A stretch of 55,170 nucleotides of DNA from Gammaproteobacteria bacterium. Lineage in GTDB: Bacteria > Pseudomonadota > Gammaproteobacteria > Steroidobacterales > Steroidobacteraceae. The stretch lies in contig DAHVQK010000062.1 of assembly GCA_027317845.1 (NCBI GenBank), positions 1-55,170 on the forward strand, read 5' to 3'. Both the position numbers and the translations under genes were made by a program. Of this stretch, positions 1-55,170 are shown one piece after another. The notes below the pieces were generated by a model. The model had not been told where the DNA came from and did not search any database. It saw only the letters and a list, made by a program, of their open reading frames with translations. Position 1 is the stretch's first letter; each line of letters starts with the position of its first letter.

Positions 1-264
1 ATGTACCAGGACGAGACCTCGTCTGCGCTGCTGCTCGACCAGAATGCGGTTTACGGCAACCTGCCGGCCTACGCGCTGTTCAACTTCAAGCTGGGCGCCA
101 ACGCCGGCAACGGCATGCACGTGGACCTGTTCATCTCGAACCTCATGAACCGGCTCGCCGAGTACTCGCGCTTCACGGAGAGCAATCCAAGTATCGACAG
201 CCAGGTCTACATCCTGCCGGCTCAGCCCCGCACCTTCGGGGTGGAGTTCGGTCAGGACTTCTAG
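1..264 (+). CDS. TonB-dependent receptor, C-terminal fragment
   Basis: Only the last 87 codons or so are inside the window, and the ATG at base 1 is probably internal. The residues look like the final strands of an outer-membrane beta-barrel: alternating hydrophobic and polar residues, an FISNLMNR motif typical of the last strands of TonB receptors, and a terminal Phe (FGVEFGQDF) as used by the BAM machinery. Such receptors import iron chelates, vitamins or glycans using TonB energy. The substrate cannot be judged because the plug and N-terminus are missing. A strong hairpin follows the stop codon. Confidence 0.75.
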   Translation: MYQDETSSALLLDQNAVYGNLPAYALFNFKLGANAGNGMHVDLFISNLMNRLAEYSRFTESNPSIDSQVYILPAQPRTFGVEFGQDF

Positions 265-270
265 TCGAGT

Positions 271-299
271 GGCTGCAAGCGCTGCCGGCGCTTGCAGCC
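271..299 (+). terminator. Hairpin after the TonB receptor gene
   Basis: A perfect 12-bp stem (GGCTGCAAGCGC paired with its complement) closes a 5-nt loop, 7 bases after the stop codon. There is no U-tract, so it may stabilise the 3' end or act with Rho rather than being a classical intrinsic terminator. Confidence 0.5.
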
Positions 300-360
300 A
301 GGCCCCGCACCGGGGTTGCGGGCTCGGCAAAGGACCTTCGCCCGCCGTGTCCGGATCTTC

Positions 361-388
361 GAGGCGGCCCGCTTCGGCGGGCCGCCTC
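361..388 (-). terminator. UUCG-tetraloop hairpin at the end of the Lrp gene
   Basis: A perfect 12-bp GC-rich stem (GAGGCGGCCCGC and its complement) closes a TTCG loop, the most stable RNA tetraloop. It overlaps the stop codon of the Lrp-type gene and faces the convergent TonB receptor gene. There is no obvious U-tract on either strand. Confidence 0.5.
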
Positions 389-809
389 AGAGTTTGAACG
401 TCGAGAGCAGCAGGCTCGTTTCGCTGCTCGAGACTCCGGGAGTGCGGCTGATTCTCGCGAGCACCCGGTCGAAAGAGGCGAGGCTGTCGGCGCGTAGCTC
501 CGCCACCAGATCCCATCGCCCATTGGTGCTGTGCAGGCTTGCGACGGCCGGATCGCCGCGCAGCGTCTTCACCACGGCATCGACCTGATTCCCCTCCGCG
601 GCGATCGTCATGAATGCGCGGATGCTTTGCTCCTGAACGTCAGGCTTCAGCCGCACCGTGTAGCCCACGATGGTCCCGTCGGCCTCGAGCTTGGCCATGC
701 GGTTTTGGACCGTCCCGCGCGCTACCCCCAGCTTCTTGGCGAGCGACGCGACGGATGCGCGCGCATCGGCGCGCAGCAGCGCGATGAGCCGATGATCGAG
801 GTCGTCCAC
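387..809 (-). CDS. Lrp/AsnC-family transcriptional regulator
   Basis: This is a feast/famine regulator of about 140 residues. Residues 3-55 form the winged helix-turn-helix (DDLDHRLIALLRADARAS, then SLAKKLGVARGTVQNRMAKL), and the rest is the RAM ligand-binding domain. The GTG start is chosen because GGGAG lies 7 nt upstream and the protein then begins at the usual family position; an ATG at 869 would add 20 residues of non-homologous character. It is divergent from the ornithine cyclodeaminase/arginase operon, so the likely role is sensing arginine, ornithine or proline and controlling that operon and itself. That role is inferred from context. It ends in a UUCG hairpin. Confidence 0.9.
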   Translation of the reverse strand: MDDLDHRLIALLRADARASVASLAKKLGVARGTVQNRMAKLEADGTIVGYTVRLKPDVQEQSIRAFMTIAAEGNQVDAVVKTLRGDPAVASLHSTNGRWDLVAELRADSLASFDRVLARISRTPGVSSSETSLLLSTFKL

Positions 810-863
810 GGGGTGACTCCCGAGATGTGGATTCTGGAGTGGCCAGCTTAGCAAATTGACAGG

Positions 864-913
864 GATCATTGGCGTTCTGGTCACTCGATGGCGAGTTTTG
901 ATCATTGTTCTGG
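864..913. promoter_or_regulatory. Direct repeats in the lrp/ocd divergent region
   Basis: GATCATTGGCGTTCTGG (864-880) is repeated as GATCATTGTTCTGG (900-913), the second copy lacking the GGC. The two lie in the most AT-rich part of the divergent gap, about 36 bp apart. Spaced degenerate repeats are typical of Lrp-family binding sites, so an operator is plausible but not proven. Confidence 0.45.
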
Positions 914-995
914 CTTTTTTCTGGCCTGAGGCCGCGGGATCATCCTCCCGACGTGGCGTATCCCTCGTGATGCGCCTGATTTCGGGAGAACGATC

Positions 996-2078
996 ATGGT
1001 TGATTTCATCGGTATCCGGCGCGTCCAGGAACTCGTGGCAGACCTGGGCCCCGCGGCATTCATCGCGGGAATGGCGCGCGAGATCGAGGCGGACTACCGG
1101 CGGTGGTCCGAGTTCGAGAAATCTCCGCGTCATGCCACGCATTCCCCGGTGGGCGTCATCGAGCTGATGCCGACCTCCGATGGCCGCCAGTACGCTTTCA
1201 AGTACGTGAATGGCCATCCCAAGAACACCGCCAAGGGCCTGTTGACGGTCATGGCCTTCGGTGTGCTCGCGGATGTCGAGACAGGCTATCCGCTCTTGCT
1301 GTCTGAGATGACGCTGACAACCGCGTTGCGCACGGCGGCGACCTCCGCTGTCGCCGCCCGGTGGATGGCCCGTCGCGATGGGCGTGTCATGGCGCTGATC
1401 GGCAACGGCTCGCAGGCCGAATTCCAGGTCATCGCATTCCAGCACCTGCAGGGGATCCGTGAGGTGCGCCTGTACGATGTCGACGCGGATGCCACCGACA
1501 AGCTGGAGGACAATCTCGCGCGGCTGAGGCTCGAGGGGCTGAAGGTCGTGCGCTGCCGGTCCAGCGCGGAGGCCGTGCGCGGCGCGGATATCGTCACGAC
1601 GGTGACCGCGGACAAGCGCAACGCGACCATCCTGACGCCCGAGATGATCGCGCCAGGCATGCATGTGAATGCGGTCGGGGGCGATTGTCCGGGCAAGACG
1701 GAGTTGCATGCGGACATCCTGCGGCGCGCCGATGCGCGCGTGGTGGTGGAATTCGAGCCCCAGTCGCGCATCGAAGGGGAGATCCAGCAGCTCCCGGCCG
1801 ACTTTCCGGTGACGCAGCTCACCGAGGTGGTGAACGGTCGCAAACCGGGGCGTGTGAGCGACGCAGAGGTCACCATTTTCGATTCCGTCGGGTTCGCGCT
1901 GCAGGATTTCTCCGCCTTGCGCTATCTGTACCGGCTGCATCAACAGCGCCGCGGCACGCGCGCCACCATCGATCTGATTCCCGATCTCGAGGATCCGAAG
2001 GATCTCTTTTCGGTGCTCGCCACGCAGTTGGATGAGCGCAAACGGCCGGCGCCGGTCACGGAGAGGCTGAGCGCATGA
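996..2078 (+). CDS. ocd: Ornithine cyclodeaminase
   Basis: Converts L-ornithine to L-proline and ammonia in the cytosol, using tightly bound NAD. The 360-residue length matches the long bacterial form of the ornithine cyclodeaminase/mu-crystallin family. Visible features are a Rossmann glycine motif ALIGNGSQAEFQ (about 133-144), the substrate-side motif FKYVNGHPKN, and the catalytic-Asp signature GGDCPGKTEL (about 228-237) that marks true ornithine cyclodeaminases. GGGAGAACGATC before the ATG is a good ribosome site. The stop codon overlaps the start of the arginase gene (ATGA), so the two are translationally coupled and form an arginine-to-proline route. The divergent Lrp-type gene is the likely regulator. 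Confidence 0.95.
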   Translation: MVDFIGIRRVQELVADLGPAAFIAGMAREIEADYRRWSEFEKSPRHATHSPVGVIELMPTSDGRQYAFKYVNGHPKNTAKGLLTVMAFGVLADVETGYPLLLSEMTLTTALRTAATSAVAARWMARRDGRVMALIGNGSQAEFQVIAFQHLQGIREVRLYDVDADATDKLEDNLARLRLEGLKVVRCRSSAEAVRGADIVTTVTADKRNATILTPEMIAPGMHVNAVGGDCPGKTELHADILRRADARVVVEFEPQSRIEGEIQQLPADFPVTQLTEVVNGRKPGRVSDAEVTIFDSVGFALQDFSALRYLYRLHQQRRGTRATIDLIPDLEDPKDLFSVLATQLDERKRPAPVTERLSA

Positions 2079-3067
2079 GTGCGCCGCGGCGCATGGTCAG
2101 CCTGATCGGTGCACCGACGGATGTCGGCGCGGCGGAGCGCGGCGCCTCCATGGGGCCGGAAGCCATGCGGGTTGCGGGCATTCAACAGGCGCTCGAGGAG
2201 AGGGGACTGCGTGTGCTCGACCGCGGCAATCTGGCCGGGCCCGCCAACCCCCGCCGGCCACCGGTCGATGGCTACCGTAACCTCCAGGCTGTGTTCGAGT
2301 GGAATCGCCTGGTGCACGAGGCGGTGTACGAGGACCTCTGCGCCGATCGGCTGCCCATTGTGCTCGGCGGCGACCATTCCCTCGGCATCGGCTCGATCAG
2401 CGCCGTGTCGCGGCGCTGCCGCGAGAGCGGCCGTAAGCTGCGGGTGCTGTGGCTCGATGCGCACGCGGACTTCAATACCGGGGAGCTCTCCCCGAGCGGC
2501 AATCTGCACGGCATGCCGCTCGCGTGCCTCTGTGGTCATGGCCCGAAACCGTTGGCGGAGTTGGGTGGCGCCACGCCGGCGATTCACCCGCAGTGGATCC
2601 GGCAGATCGGGATACGCAGCGTCGATGAGGGCGAGAAGCGCTTCGTGCACGAGCTCGCGGTCGAAGTGTTCGACATGCGCTACATCGATGAAATGGGCAT
2701 GCGCCAGACGATGGAGCAGGCGCTCGCCGGTCTCGACCGGGATACCCATCTGCACGTGAGTTTCGATGTCGATTTTCTGGACCCCGACATCGCTCCGGGA
2801 GTGGGCACGACGGTGCCGGGAGGTCCGACCTACCGCGAGGCCCAGCTGTGCATGGAGATGATCGCCGACACGCGCCTGGTGGGTTCGCTCGATGTGGTCG
2901 AGCTCAATCCCGCGCTCGATGTGCGCAATGAGACCGCGGTGCTCGCGGTGAGCCTGCTCGAATCCCTGTTCGGCAAGAGCACGCTGGTGCGGCGTCAGGG
3001 CTCACGTCCCGCGCTCGGAGTGGTCGGTGCGGGCTCGCGCGCGCCATCAACGCATCATCGTCCTTGA
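2075..3067 (+). CDS. rocF: Arginase
   Basis: Hydrolyses L-arginine to L-ornithine and urea, feeding the upstream ornithine cyclodeaminase. The ureohydrolase manganese motifs are all present: GGDHS (98-102), DAHAD (128-132) and SFDVDFLDPD (about 229-238). The ATG overlaps the ocd stop codon by four bases. The reading frame runs about 25 residues past the point where arginases usually end (after LFGKSTL), into a Pro/Ser/Arg-rich tail without family resemblance. This suggests the original stop was lost, or that the DNA downstream has been rearranged. No urease or urea transporter gene is seen in the window. Confidence 0.93.
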   Translation: MSAPRRMVSLIGAPTDVGAAERGASMGPEAMRVAGIQQALEERGLRVLDRGNLAGPANPRRPPVDGYRNLQAVFEWNRLVHEAVYEDLCADRLPIVLGGDHSLGIGSISAVSRRCRESGRKLRVLWLDAHADFNTGELSPSGNLHGMPLACLCGHGPKPLAELGGATPAIHPQWIRQIGIRSVDEGEKRFVHELAVEVFDMRYIDEMGMRQTMEQALAGLDRDTHLHVSFDVDFLDPDIAPGVGTTVPGGPTYREAQLCMEMIADTRLVGSLDVVELNPALDVRNETAVLAVSLLESLFGKSTLVRRQGSRPALGVVGAGSRAPSTHHRP

Positions 3068-3435
3068 TTGTCAACTCATGTTCGAGGTCATGCGCAACCT
3101 GAACTCCGATATCCTCGGAGCGCAGGATGGCTTCACCGAATGAGCCGCCTATGCCTTCGGTGATGCGCGTCGTCTCTCCCGTCACGTGGTTCTGGATGCT
3201 GGGCCTGCGGGCGGCGCCGGGGTCGATCAGCGTGACCGGCGCTTTCGGCCCGTGGGAGGGTGGCTCGGCCTGATTCCCCTTGCGATACTGCGCGGCAGCG
3301 GCAGCATAAAGCCAGCATGCGCCTCATCACATGATCGGCCTGGAAAGCACCGATGCGAGCCGTGCCGCGCGGTTTCGGCGCGCGCGATCGTACACGAGTT
3401 GAACCGGGTGGCCACAATGGCACAGGATGCGGGCC
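3068..3435. other. Intergenic stretch between arginase and KDG kinase
   Basis: No gene can be supported here. A minus-strand frame from 3185 begins with a protein-like stretch (MTGETTRITEGIGGSFGEA...) but runs into the arginase tail and becomes arginine-rich. A plus-strand frame of 40 codons (3151-3273) is also open. Neither has a recognisable homologue or a convincing ribosome site. The odd arginase tail next to this stretch hints that it holds remnants of an older gene. Confidence 0.4.
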
Positions 3436-4413
3436 ATGCAGAGGGATGCCGATAGTGATGACGCGCGCTGGGTGAGCGTCCGGCGGATCACTGCGCTCGG
3501 GGAGCCGTTGCTCGAGCTGCAGCCGGCCGGGGGTGAGATCCGTCTGGCGTTCGGCGGAGACGTCGCGAACTGCCTGGCGTGTCTCGCCCGGATACTTGGT
3601 GCGGGCGGCCCGGAGCTCTCGCTCGTCAGCGCACTCGGGGACAGCGGCTATTCCGAGTGGCTGCGGGAGCGCCTGCGCCGTGAGGGCATCCGGCTGAGTG
3701 AACCGCCGCTCACGGGCGAGCCCGGCCTCTACGGACTGCCGCTCGATCCTGTGCGCCGGCCCGGCTTCTCGTACTGGCGCGCCCGATCGGCGGCGAGCGA
3801 GTTCCTGCGCTCGGCCGACCCGCTCCAGCTCGAGGCGCTGCTCGGGGATCCGGATGTCCTCGTGGTGACCGGGATCACGCTCGCGCTGTGCTCGGCGGCG
3901 AGCTTCCGGCATCTGTGCCAATGGATCGATCGGCATCGCATCCGATGCCGCATCGTATTCGACGTCAACTACCGCGCCCGCCTGTGGCGGGACGAGGGCC
4001 TCGCCCGGGAGCGCATCGGCAGACTCGAGGCGCTCGCTGAGGTGATCGCCACGGGAACCGAGGACGAGAGGGCCCTCTGGGGCTGCGCGGATGAGGCGGC
4101 GGTCATGCGCCGCCTCGGCCGCCCCCGGGTCGAGTGTGTGATCCGGGGAGGCGCCGCGGGGAGTTGGGTGGGCACGGGAGAGCGCTGGCGGCACATTCCC
4201 ACCGTGCCGGTGCGTGCGCTCGATACGGCCGGCGCCGGCGATTCACACCTCGCCGGCTATCTGGCCGCGCGGATCAGAGGGCGCGCGCGCGCCGAGTCCG
4301 CCGCCTACGCGAACCAGGTTGCCGCGCTCATCGTCGCGCAGCGAGGCGCCGCTCCCCGCGAGGGGCTGACGTTTCCGCCGCTTCCCGCTCAGATGAGCGG
4401 CTCGACTTCGTGA
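3436..4413 (+). CDS. kdgK: 2-keto-3-deoxygluconate kinase (PfkB family)
   Basis: A ribokinase-family sugar kinase of about 325 residues. The C-terminal PfkB signature reads DTAGAGDSHLAGY and contains the catalytic Asp and anion hole; the N-terminal substrate motif is FGGDVANCL. The FDVNYRARLW segment is typical of 2-keto-3-deoxygluconate kinases, so the likely reaction is KDG plus ATP to KDPG, feeding Entner-Doudoroff aldolase. The start at 3436 is preferred because AGGA lies 8 nt upstream; an in-frame ATG at 3427 has no such site. No KDPG aldolase or uronate genes are adjacent, so the substrate rests on sequence only. The 3' end overlaps the convergent KirBac gene by 25 bp. Confidence 0.85.
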   Translation: MQRDADSDDARWVSVRRITALGEPLLELQPAGGEIRLAFGGDVANCLACLARILGAGGPELSLVSALGDSGYSEWLRERLRREGIRLSEPPLTGEPGLYGLPLDPVRRPGFSYWRARSAASEFLRSADPLQLEALLGDPDVLVVTGITLALCSAASFRHLCQWIDRHRIRCRIVFDVNYRARLWRDEGLARERIGRLEALAEVIATGTEDERALWGCADEAAVMRRLGRPRVECVIRGGAAGSWVGTGERWRHIPTVPVRALDTAGAGDSHLAGYLAARIRGRARAESAAYANQVAALIVAQRGAAPREGLTFPPLPAQMSGSTS

Positions 4414-5261
4414 AACTTCGTGTAATCAATCCGGTCGATTCCGTCCTCGCCCGGTGTCAGGATGTCCGCGAACTTGTGCTGCCAGCGCAGCATCGAGATC
4501 GGATATTCCTGTTGCGCGATCAGCATCTGTTTGGTGGTTTCGTCGACGCCGCTCAATGTCAGCAGCAGCAACGCGTCAGAGGCTTCGAGCGAGCCGGCCG
4601 AGACACCCGCGAGAGGGCTCGTCTCATCGATGGTGTGCATCAGCGTCCAGCCGAACAGGAAGATGGGATGCTCGCTGCGGCGCAGGCGCAGATCGTGGAT
4701 CCGGCGCAGGTGGTGGCCTTCGACGGTTTGCTCATCGCGGATCAGGCGCAGCTGCGCGCGAGCTTCCATGACCACGTTCTGCCGTTCGTTCGCGGCTCGC
4801 AAGACCAACGTGAGCTTGCCGTCGAGCGGACGGATGACCGCATGGCGGGCGAACAGGAACCGGGCGGTGGGCCTGGAGAAACGCGCGAACATCATGCCCG
4901 CGATCACACCGAGGCTCATCATGCCGGTGAAGATCTCGAGTGAGGCCACGATGTGCGCGTACACGGTCCGCGGGTGCATGTCGCCGTAGCCGACCGTGGC
5001 TAGCGTCTCGACGCTGAAGAAAAACCGCCCCCAGAAGCCCGGTGGATCGAGATGCGTGATGGCGTCGGGCTGCAGCGAGTAGGCCAGGCCGAACAGCAGG
5101 TTGCACAGCACGAAGAAGGCGGCGAAGCTGGCAAAGAGCCTCGGCCAGCTCGTGGTCATGAACACGTGATACAGATCCCGCCAGCGCCGACGCGGCAGAC
5201 CATGGAGCTGTACCTTGCGGCCCGAGCGCAGGGTGCGGGTGAGGGGGGACTGCTTCGTCAC
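4389..5261 (-). CDS. KirBac inward-rectifier potassium channel
   Basis: Inner-membrane potassium channel subunit, expected to be tetrameric. Order of parts: a basic N-terminal slide helix region (about 10-40), TM1 (about 42-62), pore helix and selectivity filter TVGYGD (89-94), TM2 (about 104-128), and a C-terminal immunoglobulin-like Kir cytoplasmic domain to residue 290. Length and layout match bacterial Kir channels. The start is GTG, with TACACT exactly 7 nt upstream and no Shine-Dalgarno, suggesting a leaderless transcript. The gene is convergent with and overlaps kdgK. It could help set membrane potential; physiology is not shown by the sequence. Confidence 0.95.
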   Translation of the reverse strand: MTKQSPLTRTLRSGRKVQLHGLPRRRWRDLYHVFMTTSWPRLFASFAAFFVLCNLLFGLAYSLQPDAITHLDPPGFWGRFFFSVETLATVGYGDMHPRTVYAHIVASLEIFTGMMSLGVIAGMMFARFSRPTARFLFARHAVIRPLDGKLTLVLRAANERQNVVMEARAQLRLIRDEQTVEGHHLRRIHDLRLRRSEHPIFLFGWTLMHTIDETSPLAGVSAGSLEASDALLLLTLSGVDETTKQMLIAQQEYPISMLRWQHKFADILTPGEDGIDRIDYTKFHEVEPLI

Positions 5262-5268
5262 GGTGAGC

Positions 5269-5274
5269 AGTGTA
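5269..5274 (-). promoter_or_regulatory. Putative -10 element of the KirBac gene
   Basis: TACACT on the minus strand lies 7 nt before the GTG start, which would put the transcription start at or next to the start codon. No convincing -35 hexamer is seen. Confidence 0.4.
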
Positions 5275-5477
5275 GCGCGGAGCCGCCAAACCTCGCCTCA
5301 CCGACGCGATCGTCGAAGCGCCCGACCGATCCGCTGCCCAAGGATACGGCGCTGGTGCCCGCGGGTGGCCCGGCCACCTGGCGCTTCGTGGCCGCCTCGC
5401 CGCCGGGGCGGGGGAATTCCTCGAGTGGAGGGTGGAACGCCCGCATCGGGCTCAGGTCTTGATCCGGCGAGTCGTGC

Positions 5478-5500
5478 GAGAGCGCTGATCGTACGCTCTC
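5478..5500. promoter_or_regulatory. Inverted repeat upstream of the DUF1203 gene
   Basis: GAGAGCG and CGCTCTC are separated by 9 bp and end 27 bp before the start codon. It could be an operator or a short leader hairpin. The rest of the 5275-5527 gap shows nothing recognisable. Confidence 0.3.
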
Positions 5501-5527
5501 CCTCCCGTTTCACCCGAGGAGGATCCC

Positions 5528-5995
5528 ATGGATTACCGCATCACTGGATTATCGCCAGAGCTCTTCGAGCCGTTCTTCGGGCTTTCGGATGTTGAGCTCG
5601 CCTGGCATGGCGCGGCACGCGTTCTCGTCGATGAGAAGCCCGGATACCCCGATCGGATCGAGCTGCGAGATGCCGAGCCCGGGGAGAGCGTGCTGCTGGT
5701 GAACTTCACCCACCTGCCCGTGCAGGGTCCGTACCGCTCCTCTTACGCGGTGTACGTTCTCGAGGGCAGCCGAAGCCGTTACGACCGGGTCAACGAGATT
5801 CCCGAGGTGTTTCGTCCAAGGGTGCTCTCCCTCAGGGCGTTCGACCGCCGCGACATGCTCCGTGAGGCGGACCTCGTCCCGGGAACGGCGGCGGAAAGTC
5901 TGATCGAGCGGATGCTCGGACATGCGCACACCGCGTATATTCACGCGCACTATGCCAAGCCGGGTTGCTACGCCGCCCGGATCGAGCGGGCCTAG
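5528..5995 (+). CDS. DUF1203 family protein
   Basis: A soluble protein of 155 residues without signal peptide or membrane segment. It matches the DUF1203 family: the N-terminal FRITGL-like opening (YRITGLSPELFEPFFGLSD), the central LLVNFTHLPVQGPYRSSYAVYV block and the hallmark C-terminal AYIHAHYAKPGCYAARIER. The function is unknown; the conserved His and Cys near the C-terminus could be functional. The start is secured by GAGGAGG 5 nt upstream of the ATG. It appears to be a single-gene unit facing the HAD phosphatase gene. Confidence 0.85.
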   Translation: MDYRITGLSPELFEPFFGLSDVELAWHGAARVLVDEKPGYPDRIELRDAEPGESVLLVNFTHLPVQGPYRSSYAVYVLEGSRSRYDRVNEIPEVFRPRVLSLRAFDRRDMLREADLVPGTAAESLIERMLGHAHTAYIHAHYAKPGCYAARIERA

Positions 5996-6069
5996 GTTGG
6001 AGCGTGAAATGACAGGGAGGGCCGGCCTTGCGGGACGCGGGCGCGGAAGTTGGCTCGGTGGATGACGGC

Positions 6070-6747
6070 TCAGGGGCGGCCACCGATCTCATCGATGTGG
6101 CGCAGCAGATCCGCCGGGTCCTCGTAGACGCGGATCGCGCCCGATCGCTCGAGCTCATCCTGGCCGTATCCGCCCGAGAGCAGGCCGACTCCCAGACCGT
6201 GCGCGCGGCGCGCCGCGAGCATGTCCCAGATGCTGTCGCCGACGATGGCGGCGGAATGGATGTCGACGCCGAGCCGGCTGGCGGCGGCGAGAAACAGGTC
6301 CGGGTCGGGTTTGGCGTGACGCACCTGGTCGCGAGTGACCACGACGGTCTGCGCGGGGTCGACTCCGAGGGCATCGAGATTGTATTTCGCAGAGTCCATC
6401 CAGCCGCTGGTCGCAATTGCCCAGGGAATGCGGGCCTTGGTGAGGTATGCCAGCAAAGACTTCGCACCGGGGAGCGGGCGCACCCATTGCACGAGTCGGG
6501 CGTAGGCTTCGGCATGGTGGCGCTTGAGCGTCTCGAGCAGCTCGCCCGTGATGTCCGCGGAGACCTCGCGCAGCAGCATTTCGGTGAACAAGCCGCCGCT
6601 CATGCCGATGCGCCGGTGGATGCGCCACACCGACAGCTCGATACCCGCGGCGTCAAGCGCCTGCTGCCACGCGAGCACATGCTGATACACACTGTCGACC
6701 AGCGTGCCGTCGAGATCGAACAGGAAGCTGACATCGGTGCGGCTCAT
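6070..6747 (-). CDS. HAD-superfamily phosphatase
   Basis: A haloacid dehalogenase-like hydrolase of 225 residues. Motif I is FLFDLDGTLVDS (nucleophile and acid/base Asp), motif II is the Ser in IATSGW, motif III/IV is KPDPDLFLAAASRLG...VGDSIWDM. The helical cap sits between motifs I and II, as in phosphoglycolate phosphatase and beta-phosphoglucomutase-like enzymes. The substrate is unknown. The start at 6747 is preferred over 6774 because GGGAGG lies just upstream. It is divergent from the glycosidase pair, and the 34-bp palindrome between them may control both sides, which would fit a sugar phosphate as substrate (inference). Confidence 0.88.
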   Translation of the reverse strand: MSRTDVSFLFDLDGTLVDSVYQHVLAWQQALDAAGIELSVWRIHRRIGMSGGLFTEMLLREVSADITGELLETLKRHHAEAYARLVQWVRPLPGAKSLLAYLTKARIPWAIATSGWMDSAKYNLDALGVDPAQTVVVTRDQVRHAKPDPDLFLAAASRLGVDIHSAAIVGDSIWDMLAARRAHGLGVGLLSGGYGQDELERSGAIRVYEDPADLLRHIDEIGGRP

Positions 6748-6812
6748 GGAATCCTCCCATCGCACGGGTGGCACGTGGCGGTCGATTATCCTCCGCCGTG
6801 CTTGCGAGGCTG

Positions 6813-6846
6813 GATTGACATCGATATCATGGTATCGATGTCAATC
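6813..6846. promoter_or_regulatory. 34-bp inverted repeat, probable operator
   Basis: The arms GATTGACATCGATA (6813-6826) and TATCGATGTCAATC (6833-6846) are perfect complements around a 6-bp spacer. The site lies 66 bp upstream of the HAD gene start and 85 bp upstream of the GH31 start. It contains a TTGACA that could serve as a -35 element, so a bound repressor would block transcription. Symmetry and position suggest a sugar-responsive dimeric repressor; no regulator gene is adjacent. Confidence 0.65.
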
Positions 6847-6931
6847 GCCTGCAAGGCATGCTGTGCCCGGAGCAGGGCGCAGCGGCCTGCTCGTGCGCGC
6901 TGCGCCGGGGCGGGAGCCAAGGGGGACGAGC

Positions 6932-9670
6932 TTGAGAATCTCGCATGCGCGGCTCGGTGTTGCGGCGTTGCTGGTCGCGGCGGGTGCGGCCCACGCAACC
7001 ACCGCGATCACGGCGGGCAAGGCTCGCTTTGAACTGCTGACTCCGTCCCTGGTGCGCATGGAGTACTCGCCCGACGGGGTGTTCGTGAACGCGCCGACGG
7101 CGGTCGTGCGGCGGCGGGCCTGGCCGGCGGTGCGGGTGCGCTCGCGGCGCAAGGACGGCTGGTTGATCCTCGAGACGCGCAACCTGACACTCCGCTACCG
7201 GCCGGCCTCGGGCGCGTTCAGCGCGAGCGACCTGCGGGTGAGGTGGAAGGATTCGCGCGGCAAGGCGCACCTGTGGCATCCCGGAATGCGCGATCCGGAC
7301 AATCTCGGCGGGCTGACCTACTCGCTCGACAACATCAGCGCCGCCAACCTGCCCCGTAACGATCGTGCCAGTCCGATCGATGACATCATCCCGGGCATTG
7401 AGGTGCGCCTGAGGCCGGCAACCCCGGGGCTGCTCAGCCGCGCGGGCTTCGCCTTCCTCGATGACAGCGCCACTCCGGTCTGGAATCGCCGGCACACCCG
7501 CATCGAGCCTCGCCCGGGGCCACCGGGCGAGGACGGCTACCTGTTCGTGTACGGCCACGATTACCGCAAGGCGCTCGAGGAGTACGCCGAGCTTTGCGGC
7601 CCCGTTCCGATGATTCCGCGGTACGCACTCGGACCCTGGATCACGGATTTCAACTTCGAGTATTTTCCCGGCAGCGCCCAATCGCGCTCGCGCGCCTTCC
7701 GCCGCTACGGTGAGCGGCATCTCGAGAGCGAAATCAGGCGTCTCGGGGCCGCCGGCATCCCGCTTTCCGGGCTGGTGCTCGATTTCGGCTGGCATGACTA
7801 CGGCTGGCAGGGCGGGTATGACTGGAGTCCCCTCATCGCGCATCCGGGGAAGCTCATCGCCTGGCTGCGCGCACGGGGCATGCGCCTTGCGCTCAACGAT
7901 CATCCTGGCTATGCCAACACCCGCGAAAGCATCCTGTCCTACCACGACAGCCACGCGGCGCAGGTGCTGAAGGCGCTCGGGCGTGCGCCGCCGGCGCGGC
8001 CCGCGCTCGATCTCGACCTCGCGCACTCGTTCCGATTCGCCCCGGATCCGCATGAGGTGGGAGTGACCCAACGATGGTACGCGGCCGGGTACGACGATCA
8101 CCTCTGGAAACCCATACGCACCGACCAGCCGTGGGGGCAACAACGCCGCGGCGGCCATTCACGCATCGGTTGGTATCGCGCCACGATACGCCTGCCGGCG
8201 CCGCTCCCGCACACCCTTTATCTGTACCTCGGCGCGGTCGCTGATCACTATCAACTCTTCGTCAACGGGCGACGCGTGCCGCACAGCCACGTGCAGTGGC
8301 CGCGCCGCCTGACCTATGCTGACATCGCGTCGCAGGCGAGGCCCGGGCGGCGCAACGTGATCGCGCTGCGCGTCGCGGCCGGCCGGCGGGGCGGGGGCAT
8401 CCTCGCCGGGCCCGTGGCGCTGCGCAATCTCGCGCCGCCGCACCGGATCGCATTCAACCTGGCCAATGCGCATCAGGCGGAAGTCTTCATGCGCCTGCTG
8501 CACGGGCCGCTGATGCGCCAGGGGGTGGATTTCTGGTGGGTGGACGGCGGGGGTGGCGCGGCGGGGATGCCGGGACTCGATCCGCAGCTCTGGACCAACA
8601 GAGTGTTCTACGACTACGAGCGCGCCGAGAGCGGGCGGCGCGCCTTCATCCTGAGCCGTTACGGCGGTTGGGGGAGCGAGCGCTATCCGGGATTTTTCAC
8701 CGGCGACGCCTGGTCCGAGTGGCCAGTGCTCGCGTACGAGGTGGCATTCACCGCCCGCGGCGGCAATGTGCTCGTTCCCTACATCAGCAATGACATCGGG
8801 GGCTTCCATGGAGGCAGGATCCCCTTTGCCCTGTACGCGCGCTGGATCGAGTTCGGCGCCTTCAGCCCGATTCTGCGCATGCACAGCGCGCACGAGAATC
8901 CGCTCGAGGGAAATTCGCGCATGCCGTGGGTGTATGGCCCGCGGGGCGTGGCGCTCATGAGGCGCTACTTCCGGCTGCGCGCGCGGCTCATCCCCTACCT
9001 CTACACCTATGTCTGGCGGGCACACGAGCGGGCGATGCCGCTCATGCGCCCGCTGTACATCGAGTGGCCGCGCCTGCCCGAGGCGTACCGGCACGATCAC
9101 GAGTATCTGTTTGGGTCGCAGATGCTCGTGGCGCCGGTGCTCGATCCCTCGGGCGTGCGCAGCGTCTATCTGCCGCCCGGCCGGTGGATCGATTTCTTCA
9201 GCGGCCGGCGGTACCGGGGCGGCGCCACCTTCACGGCTCGCTATGCGCCGGAGCGGATCCCGCTGTTCGTGCGCGAGGGGGCCATCATCCCGGAGGCGCG
9301 TCCCGCGGCCGGGCCGGATACGCTCGAGCTCGCTATCTACGGCGGCGGCAAGGGTCACTTCGATCTCTACCAGGACGACGGTCTTTCCTTCGCATTCCGC
9401 CGGGGCGCGTATGCCGAGACGCCCCTCGAGTGGTCGAGCACGGGCAACGGCGCGCACACCCTCATCATCGGGCCCACGCATGGAACGTTCGCCGGCGAGG
9501 CACGCCGCCGTGCCTACCTCATCCGCATCCACGCCATCGGGCGCCCCCGCAAGGTGATGCTCGAGGGCAAGCCGCTCGGGGCGTGGACATGGAAGAGGGC
9601 CCATAAGCGGCTCGACATCCGCGTGCCCGCGCAAGACATCCGCCGCAAGGTCACGCTGAGCATTCAATAG
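6932..9670 (+). CDS. Secreted GH31 alpha-glycosidase with inserted beta-sandwich
   Basis: Glycoside hydrolase family 31 enzyme of about 912 residues, probably releasing alpha-linked sugars outside the cytoplasm. The TTG start is chosen because GGGGGA lies upstream and a clean signal peptide follows (RISHARLGVAALLVAAGAAHA, cleavage after AHA). After the N-terminal beta-sandwich comes the catalytic barrel: VLDFGWHDYGWQ, the presumed nucleophile Asp in FWWVDGGG, the presumed acid/base Asp in FTGDAWSEWP, and SNDIGGFHGG. A foreign beta-sandwich of about 150 residues (around 8040-8430, with WYRATIRLPAPLP and YQLFVNGRRV, like glycan-binding jelly-rolls) is inserted within the barrel. It is followed after 4 bp by a second secreted glycosidase. 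Exact specificity (glucosidase, xylosidase or other) is not decided by sequence. Confidence 0.9.
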   Translation: MRISHARLGVAALLVAAGAAHATTAITAGKARFELLTPSLVRMEYSPDGVFVNAPTAVVRRRAWPAVRVRSRRKDGWLILETRNLTLRYRPASGAFSASDLRVRWKDSRGKAHLWHPGMRDPDNLGGLTYSLDNISAANLPRNDRASPIDDIIPGIEVRLRPATPGLLSRAGFAFLDDSATPVWNRRHTRIEPRPGPPGEDGYLFVYGHDYRKALEEYAELCGPVPMIPRYALGPWITDFNFEYFPGSAQSRSRAFRRYGERHLESEIRRLGAAGIPLSGLVLDFGWHDYGWQGGYDWSPLIAHPGKLIAWLRARGMRLALNDHPGYANTRESILSYHDSHAAQVLKALGRAPPARPALDLDLAHSFRFAPDPHEVGVTQRWYAAGYDDHLWKPIRTDQPWGQQRRGGHSRIGWYRATIRLPAPLPHTLYLYLGAVADHYQLFVNGRRVPHSHVQWPRRLTYADIASQARPGRRNVIALRVAAGRRGGGILAGPVALRNLAPPHRIAFNLANAHQAEVFMRLLHGPLMRQGVDFWWVDGGGGAAGMPGLDPQLWTNRVFYDYERAESGRRAFILSRYGGWGSERYPGFFTGDAWSEWPVLAYEVAFTARGGNVLVPYISNDIGGFHGGRIPFALYARWIEFGAFSPILRMHSAHENPLEGNSRMPWVYGPRGVALMRRYFRLRARLIPYLYTYVWRAHERAMPLMRPLYIEWPRLPEAYRHDHEYLFGSQMLVAPVLDPSGVRSVYLPPGRWIDFFSGRRYRGGATFTARYAPERIPLFVREGAIIPEARPAAGPDTLELAIYGGGKGHFDLYQDDGLSFAFRRGAYAETPLEWSSTGNGAHTLIIGPTHGTFAGEARRRAYLIRIHAIGRPRKVMLEGKPLGAWTWKRAHKRLDIRVPAQDIRRKVTLSIQ

Positions 9671-9674
9671 AGCC

Positions 9675-11921
9675 GTGGTGTCATCGAGCCGTCATGCCGT
9701 GTGGGCACTTGCTCTCCTTTGCCTCTCGGGGCGGGCGTGGCCAGCGCGACTCACGATCCGTACCCGGGCCCCGGGCGCGGGCCAGTTCCTGGTGCAGCCC
9801 GGAGAGCGTGCCATCGTGCAGGGGCATGCGCGCGGGGGGCTGGAGGTGTGGATCTACCCGTTTGAGATCGTGCGCGACTATCGCCTCGAGAAGATCGGGC
9901 GCGGCGGTAAGCGCACGCCGTTGTCCGCTCTTGCCCTGCGCACCGCGGTACATCCGGACAGCATCGACCGCATCTATTCGGGACGGGACTTCACGCTCAC
10001 CGAACACTGGTTCGTTCCGCGCGATCGTCCCGGCGTGGTGCTGAGCTATCGCCTGCGTGGCACCCGCAGTCTCAACCTGCGGTTGAGATTCCATCCGGTG
10101 TTGAACCTCATGTGGCCGGGCGCCATCGGCGGTCAATCGAGCATCTGGGACCGCGCGCTGCATGCTTTCGTGATCCGCGAGCCGACCGGCAGATATCGTG
10201 GCTACGTCGGCTCGCCGCAAGCGCGGCTGCACAGCCCGGCTCTCGCGGGTTCCTCGCTTGGATTCACGCTTCATCTGACGCCGGGCCACCCGCGCGCCGA
10301 TGTGGTCGTGAGCCTGGGCCTGCGTGGACATTATCGCGGCCGGGCCGTCTTGCGCCAATTGCTCCATGGATGGCCCGCCCTGCAGCGCCACGATGGCCGG
10401 GTGTTGCGTGGTCAGCTGCGCCGCCTGACCCGGCTGCACACCCCGGAACCGGCCGCGAACCGGGCGTTTCGCTGGGCGGAGATCGCCTTGCTCAAAGCCT
10501 GGGTGTGCAATCCCGAGCTCGGCTGCGCACTGGTGGCCGGTTACGGCCCGGCCCGCCCCGGGCGGCGGCCCCAGTACGACTGGTTCTTCGGCGGCGATGG
10601 CCTGGTCGCGGCTCGAGCGCTCGATGCCGTGGGCGATATGCCGCGGGTGAGTGCCGAGTTCGCATTTCTCAGACGCTACCAGAATGCCCGGACCGGCATG
10701 ATGTGGCATGAGCTCTCGCAGAGCGCCGGGCTGATCGATTGGCGCCTCTATCCTTACGAATACCTGCATCCCGACATCAGCATGGACTATCTGGCCACCG
10801 CCGCCGAGGTCTGGCGCACGGGCGGCGAGCGCCGCTGGTTGCGGGCGGCCTGGCCATCGCTTGAAGCCGCTTATCGTTATATCGGCACGCTGCGAGAGCC
10901 GGTGACCGGCATACCGCTCATCCCGCGGGGTGAGCGGGGCCAGAACGAGCAGCTGCGCCTGCGCGAGGAACTCAGCCTGTCGCTCGCCATGCTCTCAGCC
11001 GAGAATGGCTATGCCGTGTTGGCAAAGGCCATGGGCCACGCCGAGGCGGCGCGCGACGCACTCGCTCGCGCGCATGCGCTGCAGGCGGTCATCGGCCCGC
11101 GCTACTGGAGCGCGAAGGACGGATTCGTCTTGCAGGGATTTCTGCGCGATGGCCGGCCCACCGCGCAGCAGCGCCCGCCGATCGGCGCGCTGCGGAGCCC
11201 GGCGTTCAGTCCGGCGCAACAGGATTCCTTGATCAGACGGCTGCTGCAGCCGGACTTCCTCGCTCCCTGGGGTCTGAGAAGCCTTCCCACGACGGATGCT
11301 GCATACGACCCCGATCGCTATGCGAGCGGCAGCGTCTGGCCAGTGGAAAACGCCGCATTCGCGACGGCGCTCTGGGCTCATCACCGTGATGCGCCCGCCC
11401 GGCACATCTGGAACGTCCTGGTTGCCGCCACCACGATGGGCACGCCCGGTCACATCGCCGAGGTTTTCTCCGGCAACGCGTTTCGGGCGCTCGATGTGGC
11501 GGTACCGGCGCAGACCTGGTCCTCCGCGGGCCTGCTGCTCGCCACGGTGCACGGTTTGTTCGGATACCGTCCCGATGCGCCCGCCAACTTGCTGCGGCTC
11601 GCGCCCCATCTGCCCGTCGGCTGGAGCCGCATGAGCGCCCGCCGCCTGCCATTCGGGGCGGATTCGGTGAATGTGGAGGTCGAACGCAGGTCGGGGCGTA
11701 TGGAGTTGCGATTGTCGATGAAGCATCCGCGGCCTGGCGCCCGATGGATCGTTTCGATGCCCGCGGCCTGCACGGGGACCTCCCTGCACACCAGAGTCGA
11801 TGGCCGCCCAGTGACCGCCGACATCACGACCACCGGCGGTCATATCGAGACGACCGTCCGGGGCATGATGAACGCAGAGCGGTCCGCGACGGTGGTCATG
11901 GCCTGCGGGACGGCACAATGA
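9675..11921 (+). CDS. Secreted six-hairpin glycosidase, glycogen-debranching-like
   Basis: An export-targeted protein of 748 residues. The N-terminal signal peptide (SSRHAVWALALLCLSGRAWPA) is followed by a beta-sandwich region and an (alpha/alpha)6 barrel. The barrel resembles amylo-alpha-1,6-glucosidase/GDE-type enzymes: YDWFFGGDGLVAARAL, a GMMWHELSQSA block, YEYLHPDISMDYL, and WPVENAAFATALW with AEVFSGN near the end. The expected role is hydrolysis of a branched or alpha-linked oligosaccharide alongside the GH31 enzyme. The GTG start (9675 or 9678) lies 4 bp after the GH31 stop, so translation is probably coupled. Family membership is firm at the fold level; the substrate is unknown. Confidence 0.8.
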   Translation: MVSSSRHAVWALALLCLSGRAWPARLTIRTRAPGAGQFLVQPGERAIVQGHARGGLEVWIYPFEIVRDYRLEKIGRGGKRTPLSALALRTAVHPDSIDRIYSGRDFTLTEHWFVPRDRPGVVLSYRLRGTRSLNLRLRFHPVLNLMWPGAIGGQSSIWDRALHAFVIREPTGRYRGYVGSPQARLHSPALAGSSLGFTLHLTPGHPRADVVVSLGLRGHYRGRAVLRQLLHGWPALQRHDGRVLRGQLRRLTRLHTPEPAANRAFRWAEIALLKAWVCNPELGCALVAGYGPARPGRRPQYDWFFGGDGLVAARALDAVGDMPRVSAEFAFLRRYQNARTGMMWHELSQSAGLIDWRLYPYEYLHPDISMDYLATAAEVWRTGGERRWLRAAWPSLEAAYRYIGTLREPVTGIPLIPRGERGQNEQLRLREELSLSLAMLSAENGYAVLAKAMGHAEAARDALARAHALQAVIGPRYWSAKDGFVLQGFLRDGRPTAQQRPPIGALRSPAFSPAQQDSLIRRLLQPDFLAPWGLRSLPTTDAAYDPDRYASGSVWPVENAAFATALWAHHRDAPARHIWNVLVAATTMGTPGHIAEVFSGNAFRALDVAVPAQTWSSAGLLLATVHGLFGYRPDAPANLLRLAPHLPVGWSRMSARRLPFGADSVNVEVERRSGRMELRLSMKHPRPGARWIVSMPAACTGTSLHTRVDGRPVTADITTTGGHIETTVRGMMNAERSATVVMACGTAQ

Positions 11922-11937
11922 ACGGATCCTTTGACGC

Positions 11938-13466
11938 TCAATCGCGCGCCAATTCCTTCTCGAGCGAGAGCACGTCGAGCGTCGTCCTGATGATGACATC
12001 CGGATTCAGGCTGATCGAGTCGATGCCGAGCCGCACGAGCTCCGCGGCGAGCTCGGGGTAATCGGACGGCGCCTGACCGCAGATGCCCGCGTGGCGGCCG
12101 TTTCGCCGGCTCCCCTCGATGGCGAGTTTCAACATGCGTCGTACGCCGGGGTCGCGTTCGTCGAATTCGAAGGCGACCAGGGCCGAATCGCGGTCCACTC
12201 CGAGGGTGAGCTGGGTGAGATCGTTCGAGCCGATCGAGAAGCCATCGAATATGCGGCTGAATTCGTCGATCAACAGAACGTTGCTCGGGATCTCGCACAT
12301 CACGTAGATCTCGAGCCCCTCCTTGCCGCGCGCGCGGCCGAGCTCCTCCATGCGCGCCACCACCGCCTTGCCTTCCTCCAGGCGCCGGCAGAAGGGGATC
12401 ATGAGCTTGATGTCGCGCAGGCCGAGGACTTCACGCGCGCGCTTCATCGCGGCGCATTCGAGAGCAAAACCCTCCGCATACGCAGGATGGGTGTAGCGCG
12501 AGGCGCCGCGAAAGCCGAGCATCGGGTTGTTTTCCTTCGGCTCGAACCATCGTCCCCCGAGCAGGCCCGCATACTCATTGGTCTTGAAGTCCGACATGCG
12601 GACGATGACGGGCTTGGGATGAAACGCCGCCGCGATCGTGCCGATGCCCTCGGCGAGGCGCTCTACGAAGAAATCCGCCGGCCGCGCGTAGCCGCGAGTG
12701 AGCTGTGCGAGCGCCCGGCGTTCGCTGTCCTCGCCGAGGCGCTCGGGGTGCAGCAGCGCCATCGGGTGCGCCTTGATGTACTCGGTGACGATGAACTCCA
12801 TCCGTGCGAGCCCCACGTCGTCATTCGGCAGGAAGCTTTCCCTGAAGGCAAGCTCGGGATTGGCGAGGTTCAGCATGATTTTCGTTCGCGGCCGCTCGAT
12901 CTGCGCCAGATCGGTGCGGCGCACCTCGAACGGCAGCGTGCCGGGATACACCCTGCCGGTCTCGCCCTCGGCGCATGAGACCGTGATGAGCGCTCCGCTC
13001 GTGAGCCGCTCGGGCGCATTCCCGGTCCCGACGATCGCGGGGATGCCGAACTCGCGCGCGACGATCGCGGCGTGGCAGGTGCGGCCACCCCGGTTGGTGA
13101 CGATGGCCGTGGCCTGGCGCATGATGGGTTCCCAGTCGGGAGTCGCGCTGTCGGTCACGAGCACCTCCCCGGGTCGAAACTATCCGATCCGGGCGCTGTT
13201 GGCGATGATGCGCGCCGTGCCCGTGGCGATGCGATTGCCGACCGCGCGCCCGCAAGCGTCTCGCGCAGCCGTCCCCAGGCATTGGCCTCATCGAGCACGG
13301 CGCGGTAGGCATGCGCGGTGATGGCGAAGCCGTTGGGAATCAGAATGCCGCGGGGCCGCAGCGCCTGATACATCTCCCCGAGGGAGGCGGTCTTGCCCCC
13401 CACCAGTCCCACATCCGAAGCGCTGATCTCATCGAAGGAGCGGATGTAGCGTCTCTGAGCTCGCAT
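11938..13466 (-). pseudogene. ppsA: Phosphoenolpyruvate synthase, internally deleted
   Basis: PEP synthase (about 790 residues elsewhere) makes PEP from pyruvate and ATP. Here the ribosome site AAGGAG and the first 70 or so residues are intact (VGLVGGKTASLGEMYQAL, IPNGFAITAHAYRAVLDEAN, GRLRETLAG). The frame then jumps to what should be about residue 367: a second frame reads GRAVGNRIATGTARII, meets an in-frame TAG near 13178, and continues as EVLVTDSATPDWEPIM, the phospho-histidine motif GGRTCHAAIVARE and the complete PEP/pyruvate barrel to residue 408 of the remaining frame. About 290 residues of the ATP-grasp domain are missing, with a frameshift at the join (around 13240-13255) and a nonsense codon. 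The protein cannot be functional as PEP synthase. Sequence quality on both sides is high, so the loss looks recent or could be an assembly error. Confidence 0.9.
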
Positions 13467-13505
13467 CGTGGGCTCTCCTTACCGTGGCCCGGAGCGGGGC
13501 GCCTG

Positions 13506-13964
13506 TCACGCCAAGTGCATCTCGGGCGCGCGGGAGGTGATCACTTCGATGTGCAGCGTGCGCAGTCCGCGCAGCGAGTTGGCCACGGGGCAGTCACGCT
13601 CGGCCTTCTCGAGCAGTCGCCGCGCCCGCTCCTCGCTCGCCCCCGCCGGGATGGTGAGGCGTGCCATCGTCGCGAAACGGCTGAATTGCGTGATGCCGTC
13701 GATGCGATCGAGTTCACCCTCGGTGCGGCACTCGAGCGCGTTCCATCTGAAGTGCGAGGCGTCCGCCACCGCGCGGAAGGTAAGGACGATGCAGTCCGCG
13801 AGGGTCGCTGTGAGCAGCGCCTCCGGCCCCCACAGGTCGCCCGGCCCGGCGATGTCGGCTGGCGCCGCCGTCGGGAAGGATTCAAGGGCAGGGGCGGCCA
13901 GGGTCACCGCGCCCTCGGGCCGTCCCGAGGCGGCTGCCAGATAGCGATGGGGGTAGGGTTTCAT
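13506..13964 (-). CDS. OsmC family protein
   Basis: An OsmC/Ohr-like protein of 152 residues. Visible features are WGPEALLTATLADCIVLTF, which includes the first conserved Cys of this fold, and the C-terminal KAERDCPVANSLRG with the second Cys. In OsmC and Ohr these two cysteines reduce organic peroxides; general OsmC-like proteins carry the same pair, so peroxide reduction is a reasonable but unproven role. No Shine-Dalgarno is obvious before the ATG. TAGCGT lies 6 nt upstream and could be a -10 element of a leaderless mRNA. It sits just upstream of the broken ppsA on the same strand, with a 39-bp gap. Confidence 0.87.
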   Translation of the reverse strand: MKPYPHRYLAAASGRPEGAVTLAAPALESFPTAAPADIAGPGDLWGPEALLTATLADCIVLTFRAVADASHFRWNALECRTEGELDRIDGITQFSRFATMARLTIPAGASEERARRLLEKAERDCPVANSLRGLRTLHIEVITSRAPEMHLA

Positions 13965-14069
13965 GGATTGACGCTACCCGGATGGCCCCCATGGGAACAT
14001 CAGGACTACTGCATACGGCGGGTAGGTAGATCTGCGGACGACGGCGCGAGCCCTGGAGTTCTAGGTTCG

Positions 14070-14222
14070 ATGAGTGAACGCGCGGCGCTGCTCGCACAGG
14101 CCCAGCGCGTGGTCGCGGAGAGATACCGGTTGTACGAGGAGCTCGCCACCCGCGGCGGGGAGAGCTTCCACCCCGCACGGAGCGTGCCGTCTCAGGCCGC
14201 GGAGGATCATGGGCATTCATAA
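14070..14222 (+). pseudogene. 3' stub of a probable pyruvate:flavodoxin/ferredoxin oxidoreductase
   Basis: A 50-codon tail reading SERAALLAQAQRVVAERYRLY then EELATR, ending with TAA 11 bp inside the polX-like fragment. The pattern of charged helix plus RYRLYEELA resembles the extreme C-terminus of NifJ/YdbK-type oxidoreductases, as far as can be recalled without a search. The frame stays open upstream but loses any resemblance, so the large 5' part of the gene is missing. The overlap with the polX start suggests the two once formed an operon. The identity is uncertain; the interpretation as a stub is better supported than the name. Confidence 0.4.
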
Positions 14223-14546
14223 TTCAGACGTTGCCGATACCTTCGATGAGATCGCGGACCTGCTCTCGATCGAGGGCGAGAATCCCTTGCGCATCCGCGC
14301 TTACCGGCGCGCGGCGGCTGCCTGGAGGTGAACGGACAGCCCGCCCGGCTCGACCTGACCGACAGCCTCATCAAGGCCGCGGTCGAGCGTGGCGTGTGCC
14401 TGTCGCTCGCAAGCGATGCGCACTCGGGCGAACAGCTGGCCAATCTCGATGGCGCGATCCGCCAGGCGCGCCGCGGCTGGGTGACACGGCGCAATGCCCT
14501 CAACACCCGTCCGGTGGCGGAGGTGCGCTCGGTGCTGCGGTCGTGA
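14209..14546 (+). pseudogene. polX: PolX-type DNA polymerase/PHP phosphoesterase, internally deleted
   Basis: The first 37 codons (NSDVADTFDEIADLLSIEG, NPLRIRAYRRAA) match the N-terminus of bacterial DNA polymerase X, with GGAGG before the ATG. The next stretch, in another frame, reads LEVNGQPARLDLTDSLIKAA, LASDAHSGEQLANLDGAI and RRGWVTRRNALNTRPVAEV, which is the end of the PHP domain of the same protein. PolX is normally about 570 residues, so roughly 460 residues (about 1.4 kb) were deleted around 14318-14334, with a frameshift at the join. The polymerase and most of the PHP active site are gone. This is the second large internal deletion within 1 kb of the ppsA lesion. Confidence 0.85.
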
Positions 14547-14563
14547 GTGCGCAGAACGCCGCA

Positions 14564-15208
14564 ATGAGCCACCGCCGGGAGCGGCGCGGCCGCGGCACCG
14601 CCACTGTGAGCGTGCACGTGCACAACCTGGCGCAGATGTTCAACTCCCTAGATCCCTCCCCCTTCTGGGATCGCGACCTCGACCGCGAGGCGGCGGAGTT
14701 CATCGAAGAGGAGTTCAGCGACAAACGCGGCTCGAGGCACTGGCGGCTGACTGTGCACGCGAGCGAAGGCGCAGACCTGACAGAGGACCTGCGCAGCGCC
14801 GTAGGGCGCTACTATCAACGAATGGCGGGCTCCACGCGCCGGCTTCTGCGCGAGCAGATCAGACTGGGACAGCTGTCCCTGCTCGGTGGATCCGCGATTT
14901 TCCTGCTCAGCATGAGCGCCCGGCGAATTCTCTCCACTCTGCTCCCGCATGGCACGTCCCGCCTGCTCGATGAGGGCCTGATCATTCTGGCCTGGCTCGC
15001 GCTGTGGCGCCCCGCCGAATCGCTGGTGTACGGATGGGTGCCGTTGTGGCGCAAGTGGAAAATGTATCAGCGCCTTGCGGCCATGCGGGTCAGTGTCCGT
15101 GTTGGAAAGGCGGGCGTCGGGAGCGGGCGACTTCCCGGATCGAAACAAGAGGTGCCGGCGCCGCCATCCACCGCATCGTCGGAGCAGGACGAGCGGCCTT
15201 GGGCTTGA
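14564..15208 (+). CDS. Conserved membrane protein of unknown function
   Basis: A protein of about 214 residues. The N-terminal soluble part contains a striking block (NLAQMFNSLDPSPFWDRDLD, REAAEFIEEEFSD) that I believe is shared by an uncharacterised proteobacterial family. Two hydrophobic segments follow (LSLLGGSAIFLLSMSA and LIILAWLALW), with a VYGWVPLWRKWKMYQRL stretch after the second, then a low-complexity tail. No catalytic motif is evident. A GTG at 14543, overlapping the stop of the polX remnant, would add seven residues and would explain translation by coupling; the ATG at 14564 has no strong ribosome site of its own. A role at the inner membrane is all that can be inferred. Confidence 0.75.
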   Translation: MSHRRERRGRGTATVSVHVHNLAQMFNSLDPSPFWDRDLDREAAEFIEEEFSDKRGSRHWRLTVHASEGADLTEDLRSAVGRYYQRMAGSTRRLLREQIRLGQLSLLGGSAIFLLSMSARRILSTLLPHGTSRLLDEGLIILAWLALWRPAESLVYGWVPLWRKWKMYQRLAAMRVSVRVGKAGVGSGRLPGSKQEVPAPPSTASSEQDERPWA

Positions 15209-15339
15209 AGTGGGCGGACCGATCGCCACGCTCGCGATCACGGCGGTCTCGTGCACTCCTCGTGCGACGCGAAAAAAACTCGAGGAACCTCTGGCCAGCT
15301 TCGGGACGCGCTAGCTATTATTACGTACTGAAGCTCGCG

Positions 15340-15373
15340 CCAACGGGACGGTATGCTTGCTCCGTCTCGTTGG
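15340..15373. promoter_or_regulatory. Long inverted repeat upstream of the NDP-sugar pyrophosphorylase gene
   Basis: CCAACGGGACGG and CCGTCTCGTTGG form a 12-bp stem with one mismatch around a 10-nt spacer, 62 bp before the start codon. It could be an operator or a leader hairpin. The T-rich stretch after it (TTGATTT) is weak for an intrinsic terminator of the upstream gene. Nothing else stands out in 15209-15435. Confidence 0.4.
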
Positions 15374-15435
15374 TTGATTTCCCACGCCAGAGCGCGGCGT
15401 CCCGTTCGCGGGCGCTGCGATAGGAAGGTGGCCGC

Positions 15436-16419
15436 ATGAGCAAATCGAACGGTGTCTGGGCCATCGTACTCGCGGCCGGAGACGGCAGGCGGTTGAGAAG
15501 GCTCACCACGACGCGCAGCGGTCTTGCGATCCCCAAGCAGTTCTGCTCGCTCGAGCACGGCCCCTCGCTCCTGCAGGAGGCGATCGAACGCGCATCGCGC
15601 ATCGCCGATCGCGAGCGCATCTGTACGATCGTCGCGGCGCAACACGAGCGGTGGTGGCGCGAACAGCTGCGCGGCCTGCCCCGGGACAACGTCATCGTGC
15701 AGCCGGACAATCGCGGTACCGCCAACGGGGTGCTGCTGCCGCTGCTCACGATTCTCGAGCGCGATCCGCAGGCGCGGGTCGTGCTGCTGCCTTCGGATCA
15801 TCATGTGCGCGATGAGTGGCGTCTCGCGCGCTCGCTCAGCTTCGCGGCGGCACCGTCCGAGATCCCTCATCCGCAAATCGTGCTGCTCGGGCTCGAACCG
15901 CGCTGCGCGGATACGCAGCTTGGATACATCGTGTCCCGTCCCGAGGAGGGGCGAATCGATCACGGGGTGGAGCGATTCGTGGAGAAGCCGGACGCGGCGT
16001 GCGCGGCGGCGCTGGTGCAGCAGGGGGCGCTCTGGAACACCTTCATCATCGCGGCGGATGCGCCGGCGCTGCTCGCGCTCTTCGAGCGGCGCTGCCCGGA
16101 TATCGTTGCCGCCATGCGCGCGGCCCTCCGTGCCACGCCGGCGGGGCGGGGGCCGGATGAGAATCTCGCGGCGCTCTATCAGCTGTTGCCGGAGCTCGAC
16201 TTTTCGCGCGCGGTGCTGCAGGGACAGGAGGCCTGTCTGCGGGTGCTGAGCGTGCCGGAGTGCGGTTGGAGTGACCTCGGGACACCCGACCGGGTCGCCG
16301 AGGCGCTCGATGGGCTACGCCGGCGCGACGGCAGGCCCGCACACCCCGTTGACCGGGACGTGCTCTTGAGTCTCGCCGCCCAGCACCACCAGTTGAGCGC
16401 CGCTGCCGCGCGGCAGTAG
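15436..16419 (+). CDS. NDP-sugar pyrophosphorylase, mannose-1-phosphate guanylyltransferase-like
   Basis: A nucleotidyltransferase of 327 residues, resembling the catalytic half of ManC/AlgA. Motifs: AIVLAAGDGRRLRRL (nucleotide-binding loop), IPKQFC with the catalytic Lys, VQPDNRGTANGVLLPLL, VVLLPSDHHV (metal Asp), FVEKPD, LWNTFII, and CGWSDLGTPDRV near the end. It would make GDP-mannose or a similar NDP-hexose for polysaccharide synthesis. It lacks the C-terminal phosphomannose isomerase domain of bifunctional enzymes. AGGAAGG precedes the ATG. No other sugar-nucleotide gene is adjacent, so the sugar is not certain. Confidence 0.82.
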   Translation: MSKSNGVWAIVLAAGDGRRLRRLTTTRSGLAIPKQFCSLEHGPSLLQEAIERASRIADRERICTIVAAQHERWWREQLRGLPRDNVIVQPDNRGTANGVLLPLLTILERDPQARVVLLPSDHHVRDEWRLARSLSFAAAPSEIPHPQIVLLGLEPRCADTQLGYIVSRPEEGRIDHGVERFVEKPDAACAAALVQQGALWNTFIIAADAPALLALFERRCPDIVAAMRAALRATPAGRGPDENLAALYQLLPELDFSRAVLQGQEACLRVLSVPECGWSDLGTPDRVAEALDGLRRRDGRPAHPVDRDVLLSLAAQHHQLSAAAARQ

Positions 16420-16875
16420 TCAGCCCCGGCCCTCGTGGCCTGCCTGGGCGCCCATCAGGCTGGCGAGCGTCATCAGCTCGCTGGCGACCGCGGGCAGCAG
16501 ATCATCGAAGGTCACGATGCCGAGCAGCGCTCCGGAGGCATCGACGACCGGGGCGCGGCGAACGCAACGGGCGGTCAGGGCCCCGATGGCTTCGGTCAAC
16601 CCGAGATCGGTGCGCAGCACGAGCGGATCGGGCGTCATGATCTCGCCCACCGTGAGCAGATACAGGTCGGCCCCGCGGCGTATCTCCCCGCGCACGATGT
16701 CGCGGTCGGTGAGGATGCCGATCGGACGGCGCAGCGGATCGCCGCGGTTCACGATGATCAGGGCACCCACGTGCCGATCGCACAGGAGCCGAGCCGCATC
16801 GGCGAGAGGCTCGTCGCGGAAGGCGGTCTGGGGCTGGGGCGAGTATAGATCGCGTATCTTCACGCCCGTCACCAT
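16420..16875 (-). CDS. Tandem CBS-domain protein A
   Basis: A small cytosolic protein of 151 residues made of two CBS motifs: first pair half around DAARLLCDRHVGALIIVNRG...PIGILTDRDIVRGEI, second around GEIMTPDPLVLRTDLGLTEA...VRRAPVVDASGALLGIVTFDDLL. Paired CBS domains bind adenosine nucleotides and usually regulate an enzyme or transporter. The start is set by GGGGGTG upstream of ATG at 16875. It is divergent from a second CBS gene of the same design, from which it probably arose by duplication. Its partner is unknown. Confidence 0.9.
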   Translation of the reverse strand: MVTGVKIRDLYSPQPQTAFRDEPLADAARLLCDRHVGALIIVNRGDPLRRPIGILTDRDIVRGEIRRGADLYLLTVGEIMTPDPLVLRTDLGLTEAIGALTARCVRRAPVVDASGALLGIVTFDDLLPAVASELMTLASLMGAQAGHEGRG

Positions 16876-16977
16876 AATCACCCCCGGTGGCGGTGCGCCA
16901 TCCGCATTGATACGCATTGGCGGACCCGCCCCGCTGTGTCGAACTTGCGGTGAACCAACAGCGCCGGGGAGGGGATC

Positions 16978-17418
16978 ATGAACGTCGGCAGTCTCTGCAG
17001 CCGCCCGCCGGTCGCGGCGCCCACCGGGGCACCTCTCTCGGATGTCGCAAGGCTGATGCGGGAGCGGCACGTGGGGGCGGTCGTGATCACCGAGGGCGAT
17101 CCGCAGCGACCGCATGTGGCGGGCATCATCACGGACCGGGACATCGTGTGCGCGCGGGTCACGCGGACGGAGGATCTCTCGAGTATCAATGCCGGCGAGA
17201 TCATGACACCGCATCCCCTCGTCATCGCGGAACAGGACTCGGTCGGTGCGGCAGTGGCGCATCTGCGCGCACGCGGTGTCCGCCGCGCGCCGGTGGTTGC
17301 CTCGGACGGTGCGCTCGTCGGGCTCGTCTCGGCCGACGATCTGCTCGCCCATCTGGCGAGGCAGATCGCGGCCATGGCCGGCATCGTCGCCCGGCAGATC
17401 CGCAAGGAAAACGCCTGA
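16978..17418 (+). CDS. Tandem CBS-domain protein B
   Basis: A protein of 146 residues with two CBS motifs (DVARLMRERHVGAVVITEGD...VAGIITDRDIV; GEIMTPHPLVIAEQDSVGAA...VRRAPVVASDGALVGLVSADDLL). It is clearly paralogous to the divergent CBS gene, with the same motif order, the MTP-HPLV/DPLV linker and the VRRAPVV strand. GGGGAGGGG precedes the ATG. Adenylate sensing is the family role; the client is unknown. It lies directly against the truncated cation/proton antiporter gene (convergent, 19-bp gap), at the point where that gene was cut off. Confidence 0.9.
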   Translation: MNVGSLCSRPPVAAPTGAPLSDVARLMRERHVGAVVITEGDPQRPHVAGIITDRDIVCARVTRTEDLSSINAGEIMTPHPLVIAEQDSVGAAVAHLRARGVRRAPVVASDGALVGLVSADDLLAHLARQIAAMAGIVARQIRKENA

Positions 17419-17437
17419 GGGGCCGGTCGCGGGCCGA

Positions 17438-18178
17438 TTAAGGCGCCAGCTCGCGCAACTTGCCCGACTCCGCGACCCGGCGCGATAGCGCCAGAATGGT
17501 GGCGTAGAGCGCGAACAGGCCCGCGAGCAACGGGATGTGGCGCACGTGGGCGCCGGTGCGCGTCGAGACGACAAGCAGCGCCACGGAGCAGACGAATGCG
17601 AGCACCAGCGAGAACAGTCCGCCGCCGGCGAGACCGGTGAGAAACCCGCGCACGGTGCCATCGGAATCCAGAAGCGCGATGAGCACCAGGACACCGAAGA
17701 TGTCGGACACGGAGCTCTCGTAGACCACGAATTCCCGGGTGCGCTCCGCGAGAAAGTGGCTGCTCGCTATCGCGATGATGCTGCTCATCACCGCGAACGG
17801 GGTGGCGAGGAGCACCCCTTGGAGGTCAGTCATGCCGAGCGTGTGGACCGCAATGAGCGCGAATGCCGCGCTGCACAGGAGGAACGCCGCCACCGCCTCG
17901 GCGAAGGCGGTCGCGGCGAGCTTGATGCGCTCGCGCCGCAGCTCGATATCGAGCGCGCCCTCGAGCACGACCAGCACGAGGCCGATGGCCCCGGCGACCG
18001 GCACCATGCTCTTCAGTTCCTGGTCCACCACCCCCACGGGGCGCAGCAGCGGCTCGGCCACGAGGCCGAGTGCGATCATCACGATCACCGAGGGTACGCC
18101 GGAGCGGCGGTCGAGGTGTTCCACCGCAAACGCGGCGAGCAGCAACCCCGAGGCGATCAGGATCGCGAGGTAAATCAC
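17438..18178 (-). pseudogene. Cation/proton antiporter, 3'-truncated
   Basis: The frame encodes about 246 residues of a CPA-type Na+/H+ or K+/H+ antiporter: opening helix VIYLAILIASGLLLAAFAVE, SGVPSVIVMIALGLV, VLVVLEGALDIELRRERI, PFAVMSSIIAIASSHFL and FVVYESSVSDIFGVLVLIALLDSDG. The family usually has 380-450 residues with 12-13 helices. Here the protein stops after SGKLRELAP, where relatives continue with LxxLxPLILVLLFGL, so the second half of the transport domain is missing. The GTG start has AGGAG 7 nt upstream. The CBS gene begins its 3' end 19 bp beyond the stop, which marks the breakpoint. A functional half-protein is unlikely but not excluded. Confidence 0.7.
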
Positions 18179-18288
18179 CCGGGTGCTCCTGTGGCCGGCG
18201 CACACCGGCCGGTCGTGTGCCCGGGTTCACTCTGGCAATCGGCCCGGGACGATGACAGCGCGCGGCGCCCCTGCGCGCTGCCCGGCGA

Positions 18289-21117
18289 TCAGCGTGTCCG
18301 GTCGCCGATTTTCAAGCGCAGCAGGGCCGTACGGTCGCGGCTCAAGTCCGCTCCAGAGCGGACCGTGGGATAGGGGACTCCGGGGTTCAGGCCCCGCCAG
18401 TAGATTTTCTCGATGTAAGGGGCAGGGTTGTCGTCTTCGCGGGAATAGTTCATGCCCCGCGTCACCCGTGCCCAGTAGGCGGCCGTGTGCTTGAATCGGT
18501 ACGCAGCCCTGTCCGGAGCGCGCGGGCCTCCCGTGAAGGCGGCCGCGAACGGCGCCGGCTCGATCGCCTCGTAGCGCCAGTGCTTCTGCTTCAGATCGAA
18601 TACGGCCGACATCGGCCGTTGGTAGGCATCGTAGATGGACAGATGTCCGATGCCGAGGATGTCTTCTATCGTCGTCAGCACATTGACGGTCGAGTAGCGC
18701 TCGCTGACCACCGCGTGATGTCTGACATACGGACCGACGAAATAGCAGACGCTGCGGTGCGCGTCGACATGATCCGGGCCGTCCTGCGCATCGTCCTCGA
18801 TGACGATGATCAGCGTGTCGTCGGCGTATGGGCTGTCAGCCACCGCCTGAACGAGGCGGCCGACCGCATAATCGTTGTCCGCGACCTGGGCTTCCGGCGT
18901 GTCGAGGCCATCGATCGACTGGGCGAAGTCCCCGAGGTGATCGCGCATGAGCCGCACCAGGCTGAGCGCCGGCAGGTGTCCGTGGGCGACGTACCGCTTG
19001 AATTCCCGGTCCCATTCCGCTTCGCGGTAGTAATCGGGAAAGCGCGTGTCGAAGCCGCGGAAGTAGGGGTCCGTCACGGGGGCAAGCTGCGGGTTCGCCG
19101 CGAAGGCGACCCGCGTGCGGGTCTTGTAGGGCATCGGCAGGAGCGGCACGGGATGAGTCCGGTTGAAGTACGGGTTCAGATCGAGCATGAACCCGTAATT
19201 GCGCACGGTGAGACCGGCGCGCATGGCCGCATCCCAGAGGTATCCCCGTTGGCGCTCGCCCTGGGGGCCGTCCGGCGCCGCCACGTTGGTCGTCCCGGGC
19301 AGGAGGTTGGGATTGTCCGGGTAGCCCGGTTCCTCCTTGCGGCGCGCCACGAGCGAGCCGATGGCGACGTCGACGTTGCGATTGTCCCCTTCCCAGTCGT
19401 AGGAAAGCCCACGGTGGGCGTAATTGATCGCGAGCTCCTTGGCGCCCAGGTCCGACTCCATCGCCGAGGTGCTCCAGGGCCAGCCGTTGCCGCTCACCTC
19501 GCCCGTGTCGTAGAAGTTGTCGAGCGTCACGAACTGCAGCGCAAGCGCATGGGCGTTCGGTGTCACCGCGCGCCCGAACTCCGCGAGGCGCGGATCTCCG
19601 TTGCCGACCTTGAGATCGCCGAGTTCCTGGTCGTAAGTGCGGTTTTCGCGCACGATGTAGATGATGTGCCTGATGCGCCGGTGCAGCGCCTGCATGAGAG
19701 TACGGTCCGCGGCATCTTCCCGGACATACAGGTGGTCGTTGGCCGCGACGGTGCGGGTGAGCTCGGAGAGGTCGTGGCCGCGGGGAGTGGGCAGACTCAG
19801 GAAACCGGCCGTGGAGATCTGCAGGATGTACTGGTTGGAGGAGCGGCAGCGCGCCCGCTGCGCGCTGCCGTGCTGGCTGGTGTCGCAAAATCCCGGGTTC
19901 GGTCCCGGGACGCTCTTGCCGTTGACCACGTAGAGCATTTTACCGTCGGCGCTGACACTTACGGAGTTCGGCCAGTAGCCGGTCGGGAAGAGGCCAATGA
20001 CGTGAGGGTTCCCGGACTGCAAAGAGATGATCGCCACGGCGTTCTCGCCGCCATTGGTGACATAGAGCCGGCTGCCGTCGGGCGAGAGAGCGAGGCTGTT
20101 GGGGTCGACGCCGTGATAATAGGCGCCGGGGCGCACCAGGGCGGGGGGCGCAATCGTGCGGATCACGTGCACGACACGATCGTCGGCCGTGTCGATGACG
20201 GAAACCACATCGTCGTTGTCGCTGACCACGTAGAGGCGCGATCCGCGGCGATTGAGCGCCATGCGATTCGGGTTGCCCTTGACGGGAATGCGCGCGGTCA
20301 CCACGGGCCGGGTGCGCGAGAGGTCGATGACATCGACCTGCCGATCGCGCATGCTGGACACGTAGGCGGTACGGTTTCCCTCGATCGTCACCCAATAGGG
20401 GTAGGTTCCGCCGGGACGCCCCCCGCCCGGCTGCAGGGACAGCCCGACCGGCGCGCCGCGCGGAAGGCCGTGCGAGAGCGGCACGATCGAGACCGAGTCA
20501 TCGTAAAAATTGGCTACCACCAGCTTCGAGCCGTCGGCCGACACGGCGATGCCGGCCGCCTCGGGTTTCACATCGAGGCCCTTGCCTCTGCGATGAGCGA
20601 GCTTGATGAGCGCCGCGGCATCTTCGGACCACCGGCCGCGCCGGCGCACGAAAACATGAACATCGTCATCCACGCCACCGGAGACGTAGAACCGCCGGCC
20701 GTCCGGTGAGAATGCGATGCCCATGTAGGTATTCGGGACGCGCAACACCTGCTCGGGCCTGGGCCGGTCCCGGCTGATGTCGTAGACGAACACGTACTCT
20801 TCGGAGTCGGACGGGATCATCCGCCCCAGCCGGTCGAACAGCCGGTTGTAACCGCTGGTCAGAACGAGCAGGGTCTTGCCGTCGGGGCTCGCGAGCGTGG
20901 TGACGGCCTGACCGGCGAGGTGGCCGGGGAATCGACGCAGGTGGGGATCCAGGTGAGAGAACTGTGCGCCGGCGGCGGCAGTCGGGGTGATTCTCAGGCC
21001 GGAAGGGGCGACCGGGGGGCGCTCGGGACCTGGTGTCGCCAGCGTGTCGCGCGGTGCGGCCGCCAGCAATGCCAACCCGGTGACGAGAAAGAGGGCGGAT
21101 GTTCTCCGGAATCGCAT
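18289..21117 (-). CDS. Secreted YncE-like beta-propeller/phosphoesterase
   Basis: An exported protein of about 942 residues. A signal peptide (RFRRTSALFLVTGLALLAAA) leads into a seven-bladed propeller of YVTN/YncE type: repeated FSPDGRRFYVSGG, VSADGSKLVVANF, LNRRGSRLYVVSD, LSPDGSRLYVTNGG and VSADGKMLYVVNG units. From about residue 480 comes an alkaline-phosphatase-fold domain of the AcpA/phosphoesterase type (HIIYIVRENRTYDQELGDL, NDYAVGRLVQAV, DTLIIVIEDDAQDGPDHVDAHR), with metal-ligand Asp and His residues near the end. The start is set at 21117 because GGGGAG lies 8 nt upstream; an ATG at 21123 is possible. The substrate is unknown. It stands alone, divergent from the alcohol dehydrogenase gene. 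Confidence 0.88.
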   Translation of the reverse strand: MRFRRTSALFLVTGLALLAAAPRDTLATPGPERPPVAPSGLRITPTAAAGAQFSHLDPHLRRFPGHLAGQAVTTLASPDGKTLLVLTSGYNRLFDRLGRMIPSDSEEYVFVYDISRDRPRPEQVLRVPNTYMGIAFSPDGRRFYVSGGVDDDVHVFVRRRGRWSEDAAALIKLAHRRGKGLDVKPEAAGIAVSADGSKLVVANFYDDSVSIVPLSHGLPRGAPVGLSLQPGGGRPGGTYPYWVTIEGNRTAYVSSMRDRQVDVIDLSRTRPVVTARIPVKGNPNRMALNRRGSRLYVVSDNDDVVSVIDTADDRVVHVIRTIAPPALVRPGAYYHGVDPNSLALSPDGSRLYVTNGGENAVAIISLQSGNPHVIGLFPTGYWPNSVSVSADGKMLYVVNGKSVPGPNPGFCDTSQHGSAQRARCRSSNQYILQISTAGFLSLPTPRGHDLSELTRTVAANDHLYVREDAADRTLMQALHRRIRHIIYIVRENRTYDQELGDLKVGNGDPRLAEFGRAVTPNAHALALQFVTLDNFYDTGEVSGNGWPWSTSAMESDLGAKELAINYAHRGLSYDWEGDNRNVDVAIGSLVARRKEEPGYPDNPNLLPGTTNVAAPDGPQGERQRGYLWDAAMRAGLTVRNYGFMLDLNPYFNRTHPVPLLPMPYKTRTRVAFAANPQLAPVTDPYFRGFDTRFPDYYREAEWDREFKRYVAHGHLPALSLVRLMRDHLGDFAQSIDGLDTPEAQVADNDYAVGRLVQAVADSPYADDTLIIVIEDDAQDGPDHVDAHRSVCYFVGPYVRHHAVVSERYSTVNVLTTIEDILGIGHLSIYDAYQRPMSAVFDLKQKHWRYEAIEPAPFAAAFTGGPRAPDRAAYRFKHTAAYWARVTRGMNYSREDDNPAPYIEKIYWRGLNPGVPYPTVRSGADLSRDRTALLRLKIGDRTR

Positions 21118-21367
21118 GCGCATCGCTCCCCGCAAGACTGATCGGGCGAGATAGCTTACAGCGCGCACCCGGTGCGCGGAACAGCCCGCCGCGCGCCGTC
21201 ACGGCCTTGTCATCGAGTTGTCCTGAGCGTGCGACGCGCTGTGCCCGGTGATGTACCGTGACCGGCAACCCCGTGGCCCGTCTTCGCGCGATTCGGCGCA
21301 CCCGATATGGCGCGAGGGCGCGGACGGCGTAGACTCATTGGCATCGCGTGCCGTTCGGGAGATGCTC
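21118..21367. other. Divergent intergenic region
   Basis: About 250 bp between the phosphoesterase and alcohol dehydrogenase genes. It must hold the promoter of the former, but no clear -10/-35 pair, palindrome or small gene is seen. Confidence 0.4.
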
Positions 21368-22384
21368 ATGCCCAAGATGCGAGCCGTTCAGGTCCCCAGG
21401 GCCAATGCGCCTTTCGAGCTCATCGAACGCGAGGTTCCGCAGCCCGGCCGCGGTCAGGTGCGCATCCGCGTGCAGGCGTGCGGTATCTGTCACAGCGATT
21501 CCTTCACCAAGGAGGGAATCTTCCCCGGCCTGCACTATCCACGCGTGCCAGGACACGAAGTCGTGGGACTGATCGACGCGGTGGGCCCGGAGGTCCCGGA
21601 CTGGAAGCCAGGCGTGCGCGTCGGTGTCGGTTGGCAAGGTGGATACTGCGGCCATTGCGCGTCCTGCCGGCGCGGGGATTTCATTACCTGTCAGCGAGGT
21701 CAGATTCCCGGAATCACCTACGATGGCGGCTACGCGGACTACATGCTGGCGCCCTTCGAGGCTCTCGCCTCGATTCCGCAGGAGCTCTCCTCCGCCGACG
21801 CCGCGCCGCTCATGTGTGCCGGCATCACGACTTACAATGCACTGCGGCACTGCGGAGCCCAGCCGGGCGAGCTGGTCGCCATCCTCGGCATCGGCGGGCT
21901 GGGGCATCTTGGGGTGCAGTTCGCCGCCAGGATGGGCTTTCGCACCGTTGCCATCGCTCGCGGCGCTGACAAGGGCGCGCTCGCGAAGAAGCTCGGTGCC
22001 CGGCACTATATCGATACCACCGCGCAGGATATGGCCGCCGAACTCACCCAGCTGGGCGGGGCGCGCGCCATTCTCGCCACCGTCACCGATGCCAGGACCA
22101 TGTCCGCGGCCGTCAACGGACTCGGTGTCGATGGCAGGTTGATGATCGTCGGCGCCTCCGCCGAGCCGATCGAGGTGTCCCCACTGGCCCTCATCGCGGC
22201 AAGACGCTCTCTGCAGGGATGGCCGTCCGGCACTTCGAGCGATTCCGAGGACACGCTCGCCTTCAGCGTCCTCGCGCAGATCCGGCCAATGATCGAGCAA
22301 TACCCTCTCGAGCGGGCCGCCGAGGCCTACGATCACATGATGAGCGGCAAAGCGCGGTTCCGCGTCGTGCTCACCACGTCCTGA
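21368..22384 (+). CDS. Zinc-dependent alcohol dehydrogenase (MDR superfamily)
   Basis: A medium-chain dehydrogenase of 338 residues. The catalytic zinc ligands are Cys and His in GICHSDSF and the GHE motif (VPGHEVVG). The structural zinc loop has its four cysteines in GYCGHCASCRRGDFITC. The Rossmann motif is LGIGGLGHLGVQFA. The overall pattern is closest to cinnamyl-alcohol/alcohol dehydrogenases of the AdhP/YahK kind. It oxidises alcohols or reduces aldehydes with NAD(P)H; the natural substrate is not evident. GGGAG lies 6 nt before the ATG at 21368. No partner aldehyde dehydrogenase is adjacent; the one in the window is 26 kb away. Confidence 0.92.
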   Translation: MPKMRAVQVPRANAPFELIEREVPQPGRGQVRIRVQACGICHSDSFTKEGIFPGLHYPRVPGHEVVGLIDAVGPEVPDWKPGVRVGVGWQGGYCGHCASCRRGDFITCQRGQIPGITYDGGYADYMLAPFEALASIPQELSSADAAPLMCAGITTYNALRHCGAQPGELVAILGIGGLGHLGVQFAARMGFRTVAIARGADKGALAKKLGARHYIDTTAQDMAAELTQLGGARAILATVTDARTMSAAVNGLGVDGRLMIVGASAEPIEVSPLALIAARRSLQGWPSGTSSDSEDTLAFSVLAQIRPMIEQYPLERAAEAYDHMMSGKARFRVVLTTS

Positions 22385-22416
22385 GATCGCGGCTCGGCCT
22401 GGCCGCGGGGCCGGGC

Positions 22417-23520
22417 TCAGGAGCTCGTGCGCCGCTCCTCCGGATTCCCCTCCGGTGGGGTCATTTGCATCTGCACGCGCGTGACGGGCAGCGCCAGCTG
22501 CCCGCCATGCTCACCGATGATTCGCGCGGCGTTGAGCAGCACATCCTCCTGAATGGCCAGCGATTCGGCCCACCAGACCGTGTGGGCGAAGCAATAGATC
22601 AGGATGTCGAGCGAATGGACGCCGTAATTGGTGAAGTGGACGAATTCGCCCTGCACCTTGCCCTGGACATGATCGATGCGCGGATGATTCGCGATGTAGG
22701 CGCGCAGGTCCGCCAGGATCGCCGGCAACCGTTCCACGTCCGAGTAACGCAGCGGCAAGGTCTGCTGAATGCGTCTGGCCTGCATTCGCGGCGGTGTCTC
22801 GACCACACTCGTGTTGAATACATGGTTCGGAACGTAATACGGGTACGTATCGAACCCTCGCAGTCTCGTCGAGCGCCAGCCGATGTGCTCCACGGTTCCG
22901 GAGATGTTCAGCGAGGGCAGCACGATCCATTCGCCGATCTTGAACGGCTGGTCGAGGTAGATCACTACCGCGCCAAACAGATTGGACACAACCCCTTGGG
23001 CGGCGAACCCGACGGCGATCCCTGCAACGCCGCCGATGGTGAGGAGGCTGGCGATCGGGACGTGCACGGTCCGCAGGATCATCAATCCGATGAGCGTCAG
23101 CACTCCGAGGCGGGCGAATTTCCCGGCGAGGTCATAGAACATCGGGTCGAGCGGACGGCCACGCGGGTGCCGCACGAGTGGATAGATCTCGATCAGGTTC
23201 CAGCCCGCCCAGCCGACCACCGCGAGAATCCCGACGCGCAGCGACGGGTCGAGGATGTGAGAGAGCACCGGGGCATGAATGCGCTCGTTGATCTGGGTGC
23301 CGATCAGATACGCCGCGCACAGCATGATCAGCGCGAGGGCCGGGGAGTGCGCGGCGCGATAAGTCGCTTCCCGAAGCGCGCCGATGCGGCCTGCCGACTG
23401 ATGGATGAGCCTCAGACCCGTCAGACGCAGCAACACGACCAGGACGGCGGCCACCACCGCGATGATGGTCGCGTGAACGATGAGGTCTCGATGCAGGTCG
23501 AACCATTTCGCTGCAAGCAT
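22417..23520 (-). CDS. MscS-family mechanosensitive channel
   Basis: An inner-membrane protein of about 367 residues. The N-terminal part has four predicted helices (among them IVHATIIAVVAAVLVVLL and PALALIMLCAAYLIG). The pore helix has the MscS signature IASLLTIGGVAGIAVGFAAQ followed by GVVSNLFGAVVIYLDQPFKI, then the beta domain (GTVEHIGWRSTRLRGFD, YVPNHVF) and an alpha/beta C-terminal domain. It opens under membrane tension to release solutes on osmotic downshift. The start at 23520 gives the usual short N-terminus, with a GAGG about 7 nt upstream. It converges on the alcohol dehydrogenase gene with a 32-bp gap. Confidence 0.92.
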   Translation of the reverse strand: MLAAKWFDLHRDLIVHATIIAVVAAVLVVLLRLTGLRLIHQSAGRIGALREATYRAAHSPALALIMLCAAYLIGTQINERIHAPVLSHILDPSLRVGILAVVGWAGWNLIEIYPLVRHPRGRPLDPMFYDLAGKFARLGVLTLIGLMILRTVHVPIASLLTIGGVAGIAVGFAAQGVVSNLFGAVVIYLDQPFKIGEWIVLPSLNISGTVEHIGWRSTRLRGFDTYPYYVPNHVFNTSVVETPPRMQARRIQQTLPLRYSDVERLPAILADLRAYIANHPRIDHVQGKVQGEFVHFTNYGVHSLDILIYCFAHTVWWAESLAIQEDVLLNAARIIGEHGGQLALPVTRVQMQMTPPEGNPEERRTSS

Positions 23521-23877
23521 AGGCGGGCCTCGGCGAAAGGAGGATGGTCCAGGTGTTGGCGTGCCGCGACACTCGTGCCGCGGCATGCCCCTCCATCAGC
23601 ATACACGCGCCAGCCGCCGCGCGGCAGGCCGGATCCGGTAGTGTGCCGGCCGATGGCCTCGTGCCTCGAATTTCATGATGGACGCCGGGAGCCCCGGAAA
23701 CCGCTCGTTCGGCGCCTCCCAGCGCACGCAATCCAGGCTCTCGGTGCTACAGATCCACCACCAGCCTTCCGCCCCCGGCGCTCGAGCCGCAGTGTCGCCG
23801 CGATGCATCGGTGTATCGGCGGATCCTGGCGGGCGCGGCGCCGCTTGCCGGGCAGGCTCACCGCTCCGGCGGCGGAC
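23521..23877. other. Intergenic stretch with a possible gene fragment
   Basis: A minus-strand frame at 23596-23808 reads GWWWICSTESLDCVRWEAPN then ERFPGLPASIMKFEARG before a basic tail. The middle looks protein-like in residue mix, but there is no recognised family and no ribosome site, so it may be a remnant. No repeat or promoter is clear in the rest. Confidence 0.3.
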
Positions 23878-24177
23878 TCAGGAATCCACCACCGGGTCGA
23901 AGTGCTCGACGTGGGGCGGCTGCTCGAAGAACGGTCCGATGATGGCGCGCCACTCGGCGAACGCCGGCGATTGACGGAATCCCACCGTGTGCGCCTCGAG
24001 GGAGTCCCACTCGACGATGAGGACGAAACGTCCCGCGGACTCCTGACAGGCGAGGATCTGGTGGCGACGGTAGCCGCCCGCCTTGGCGAGCACAGTGTTG
24101 GCCGCTCGCGTGATGGCTTCGCAGAAGGCTTCCCGCGCCTCGGGGCGCACTTTGATATCGGCAATCTCGATGGTCAT
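23878..24177 (-). CDS. ABM-domain (antibiotic biosynthesis monooxygenase-like) protein
   Basis: A 99-residue dimeric ferredoxin-like barrel protein: MTIEIADIKVRPEAREAF (strand and helix), GGYRRHQILACQESAGRFVL (strands), EWDSLEAHTVGFRQSPAFAEW (the conserved W and H-x-F/x-F pattern), and a final HFDPVV strand. Members of this domain act as monooxygenases, heme-degrading enzymes or small-molecule isomerases, and many have no known substrate. The start at MTIEI matches the family; a longer frame to 24285 has no homologous residues. No nearby gene explains its role. Confidence 0.8.
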   Translation of the reverse strand: MTIEIADIKVRPEAREAFCEAITRAANTVLAKAGGYRRHQILACQESAGRFVLIVEWDSLEAHTVGFRQSPAFAEWRAIIGPFFEQPPHVEHFDPVVDS

Positions 24178-24370
24178 TCGGAACGAACAGGCATGTGAGT
24201 GACCCCGCCAGTCTGAACTATTGTGCAACGTCCGCGCGCGCGAGTCATCCTCGACGGTGCGCGCGCAGTGCGGCGGCACGTCCATTGTTCTGCGTTACGT
24301 TGCGCTCGATCCACATGATGAGCGCACCGGTGCCGAGGTGACGGGCACCGGGCCCCTCGGTCCGCGTGTC

Positions 24371-24826
24371 TCAGATCCGCGTCGTGCAACCTCGGTTTTC
24401 GGCACATGGGGTCGAAGGAGGCGCGGGGCCGTCCTCGCCGCCGAGCGCTTTGAGGATCGGGCAGTCGGCCGGCTCGCCGTGCCCGGGGCAGGTGTTGACC
24501 AAAGTGGAGAGAGCGTCCCGCATCCGCACCAGGGCGGCGATTCGTTCCTCGACGTCTGCGAGCTTCATCTGGGTCGCACGCTTGACTCGCGCAATGTCGC
24601 GCGCCTTCGAGAGCGCGAGCAGCTCGCCGATCTCCTTGAGGGAGAAGCCCAGCACCTGAGCGCGCCGTATGAAACGCAGCCGCGTCAGCTCGGCTTCGCC
24701 GTAGCGGCGGTAGCCGGACTCGAGCCGACTCTTGGGCGCGAGCAGGCCGCTGCGCTCGTAGTAGCGCACGGTGTCGATGCGGACGCCCGCCCGTTGGGCG
24801 AGAGCCCCGATGCCGAGGGATGTCAT
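24371..24826 (-). CDS. MerR-family metal-responsive regulator
   Basis: A 151-residue activator. The winged helix is IGALAQRAGVRIDTVRYYER plus SGYRRYGEAELTRLRFIRRA, then a dimerisation helix (about 80-115) and the C-terminal metal loop CPGHGEPADCPILKAL. Two or more cysteines (about C113 and C122, with a third near the end) are placed as in the Cu/Zn/Cd/Pb-sensing branch. On metal binding it untwists promoters that have an over-long spacer. Both its own promoter and that of the cusBAC-like genes show such spacers with matching palindromes. The copper-type pump suggests a copper or silver signal, but the loop is longer than in CueR, so zinc, cadmium or lead remain possible. Confidence 0.92.
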   Translation of the reverse strand: MTSLGIGALAQRAGVRIDTVRYYERSGLLAPKSRLESGYRRYGEAELTRLRFIRRAQVLGFSLKEIGELLALSKARDIARVKRATQMKLADVEERIAALVRMRDALSTLVNTCPGHGEPADCPILKALGGEDGPAPPSTPCAENRGCTTRI

Positions 24827-24855
24827 GGAGTACTCCGGTGAGGGTCTCAGAACGC

Positions 24856-24887
24856 AGTCTGCGCCCTGGACCAGGGTCCAGGGTCAA
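24856..24887 (-). promoter_or_regulatory. MerR-type promoter of the regulator gene
   Basis: On the minus strand, TTGACC (-35) and CAGACT (-10) are separated by 20 bp. The spacer holds the perfect palindrome CCTGGACC-CT-GGTCCAGG (24865-24882 on this window). The long spacer with a central dyad is the hallmark of MerR-activated promoters, implying positive autoregulation. Confidence 0.75.
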
Positions 24888-25058
24888 GCCTATCGCCTCC
24901 GGCGGATCATGGCCAGGTGAATGATCCGTAGGCGCGTCTGCCGCGCCCGCGCCTGAGTGCGGCGATGGCGTGCTGGATCCCCGTTCGCCAGGCGGCGGGC
25001 TTGACAGCGAAGGTGCGGGGCATCGTCGCTCCCGAGTGAGGATCCGCACAATGCGCAA

Positions 25059-25090
25059 TTGACTCTGGAGCCTGCTCCAGGGATTAGGGT
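25059..25090 (+). promoter_or_regulatory. MerR-type promoter of the metal efflux operon
   Basis: TTGACT (25059-25064) and TAGGGT (25085-25090) are separated by 20 bp. The spacer contains CTGGAGC-CT-GCTCCAG (25065-25080), the same architecture as the site before the regulator gene. The expected transcription start falls at about 25097-25098, on or beside the GTG start codon of the adaptor gene. Confidence 0.8.
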
Positions 25091-25097
25091 GGTCGCT

Positions 25098-26540
25098 GTG
25101 AAACGCACGATCCTCATTGGCGTTCTCGTGGCGCTTGCCGCGGGCGCGGGCTTTCTTGCAGGCGTCGAGCTTGCCTCGAGCGGCGGGGCGCGCAGGCAGG
25201 GCATCCCGGAAAGTACGGCCGCCTCGGCCGCCCGGGCGGCGCGAGGAGAGCGCAGGATTCTTTACTGGTGGGATCCGATGATCGGACCGTCCTCGATTTC
25301 GCCGCAGCCTGGCCTGAGCGCCATGGGCATGCCGCTCGTGCCGGTCTATGCCCCGACAGGAGCTTCGGGCCGGGGAGAAGTGACCATCGATCCGGCCATC
25401 CAACAGAGTCTCGCGATCGAAACGAGTCGTGTGCGGATCGGCTCGTTGCACAAGAACGTGCGCACCGTGGGCTACGTCCGTCAGGCAACTCCCGCCAGCT
25501 ACGCGGTGACGTTGCGTGTGAGTGGCTGGATCGGAACCCTCTACGCCGCCACCGATGGCGCGGCGATCCGCAAGGGAGATCCGCTGTTTACGCTGTACAG
25601 CCCGCAGCTTCTTGCCGCGCAGGGGGAACTGCTCGCCGCGGCGCAAAATCGCGCCCTGGCGAGCCGCGCGCGCGATCCGGAATCGGCCGCCGAAGCGCGG
25701 CGTCTGTACCGGTCCATCGGGCGGCGTCTGCTCTATCTTGGGGTGAGCGCGGCTCAGCTTAAGCACATCGTCGCCCGGCGCAAGGCGCTGCAGTACCTGA
25801 CTTTTCTCAGCCCGGCATCGGGGTACCTGGCGCGGGTGTCGGTCCGCCAGCACTCCTACATCCAGAGCGGCCGGCCGGTCATGCGGATCGGGCAGCTCGG
25901 CACCGTCTGGCTCGATGCGCAGGTCTATGACAACCAATTGCCGTGGGTGAGGCTCGGGGAGAGGATGCGGGCCCACATCGCCTCGGATCCCGGTCGGGTC
26001 CTGACGGGCAGGATTTCGTTCATCGATCCCGATGAGGATCCGCGAACGCACACCGTCACGGTCCGGGCGCAACTCGCCAATCCCGGTGGACTGCTGCGCC
26101 CGGGAATGTATGCCCTCATCGACATTGCGGCCGCACCGCTCGCCAATGTCCTGTTGGCTCCCGCATCGGCGATCATCCACACGGGCACCGGCGAGGTGGC
26201 TCTGCTCGCGCAAGGTCACGGCCGGTTCATGCCGCGCACGGTGACCACGGGCCTCACGGGGAGCGATGGGACGGTGCAGGTGCTGTCGGGTCTGAAGGCG
26301 GGTGAACGCGTGGTGACCAGTGGGCAGTTCCTGATCGACGTCGAATCGAACATGAGCGAGCTCACCAGCAAGTTCGCGCCGAGAGAGAGGTCGATCCAGC
26401 GTGCCGCACCCTCGGGCGCGATGGGTGGGTCCCTGCCGGGCATGCAGATGTCTCCCGCCGGGCATCAGCAATCGAGTGCCGCAAAAACCGCCACGCGAGG
26501 CGGTGCTGGCACGCACCCGGCGGCCCGGTCGGGCGGCTGA
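25098..26540 (+). CDS. cusB: Heavy-metal RND efflux periplasmic adaptor (CusB-like)
   Basis: A membrane-fusion protein of 480 residues linking the inner-membrane pump and the outer-membrane channel. An N-terminal anchor or signal (KRTILIGVLVALAAGAGFLA) is followed by a heavy-metal-binding module (YWWDPMIGPSSI...MGMPLVPVY), where Asp and Met replace the cysteines of zinc-type versions, as in copper/silver CusB. Then come the barrel-sandwich (VSGWIGTLYAATDGAAIRKG), an alpha-hairpin (SPQLLAAQGELLAAAQNRAL), the beta-barrel domain and a His/Met-containing tail (GMQMSPAGHQQ). The GTG start is 7 nt after the -10 element, so the mRNA may be leaderless. The pump gene follows after 19 bp. Confidence 0.92.
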   Translation: MKRTILIGVLVALAAGAGFLAGVELASSGGARRQGIPESTAASAARAARGERRILYWWDPMIGPSSISPQPGLSAMGMPLVPVYAPTGASGRGEVTIDPAIQQSLAIETSRVRIGSLHKNVRTVGYVRQATPASYAVTLRVSGWIGTLYAATDGAAIRKGDPLFTLYSPQLLAAQGELLAAAQNRALASRARDPESAAEARRLYRSIGRRLLYLGVSAAQLKHIVARRKALQYLTFLSPASGYLARVSVRQHSYIQSGRPVMRIGQLGTVWLDAQVYDNQLPWVRLGERMRAHIASDPGRVLTGRISFIDPDEDPRTHTVTVRAQLANPGGLLRPGMYALIDIAAAPLANVLLAPASAIIHTGTGEVALLAQGHGRFMPRTVTTGLTGSDGTVQVLSGLKAGERVVTSGQFLIDVESNMSELTSKFAPRERSIQRAAPSGAMGGSLPGMQMSPAGHQQSSAAKTATRGGAGTHPAARSGG

Positions 26541-26559
26541 CCGGTCGCGCGGAAACACC

Positions 26560-29500
26560 ATGATCCGCAAGCTCATCGAGCTCTCGATCAAGAATCGCGG
26601 GCTCGTCCTTCTGCTATCACTGACGGTGATTGTCGTATCGGCCTGGATGGCCTTCCACAGCAAGCTCGACGCCGTACCGGATCTGTCCGATACACAGGTT
26701 CTCGTCCTCACCAATGACATGGGTGAACCGCCCGATGTGGTGCAGAACCAGGTGACCTATCCACTCGAGACCGCGCTTCTCGGGGTGCCCAAGGTCGAAT
26801 CCATCCGCGGCGAGAGCATGTTCGATTACTCGCTCATCCACGTGACCTTTCAGCCGGGAACCAACCTGTACTGGGCGCGAAGCCGGGTGCTGGAGTACCT
26901 CAACTACGCGAGCGCCGAGCTGCCCCGGGGCCTCAAGCCGCAGCTCGGCCCCGATGCCACGGGCGTCGGCTGGGCGTACCAATATGCGCTGCTCGCCGGG
27001 TGGTATTGCGGCCACTATCCGCAGGGGATCTGGCGTGATGCGGTCAGCGGCAAGTGGTACGGCTCCCGCGGCGGTGCGCCGCCCGCGGTGCGCGCCCGCC
27101 TGACCGAGGTGCGGGGCTTCACCCACGGTGGCGCCTGTCCGCTCGATGGCAGTCCATTGAGGAAAGCCGACATCGGCCTGGCCGGTCTTCGCAGTCTGCA
27201 GGACTGGTTCGTGCGCTTTGAGCTCGAGGCGGTGCCCGGGGTGGCGGAGGTGGCGCCTCTGGGGGGGGTCGTCCGCGAATACCAGGTGATCATCGACCCC
27301 AACCGGATGCGCGCCTACCACCTGTCCGTGGCGCAGATCCGCAGCGCCATCCGCGACTCGAACGACGATGTCGGTGGCTCGGTCGTCGAGCAAAGCGAAC
27401 TCAGCTACATGGTGCGCAGCCGCGGTTATCTGCAGAACCTGCGCCAGCTCGGCGAAGTGCCGGTCGGAGGGGAGCGCAACGGCACGCCGATTCTCCTCCA
27501 CGATGTCGCGACGTTGCAGCTCGGCGGGGCGCAGCGCCAAGGGATCTGTGATTGGGACGGCAAGGGCGAGGCGGCCTGCGGCATCGCAGTGGTGCGCTTT
27601 CACGGCGACACCTACCGGGTCGTCGAGGCCGTCAAGCGCACGCTCGCGCGGATTGAGCCCAGCCTGCCCCCCGGGGTGCTCATCCGTACCGGTTATGATC
27701 GGACGCTCCTCATCAACCGCGCCATCTCGACACTGTCCGACACGCTCACGGAAGAGATGATCGTGGTCGCCCTGGTGTGCATCTTCTTCCTGCTCCACGG
27801 CCGCAGCGCGCTGGTCGCGATCATCGTCATTCCCACCAGCATGCTGATCAGTCTCGCGATTCTCTATCTCATGGGCGTGAGCGCCAACATCATGAGCCTG
27901 AGCGGTATCGCGATCGCCATCGGCGTCGTGGTCGATTCGGCCATCGTCACCGTGGAGAACGCTCACCAGCACCTCAATGGCGAGGACATCCGGGTGCGAA
28001 GCGGCGAGAGCCCCCGCGAGCGCTGGCGGATCATCCTGCAGGCGGCCGTCGAGGTGGCACCGAGTCTTTTCTTCAGCCTGCTCATCCTCACGGTGAGCTT
28101 CCTGCCCATCTTCATCCTCCCGGGTGAGAGCGGCAGGATGTTCACGCCGCTCGCCCTGACGGGCACTTTCGCCATGGCCGCCGCGGCCATCGTATCGATC
28201 ACGCTGATTCCGGTGCTGATGGTGTATTTCATCAGGCCGACCCTGTTTCCCGAGCGGTGGCCAGCGCGCCTGCAGATTGCGATCGCGATCGCGCTCGCCG
28301 CGGTCGCCGGCACGGCGGCGTTCATCCTGGCCGCGCACTCCCCGCTGCTCGCCCGGCACCGCTGGACCGTGGCGCTCGCGATCGTGGCGCTGCTGCTGCT
28401 GCTCACCGTTCCGCAGCGCATCATTCACGAGCAGCGCAATCCCATCAGCCGGGCGCTGCAGGGCGGATTCGCGCCGGTGTTCCGGATGGGGATTCGATAT
28501 CGCTGGGTGCTGATCCCGGTCGTGGCGGCACTGGTGCTGTCCACGCTTTGGCCGCTCTCGCACCTCGGCACGCAGTTCACGCCGCCCCTCTGGGAAGGCG
28601 ACCTCGAGTACATGCCGACGACCTATCCGGGACTCGGGATCACCGAGGCACGCGCCATCCTGCAGCAGACCGACAAGATCATCATGCGCTTCCCGGAGGT
28701 CGCGAGCGTATTCGGCCAGTCGGGGCGGGCGGACACCGCCACGGACGATGCGCCGCTCGGGATGCTCGACACCATCGTGCATCTGAAGCCGCGGGACGAG
28801 TGGCCCTACGCGGCGGTCACGAGGTTCTACGCCCGCTGGCCGCACTGGCTGCAGTGGCCGTTCCGTCACACCTTCTGGCCCGACAGACGCCGGGTGTCGC
28901 TCGGGCAGCTCGAGAACGGCTATGCGGATCCGGCGGGCACGTTTCACGAGGGCCTCGACCAGGCGCTCGACATCCCGGGCCTGCCGGCGTATTGGACCAT
29001 GCCGGTCGCCAATCGCACCAACATGGTGAACAGCGGCAGCAAGACCCTGATCGGCATCCGGGTGAGCGGCCCGGATCTCGGAGAGCTGGGCCGGCTCTCG
29101 AACGGGATCGCGCGCGCGATCACACCGGTGCGGGGCACACTGAGCGCCATCGCCGATCAGCCCCTCGGCGGCTACTACCTCGATATCAAGGTGAGACGCG
29201 ACGTCGCGGCGCGCTACGGGCTGACCGTCGGCGCCGTCCAGCGCGTCATCCGCCTGGCGATCGGGGGCGAGAAGATCGGCACCATGGTGCTCGGTGTCGA
29301 GCGCTATCCGATCAACCTGCGCTATCCCGTCAATCTGCGCGATCGGCCCGATGCGCTGCGCGAGCTGCCGATCATGCTGCCCGGCGGCGGCAGCATTGCG
29401 CTCGGAATGGTCGCAACGATCCGCTACGATGCCGGACCGCCCTCCATCGACAGTTACGACACTCGCACCGTCAACTACATCAATGTGAACACCCGGGTGT

Positions 29501-30210
29501 CGGATGTCCTCGGCTATGTCCATCGCGCCGATGCCGCCATCGCCCGCGCAGTGACACTGCCGCCGGGGTACACCTACGAGTGGATCGGGCAGTTTCAGCA
29601 GATCCGAGCCGCCGATGCGAGACTCAGGCTCGTCGTGCCGCTCACCCTGCTGGCGATCATCGTGCTGCTGTTGCTCGCCACGGGAGACTTCCTGCGCGTG
29701 CTCGGTGTGCTGCTCGCGGTTCCCTTCGGGCTCGTCGGGGCATTCTGGGGCCTGTGGCTCATGCACTATCAACTGTCTGTGGCGGTCTGGGTGGGCATCA
29801 TCGCCCTCGCCGGGCTCGCGGCGGAGATGGGCCTGGTGCTGCTGGTGTATCTCGATGTGAGCGTGCGGGAATTCCGGGAGAGCGGCCGGCTGCGCGGTGG
29901 CGCCGATCTGCTCGAGGCGGTTTACACGGCGACGGTGCGCCGCATCCGGCCGAAGACGATGACCGTGTCGGCGGCGCTGGTGGGGCTCGCGCCGCTGCTT
30001 TGGGCCCAGGGCGCGGGAGCGGACATCATGCGTCACCTCGCGGTGCCCATGATCTTCGGTCTCGTCACGAGCTTCGTACTGGAGCTGCTGGTGTTGCCGA
30101 CGCTCTATTACATGGTGATGCGTCATGCGCTCGCGCATGAATTCGAGCCCCATGCGCCTCGGGACGGCGGGGAGGGGCGCCCGCGGCTGACTCCCGGGGA
30201 GGGCGTATGA
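26560..30210 (+). CDS. cusA: Heavy-metal RND efflux pump (CusA/CzcA family), enlarged
   Basis: The proton-driven inner-membrane pump of the tripartite system, 1216 residues against roughly 1040 for typical CusA. The N-terminus MIRKLIELSIKNRGLVLL and the loops DLSDTQVLVLT, GVPKVESIRGESMFDYSLI are standard. The essential-acid region of TM4 appears as GIAIAIGVVVDSAIVTVENA. The Met of NRTNMV in the porter cleft aligns with the copper-binding Met573 region of CusA. Two expansions stand out: about 58 residues at 147-205 with a C-x-H...H-x3-C pattern (CGH, FTHGGAC), and an extra hydrophobic pair of segments around residues 570-620 before RIIHEQRNPISR. The stop overlaps the start of the outer-membrane gene (ATGA). 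Confidence 0.93.
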   Translation: MIRKLIELSIKNRGLVLLLSLTVIVVSAWMAFHSKLDAVPDLSDTQVLVLTNDMGEPPDVVQNQVTYPLETALLGVPKVESIRGESMFDYSLIHVTFQPGTNLYWARSRVLEYLNYASAELPRGLKPQLGPDATGVGWAYQYALLAGWYCGHYPQGIWRDAVSGKWYGSRGGAPPAVRARLTEVRGFTHGGACPLDGSPLRKADIGLAGLRSLQDWFVRFELEAVPGVAEVAPLGGVVREYQVIIDPNRMRAYHLSVAQIRSAIRDSNDDVGGSVVEQSELSYMVRSRGYLQNLRQLGEVPVGGERNGTPILLHDVATLQLGGAQRQGICDWDGKGEAACGIAVVRFHGDTYRVVEAVKRTLARIEPSLPPGVLIRTGYDRTLLINRAISTLSDTLTEEMIVVALVCIFFLLHGRSALVAIIVIPTSMLISLAILYLMGVSANIMSLSGIAIAIGVVVDSAIVTVENAHQHLNGEDIRVRSGESPRERWRIILQAAVEVAPSLFFSLLILTVSFLPIFILPGESGRMFTPLALTGTFAMAAAAIVSITLIPVLMVYFIRPTLFPERWPARLQIAIAIALAAVAGTAAFILAAHSPLLARHRWTVALAIVALLLLLTVPQRIIHEQRNPISRALQGGFAPVFRMGIRYRWVLIPVVAALVLSTLWPLSHLGTQFTPPLWEGDLEYMPTTYPGLGITEARAILQQTDKIIMRFPEVASVFGQSGRADTATDDAPLGMLDTIVHLKPRDEWPYAAVTRFYARWPHWLQWPFRHTFWPDRRRVSLGQLENGYADPAGTFHEGLDQALDIPGLPAYWTMPVANRTNMVNSGSKTLIGIRVSGPDLGELGRLSNGIARAITPVRGTLSAIADQPLGGYYLDIKVRRDVAARYGLTVGAVQRVIRLAIGGEKIGTMVLGVERYPINLRYPVNLRDRPDALRELPIMLPGGGSIALGMVATIRYDAGPPSIDSYDTRTVNYINVNTRVSDVLGYVHRADAAIARAVTLPPGYTYEWIGQFQQIRAADARLRLVVPLTLLAIIVLLLLATGDFLRVLGVLLAVPFGLVGAFWGLWLMHYQLSVAVWVGIIALAGLAAEMGLVLLVYLDVSVREFRESGRLRGGADLLEAVYTATVRRIRPKTMTVSAALVGLAPLLWAQGAGADIMRHLAVPMIFGLVTSFVLELLVLPTLYYMVMRHALAHEFEPHAPRDGGEGRPRLTPGEGV

Positions 30211-31577
30211 GTCGCGGGCTCCAAAGCGGCCCATCGGCGCATCGGTGCGCGCTGCTCGCTTTCGCATTGGCCGCCCTGTTCACGGGATGCACGTTCATCC
30301 CTCGCGGAACGGCTGCGCTGCGGCGCGAGGCGGTGCGGGCGGGGCGGCCATTCCTCGAGCCCCCGCCGCAGCGGCATCTCCCGCCGCTGTCGGCAGTGCC
30401 AACGGCACGGGAACTCGTCCATCGGGCATTGCTCGACAGCCCGGATGCCGAGGCCGCTTATTGGCAGTGGCGCGCGGCCATCGAGGCCGTGCCCCGGCGG
30501 GGAACCCAGGCGACGGTTCCCATGTTCGGCGGCACCGGGTCGCTGAAAAACGGAGCGGCGAGCGCGGGCGGCGCCATGCTCGAGCTCGCCAACATGAGCA
30601 GCGCGCCGATCGAATGGCCGGGCAAGCCGCGTGCCGAGGCGCGGGCCGCGCTGCAGAGGGCGTATGCCGCCGGCTGGAAATTCCGCCGGGCGCAATTCGC
30701 GGTGCGCCGACGGACCCTCGATGCCTGGCACGCGCTGGTGGCGGACTCCGAGATGCTCGCGCTTTTACGCCGGGACGCGGCGCTGCTCGGGGAGCTCGAT
30801 GCCTTTGCCCGGGCGCGCATCGAGACCGGCGCGGCATCGCCCACGACGGCTCTTGCGATCGAGAACGAGCTGACCCGCGTACGCGCGGAGATCGCCGCCA
30901 CCTCGGCGAAACTGCCAGCCGACCGCGCGGCGGTCAATCGCGTCCTCGGCCGCCCGGTCCGGCGGCCGCTCGGTGTGCCGAGGGAGCTTCCGCGCCAGGG
31001 GTTCACTCTGGACAGCATGACGCGCATGTTGACGCTGGCGGTGCGCCGTAATCCGGATCTGGCCGCATTGCGCCGCGACATCCGCGCCGGTCGCATCGAC
31101 ATCGAGCGCGCCAGGATGAATTACATTCCCGACTTCACGCTGTCGGCGGCGAGCAGCCTCGATGGCATCACGCAGAACCTCGGCGGCGCGCTCATGTTGC
31201 CCTTCGTCCGCTACCGGGCGATCAATGCCGCCATCCGGCAAAGCCGCGACCGGCTGCGCGAGACCGAGGCGCGGCTGCGGAGCCGGCGGCTCGGCATCAC
31301 CGCGCGGCTTCTCACGGATCTGGTGATGATCCAGGGGGACACCCGGCAGATCGACCTGTACGAGGCCGATTTCCTGCCGCGCCTCGCGCGCATGGCCGCC
31401 TTCGCCCGCACGGATGTCGAGCAGAGCCAGGCGGCGATCGATGAGCCGATCCGGATCGAGCGCACGCGGGTGCGGGTGCGGGAGGCCATGCTCGAGCTGC
31501 GGCTCGATGAGTCCGATCGTCTCGCTGACATGGAAGACCTCGCCGCCGTGCGGCTCGCCGGCGCGGCGAAGGGGTAG
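30207..31577 (+). CDS. cusC: Outer-membrane efflux lipoprotein (TolC/CusC-like)
   Basis: The exit channel of the efflux system, 456 residues. The N-terminus carries a lipoprotein signal with lipobox LFTGC (Cys about residue 28). Two outer-membrane-factor repeats follow, with long amphipathic helices such as FARARIETGAASPTTALAIE and the second-half counterpart around NPDLAALRRDIRAGRIDIER. The four-base overlap with the pump gene shows one transcriptional unit. It is a diverged member; channel function is inferred from position and fold. Codon 456 ends just before a small Cys-rich gene in the same direction. Confidence 0.85.
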   Translation: MSRGLQSGPSAHRCALLAFALAALFTGCTFIPRGTAALRREAVRAGRPFLEPPPQRHLPPLSAVPTARELVHRALLDSPDAEAAYWQWRAAIEAVPRRGTQATVPMFGGTGSLKNGAASAGGAMLELANMSSAPIEWPGKPRAEARAALQRAYAAGWKFRRAQFAVRRRTLDAWHALVADSEMLALLRRDAALLGELDAFARARIETGAASPTTALAIENELTRVRAEIAATSAKLPADRAAVNRVLGRPVRRPLGVPRELPRQGFTLDSMTRMLTLAVRRNPDLAALRRDIRAGRIDIERARMNYIPDFTLSAASSLDGITQNLGGALMLPFVRYRAINAAIRQSRDRLRETEARLRSRRLGITARLLTDLVMIQGDTRQIDLYEADFLPRLARMAAFARTDVEQSQAAIDEPIRIERTRVRVREAMLELRLDESDRLADMEDLAAVRLAGAAKG

Positions 31578-31607
31578 GATGAGAGGTCGGTTGGTGACAC
31601 CTATTGG

Positions 31608-31877
31608 ATGAAGCAGATGAACAGTTCAGCCCCTTCGGCGAGCGTTACGCCGCGGACCACGAGCGAGATCACGTGCCCGAAGTGCGGGGCGCGCCACTTG
31701 GAGGTCATGCCCACGGATGCCTGCATCTACTATTACGAATGCGCCGCGTGCGGCGCCGTGTTGAGGCCAAAGGCGGGCGATTGCTGCGTGTTCTGCTCCT
31801 ACGGATCGGTGCCGTGCCCTCCCGTGCAGCTCGCGGGCCGGTGTTGTGGTGATGCCGAGGGCAGCAGGGGGCATTGA
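31608..31877 (+). CDS. GDCCVxC-family Cys-rich protein
   Basis: An 89-residue cytosolic protein. It has a zinc-ribbon-like CPKCG...CAACG pair, the conserved MPTDACIYYYEC segment and the family motif GDCCVFCSYGSVPCPP. Some members of this family are annotated as selenoproteins in which one motif cysteine is selenocysteine; here all positions are ordinary Cys codons with no in-frame TGA. The function is unknown. The family is often linked to metal or metalloid resistance, which matches its place 30 bp after the efflux operon. The start could be 31608 or 31617; the latter has GGATGAAG upstream. Confidence 0.85.
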   Translation: MKQMNSSAPSASVTPRTTSEITCPKCGARHLEVMPTDACIYYYECAACGAVLRPKAGDCCVFCSYGSVPCPPVQLAGRCCGDAEGSRGH

Positions 31878-32054
31878 GGGCTGGTGCGCAGGCCGGGACG
31901 GTGAGCCCCGATCGCGCGTGGATTCCAGCCGAGGACGGGTCCACTCAGTCTGCGGGCGCGCTGCTCGGGTGGCGCCGAGGCGTGTCCCCCGTCACCGCTT
32001 TATCGTACGGTTTCCGTACGAAGCCGGCGATGCGCTCGTAAGTCTTTGATAAGA
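31878..32054. other. Intergenic stretch before tRNA-Glu
   Basis: Nothing recognisable as a gene. The only structured element is the palindrome TCGTACGG-TTT-CCGTACGA at 32003-32021. Confidence 0.4.
32003..32021. promoter_or_regulatory. Perfect inverted repeat near the tRNA 3' end
   Basis: Arms TCGTACGG and CCGTACGA flank a 3-bp TTT spacer, 34 bp beyond the tRNA 3' end. The site lacks a U-tract on either strand, so an intrinsic terminator is doubtful. A dimeric repressor site or processing hairpin is possible. Confidence 0.35.
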
Positions 32055-32130
32055 TGGCGCTCCCTACGGGATTCGAACCCGTGTTACAGCCTTGAGAGGG
32101 CTATGTCCTGGGCCTCTAGACGAAGGGAGC
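32055..32130 (-). tRNA. tRNA-Glu (CUC anticodon)
   Basis: The 76-nt minus-strand sequence folds as a cloverleaf: acceptor stem GCTCCCT/AGGGAGC, D-arm CGTCTAGAGGCCCAGGAC as in most bacterial tRNA-Glu, anticodon loop CT-CTC-AA with anticodon CUC, T-arm CGGG-TTCGAAT-CCCG, discriminator G, and an encoded CCA. The CUC anticodon reads GAG, the dominant Glu codon expected in this GC-rich genome; a UUC tRNA must exist elsewhere. Confidence 0.96.
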
Positions 32131-32228
32131 GCTGACCGAGGGCCGGCTTCAGGAGCGCGGTATTATAGGGATCCCAGTTCATTGCTCAAGCAGAAAGCGC
32201 AGAATTGAATTCTCCACAAGAGCGCCTG

Positions 32229-33710
32229 ATGGCGCCTCCCACTCCACCGCGGGTCATTCCTCGGGCGGAGCATATCGTCTCCCGCTCCCATATCTCTCCG
32301 AACGCCCTGCGGGTGCTGTACCGCCTGCGCGATGCCGGTTTCCAGGCCTTTCTGGTCGGCGGCTGCGTGCGGGACCTGCTGCTCGGCCTCGATCCCAAGG
32401 ACTTCGATGTCGCGACCGATGCGCTGCCGGAGCAGGTCAAGCGCCTGTTCCGCAACTGCCGCCTGGTGGGCAGGCGGTTCCGCCTGGCACACGTCTTCTT
32501 CGGCCAGGAGACCATCGAAGTCGCCACCTTCCGCGCCGCCACCGCCCCCTCCCAGGGCGAGGAGCCGGAGAGCGAAGGGGAGGAGGCCGGGGAGGCCGAG
32601 GGGGAAGAGGGCGAGATTCTCGACCTCGGCGGGCCGGTGACCGAGCCCCGGGCGGCCCGGTATGAGGCCACGCACGCCCCCGTGGGCGCGATCCAGGAGG
32701 GCGACCTCGATCCGGACGCGGTGCGGATGTTCGATGAGACCGGCCGCATCCTGAGGGACAACGTCTACGGCACCATCAACGACGATGTATGGCGGCGGGA
32801 TTTCACGGCCAATTCGCTTTATTACAACGTCGCCGACTTCTCTATCTGGGACTACGTGGGTGGGGTGGAGGACATCGCCGCCCGGCGGCTGCGCCTCATC
32901 GGGGATCCCGAGACGCGCTACCGCGAGGATCCGGTGCGGATGCTGCGGGCGGCGCGATTCGAGGCCAAGCTCGGCTTTGAGATCGACCCGGCGACGGCCG
33001 AGCCGATCGCGCGGCTGAGGGAGCTTTTGGGCGGAGTGCCGCCGGCGCGCCTCTTCGATGAGACCCTGAAGCTGTTCCTGACGGGACACGGCGCCCGCAG
33101 CCTCGAGGTGTTGCGGCGCCGCGGCCTGCTCACGGCGCTGATGCCCAACGTGGAAGCGTATCTCGCCCGGCATCCGCGGAGCCTCGTCGAGAAGTTGCTG
33201 CTCAAGGGGCTGGCCAATACCGATGCGCGGGTGGGGGCGGGCCGGCCCGTGGCGCCCACTTTTCTTCTCTCCGTGCTGCTCTACGGCCCCATCGCCCAGA
33301 TCATCGAGGCCATGCCGCCGAGCCGCTGGCACGAGCTCTCGGCCATCCTCGATGCCTGTGACCAGGCGGTGCACGAGGCCCAGACGCACATCGCCATTCC
33401 GAAGCGCCTGGCGCTCGGTGTGCGCGAGATGTTCGCGATGCAGCCGCGCCTGGAGTATCCGCGGGGACGCAGGGCGCTGCGCCTTCTGGCTCACCCGAAG
33501 TTTCGCGCCGGGTACGACCTGTTGCTGCTGCGCGCGGAATTTGGCATGGCCTCAGCCGATGTCGCCCGATGGTGGACGCAACTGCAGGAAGCCTCCGGCG
33601 AGGAGCGGGAGCGCATGGCTGACGCGCAGGGTCAGGGCGGCGACCGGCCGGCGGGCCAGAAATCCCGTCGCCGACGCCGTCCGCGGCGGCGCGCCCCAGG
33701 CCCTAAATGA
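32229..33710 (+). CDS. pcnB: Poly(A) polymerase I
   Basis: Adds A-tails to RNA 3' ends and so promotes decay. The class II nucleotidyltransferase motif is FLVGGCVRDLLLGLDPKDFD with the two metal Asp residues in DFD, followed by RFRLAHVFF and the third carboxylate region. Downstream are the RNA-binding and neck motifs RDFTANSLYYN, RYREDPVRMLRAARFEAKLGF and GVPPARLFDETLKLF. The very basic C-terminus (SRRRRRPRRRAPGPK) is typical. An acidic insertion (EEPESEGEEAGEAEGEEGE, about residues 108-126) is unusual. The start could be ATG 32229 or TTG 32205; neither has a strong ribosome site. A TATTAT at 32161 may be the -10. The stop overlaps folK. Confidence 0.93.
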   Translation: MAPPTPPRVIPRAEHIVSRSHISPNALRVLYRLRDAGFQAFLVGGCVRDLLLGLDPKDFDVATDALPEQVKRLFRNCRLVGRRFRLAHVFFGQETIEVATFRAATAPSQGEEPESEGEEAGEAEGEEGEILDLGGPVTEPRAARYEATHAPVGAIQEGDLDPDAVRMFDETGRILRDNVYGTINDDVWRRDFTANSLYYNVADFSIWDYVGGVEDIAARRLRLIGDPETRYREDPVRMLRAARFEAKLGFEIDPATAEPIARLRELLGGVPPARLFDETLKLFLTGHGARSLEVLRRRGLLTALMPNVEAYLARHPRSLVEKLLLKGLANTDARVGAGRPVAPTFLLSVLLYGPIAQIIEAMPPSRWHELSAILDACDQAVHEAQTHIAIPKRLALGVREMFAMQPRLEYPRGRRALRLLAHPKFRAGYDLLLLRAEFGMASADVARWWTQLQEASGEERERMADAQGQGGDRPAGQKSRRRRRPRRRAPGPK

Positions 33711-34219
33711 CCGCTCTGCCGGTCTGGCGGCCGGCGTACATCGGCATCGGCAGCAATCTCGAGGAGCCGCGCTCGCAGGTGCTGCGAGCCTGGGAGCGCC
33801 TGCAGCGCCTGCCCGACACCCGGGCGGTGCGGCGGTCACCGCTCTACCGGTCGCGGCCCTTCGGTCCCCTCGCGCAGCCGGACTTCATCAATGCCGTGGC
33901 GGGGCTTCTCACGCGGCTCGACGCCCGTGCCCTGTTCGGGGAGCTCAAGGCGATCGAGGCCGCCTTCGGCCGCCAACCCGGGCCGCGCTGGGGGCCGCGC
34001 GTCATCGACCTCGACCTGCTGGTCCATGGGCACGAGCGCCGCACCGAGCCTGATCTCATCGTCCCTCACCCCGGGATAGTGGAGCGCAATTTCGTTCTGT
34101 ATCCTCTTGCGGATATCGCCCCGGATCTCGATGTGCCCGGGCTCGGCCCCGTGAGCGAGCTCAAAGCCCGGCTCACACCCGAGGGACTTGGGCGTCTCGA
34201 ACAATCAGAACGTGAATGA
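33707..34219 (+). CDS. folK: 6-Hydroxymethyl-7,8-dihydropterin pyrophosphokinase
   Basis: Transfers pyrophosphate from ATP to the pterin in folate synthesis. Seen motifs: IGIGSNLEEPRSQVL, the SPLYRSRPFG strand, PDFINAVAGLLT, RWGPRVIDLDLLVHG (metal-binding Asp pair in DLDLL), and VPHPGIVERNFVLYPLADIAP. At 170 residues it is the usual length. The ATG overlaps the pcnB stop (ATGA), the arrangement common in gammaproteobacteria. Confidence 0.95.
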   Translation: MTALPVWRPAYIGIGSNLEEPRSQVLRAWERLQRLPDTRAVRRSPLYRSRPFGPLAQPDFINAVAGLLTRLDARALFGELKAIEAAFGRQPGPRWGPRVIDLDLLVHGHERRTEPDLIVPHPGIVERNFVLYPLADIAPDLDVPGLGPVSELKARLTPEGLGRLEQSERE

Positions 34220-34243
34220 CGGCCGAGCGCCGTACGGGAGACC

Positions 34244-34906
34244 ATGGCAGCTGAGCACCAGTTCATCGTGGTGGAAGGGCCGATTGGGGTCGGCAAGAGC
34301 AGCCTCGCGCGACTGCTCGCCGGGAGTCTCTCGGCGCAGGCCGTGCTGGAGGATGCCGCCCAGAACCCCTTCCTCGATCGCTTCTACAGGAGCCCGCGGG
34401 CGGGGGCGCTGCCGGCGCAGCTGTACTTCCTGTTCCAGCGCTGCCAGCAGCTCGCCGCGCTCAACCAGAAGGACCTGTTCGCCCCGGTGCGCGTGGCGGA
34501 CTACCTGTGGGAGAAGGACCGCCTCTTCGCGCGCGTCACCCTCGATGATGCGGAATTCGCGTTGTATGAGCAGGTGAGCGGCCGCCTCGATGTGCACCCG
34601 CCGAAGCCCGATCTCGTGGTGTACCTGCAGGCGCCGGTGGATGTGCTGCTAGAGCGCATTGCGCGGCGCGCCATCGGCTACGAGCAGTACATCGACCGGG
34701 ACTACCTGGTGCGCCTGAACGAGGCCTACGCGCGCTTCTTCCATGAGTACGAGTCGGCGCCGCTGCTCATCGTGAACGCGGCGGCGATCGATCCGGTCAA
34801 CAACCCGGCCGATTACGAGGAGTTGCTCGGGGCGATCCGGCGCATGAAGCGCGGGCGCCTCTACTACAACCCCATGGGCAGCCCCATGGGGGCCCGCGCC
34901 GTCTAG
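34244..34906 (+). CDS. Deoxynucleoside kinase family protein
   Basis: A P-loop kinase of 220 residues, of the dCK/dGK fold. The Walker A motif is VEGPIGVGKSS, followed by the substrate segment NPFLDRFYRSP, the DRx-like DYLWEKDRLFA and the LID region RRAIGYEQYIDRDYLVRLNEAY. It should phosphorylate a deoxynucleoside (salvage), though this branch between folK and panB is poorly characterised. GGGAG lies just upstream of the ATG. Its conserved place in the folK-panBC neighbourhood has no clear explanation. Confidence 0.88.
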   Translation: MAAEHQFIVVEGPIGVGKSSLARLLAGSLSAQAVLEDAAQNPFLDRFYRSPRAGALPAQLYFLFQRCQQLAALNQKDLFAPVRVADYLWEKDRLFARVTLDDAEFALYEQVSGRLDVHPPKPDLVVYLQAPVDVLLERIARRAIGYEQYIDRDYLVRLNEAYARFFHEYESAPLLIVNAAAIDPVNNPADYEELLGAIRRMKRGRLYYNPMGSPMGARAV

Positions 34907-34920
34907 GCCCCGCACCCTGG

Positions 34921-34926
34921 TACACT
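34921..34926 (+). promoter_or_regulatory. Putative -10 element of panB
   Basis: TACACT lies exactly 7 nt before the panB ATG. The only SD-like bases (GAGG) are too close to the ATG to work, so a leaderless transcript is plausible. The -35 region is poor. Confidence 0.4.
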
Positions 34927-34933
34927 TCGAGGC

Positions 34934-35761
34934 ATGTACACGCACCTGCAGCTTCGCGACACGGAGCGCCAGCCGGTCTCACTGAGCACGCTGGCGCGCA
35001 TGAAGGAGGAGGGGAGCAAGATCGCGAGCCTCACCTGCTATGACGCGAGCTTCGCTGTCCTGCTCGATGCGGCGGACGTCGATGTGGTGCTGGTGGGTGA
35101 TTCGCTCGGCATGGTGATCCAGGGCCGTGACACCACGGTGCCGGTCACGATGGATCACATGGTGTATCACTGCAGCATCGTGGCACGGGGACTGCATAGG
35201 CCCCTGCTCATGGCCGATCTGCCGTTCATGAGCTATCCGTCGAAGGAGCGGGCGCTCGAGAACTCCGTGCGCCTGATGCAGGACGGCGGCGCGCAGATGA
35301 TCAAGCTCGAAAGCGGCGCCGGCCAGTGCGATATCGTCGAGTTCCTGGCGAGCCACGACATCGCCGTGTGCGCGCACCTCGGCCTTCGGCCCCAGTCGGT
35401 GCACAAGACCGGCGGCTTTCGCGTGCAGGGGCGGCAGGAGGAGGGCGCCGCGCGCATGATCACGGAGGCCAAGCGGCTCGAGTCCGCCGGTGCCGACATC
35501 GTGCTGCTCGAGTGCATCCCGGCGGAGCTCGGCCAGACGATCTCCGCGGCGCTCGGCGTTCCGGTCATCGGCATCGGCGCAGGCCCCCACACGGATGGAC
35601 AGATCCTGGTGCTGTACGACATTCTCGACATCACCACGGGACGCAAGCCCCGCTTCGTGCGCAACTTCGTGACCGGGGCGGCCGACAATCTCGATGCCAT
35701 CAAGCGCTACGTCGAGGCCGTGCGGTCCGGCGCCTATCCCGCTCCCGAACATTGCTTCTGA
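34934..35761 (+). CDS. panB: 3-Methyl-2-oxobutanoate hydroxymethyltransferase
   Basis: First committed enzyme of pantothenate synthesis, adding a hydroxymethyl group from methylene-THF to alpha-ketoisovalerate. The 275-residue TIM-barrel protein has ITALTAYDASFA-like SLTCYDASFAVLLD, the metal Asp in VLVGDSLGMVIQG, TVPVTMDHMVYH, DLPFMSY, HLGLRPQSVHKTGGFRVQGR and IGIGAGPHTDGQILVLYD. It is followed after 4 bp by panC. Confidence 0.97.
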   Translation: MYTHLQLRDTERQPVSLSTLARMKEEGSKIASLTCYDASFAVLLDAADVDVVLVGDSLGMVIQGRDTTVPVTMDHMVYHCSIVARGLHRPLLMADLPFMSYPSKERALENSVRLMQDGGAQMIKLESGAGQCDIVEFLASHDIAVCAHLGLRPQSVHKTGGFRVQGRQEEGAARMITEAKRLESAGADIVLLECIPAELGQTISAALGVPVIGIGAGPHTDGQILVLYDILDITTGRKPRFVRNFVTGAADNLDAIKRYVEAVRSGAYPAPEHCF

Positions 35762-35765
35762 GGCG

Positions 35766-36614
35766 ATGCGAACCCTTACCGCCATCGCGGAAGTCCGCGC
35801 TCAGGTGCGCCTCTGGCGACACTCCGGCAAGCGCGTCATCTTCGTCCCGACCATGGGCAACCTGCACGCCGGGCATCTCAGCCTGATCGAGGCCGCGCGC
35901 GCGCACGGCGATCACTTCGTCGCGAGCATTTTCGTCAACCCGATGCAGTTCGGACCCAACGAGGACTTCGCGCACTATCCGCGCACGCCCGAGCGCGATG
36001 CGCGGATGTTGCGCGAGGCCGGCTGCGATCTGATGTTCATGCCGGATGTGGCCGAGATGTATCCCCACGGCGAGCAGCGCGCCACGCGGGTGGAAGTGCC
36101 GGGCTTGTCCTCCATCCTGTGCGGGGAGTTCCGCCCGGGGCATTTCGAAGGGGTCACCACCGTGGTGGCCAAGCTCTTTCACATCGTCGAGCCCGATGCG
36201 GCGGTGTTCGGCGAGAAGGATTTTCAACAGCTGACCATCATCCGCCGGATGGCGAGCGAGCTGTGCATGCCGGTGCGGATCATCGCCGCGCCCACGGTGC
36301 GCGATGCGGACGGACTCGCCATGAGTTCGCGCAACCAGTACCTCACGGACGAGGAACGGGCCCGCGCGCCCGTCATCTACCGCACGCTGCAGGTGGCCGC
36401 GCGACGCCTGAGCGCCGGCGACCAGGATCACGCCGGGATCGAGCGCGCGGGGATCCGGGCGCTCGAAAGCGAGGGTCTGCGGCCGGATTACTTCTCGGTG
36501 CGCTGCGCGGACGATCTGGCGCCCGCCCAGGCCGACGCCCGGCGGCTCGTCGTGTTGAGCGCGGCCCGCCTCGGCAAGGCGCGGCTCATCGACAACATAC
36601 AGGTCACGCGTTAG
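35766..36614 (+). CDS. panC: Pantothenate synthetase
   Basis: Joins pantoate and beta-alanine using ATP. Motifs are PTMGNLHAGHLSLIEAAR (HIGH-like), SIFVNPMQFGPNEDF, the FEGVTTVVAKLFHIVEPDAA block, FGEKDFQQLTIIRRM, and MSSRNQYL (KMSKS-like). It is 282 residues long, standard for the family. The 3' end overlaps the convergent queG gene by 11 bp. panD is not in the window. Confidence 0.97.
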   Translation: MRTLTAIAEVRAQVRLWRHSGKRVIFVPTMGNLHAGHLSLIEAARAHGDHFVASIFVNPMQFGPNEDFAHYPRTPERDARMLREAGCDLMFMPDVAEMYPHGEQRATRVEVPGLSSILCGEFRPGHFEGVTTVVAKLFHIVEPDAAVFGEKDFQQLTIIRRMASELCMPVRIIAAPTVRDADGLAMSSRNQYLTDEERARAPVIYRTLQVAARRLSAGDQDHAGIERAGIRALESEGLRPDYFSVRCADDLAPAQADARRLVVLSAARLGKARLIDNIQVTR

Positions 36615-37692
36615 GGGCGGCGCCGCGCGTGGCGCCTTGACGCTGGCGCGCGAGCGCCCACTCGATATGTTCCCGCACCAGCGCCGAAGCGCCGTTGCGG
36701 CGCCCCTCGAGCGCGGCGGTCGCGGCGGCGCTCGAGGGCGCATTGCCGAGCGCCACCGCGATGTTGCGTGACCAGCGCTCGTAGCCGATACGGTAGATGG
36801 CCGAGCCGCGCATGCGCTCATCGAACTCGGCCGCGCTCCACCTGAACAGTTCCGTCAGCCGCGGCGCATCGAGGCCCCGACGCACCTTGAAGTCCGGGTG
36901 TGCCGCGGCGCGCGCAAACTTGTTCCACGGGCAGACCAACTGACAGTCGTCGCAGCCGTAGATACGATTGCCGAGGGCGGGACGCAGCTCCCCCGGTATG
37001 GCGCCGCCGTACTCGATGGTCAGATACGAGATGCAGCGGCGCGCATCGAGCCGATACGGCGCGACGATGGCCGCGGTGGGGCAGGCCGGGAGGCAGGCCG
37101 CGCAGCTGCCGCAGTGGGCGCTCGCGGGCTCATCGGCCGGCAGCGGCAGGTCGGTGAGGATCTCACCGAGGAAGAACCAGGAGCCCGCATCGCGGGCGAT
37201 GAGGTTGGTGTGCTTGCCGATCCAACCGAGGCCGGCGTTGCGCGCCAGCGCCTTCTCGAGCACCGGCGCGCTGTCGACGCAGACGCGGTAACCGAAGGGG
37301 CCGATCCGTCCGGTGAGCTCCTCGGCGAGTCGCGCGAGCGCCTTGCGCAGCACCTTGTGGTAGTCGCGCCCGAGCGCGTAACGGGAGATGTATCCGGCAT
37401 CCGGATCGGCGAGCGCCTGCGCCGCCGGGCGCGCCTCGGCGGGCCAGTAATCCATGCGGGCGCTGATCACGCGTACGGTGCCGGGAACGAGCTCCTGGGG
37501 GCGGCTGCGCCTGCGGCCGTGCCGCTCCATGTAGCCCATGTCGCCATGAAAGCCTGCCTCCAGCCAGCGCAGCAGGTGGCGCTCGTCCTCGGGGATCTCG
37601 ATGCTGGCGACGCCGATCGCGCCGAAGCCGAGCTCGCGGGCGCGCGAGGCGAGCTCACGCTTGAGCGCGGCGAGATCCAGCGTCGGTGTCAT
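36604..37692 (-). CDS. queG: Epoxyqueuosine reductase
   Basis: Last step of queuosine synthesis in tRNA, reducing epoxyqueuosine with a cobalamin and two [4Fe-4S] clusters. The cluster cysteines are visible as CGSCAACLPACPTAAI and CDDCQLVCPWNKFA. Also seen are VDSAPVLEKALARNAGLGWI and GKHTNLI (substrate and cofactor region) and the C-terminal HEAT-like stretch IGYERWSRNIAVALGNAP. Length is 362 residues. GAGGG lies 4 nt before the ATG, and a TATACT shared with the nnrD promoter is placed for its transcription. Confidence 0.95.
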   Translation of the reverse strand: MTPTLDLAALKRELASRARELGFGAIGVASIEIPEDERHLLRWLEAGFHGDMGYMERHGRRRSRPQELVPGTVRVISARMDYWPAEARPAAQALADPDAGYISRYALGRDYHKVLRKALARLAEELTGRIGPFGYRVCVDSAPVLEKALARNAGLGWIGKHTNLIARDAGSWFFLGEILTDLPLPADEPASAHCGSCAACLPACPTAAIVAPYRLDARRCISYLTIEYGGAIPGELRPALGNRIYGCDDCQLVCPWNKFARAAAHPDFKVRRGLDAPRLTELFRWSAAEFDERMRGSAIYRIGYERWSRNIAVALGNAPSSAAATAALEGRRNGASALVREHIEWALARQRQGATRGAAPNA

Positions 37693-37709
37693 GAAACCCT
37701 CATGGTGCC

Positions 37710-37717
37710 AGTATAAT
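37710..37717. promoter_or_regulatory. Overlapping divergent -10 elements (queG/nnrD)
   Basis: AGTATAAT reads as TATAAT on the plus strand (37712-37717, 7 nt before the nnrD ATG) and as TATACT on the minus strand (37710-37715, toward queG). The whole gap is only 32 bp, so one symmetric element may serve both genes. Confidence 0.6.
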
Positions 37718-37724
37718 CAAGCGC

Positions 37725-39203
37725 ATGTCGTTGCCCATTGCGCTCTATTCCACCCGGCAGGTGCGTGCGCTCGATGCCTGCGCGATCGAGTCACGGGGCA
37801 TTGCGGGCTACACGCTCATGCAGCGCGCCGCAGAAGCGGCGCTGCAGTGTCTGCGCACCCGCTGGCCGGGGACGCAGACACTGGCCATCGTGTGCGGGCC
37901 CGGTAACAACGGCGGCGACGGCTACGTGCTCGCCCGCCTGGCGCGGGCGGCAGGGCTTCTCGTCACGGTGCTCGCCGCGAGCCCCACCGATCGGCTGCGG
38001 GGGGATGCGCGACAGGCTGCCGAGGACTGGCTCGCCGCCGGAGGAGAGGCAGTGCCGTTTGCGGCGGAGCGGCTCGCCAACACCGAGATCCTCGTCGATG
38101 CGCTGCTCGGGACCGGCCTGCAGGGCGCGCTTCGCGAGGACGCCGCGATGGTCATCCGCGAGATCAACGCCTCGGGACGCCCGGTGCTCGCACTCGATGT
38201 GCCCTCCGGCCTCGACGGTGACACCGGCGCACCGCTCGGGGAGGCGGTTCGCGCCGACTGCACCATCACCTTCGTCGGACTGAAGACCGGACTGTTCGTC
38301 GGCGACGGTCCGCAGTTCGCCGGCGTGGTGTGTTTCGACGATCTCGCCATCGGGTTCACGGCGCAGGACCTGCCTCCGGCGCGCATCGAGCGCATGGTCG
38401 ATGCCGAGATCGAAAGGGCTCTGCCGCGCAGGAGGCGCTCGGCGCACAAGGGGGATTTCGGGCGCGTGCTCATCGTGGGGGGAGGAGGAGGGATGGCGGG
38501 GGCGGCGCGCCTGGCGGGCGAGGCGTGTCTGCGCGTCGGGGCGGGGTTGGTGACCGTCGCGGTGGCGCCGCAGAACGTGGCGGCCGTTTCGGCCGGGCGG
38601 CCCGAGCTGATCTGTCTGCCGTTGGCCGATCCCGCCGAGTTGCGCGAGGCGGCCGCGCACGCCGAGATCATCGCGATCGGGCCGGGCTTGGGACGCAGCG
38701 AGTGGGCCCGAGGCGCGCTCGAGGCCGCACTCGGTGCCGGCAAGCCGCTGGTGCTCGATGCGGATGCGCTCAATCTCATCGCCGAATCCGGTGCGCGATC
38801 ACGGCAAGAGTGGATCCTGACACCGCATCCGGGGGAGGCCGGGAGACTGCTCGGCGTGGCGACTTCCGAGGTGCAGCGTGACCGCCTGGAGGCGCTCGAG
38901 CGTCTGACGGCGAAGTATGGAGGGGTCGTGGTCCTCAAAGGCGCCGGCACCCTGGTTGGTGCCGCGGGGCGCACGGCGGCGCTGTGCGGGCGCGGCAATC
39001 CCGGTATGGCCAGTCCCGGCATGGGAGATGTGCTCACGGGGGTCATCGCGGGCCTTTTCGGCCAGTGCCGGGATGCCTGGCGTGCCGCCCGGGCCGGCGT
39101 GCTGGCGCATGCGATGGCCGGCGATGTGGCGGCGCGCTCCGGGGAGCGAGGGCTGCTGGCGGGCGATGTCATCGAGGAGCTGCGCGTCTGCGTCAACTAT
39201 TGA
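37725..39203 (+). CDS. nnrD: Bifunctional NAD(P)H-hydrate epimerase/dehydratase
   Basis: Repairs damaged NADHX/NADPHX. Residues about 10-215 form the YjeF_N epimerase domain (AGYTLMQRAAEAAL, VCGPGNNGGDGYVLARL, ILVDALLGTGLQG, ALDVPSGLDGDTG). From about residue 230 the ribokinase-like dehydratase follows (HKGDFGRVLIVGG, AIGPGLGRSEWARGA, LTPHPGEAGRLLG, and GNPGMASPGMGDVLTGVIAG with the catalytic Asp). Length is 492 residues. The ATG has no Shine-Dalgarno but lies 7 nt after TATAAT, so the mRNA is probably leaderless. The stop overlaps the tsaE start. Confidence 0.95.
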   Translation: MSLPIALYSTRQVRALDACAIESRGIAGYTLMQRAAEAALQCLRTRWPGTQTLAIVCGPGNNGGDGYVLARLARAAGLLVTVLAASPTDRLRGDARQAAEDWLAAGGEAVPFAAERLANTEILVDALLGTGLQGALREDAAMVIREINASGRPVLALDVPSGLDGDTGAPLGEAVRADCTITFVGLKTGLFVGDGPQFAGVVCFDDLAIGFTAQDLPPARIERMVDAEIERALPRRRRSAHKGDFGRVLIVGGGGGMAGAARLAGEACLRVGAGLVTVAVAPQNVAAVSAGRPELICLPLADPAELREAAAHAEIIAIGPGLGRSEWARGALEAALGAGKPLVLDADALNLIAESGARSRQEWILTPHPGEAGRLLGVATSEVQRDRLEALERLTAKYGGVVVLKGAGTLVGAAGRTAALCGRGNPGMASPGMGDVLTGVIAGLFGQCRDAWRAARAGVLAHAMAGDVAARSGERGLLAGDVIEELRVCVNY

Positions 39204-39685
39204 GGACCGCGGAGGACACCGAGGCGTTGGGGCGGCGGCTTGCGGGGGCTCGTCCCGCGGCGGGTGAGCCGCTCGCGGTGATCTACCTGCAAGGCGATCT
39301 CGGGGCCGGCAAGACCACATTCGCGCGAGGCTTCCTGCGCGGCTGCGGCATCTCGGGCGCGGTGCGCAGCCCCACCTACACTCTGGCGCAGCTCTATGAG
39401 AGCGGCTCGCAACTGCTCGTGCATGTGGATCTGTATCGTCTCCGGGACGTCTCGGAGCTCGAGCACCTGGGGCTCGCGGAGTGGGCGCGACCGGGGTGTC
39501 TGTGGCTCATCGAATGGCCGCAGCGCGGCGGCCCGCTCCTGCCAGCGGCCGACCTCCTCGTGGCGCTCGAAGCGGGTTCGCAGGGCCATGAGGCGCAGCT
39601 CACCGCGAGAACGGCGGCCGGCGCGGCATGGGTGAACCGCCTGACCCCGGGCGCCTTCGAGGGTCCGCAAACGCCCCGGAGTTGA
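39200..39685 (+). CDS. tsaE: tRNA threonylcarbamoyladenosine synthesis ATPase TsaE
   Basis: Small P-loop ATPase (161 residues) working with TsaB and TsaD to make t6A37 in tRNA. Walker A is YLQGDLGAGKTTFARGFL, followed by the family motifs VRSPTYTLAQLYES, HVDLYRLRD and WLIEWPQRGG. The TTG start overlaps the nnrD stop (TTGA), so it is translationally coupled; an upstream GAGGAG is more distant than usual. The pair nnrD-tsaE-amiC-mutL-miaA-hfq is the classical gammaproteobacterial order. Confidence 0.92.
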   Translation: MRTAEDTEALGRRLAGARPAAGEPLAVIYLQGDLGAGKTTFARGFLRGCGISGAVRSPTYTLAQLYESGSQLLVHVDLYRLRDVSELEHLGLAEWARPGCLWLIEWPQRGGPLLPAADLLVALEAGSQGHEAQLTARTAAGAAWVNRLTPGAFEGPQTPRS

Positions 39686-39736
39686 AAATCAACCGCATAA
39701 CTCGTAGATTACACATCAACGAGTGCTGCGAAGCCT

Positions 39737-40978
39737 ATGATCAAAAAGGCCTTTTATCTCGCTCTCATGCTCCTGCTGGGAGTGGGGGCCGTGCGGCCCG
39801 AGCCGGCAGCCGCCGCCACTGCGCGCTTGAGCAAAGTGCTTCTGTTCGAGGCCGGCGGGAGCACCTGGGCGCGGCTTTCGCTCTCGCGGGTGACCGCCAC
39901 GAGATACTTCACACTCGATCACCCCGCTCGTGTCGTGATCGACCTCGAACGGACTCGACTCGGCCCTGGGGTGCGATTGCCGCGGGACTGGGGACTGGTG
40001 CGTGAAACACGCGTCGGTCGCCGGCCGAACGGGGCGCTGCGGGTGGTGTTTGTCCTCAAGTCGGGCGCGGCGCCGCATCTTGTCTTGCGGCGCGGCGAGC
40101 GCGGCGGTCAGCGCCTGGTGATCGAGTTGGCCGGCGCGGCGAGGCCTGCGGCCCGCTCGCGCGGCGCCATCCTGGCCGACGCTCCGGCGCCGATCTCCGT
40201 GGCTCACGCCCCGGGAAACACCCGTCGTGACATCATCGTCGCGGTCGATCCGGGCCACGGCGGCGTGGATCCGGGCACCATCGGCCCGCACGGGACGGAA
40301 GAGAAGAACGTGACGCTGGCCATCGGCCGGTTGCTGGCAAGGCGCATCGATGTGCAGCGCGGCATGCGGGCGGTCCTCACCCGCAGCCGCGATGTGTTCG
40401 TGCCGTTGCGGCAGCGGATGGTGATCGCGCGCGAGGCGCACGCGGATCTGTTTGTCTCGATCCACTGCAACGCGGTGTCGGATCGTTACATCAAGGGCGC
40501 CCAAGTGTACATTCTCTCGCTCCACGGGGCCTCGAGCGAGGCGGCCCGGATCCTCGCCCGTCAGGAGAACGCCGCGGACTTGAAGGGCGGCATCCCGCTC
40601 GAGGGCGAATCGCGCACCCTCGCCTCGGTGCTGCTCAATCTTTCGCAGTCGGCCGCCATCAGCGAGAGCATGACGGCCGCGCGGGATGTGGTGCAGGCGA
40701 TGGGCCGCTCGATGCCGATCCGCAGCGAGCAGGTGCAGCAGGCGGCCTTCGTGGTGCTGAAGTCCCCCGACATTCCCTCCATGCTGGTCGAGACCGATTA
40801 CCTGTCCGATCCGGTCGAGGAGCTCAAGTTGCGCAATCCCGCCTACCAAAGGCAGATGGCCGCGGCCATCTTCCGGGGCATACTCGGCTACTTCCGCGCT
40901 CATCCCCCCGCCGGCACGCTCTTCGCCGAGGAGCGTCAGGCGCGCACGGACCGACTCCTCGCCCGCACCGCGAGATAG
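39737..40978 (+). CDS. amiC: N-acetylmuramoyl-L-alanine amidase (AmiB/AmiC type)
   Basis: A periplasmic peptidoglycan amidase needed for daughter-cell separation. A signal peptide (KAFYLALMLLLGVGAVRPEPAAA) is followed by an AMIN targeting domain (about 30-135: STWARLSLSRVTATRYFTLD, RVVIDLERT) and an Amidase_3 domain from about 165. Zinc ligands lie in VDPGHGGVDPG, the Glu of GTEEKNVTL and SIHCNAV; the catalytic Glu is in VETDYLSDP. The helix after GASSEAARILARQENAADL is the autoinhibitory segment normally relieved by EnvC/NlpD. It has no LysM domain. The 41-43 promoter region is AT-rich. Confidence 0.94.
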   Translation: MIKKAFYLALMLLLGVGAVRPEPAAAATARLSKVLLFEAGGSTWARLSLSRVTATRYFTLDHPARVVIDLERTRLGPGVRLPRDWGLVRETRVGRRPNGALRVVFVLKSGAAPHLVLRRGERGGQRLVIELAGAARPAARSRGAILADAPAPISVAHAPGNTRRDIIVAVDPGHGGVDPGTIGPHGTEEKNVTLAIGRLLARRIDVQRGMRAVLTRSRDVFVPLRQRMVIAREAHADLFVSIHCNAVSDRYIKGAQVYILSLHGASSEAARILARQENAADLKGGIPLEGESRTLASVLLNLSQSAAISESMTAARDVVQAMGRSMPIRSEQVQQAAFVVLKSPDIPSMLVETDYLSDPVEELKLRNPAYQRQMAAAIFRGILGYFRAHPPAGTLFAEERQARTDRLLARTAR

Positions 40979-40996
40979 GCTCGCCGCGGTGCCTGC

Positions 40997-41010
40997 GGGG
41001 GATATCCCCC
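40997..41010. repeat. Perfect palindrome between amiC and mutL
   Basis: GGGGGATATCCCCC is fully self-complementary with no spacer, so it cannot be an ordinary hairpin. It could be a protein site or chance. A CATAAT at 41052-41057 may be a mutL -10 element. Nothing else is seen in the 108-bp gap. Confidence 0.3.
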
Positions 41011-41086
41011 TCGAGCGCACTGCGAGCGCAGAACCGCGTCGCGTTCGCGCATAATTCGCGCAGCGCCCCCCATCACCCCCTCACTC

Positions 41087-42952
41087 ATGCCCATCCGCAT
41101 CCTTCCCAATGAGCTCATCGACCAGATCGCCGCCGGCGAGGTGATCGAGCGGCCCGCCTCCGTCGTCAAGGAACTGGTCGAGAACAGTCTGGATGCGCGC
41201 GCCCGGCGCATCGATGTCGAGGTGGAGCAGGGCGGGGTGGGCCTGATCCGCGTGCGCGATGACGGTTGCGGAATCGACGCCGAGGAGCTTGCGGTGGCGA
41301 TCTGCCGCCACGCCACCAGCAAGCTCGCCGAGCTCGCGGACCTCGAGTCAATCGCCACCCTCGGCTTTCGCGGCGAGGCGCTTCCCTCCATTGGTTCGGT
41401 GTCGAGGCTGCGGCTCATCTCACACCCCGCGCACGCGCCGCACGCCGCAGAGATCGCAGTGGAGGGCGGTGGCGTCTCGGCGCCGCGTCCGGCCGCTCAC
41501 CCCCCGGGCACGACCATCGAGGTGCGCGATCTGTTTTACAATGTGCCGGCGCGGCGCAAGTTCGTGCGCGGCGCGACCACCGAGCTCGGCCACATAGCGC
41601 GTCTGCTCGAGCGCTTGGCCTTGTCTCGTCCCGACGTGTCGTTTCGTCTGCGCAGCGGCGAGCGTGTTTTGCTCGATGCGCCCGCCGCCCCGGGGGCCGT
41701 GGCCGAGGATCCCGCCGCCACTGAAAGCCGCGTGGCGCAGGTGCTCGGCCGGGAGTTCATCGACAACGCGCTTACCGTGAGCCACGCCGCGGGGCCGGTG
41801 CGCCTCGCCGGCTGGATCGGCCTGCCGACCGCCTCGCGCGCCCAGCCCGACCGGCAGTTCTGGTTCGTCAACGACCGCAATGTGCGCGACAAGCTGCTCA
41901 TGAGCGCGGTGCGCCTGGGTTACCGCGATGTGTTGTATCACGGCCGTCATCCGGCCTATGTGTTGCACCTGTGGCTGGACCCGCGTCTGGTCGATGTCAA
42001 CGCCCATCCCGCCAAGCTCGAAGTGCGCTTCCGTGACAGCCGGCAGATCCACGAGTTCATCCTGCGCGCGATCGAGCGCGCGCTCGCCGCCACCCGGCCC
42101 GGGGGCGATTCGGCTCCTGCGGCGAGCGCCGCCGTGCTGCTGCCAGGGCGCTCCGCCGCGGCCGCCACGCACTTCGGGCCCGGCGTGTTGCCGCTGCGTG
42201 AGGCGGATCATCCGAGCGCCGCGCGCAGCCCGTGGGCTCTGGCGGCCACCGTGCGCGAGCCAGACGAATCCCGCGACGGGGAGCGAGGTCATCCCGGTGC
42301 GCGAGCCGCGGTGCCGCCGGGGGATGAGGGGCGCGCGGCCGCCGGTGAGGGCGTGCCCGCCAGGGGCGATCTGCCACTCGGTGTGGCACTCGCGCAGCTG
42401 CATGGCATCTACATCCTGGCGCAAAGCCGTGACGGACTGATTCTGGTTGACATGCATGCCGCGCACGAGCGTGTGCTTTACGAGAAGCTCAAGGCGGACC
42501 GTGCCGAGGCGGTCCCGGCATCACAGCACCTGCTCGAGCCGCTGGTGGTGGAGCTGAAACCGTACGAGCTCGAATCGGTCCTCGATCAGCACGTGTCGTG
42601 GGAGAGGGCGGGATTCGAACTCGATGCCCTCGGTCCGACGCGCCTCGCCCTGCGCCGGGTGCCGGCGCTGCTCGCAGGGGGACAGGTGGTGGATATTGTC
42701 AAATCCGTCGCTGAGGATCTCGGCCGGGACGGGGAGCCGCATCATCTCGATGAGGCGGCCGATCGATTCCTCGGCACACTCGCCTGTCGGACCGCGATCC
42801 ACGCGCGGCGCCGGCTCACCTTGCCGGAAATGGACGCGCTGCTGCGGCAAATGGAGGTGACCGAGCGCGCCAACCAATGCAACCACGGCCGTCCCACGTG
42901 GACGCGCCTCACGCTCCGGGAGCTCGATCAGCTCTTTCTGCGCGGACGATGA
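41087..42952 (+). CDS. mutL: DNA mismatch repair protein MutL
   Basis: Couples MutS mismatch recognition to MutH or an intrinsic nuclease and UvrD. The GHKL ATPase domain shows LIDQIAAGEVIERPASVVKE, DDGCGI, the ATSKL segment and TLGFRGEALPSIGSVSRL, then GTTIEVRDLFYNVPARRKF. A Pro/Ala-rich linker (about 350-430) leads to the C-terminal dimerisation domain (HAAHERVLYEKLK, TLACRTAIHARRRLT). The DQHA-x2-E-x4-E endonuclease motif appears as DMHAAHERVLYE, so the metal site of the nicking-type MutL is not complete. The stop overlaps miaA. Length is 621 residues. Confidence 0.96.
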   Translation: MPIRILPNELIDQIAAGEVIERPASVVKELVENSLDARARRIDVEVEQGGVGLIRVRDDGCGIDAEELAVAICRHATSKLAELADLESIATLGFRGEALPSIGSVSRLRLISHPAHAPHAAEIAVEGGGVSAPRPAAHPPGTTIEVRDLFYNVPARRKFVRGATTELGHIARLLERLALSRPDVSFRLRSGERVLLDAPAAPGAVAEDPAATESRVAQVLGREFIDNALTVSHAAGPVRLAGWIGLPTASRAQPDRQFWFVNDRNVRDKLLMSAVRLGYRDVLYHGRHPAYVLHLWLDPRLVDVNAHPAKLEVRFRDSRQIHEFILRAIERALAATRPGGDSAPAASAAVLLPGRSAAAATHFGPGVLPLREADHPSAARSPWALAATVREPDESRDGERGHPGARAAVPPGDEGRAAAGEGVPARGDLPLGVALAQLHGIYILAQSRDGLILVDMHAAHERVLYEKLKADRAEAVPASQHLLEPLVVELKPYELESVLDQHVSWERAGFELDALGPTRLALRRVPALLAGGQVVDIVKSVAEDLGRDGEPHHLDEAADRFLGTLACRTAIHARRRLTLPEMDALLRQMEVTERANQCNHGRPTWTRLTLRELDQLFLRGR

Positions 42953-43920
42953 GGGTGGCGGAGTCCTTCACTGCGGGCGCCGAATCGCGACTGCCCGTCT
43001 ATCTCCTCACGGGCCCGACCGGCACCGGCAAGAGCGACTGGGCGCTGCACCTCGCCGAGCAGGCTCCGGTGGAGATCGTCAGCGTCGATTCCGCCCAGGT
43101 GTATCGCGGACTCGACATCGGCACCGCCAAGCCCGATCCGTCGGTGCGCGAGCGCATCGTGCACCATCTGGTCGATGTCTGCGACCCGAGGGAGAGCTAT
43201 TCGGCGGGACGCTTCGTCGGGGAGGCGATCGAGCACATCACGGCCATCCATGCGCGCGGGCGCGTACCGCTGCTCGTCGGGGGCACCATGCTGTACTTTC
43301 GCGCGTTGCTGCAGGGCCTGGCGCCGCTTCCGCAGGCCTCGCCGGAGCTTCGGCGCATCCTCGATGAGCGTGCCGCACGCCTCGGCTGGCCGGCACTGCA
43401 TACCGAGCTCGCCCGGCTCGATCCCATCGCCGCGCAACGCATCCAGCCGCAGGATCGGCAGCGGATCCAGCGGGCGTTGGAGGTGTGCCTGGTCAGCGGA
43501 GAGCGACTCTCCGAGCTGCAGCGGCGCAGCCGCAGTCCACTCGCCGGAATGAGGCTCTCGGTCTGGGCGCTGGCGCCCCGTGAGCGCGACTGGCTGCACC
43601 GGCGTCTCGCCGGGCGCTTCCACGCCATGATGACCGCCGGTTTTCTGGAAGAGGTGCGCGGCCTGCATGCCCGCGGGGATCTGTCCACGCACCACGCCTC
43701 GATGCGGGCGGTGGGTTACCGGCAGCTCTGGGCCCACCTCGAGGGCGAGTGCGGGCTCGCCGAGGCGGTCGAGCGGGGCATCTTCGCCACCCGGCAGCTG
43801 GCCAAGCGCCAGTTGACCTGGATGCGCTCCGAAAACCTCGCCCGATGTCTCGATCCCGAGACGGATGAACTGTCGTGGAATCGCGACGTGCGGCGGGAAC
43901 TGCGGGAGCTTGGTCTTTGA
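42949..43920 (+). CDS. miaA: tRNA dimethylallyltransferase
   Basis: Adds an isopentenyl group to A37 of tRNAs reading UNN codons. Motifs: LLTGPTGTGKSDWALHLAE (P-loop), SVDSAQVYRGLDIGTAKPD, HLVDVCDPRESYSAGRFV, LLVGGTMLYFRALLQGLAPLP, QDRQRIQRALEV, and the C-terminal YRQLWAHLEGE and FATRQLAKRQLTWMR. The ATG at 42949 overlaps the mutL stop; an upstream in-frame ATG at 42877 would only add shadow residues of mutL. Length is 323 residues. Confidence 0.96.
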   Translation: MRVAESFTAGAESRLPVYLLTGPTGTGKSDWALHLAEQAPVEIVSVDSAQVYRGLDIGTAKPDPSVRERIVHHLVDVCDPRESYSAGRFVGEAIEHITAIHARGRVPLLVGGTMLYFRALLQGLAPLPQASPELRRILDERAARLGWPALHTELARLDPIAAQRIQPQDRQRIQRALEVCLVSGERLSELQRRSRSPLAGMRLSVWALAPRERDWLHRRLAGRFHAMMTAGFLEEVRGLHARGDLSTHHASMRAVGYRQLWAHLEGECGLAEAVERGIFATRQLAKRQLTWMRSENLARCLDPETDELSWNRDVRRELRELGL

Positions 43921-44056
43921 TTCTGGCCGCATGTTAATATCGTACGGTCGCTGTTTTCGCCCGCCGTGGAGGCGGACGCTTGCATGACCCCCCAGGGATT
44001 CCGGTTCGCTTGCCGGCTCCCGAACAACTACAAGTCGTGAGAATAAGGAGAACCCG
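43921..44056. other. miaA-hfq intergenic region
   Basis: This 136-bp gap holds a TAATAT stretch (about 43934) and a short CCGG-loop-CCGG hairpin, but no -10/-35 pair of good quality. hfq has a strong ribosome site (AAGGAG, 7-8 nt before the ATG). Confidence 0.4.
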
Positions 44057-44308
44057 ATGGCCAAAGGCCAGTCGCTCCAAGATCCATTCCTGAACGCGCT
44101 CCGCAAGGAGCGGGTGCCCGTGTCCATCTACCTCGTCAACGGAATCAAGTTGCAAGGTCAGATCGACTCGTTCGACCAGTTCGTCGTACTGCTGAAGAAC
44201 AGTGTCAGCCAGATGGTGTACAAGCACGCCATCTCCACCGTCGTGCCGGCGCGCAACGTCCGTCTGGCCTCCGACGAGGAGGGCGCGCCGGAGACATCGG
44301 CCGAGTGA
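44057..44308 (+). CDS. hfq: RNA chaperone Hfq
   Basis: Hexameric Sm-like protein that pairs small RNAs with mRNAs. The Sm1 motif ([25 protein letters not shown]) and Sm2 motif ([10 protein letters not shown]) are intact, with the proximal-face Gln and the KH pair. At 83 residues it has a short acidic C-terminal tail ([12 protein letters not shown]). It precedes hflX by 36 bp, the usual order. Confidence 0.98.
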
Positions 44309-44344
44309 TTCTTCTGTTGCTGAGGCTTTGCCGGGAAGCGCCAG

Positions 44345-46974
<2,630 letters not shown>

Positions 46975-46989
46975 TCGGGACGCCGCCGG

Positions 46990-48228
46990 TCACAGGCTCT
47001 CGAGTCTGCCGATGCGCTCGATCGCCGGCGGGTGGGAGTAGTGAAACGCCACGTACAGGCGATCGGGGGTCAGCGTGCTCGCGTTGCTGCGATAGAGCTT
47101 GACGAGGGCCGATGCAAGATCCGCCGCGCTCGCGTGGCGGGCGGCGAAGCGGTCGGCCTCGAACTCGTGGCGGCGCGACCAGAGCGAGGAGATCGGGGTG
47201 ATGAAGAAGAGCGCGGCTGGCGCCGCGAACGCGAACAACAGCAGCGCCGCATGCGCCGACGGGCGGGGTACGCCGAGGACGTGATAGAAGCGGGCTGAGG
47301 CCGCCAGAGAGCCAAGCAGCGCAAAGCCGGCAAACATGCCGGCCATCGAGGCGAGGAGGCGGGAGCGCACGTGCCTCAGGCGGAAGTGGCCGAGCTCGTG
47401 CGCGAGCACCGCCTCGATCTCCGGCGGATCGAGCTCACCGAGCAGGGTGTCGAAGAACACGATGCGCTTGTTGCGGCCGATGCCGCTGAAGTAGGCGTTA
47501 CCGTGTGCGGAGCGGCGCGAGCCGTCGATGACGAACACGCCGCTCGATTTGAAGCCGCAGCGCGCGAGCAGCGCCTCGATGCGCTCTTTGAGCGCCGTGT
47601 CCTTCAGGGGCGAGAAGCGGTTGAACAGCGGCGCGATGAACGCCGGCCAGGCCCACGTGAGCACGAGGGTCGCCGCCAGCCAGCAGGCGAACACCCACAG
47701 CCACCACCGGGGGCCGGCGCGCATCATGAGCCACAGCGATGCGAGCACCAGGGGGCCCCCGAGGAGTACGGCGATCGCGGTGGTTTTGGCGAGATCGGCG
47801 AGGAAGATGCCCGGTGTCGTGCGGTTGAAGCCGAATCGGGCCTCCAGCGCGAAGGTGCGCCACAGCGACAGGGGAAGTCCGACGAGCAGGGAAATGACGG
47901 CGACCGTGCCGATGACCGCGGCGCCGAGCCAGGGCTGCCCCCAGCCGCTTCGTCGCCACAGGGCATCGACGGTGGCGATGCCACCACCGACCGTGAGGGC
48001 GAGTGTGAGCGCCGCATCGACCACGGCCCCGAGGCGCGCCAGCGTGACTTTGGCGAGGGTGTAATCGGCCGCTTTGCGGTGCTCTTCGGCGGAGACCTGT
48101 CCGGCAAACGCGCCGGGGACGCGATCGCGATGCGCCCGCACGGCCTCGATCTGGCGGGCGGAGAGCCACCACTCCACGGCCAGACCCGCGATGACGAGCG
48201 CGATGAACAGCAGAGTGAGTGAGGACAT
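46990..48228 (-). CDS. M48-family membrane metallopeptidase (Ste24-like)
   Basis: An integral membrane protease of 412 residues. An N-terminal helical region (SLTLLFIALVIAGLAVEWWL and four more segments) precedes the catalytic zinc motif VLAHELGHF; the third ligand is the Glu in RRHEFEADRFAA. The layout is that of Ste24/CAAX protease homologues, which cleave or quality-control membrane proteins. Bacterial substrates are largely unknown. CATACT lies 8 nt before the ATG, with GGGGA between them. It is the last gene after DUF779 on this strand, with a 50-bp gap. Confidence 0.9.
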   Translation of the reverse strand: MSSLTLLFIALVIAGLAVEWWLSARQIEAVRAHRDRVPGAFAGQVSAEEHRKAADYTLAKVTLARLGAVVDAALTLALTVGGGIATVDALWRRSGWGQPWLGAAVIGTVAVISLLVGLPLSLWRTFALEARFGFNRTTPGIFLADLAKTTAIAVLLGGPLVLASLWLMMRAGPRWWLWVFACWLAATLVLTWAWPAFIAPLFNRFSPLKDTALKERIEALLARCGFKSSGVFVIDGSRRSAHGNAYFSGIGRNKRIVFFDTLLGELDPPEIEAVLAHELGHFRLRHVRSRLLASMAGMFAGFALLGSLAASARFYHVLGVPRPSAHAALLLFAFAAPAALFFITPISSLWSRRHEFEADRFAARHASAADLASALVKLYRSNASTLTPDRLYVAFHYSHPPAIERIGRLESL

Positions 48229-48236
48229 GGGTCCCC

Positions 48237-48242
48237 AGTATG
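48237..48242 (-). promoter_or_regulatory. Putative -10 element of the M48 protease gene
   Basis: CATACT on the minus strand lies 8 nt before the ATG. It is weaker than the other cases because of the first base and because a GGGGA stretch could serve as ribosome site. Confidence 0.25.
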
Positions 48243-48278
48243 GCAGATCGCTATCGCTCCGGTGAGCGCCCCGCGTCC

Positions 48279-48656
48279 CTATGCGGCGCCATGGCCGACG
48301 GGCGGGAGCGCGGCTTCCTCCTCGGGGGTGTACAGGCGTGAGCGGGTGAGGAAGCGCATCCCGAGCGGTCCTTCGAGGGAGAACATGCCGCCGCGGCCGG
48401 GCACGACGTCGATGATGAGATGCGTGTGCCGCCAGTACTCGAACTGCGCCGCGCTCATGTAGAAGGGTTGCCCGCCGATCTCCCCGAGCAGCGCGTCCTG
48501 GTCTCCGACCATGAGCTCCCCGCGCGCGTAGCACATGGGGGAGCTGCCGTCGCAGCATCCCCCCGACTGGTGGAACATGAGCGGGCCGTGTCGCGCCACG
48601 AGCTGGCGGATCAACTGCAGGGCCGCCTCCGTGGCGCTGACACGGCTCGCATCCAT
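48279..48656 (-). CDS. DUF779 protein, aldehyde dehydrogenase partner
   Basis: A soluble 125-residue protein of the DUF779 family. The hallmark HQSGGCCDGSSPMCYARGEL carries three cysteines, followed by QFEYWRHTHLIIDVVPGRGG and GMRFLTRSRLY. Genes of this family are regularly next to NAD-linked aldehyde dehydrogenases of the AcoD/ExaC group. The biochemical role is unknown; the Cys cluster suggests metal or thiol chemistry. It starts 1 bp after the dehydrogenase stop, so it is co-transcribed from the sigma-54 promoter. Confidence 0.92.
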   Translation of the reverse strand: MDASRVSATEAALQLIRQLVARHGPLMFHQSGGCCDGSSPMCYARGELMVGDQDALLGEIGGQPFYMSAAQFEYWRHTHLIIDVVPGRGGMFSLEGPLGMRFLTRSRLYTPEEEAALPPVGHGAA

Positions 48657-48657
48657 C

Positions 48658-50178
48658 CTAGAAGAACCCGAGCGCCTTGGGCGAGTAGCTCACCAGCAGA
48701 TTCTTGGTCTGCTGGTAGTGATCGAGCATCATCCTGTGGGTCTCACGCCCGATGCCCGACTGCTTGTAGCCGCCGAACGCCGCATGCGCCGGATACGCGT
48801 GGTAGCAGTTGGTCCACACGCGTCCCGCCTGTATGCCGCGCCCCATGCGGTAGCATGTGTTGGCATCCCGCGACCACACGCCGGCGCCCAGGCCGTAGAG
48901 CGTGTCGTTGGCGAGCGCGAGCGCCTCGTCCATGTCCTTGAACGTGGTCACCGCGACCACCGGGCCGAAGATCTCCTCCTGGAAGATGCGCATCTTGTTG
49001 TCACCCTTGAACACCGTGGGCAGGATGTAATAGCCGTCCTTGAAGTCCCCGCCCAGGCGGTTGCGCTCGCCGCCGATCAGGCATTGAGCCCCCTCCTGGC
49101 GGCCGAGATCGAGGTAGGTGAGGATCTTCTCGAGCTGCTCCTGTGAGGCCTGTGCGCCGATCATGGTCGAGGGGTCGAGCGGGTCGCCCTGCTTGACGTT
49201 CGCGACGCGCTTGAGCGCGCGCTCCATGAAGCGCTCGTACACGGACTCCTGGATGAGCGCGCGTGAAGGACAGGTGCACACCTCGCCCTGGTTCAGCGCG
49301 AACATGGTGAAGCCCTCGAGGGCCTTGTCGAAGAACGCGTCGTCCTGATTGCAGACATCGGCGAAGAACACGTTCGGTGACTTGCCGCCGAGCTCCAGTG
49401 TCACGGGGATGAGGTTCTGCGCCGCATACTGCATGATGAGCCGGCCGGTGGTCGTCTCGCCGGTGAAGGCGATCTTGGCGATGCGCTTGTTCGAGGCGAG
49501 TGGTTTGCCGGCCTCCACTCCAAAGCCGTTCACGATGTTGAGCACGCCAGGGGGAAGCAGATCCCCGGCGACCTCGATGAAGGCGAGGATCGACAGTGGC
49601 GTCTGTTCGGCCGGTTTCAACACGACGCAGTTGCCCGCGGCGAGCGCCGGCGCCATCTTCCAGGCCGCCATCAACAGCGGAAAGTTCCACGGGATGATCT
49701 GGCCGACGACGCCGAGCGGCTCGTGGAAGTGGTAGGCGACGGTGTCGCGATCGAGCTCGCAGGCAGTGCCTTCCTGGGCGCGGATGCAGCCCGCGAAATA
49801 GCGGAAGTGATCGATGGCGAGCGGCAGGTCGGCGGCCATGGTCTCGCGGATGGGCTTGCCGTTGTCCCAGGTCTCCACCGTGGCGAGGTACTCGAGTTTC
49901 TCCTGTATCCGATCGGCGATCCTGTTGAGAATCACCGCCCGCTCGGCCACCGAGGTCGCGCCCCAGGCGCCCTTGGCGGCATGGGCGGCATCGAGCGCGA
50001 GCTCGATGTCCTCGGCCGTGGAGCGCGGCACCTCGCACAGTGCCCCCCCGGTGACCGGCGTGAGGTTGGTGAAATACTCGCCGCGGACGGGCGGCACCCA
50101 CTTCCCGCCGATGTAGTTGCCGTACTGTTTCTTCAGCTGGACTTTGACCCGGCCGTGAGTGCTCGGATTGATGGACAT
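48658..50178 (-). CDS. NAD-dependent aldehyde dehydrogenase (AcoD/ExaC type)
   Basis: Oxidises an aldehyde, probably acetaldehyde, to the acid. The 506-residue protein has [34 protein letters not shown] with the general-base Glu, and the catalytic Cys in [16 protein letters not shown]; the double-Cys CTC form is typical of the ExaC/AcoD branch. The C-terminal [20 protein letters not shown] and SGIGRE complete the fold. GAGG lies 8 nt before the ATG, and a sigma-54 promoter lies 39 nt further upstream. It is followed by DUF779. No alcohol dehydrogenase is in this cluster. Confidence 0.95.
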
Positions 50179-50217
50179 GGAAGTGGCCTCGCAGTTGAAC
50201 CGTTGTGCCCCTCACAC

Positions 50218-50233
50218 TGCAAGGGACATGCCA
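50218..50233 (-). promoter_or_regulatory. Sigma-54 promoter of the aldehyde dehydrogenase gene
   Basis: On the minus strand TGGCAT-GTCCC-TTGCA matches the -24/-12 consensus TGGCAC-N5-TTGCW with one difference. The predicted start of transcription, about 50207, gives a 29-nt leader to the ATG at 50178 with a GAGG ribosome site. Confidence 0.85.
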
Positions 50234-50291
50234 CGGCCACGGATGCCTCCATCGACGTGGCTGCGGGCATCCTTGCGAGGGGCTGCTGAGA

Positions 50292-50313
50292 CTGCAATGA
50301 TGCGCCATTGCAG
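50292..50313. promoter_or_regulatory. Inverted repeat upstream of the sigma-54 promoter
   Basis: CTGCAATG and CATTGCAG form a perfect dyad with a 6-bp spacer, about 60-95 bp upstream of the -24 box. This is the usual distance for an enhancer-binding-protein site. No exact second copy was found before the porin promoter, so its role is uncertain. Confidence 0.4.
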
Positions 50314-50381
50314 CGCCAAGCGTGATGTTCCGCGGCGAAACGGATGTGCGTCGCCGGAAGTGTGGCGCAACGGAACAGTGC

Positions 50382-52526
50382 TCAGCGCAGAGCGACCGTG
50401 AAGCCCGCGAATACGTTGAACCCGGGTGCGGGCTCGAAGTACGCCCCGTTGGCCTGGTCGACGATCACCGCGCTCACGTAGCGGCGATCGAGCACATTGT
50501 TCAGCCTCAGGAAAAGCTCGAGACGTTGCGCTGCGATGCGCATCCGATAGCCACCGCTTACGTTGAAGACAGGGTAGGCGCCAGCGTGCTCACTGTTCGT
50601 CGCATCGACCGGGATGGCGCCGAGGTACTGTCCGCTCACGCTCGCATGCCAGCCGAGGTCGCCGCCCCAGGTCAACTGCGCATAGGCGTCATTGCGCGCA
50701 ACGCCGGGCAGGCGGTTGCCGGAAGCTACCAGCACCGTCGGAGTGCGGCACGGTGCCGCCGTACAGGTGCGATAGGCGTCGATGAAGACGGCATCGACAT
50801 AAGTGTAAGCGACCCGCAGCCGCCACTCCGGCGCGAAGACGTAGTCCGCTGACGCCTGCGCTCCGCTGCGGCGGGTGCGCCCCGCGTTGACGTAGGTCGA
50901 GCGGCCGCCGGCGCTCGTCAGGACGACGATCTCGTCGTTCGTATGGGTGTCGAAGGCGGCGACATCCGCCGAGAGATGGCGGCCCAGGCGCATCTTGGCA
51001 CCAATCTCACCGTCGTTGCTGCGCGAGGGACGCAGCGCGAGATTCAATCCCGGCTGGCCGTCGGGCCGATACGCGAGCTCGGAGGCGAGGGGAGTGCGGA
51101 ATCCCTGGCCGAATGAGGCGTAAAGGTGCAGCCACGGGCGCGCCGCGTAGAGGACCCCGAGCACCGGGGTGGTGGCCGTGTAGGTGATCACGCCGCTGCC
51201 GTTGCCGCCGGCGAAGAAGTGATCTTCCGTGATGAAACGCACCTCGCTGTGACGCACCCCGGCCGTAAGCGTCCAGGTCCGAGTGAGAGCGAGGCTCGCC
51301 TGCGTGTATTCATCGATATTGCGCGCGATGTCGTTCTCATCGCGCCGCAGCGCGCCCTCGACACCCAACGTGCCGCCGACGAAATTGTCGAAGCCTCTGC
51401 GACGCTCGTTCTGCGTGTCGTAGCTTACCCCGGCCACCGAGGAAAGCGCGTGGCCCGCGAGCGCTCCCTGCCAGCTCCAGCGCGCATCGCCGCCGCCAAA
51501 GGTCCGATGGAGGTCCACGACGCCGCCGGAGCTGGTCGGGGGTTGCTGCGCGCCGACCGGGATCGAGAGGTACTGCAGCACCGTCCGGTGGCCGTAATAG
51601 CCCATCAGGCGCAGCGACTGGTGGGCGGTGAGCTCGAGGTGGTAGATGAGACCGCCTTGCTGCTGCTCGAGGCTCTTGCGGGTGTCGAACGCCAGCGCCG
51701 TGGCGGAGGTCTGATCGGGGTTCGAGGCGACCTGGGCTGCGGTGAGGCCCTGGGGATCGTTCGAATCGGGACGGGAAAGCACGTTGGCGACGAGCGTGAG
51801 GCTGCTGTGCCGGCTCAAGGCGTAGTCGACCTTGCCGTTGAAGGACTCGCTGCGGGCGCTCTGGTGGGGCCGGAAGCCCCGCCAGGAGAAGTGGGTGAAA
51901 TCGAGGTTGTAATCGAGTCCCCCGATCGCATCGCTCGCATCGATGCCGGCCCGCACGGCGCCGAAGCCGCCGAAACCGATGTCCGTGCGCACGGTGCCCG
52001 GGGAGGTTCCCCGGGCTGTGAACAGTTGGATGACGCCCCCCGAGGAGTTGCCGTAGAGCGCGGAAAACGGCCCCTCGAGCACCTCCACGCGCTCGGCAGA
52101 GCCGAGATTGAACTGCGAGATCTGCCCCTGGCCGTCCGGACCACTCTGCGGGATGCCGTCCTGGTAGATGCGCACCCCGCGCACTCCGAAGGCCGATTCC
52201 GCGCCGATGCCGCGGATCGAGATCTGCTGATCCTGGGCGTAGTTGTACTGATTGCGCGCGAGCAGCCCCGGAACCGACTGCGCGCCGTCGGCGAAGTTCA
52301 CCCCGGGGGCGTCGGTGCGCAATTGCGCGCCCGAGAGACTCGCGATGCTCGCGGCAACGTCGAAGGCGGGTGTGGCGATGCGCGTCGCCGTGACCACGAT
52401 GTCCGAGAGCGCACCCTGAGCGGCTGCGCGGGTCGGCGCCGGGGCGCCCACGGCCATCGCGACCGCGATGAGGGCGCCGGTGACACGTGAAGATACCGCC
52501 GCTCGAGACCGGGACATCGTTTTCAT
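50382..52526 (-). CDS. TonB-dependent outer-membrane receptor
   Basis: A receptor of 714 residues. A signal peptide (SRVTGALIAVAMAVGAPAPT) is followed by a possible TonB box (DIVVTATRI), the plug domain (VPGLLARNQYNYAQDQQISI, RGIGAESAFGVRGVRIYQDG, ERVEVLEGPFSALYGNSSGG) and a 22-strand barrel. It ends GFTVALR rather than with an aromatic residue. The ligand is unknown. It lies between the porin and the aldehyde dehydrogenase on the same strand but beyond a terminator, so it has its own promoter; no sigma-54 site is seen there. The second ATG (52517) is also possible. Confidence 0.9.
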   Translation of the reverse strand: MKTMSRSRAAVSSRVTGALIAVAMAVGAPAPTRAAAQGALSDIVVTATRIATPAFDVAASIASLSGAQLRTDAPGVNFADGAQSVPGLLARNQYNYAQDQQISIRGIGAESAFGVRGVRIYQDGIPQSGPDGQGQISQFNLGSAERVEVLEGPFSALYGNSSGGVIQLFTARGTSPGTVRTDIGFGGFGAVRAGIDASDAIGGLDYNLDFTHFSWRGFRPHQSARSESFNGKVDYALSRHSSLTLVANVLSRPDSNDPQGLTAAQVASNPDQTSATALAFDTRKSLEQQQGGLIYHLELTAHQSLRLMGYYGHRTVLQYLSIPVGAQQPPTSSGGVVDLHRTFGGGDARWSWQGALAGHALSSVAGVSYDTQNERRRGFDNFVGGTLGVEGALRRDENDIARNIDEYTQASLALTRTWTLTAGVRHSEVRFITEDHFFAGGNGSGVITYTATTPVLGVLYAARPWLHLYASFGQGFRTPLASELAYRPDGQPGLNLALRPSRSNDGEIGAKMRLGRHLSADVAAFDTHTNDEIVVLTSAGGRSTYVNAGRTRRSGAQASADYVFAPEWRLRVAYTYVDAVFIDAYRTCTAAPCRTPTVLVASGNRLPGVARNDAYAQLTWGGDLGWHASVSGQYLGAIPVDATNSEHAGAYPVFNVSGGYRMRIAAQRLELFLRLNNVLDRRYVSAVIVDQANGAYFEPAPGFNVFAGFTVALR

Positions 52527-52590
52527 TCTGATCGGGACAACCGGATGGACTGCGCCGGCGCCATCTTACGGGCAGTGCGCGCCGGCGGGC

Positions 52591-52608
52591 ATCATGAAAA
52601 TCATGAAT
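52591..52608. repeat. Tandem 9-bp repeat upstream of the TonB receptor
   Basis: ATCATGAAA and ATCATGAAT are adjacent (52591-52599, 52600-52608), 65 bp before the start codon. Each contains the self-complementary TCATGA. It may be an operator for the receptor gene. It does not match a standard Fur box well. Confidence 0.4.
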
Positions 52609-52629
52609 TGCCCCGGGCGGCGGCGCGGG

Positions 52630-52669
52630 AAAAAATGTGCCGGTGAGCCCACGCAGGGGTCACCGGCAC
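52630..52669 (-). terminator. Intrinsic terminator of the porin gene
   Basis: On the minus strand a 14-bp stem with one mismatch (outer arm GTGCCGGTGA and its complement, 5-nt loop) is followed by ATTTTTT. It lies 18 bp after the porin stop codon and separates porin and TonB receptor transcription. Confidence 0.88.
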
Positions 52670-52687
52670 CGGAGACGCCGCGCCGTG

Positions 52688-53986
52688 TCAGAAGCTCAGA
52701 AACAGGCCGGCGTTGATGTTCCAGCTGGAGTTGCGCTGATTCAGATCGTTGGTCGCGTGAATCTGGCTGAACTCCCCGACCAGCAGCAGATCGTGGGTCA
52801 GGTGGTGATAGATGCCGGCGGTCCACTTGTCGTTCTTCTCGACGAGCGTCGGCAGGGTGAGCATGTCATTGCCCGTGGGGTCGAGCTTGCTCTGGCCGTA
52901 ATTCACCCCGAACTTCGTCTTGCCTACCGTGTAGGTGAGCTGCGCGAGGAAGCCCTCGGAATCGCGCGGCCGGCCGAGCGTGTCGTTCGAGAGGACGAAC
53001 AGTCCCGTGGTGCCGACCCCCTTCGCCCGGTAGTACCAGCCCGCGGCCTGGAAGGGGCCCGCGGTGTACATGCCGCCGAGATCGAAGCCGGCGCTGCTGT
53101 AGGCGAGCTCACCCGCGGCGCCGGCCAGCACGCACGCATTCGCCTGCAGTGCCGTGTCGGTGCAGGCGATTCGCTGCTTCTGATACAGACCGCTCGCCGA
53201 GAGATACACCGGCCCCATCTTGTAGGCGATCTTCGCCTGCAGGCCGGGGCTCGAGTGGTTGACGGGGATCTGCCCGAGCGTGTTGAGCGGATCGAATATG
53301 CCGACGGTGATCTTCGTTCCACCGAAGCTCGGGGTCGTATAGTCGATCTGCGACAGCCAGTCGGTGTAGATGTAGCCAAGACCGATCGAGCCCAGGGACG
53401 TGTTCGCCGGCGCGGCATAGTCGCCGTTGCCCGCGCCGACGCCAAGCAGCGTCATGTCGTTGAGGATGGCGTCGGACTGGAACAGTCCGATGTTACGGCC
53501 CGCCATGATGGTGCCCATTCTCTTGTTGCCCACCGTGAGGAACACCTGGCGGATGTCGAGGCCGGCGGTGCCGAGGGCGGTGTGGCCGAGGTTCCCCGCT
53601 CCGGTCTGCAGGTTCGGACTGCCGCTGTCATTCGTGCTGATGCCCGGATACAGGCCGAACGTGAAACCGATGTCGTAGCCGTCCTGGGTCGTCAGGCCGC
53701 TGATGGTGAGCGCCGCCGGCAGCAGGCCGTTCGATACCGACGAGGAGCTGTTCGTCGCCACGCAAGCGAGACCTCCTGCCACGTTGGCCGAGCTCGATGG
53801 GGCCTGGCAATGCGAATAGATGTAGTGCGCGTTGACGTTGCCGTCGAAATTCAAGGTCCATTTGCCGGCTTTGACGCCGATCGCATGGGCCGGCGGGATG
53901 CCGGTGAGGAAGCCGGCGAGCGCGCCGGCGACGAGGATGACCAGAGTGTTGGTCATGGCCGGTGGAGAGATGCTGTGCAGTCTCAT
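52688..53986 (-). CDS. Outer-membrane porin
   Basis: A 432-residue beta-barrel protein with signal peptide (TNTLVILVAGALAGFLTGIP, cleavage near AHA) and C-terminal Phe (WNINAGLFLSF). The opening strand GKWTLNFDGNVNAHYIYSHC, the IMAGRNIGLFQ loop and regularly alternating strands fit a 16-stranded general-diffusion porin. Three or four cysteines in the loops are unusual for porins. GGGGG lies 8 nt before the ATG. It is driven by a sigma-54 promoter like the aldehyde dehydrogenase gene, so it may admit the substrate of that pathway. Confidence 0.88.
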   Translation of the reverse strand: MRLHSISPPAMTNTLVILVAGALAGFLTGIPPAHAIGVKAGKWTLNFDGNVNAHYIYSHCQAPSSSANVAGGLACVATNSSSSVSNGLLPAALTISGLTTQDGYDIGFTFGLYPGISTNDSGSPNLQTGAGNLGHTALGTAGLDIRQVFLTVGNKRMGTIMAGRNIGLFQSDAILNDMTLLGVGAGNGDYAAPANTSLGSIGLGYIYTDWLSQIDYTTPSFGGTKITVGIFDPLNTLGQIPVNHSSPGLQAKIAYKMGPVYLSASGLYQKQRIACTDTALQANACVLAGAAGELAYSSAGFDLGGMYTAGPFQAAGWYYRAKGVGTTGLFVLSNDTLGRPRDSEGFLAQLTYTVGKTKFGVNYGQSKLDPTGNDMLTLPTLVEKNDKWTAGIYHHLTHDLLLVGEFSQIHATNDLNQRNSSWNINAGLFLSF

Positions 53987-54026
53987 CGAATTAACCCCCT
54001 GGTTGTGCACTTGACGGGCGGGTCGC

Positions 54027-54042
54027 TGCAAACGCCGTGCCA
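54027..54042 (-). promoter_or_regulatory. Sigma-54 promoter of the porin gene
   Basis: On the minus strand TGGCAC-GGCGT-TTGCA is an exact match to the -24/-12 consensus. Transcription should begin near 54016, giving a 30-nt leader to the porin ATG at 53986. Confidence 0.92.
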
Positions 54043-54321
54043 CTCTGTCGGCGCGGCGCTGTTGCGCCCGGCACACGATGCGACGTAAGGCCGTATCCGT
54101 GCCGTCCTGGTGGCGAGTGGCGCGGCGTCGGTGTCGGATCGCGGTTTACTGCGCGACCACACGGATGCAGGCCCGGCACGCCGATAGCTTGCCGGGATTT
54201 GCGGAAGGATGAGCCTTGGACTCGATGGAACCGGCGGGTAGTGTCGCAAGGTGTGCCGGATGGGTGACAGGGTTGTGTCGTTTCTTGTCATCGCGATACA
54301 GCGCGCCTCGCGGCGTTGCAG
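54043..54321. other. Upstream region of the porin promoter
   Basis: No gene is seen. This region should hold the enhancer sites for the sigma-54 promoter, but no clear dyad repeated from the aldehyde dehydrogenase upstream region was found. Confidence 0.4.
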
Positions 54322-54352
54322 AAAAATGACACGACGCCGCGGCGGGCGGCGT
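54322..54352 (-). terminator. Probable terminator of the enhancer-binding-protein gene
   Basis: On the minus strand ACGCCGC-CCGCC-GCGGCGT forms a perfect 7-bp stem and is followed 7 nt later by TTTTT. It lies 27 bp after the regulator stop codon and would insulate the porin promoter from read-through. Confidence 0.55.
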
Positions 54353-54378
54353 GGAGCGGACGGGCCCGGGGAAAGCCG

Positions 54379-55170
54379 TCAGTGCCGGATGGCGAGCGAG
54401 ATGCTGAGGCGCCGCATCTTGCGGTAGAGCGTATTGCGGCCCATGCCGAGCTGACGGGCCACCCGGCTGATATTGCCGTGGTGCAGTTCGATCTCGTGCA
54501 TGAGGGCGTTGCGCTCGGCCTTCTCGAGCGGATTGAGCCCGATCGCCTCCTGCGGGAGCTCGGCTTCGGAATCCGGCTCGCCGGCGCCATAGTCGGCAGG
54601 CAGGCTGCCCGCATCCAGCTGATCGTTCGCGCGCATCGCGATCATGCCGCGCAGCACGTTGCGCAGCTGGCGGATGTTGCCGGGCCAGCTGTAGGCCTTG
54701 AGCGCCCCGACCAGCTCCTCGCCCATGCACACCGAGGGCGTCGCGGCGCTCTCCTGTGTGAACAGATGACGGATGAGCGCGGCCTTGTCGCGGCGCTCGC
54801 GCAGCGGCGGCAGCGTGAGCGCGAGGCCCTGCAGGCGGTAGAAGAGATCCTCGCGGAACTCACCGCACCGCACCTTCTCGTGCAGCGCCTCGCGCGATGA
54901 GCTGATCAGGCGGATGTCGATCGGCGCGGGCGCTCCCGCGGCGGGCCGCGACAACTCGCGCTCCTCGATCATGCGCAGCAGCTGCCCCTGAAGCGGCAGC
55001 GGCAGCTCCCCGACGTCATCGAGAAACAAAGTCCCGCCGTCGGCCTGCAGGATGCGCCCCTGCGCCGGGTCCGAGCCACTCGCGGAGCTTGCTCCGAAGA
55101 GCTCCTCGGCGAGCTCACCCTCGCCGAGGGAGCCGCAGTGCACCGCGACGAAGGGCCGCTCGGAGCGCTC
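54379..55170 (-). CDS. Enhancer-binding-protein-type Fis-family regulator, GAFTGA-less, partial
   Basis: The C-terminal 263 codons or so of an AAA+ regulator; the N-terminus and Walker A lie beyond the window. Seen are the end of the first ATPase segment (RPFVAVHCGSL...ELAEELFG), Walker B GGTLFLDDVGELPL, the arginine-finger region FREDLFYRLQGLALTLPPLRER, the C-domain SWPGNIRQLRNVLRG and a Fis-type helix-turn-helix (HGNISRVARQLGMGRNTLYR). In sigma-54 activators ELFG is followed by a loop with GAFTGA; here it reads ASSASGSDPAQGRI, about four residues shorter and without the motif. It would regulate the adjacent cluster by position. The match to AcoR/ExaE-like regulators is at family level. Confidence 0.85.
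   Translation of the reverse strand, partial: ERSERPFVAVHCGSLGEGELAEELFGASSASGSDPAQGRILQADGGTLFLDDVGELPLPLQGQLLRMIEERELSRPAAGAPAPIDIRLISSSREALHEKVRCGEFREDLFYRLQGLALTLPPLRERRDKAALIRHLFTQESAATPSVCMGEELVGALKAYSWPGNIRQLRNVLRGMIAMRANDQLDAGSLPADYGAGEPDSEAELPQEAIGLNPLEKAERNALMHEIELHHGNISRVARQLGMGRNTLYRKMRRLSISLAIRH

Follow-up and report, generated by a model that had tools for sequence, protein, structure and literature searches.

The window, by which we mean the whole stretch of 55,170 nucleotides that was analysed, is an entire contig (G000:C149:1-55170) of a genome that is 63% complete. Because this contig ends inside the gene at its last positions, that gene is represented by an open frame of 263 amino acids without a start, Walker A lying in the part lost beyond the contig end. 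Judging from longer relatives, in which a GAF domain (found by Pfam in two of them) and Walker A precede the AAA+ domain, the missing N-terminal part would be organised likewise. The following features of the window are relevant here:

54379..55170, minus strand: loop-less AAA+ regulator, C-terminal 263 amino acids with AAA+, lid and Fis HTH (open frame and relatives)
55060..55092, minus strand: ASSASGSDPAQ, residues 27-37 of the fragment, replacing the GAFTGA loop (translation and alignment)
52688..54076, minus strand: Gram-negative porin (Porin_4; frame and domain)
54027..54042, minus strand: putative porin sigma-54 promoter TGGCACGGCGTTTGCA (matrix scan and alignment)
50382..52526, minus strand: TonB-dependent receptor, without a sigma-54 promoter upstream
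48658..50178, minus strand: aldehyde dehydrogenase (ALDH)
50218..50233, minus strand: putative ALDH sigma-54 promoter TGGCATGTCCCTTGCA (matrix scan and orthologues)

The preliminary description of this DNA had proposed an AAA+ fragment with Walker B, an arginine-finger region and a Fis HTH, in which the GAFTGA of loop L1 was replaced by the shorter ASSASGSDPAQ, and both points were borne out. Specifically, the translated fragment keeps Walker B (FLDD), the arginine-finger region (REDLFYRL), the AAA lid and the Fis HTH, and Pfam matched it to the sigma-54 interaction domain (PF00158, E 6.5e-29) as well as to the AAA lid and Fis HTH. Its L1 segment reads ELFGASSASGSDPAQGRILQADGG, and GAFTGA is absent.

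Close relatives of the gene (at least 64% identical to the query, with a carrier cut-off of E <= 1e-70) were found in 24 of the 58 genomes of the genus, and none of the resulting 27 rows, the window's included, has GAFTGA, as opposed to 37/37 other Steroidobacteraceae rows that do. The check that had been proposed, whether close homologues share the loss, therefore came out positive for the entire clade, and since the loss is common to 27 rows, an assembly or frameshift artefact or a sequencing slip is ruled out. The segment that replaces the loop differs in sequence and length among these rows. In a quick tree of 120 rows from which the loop columns were omitted, the 27 rows group in a single clade (SH-aLRT 100) that is embedded among GAFTGA paralogues, next to GAFTGA proteins from the same family and genus. 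Their nearest relatives in the tree are GAFTGA activators of the Steroidobacteraceae, termed AcoR-like here from their domain order, namely a sister clade and E1, a GAFTGA paralogue encoded on contig C101 of the window genome itself. Of 75 distant loci fetched, L068, a copy of L036, was set aside, and motif filters passed 54 of the other 74; they left L016 and L020, which both show GAFTGA, out of the tree, and they matched row L019 by chance, the printed stretch of which reads GAFTGA. The loop reading also takes in L142 and L143. An order-wide search of 396 genomes (E <= 1e-110, at most three candidates scored per genome, the window's own cut copy not among the matches) yielded matches outside the genus that were 38-43% identical, which is the range of the GAFTGA paralogues, so that rarer loop-less members outside the genus are possible. 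The loss of GAFTGA is real and old.

The loop-less gene is interrupted by an assembly break in five window-subgroup genomes (G000, G038, G127, G162 and G171), the loci at such breaks being the window end at 55170 and L036, L041, L185, L189, L187, L188, L191, L192, L194 and L195. In the five end pairs compared (G038, G127, G162), two copies agree at the break over exactly 127 bases and diverge farther outward, and we read them as two paralogues whose middle was homogenised, perhaps by gene conversion. The second copy in G170 is nearly identical to that of G173, and may reflect mixing of strains. A second sigma-54 gene match (PF04552) occurs in 11 of the 58 genus genomes (G145, G153, G157, G161, G166, G177, G183, G184, G185, G186 and G191), ten of which carry the loop-less gene, and is possibly a mere lineage marker.

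Residue roles in the ATPase were assigned after PspF, in part from passages of PMC7175178. The Walker-A lysine is present in 26/26 rows that cover it (the window's is not among these), and the Walker-B aspartate, both arginine fingers and the sensor-II arginine are present in 27/27 loop-less rows. The second Walker-B acid is aspartate in all 27, whereas it is glutamate in 37/37 nearby and 53/54 distant GAFTGA rows; E1 and the sister clade accordingly keep both GAFTGA and a Walker-B D-E where the loop-less clade has D-D. The switch asparagine has become histidine in 17/27 loop-less rows. From these residues, the ATPase of the loop-less clade looks kept. Structure models add little: mean pLDDT was 76.0 for the loop-less C-terminus and 79.7 for a GAFTGA control, with core elements in the same order and the helices flanking L1 separated by 13 versus 17 residues, and Foldseek returned matches to the family in general. 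The loss of the signature motif and the seemingly unconstrained replacing segment might suggest a decaying gene without function. However, the clade matches, which are at least 64% identical to the query, are free of internal stops, the acidic residues of Walker B and the arginine fingers are all retained, and the upstream footprint described below is conserved, and we consider this explanation extremely unlikely and reject a pseudogene.

A class of family members that lack GAFTGA and work at sigma-70 promoters has been published, as described in parts of PMC3162934 and PMC10274813. Within this class, DhaR of E. coli (NP_415719.2; sigma-70, GAFTGA-less) resembles the loop-less protein in its AAA+ domain and Fis HTH and in the unrelated segment that replaces GAFTGA at the same place, and DhaR is also the best NCBIfam family of two longer loop-less relatives (PrpR being the best for the window fragment). 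It differs in having lost the Walker-B acids, arginine fingers and sensor II, all of which the loop-less clade keeps, and in the tree it sits on a long branch away from the clade. E. coli TyrR (NP_415839.1) likewise lacks GAFTGA and keeps the ATPase residues, and according to passages of PMC4374768 it works through strong boxes and weaker ones close to sigma-70 promoters, in a divergent region as well. In contrast, the loop-less relatives have a GAF domain, TyrR is not their sister in the tree, and the palindrome found in the loop-less clade differs from the TyrR consensus given there. Membership of either family was rejected by curated cut-offs and by the tree, in which both E. coli proteins form long branches of unsure placement: scores for the window fragment and the two longer relatives were 155.9 (not its best family), 268.7 and 269.3 bits for DhaR (NF008485; cut-off 551) and 124.7, 171.8 and 188.2 bits for TyrR (NF008085; cut-off 576). 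The loop loss appears to be independent of those in DhaR and TyrR. NtrC of Caulobacter and Rhodobacter capsulatus shares a lineage-wide loss of the L1 motif and action at sigma-70 promoters (passages of PMC10274813), but is set apart by its description as a response regulator with a receiver domain, as opposed to the GAF domain of the loop-less relatives. VpsR, HupR and YplP, named in part of PMC3162934 as GAFTGA-defective members of the family, are alike by description, and VpsR was also matched in the PDB search. Among the literature matches listed, whose coverage leaves out most subscription journals, the loop-less family is not named.

Of the 110,310 positions scored in the window with a sigma-54 matrix built from a general consensus, the porin and ALDH sites take the top two places, and the sites called here score 18-20 under this matrix. 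The bare pattern count is useless alone, as the one-mismatch pattern is no commoner than chance (5 found, 3.56 expected). The third best site (35181-35196) lies inside a coding frame that looks like panB, and is probably due to chance. The preliminary description had placed near-consensus -24/-12 promoters at the two genes nearest to the regulator; the promoters look genuine, but the ALDH gene stands third in line from the regulator, and the intervening TonB-receptor gene has no such promoter upstream (best score 4.9). The porin itself probably begins with the ATG at 53986, which lies downstream of its sigma-54 promoter.

Porin sigma-54 promoters are also present in G111 and G018, and no site of 18 or more was found at the porin of G172, in a rescan that left out G080 and G170. 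The motif upstream of the porin is TGTGTCA...TGACA, which in the window differs from the palindrome described below, the best match to it there being 7/12. A short, GAF-less GAFTGA activator was seen beside the porin (L037, L038, L042, L043, L209 and L210), lying between the loop-less gene and the porin in G018, G102, G111 and G172. The TGTGTCA/TGACA motif occurs in the region shared by porin and short activator in the three genomes aligned (G111, G018 and G102), and this protein is possibly the porin's activator in those genomes. A search for it in G000, G038, G127, G162 and G171 gave nothing above 50% identity (two controls gave 74 and 76%), so that there is no candidate activator for the porin promoter of the window subgroup.

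Where both genes are seen, the loop-less gene is mostly divergent from a Zn-alcohol dehydrogenase (Zn-ADH), with a shared upstream region. No sigma-54 promoter was found upstream of the loop-less gene in its own direction (best score 9.4 in 17 rows), and sigma-54 scores upstream of Zn-ADH are at most 8.0 in 11/12 rows, with a weak sigma-54-like site (13.9) in G183. In four sister genomes with GAFTGA proteins, two Zn-ADH sites score 16.6 (L200, L203) and two at most 4.0, hinting at a switch from sigma-54 to sigma-70. Alignment of twenty loop-less upstream regions (median pairwise identity 0.495) revealed a conserved palindrome, TGTYCC-N5-GGAACA, and a -10 element, GGCATAAT; counting of spaced 5-base dyads had given mixed matches. 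The palindrome matches at 10-12/12 in 15 of the twenty, and five second-copy regions carry a shifted form (8-9/12). The -10 element reads GGCATAAT in 18 regions and CATACT in two, at a near-fixed 57-60 bp past the palindrome where measured, which would place the palindrome centre near -80. A half-site, mostly TGTRYC, lies about 31 bp past the palindrome in all twenty regions, and no -35 element was seen in them. This arrangement makes the gene's own promoter look sigma-70-like. On the Zn-ADH side, a block AGTCT/AGTTT is present in 14/15 rows divergent from Zn-ADH versus 0/5 others, and the palindrome reaches 10-12/12 in 12/12 carrier rows versus at most 8/12 in the four sister genomes that served as control. 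A contig end of the window's own genome (G000:C117:4-204, L190) holds a short stretch from the N-terminus of another loop-less copy, preceded by the shifted palindrome and GGCATAAT.

The same palindrome was found upstream of ALDH in the window:

50326..50342, minus strand: palindrome, 10/12 to TGTTCC-N5-GGAACA, probable E1 enhancer
50361..50377, minus strand: second palindrome, 10/12, probable E1 enhancer

Across 22 loci, 35 sites reach 10/12, of which 14 lie at the loop-less gene, six at ALDH (one of them, in G111, shared with E1), three at a PQQ-alcohol dehydrogenase (PQQ-ADH), four at E1 and eight elsewhere. ALDH orthologues of at least 83% identity occur in 18 of the 58 genomes, and 17 of these have both a near-perfect sigma-54 promoter and a palindrome of at least 10/12 upstream. 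Three more distant ALDHs (73-76%) gave sigma-54 scores of 18.9, 15.8 and 15.8 and palindromes of 9, 7 and 7.

E1, searched at 67% identity or more to the C101 copy, reads GAFTGA in all 21 genomes that carry it; in five matches (G038, G102, G119, G172 and G181) the search tool counted a single stop, and in these GAFTGA lies in open frames of 638-681 amino acids. All 17 genomes with the ALDH promoter carry E1, and the promoter is kept without a detected loop-less gene in G167, G181 and G182 (94, 75 and 90% complete). The ALDH of G177 has neither promoter nor palindrome, and no E1 was detected in this genome, the lack of which is unsure because the genome is 73% complete. In G018, G102, G111 and G172, E1 lies between the TonB receptor and ALDH. 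In the window genome it adjoins PQQ-ADH, which has a perfect sigma-54 promoter, as found in 6/6 loci; the palindrome reaches 10/12 there in only 3/10 rows, the window genome's among them, and the use of the palindrome by E1 at PQQ-ADH is therefore weakly backed.

Because the ALDH promoter follows E1 and not the loop-less gene, a second activator elsewhere, one of the options offered at the outset, is best supported for ALDH; this support does not extend to the porin of the window. Another of those options, that the loop-less protein makes a novel contact with sigma-54 and activates the promoters next to its gene, might draw on the near-perfect sigma-54 promoters that adjoin the gene, on an rpoN match in 24/24 carriers (ten with two) and on the window subgroup's porin promoter, for which the search gave no candidate activator. 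Nevertheless, a new contact is unsupported, because the replacing segment varies within the clade and the gene's own conserved region, without a sigma-54 promoter in its direction, looks sigma-70-like, and the retention of the ALDH promoter without the loop-less gene further makes it very improbable.

Instead, we favour, with a probability of about 0.68, the reading that the loop-less protein is a regulator of the sigma-70 type and has its operator in common with E1, which in turn drives ALDH via sigma-54. An AcoR-like sigma-54 activator with GAF, AAA+ and Fis HTH would have been the ancestor, the part touching sigma-54 having been lost. The descendant would control sigma-70-type promoters, namely its own and that of the Zn-ADH that is its divergent neighbour in relatives, acting through the palindrome, which lies some 80 bp ahead of the start, and through a weaker half-site that is closer to the start by roughly three helical turns. 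Separately, E1 would drive the sigma-54 promoters of ALDH and, elsewhere in the genome, of PQQ-ADH, using the same palindrome at least at ALDH. We infer the pairing of protein and site, the direction of control and the sigma-70 nature of the promoter from sequence patterns. The palindrome at the loop-less gene might also be bound by E1 or by another Fis-HTH protein; it is kept there in five carriers without detected E1 (G145, G157, G177, G183 and G184; the E1-negative carriers G185 and G191 lay outside this check), which speaks against E1 but not against other paralogues.

Since the two proteins appear to share one operator, an antagonist role, as had also been suggested, is possible: the loop-less protein would occupy the shared palindrome or join E1 in mixed rings, damping E1 at ALDH. 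Such built-in antagonism, which may exist besides the sigma-70 role, would fit the presence of the same palindrome at both promoter classes and the arginine fingers kept in the clade, and GAFTGA-less mutants of Caulobacter NtrC alter sigma-54-dependent genes of another activator, according to part of PMC12421884, which makes cross-talk plausible. It would also fit the co-occurrence of the two genes, with E1 present in 17/24 loop-less carriers versus 4/34 non-carriers (17 genomes with both, 7 with the loop-less gene only, 4 with E1 only, 30 with neither; Fisher p 5e-6, related genomes not being independent and some being incomplete). However, this co-occurrence may reflect shared descent, seven loop-less carriers have no detected E1, and both palindrome and promoter of ALDH are kept in the three genomes where no loop-less gene was detected, so that we regard antagonism as a tentative alternative. 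Similarly tentative is a further reading, in which a single palindrome would serve a sigma-70-type regulator at some promoters while a sigma-54 activator would use it at others, and the loop-less partner, as a dedicated competitor or dominant-negative subunit, would set the gain of the sigma-54 alcohol regulon.

The clade thus provides a further case, in an AcoR-like group, in which the loop that contacts sigma-54 has been lost throughout and apparently independently, with an ATPase that looks kept and a Walker-B glutamate replaced by aspartate in every compared member. As the DNA site also seems to be used by an intact paralogue encoded in the same genome, the clade would offer a natural test of a ring without the sigma-54 loop, and the pair of loop-less protein and E1 a test of how a regulon may be divided between sigma-54 and sigma-70 control.
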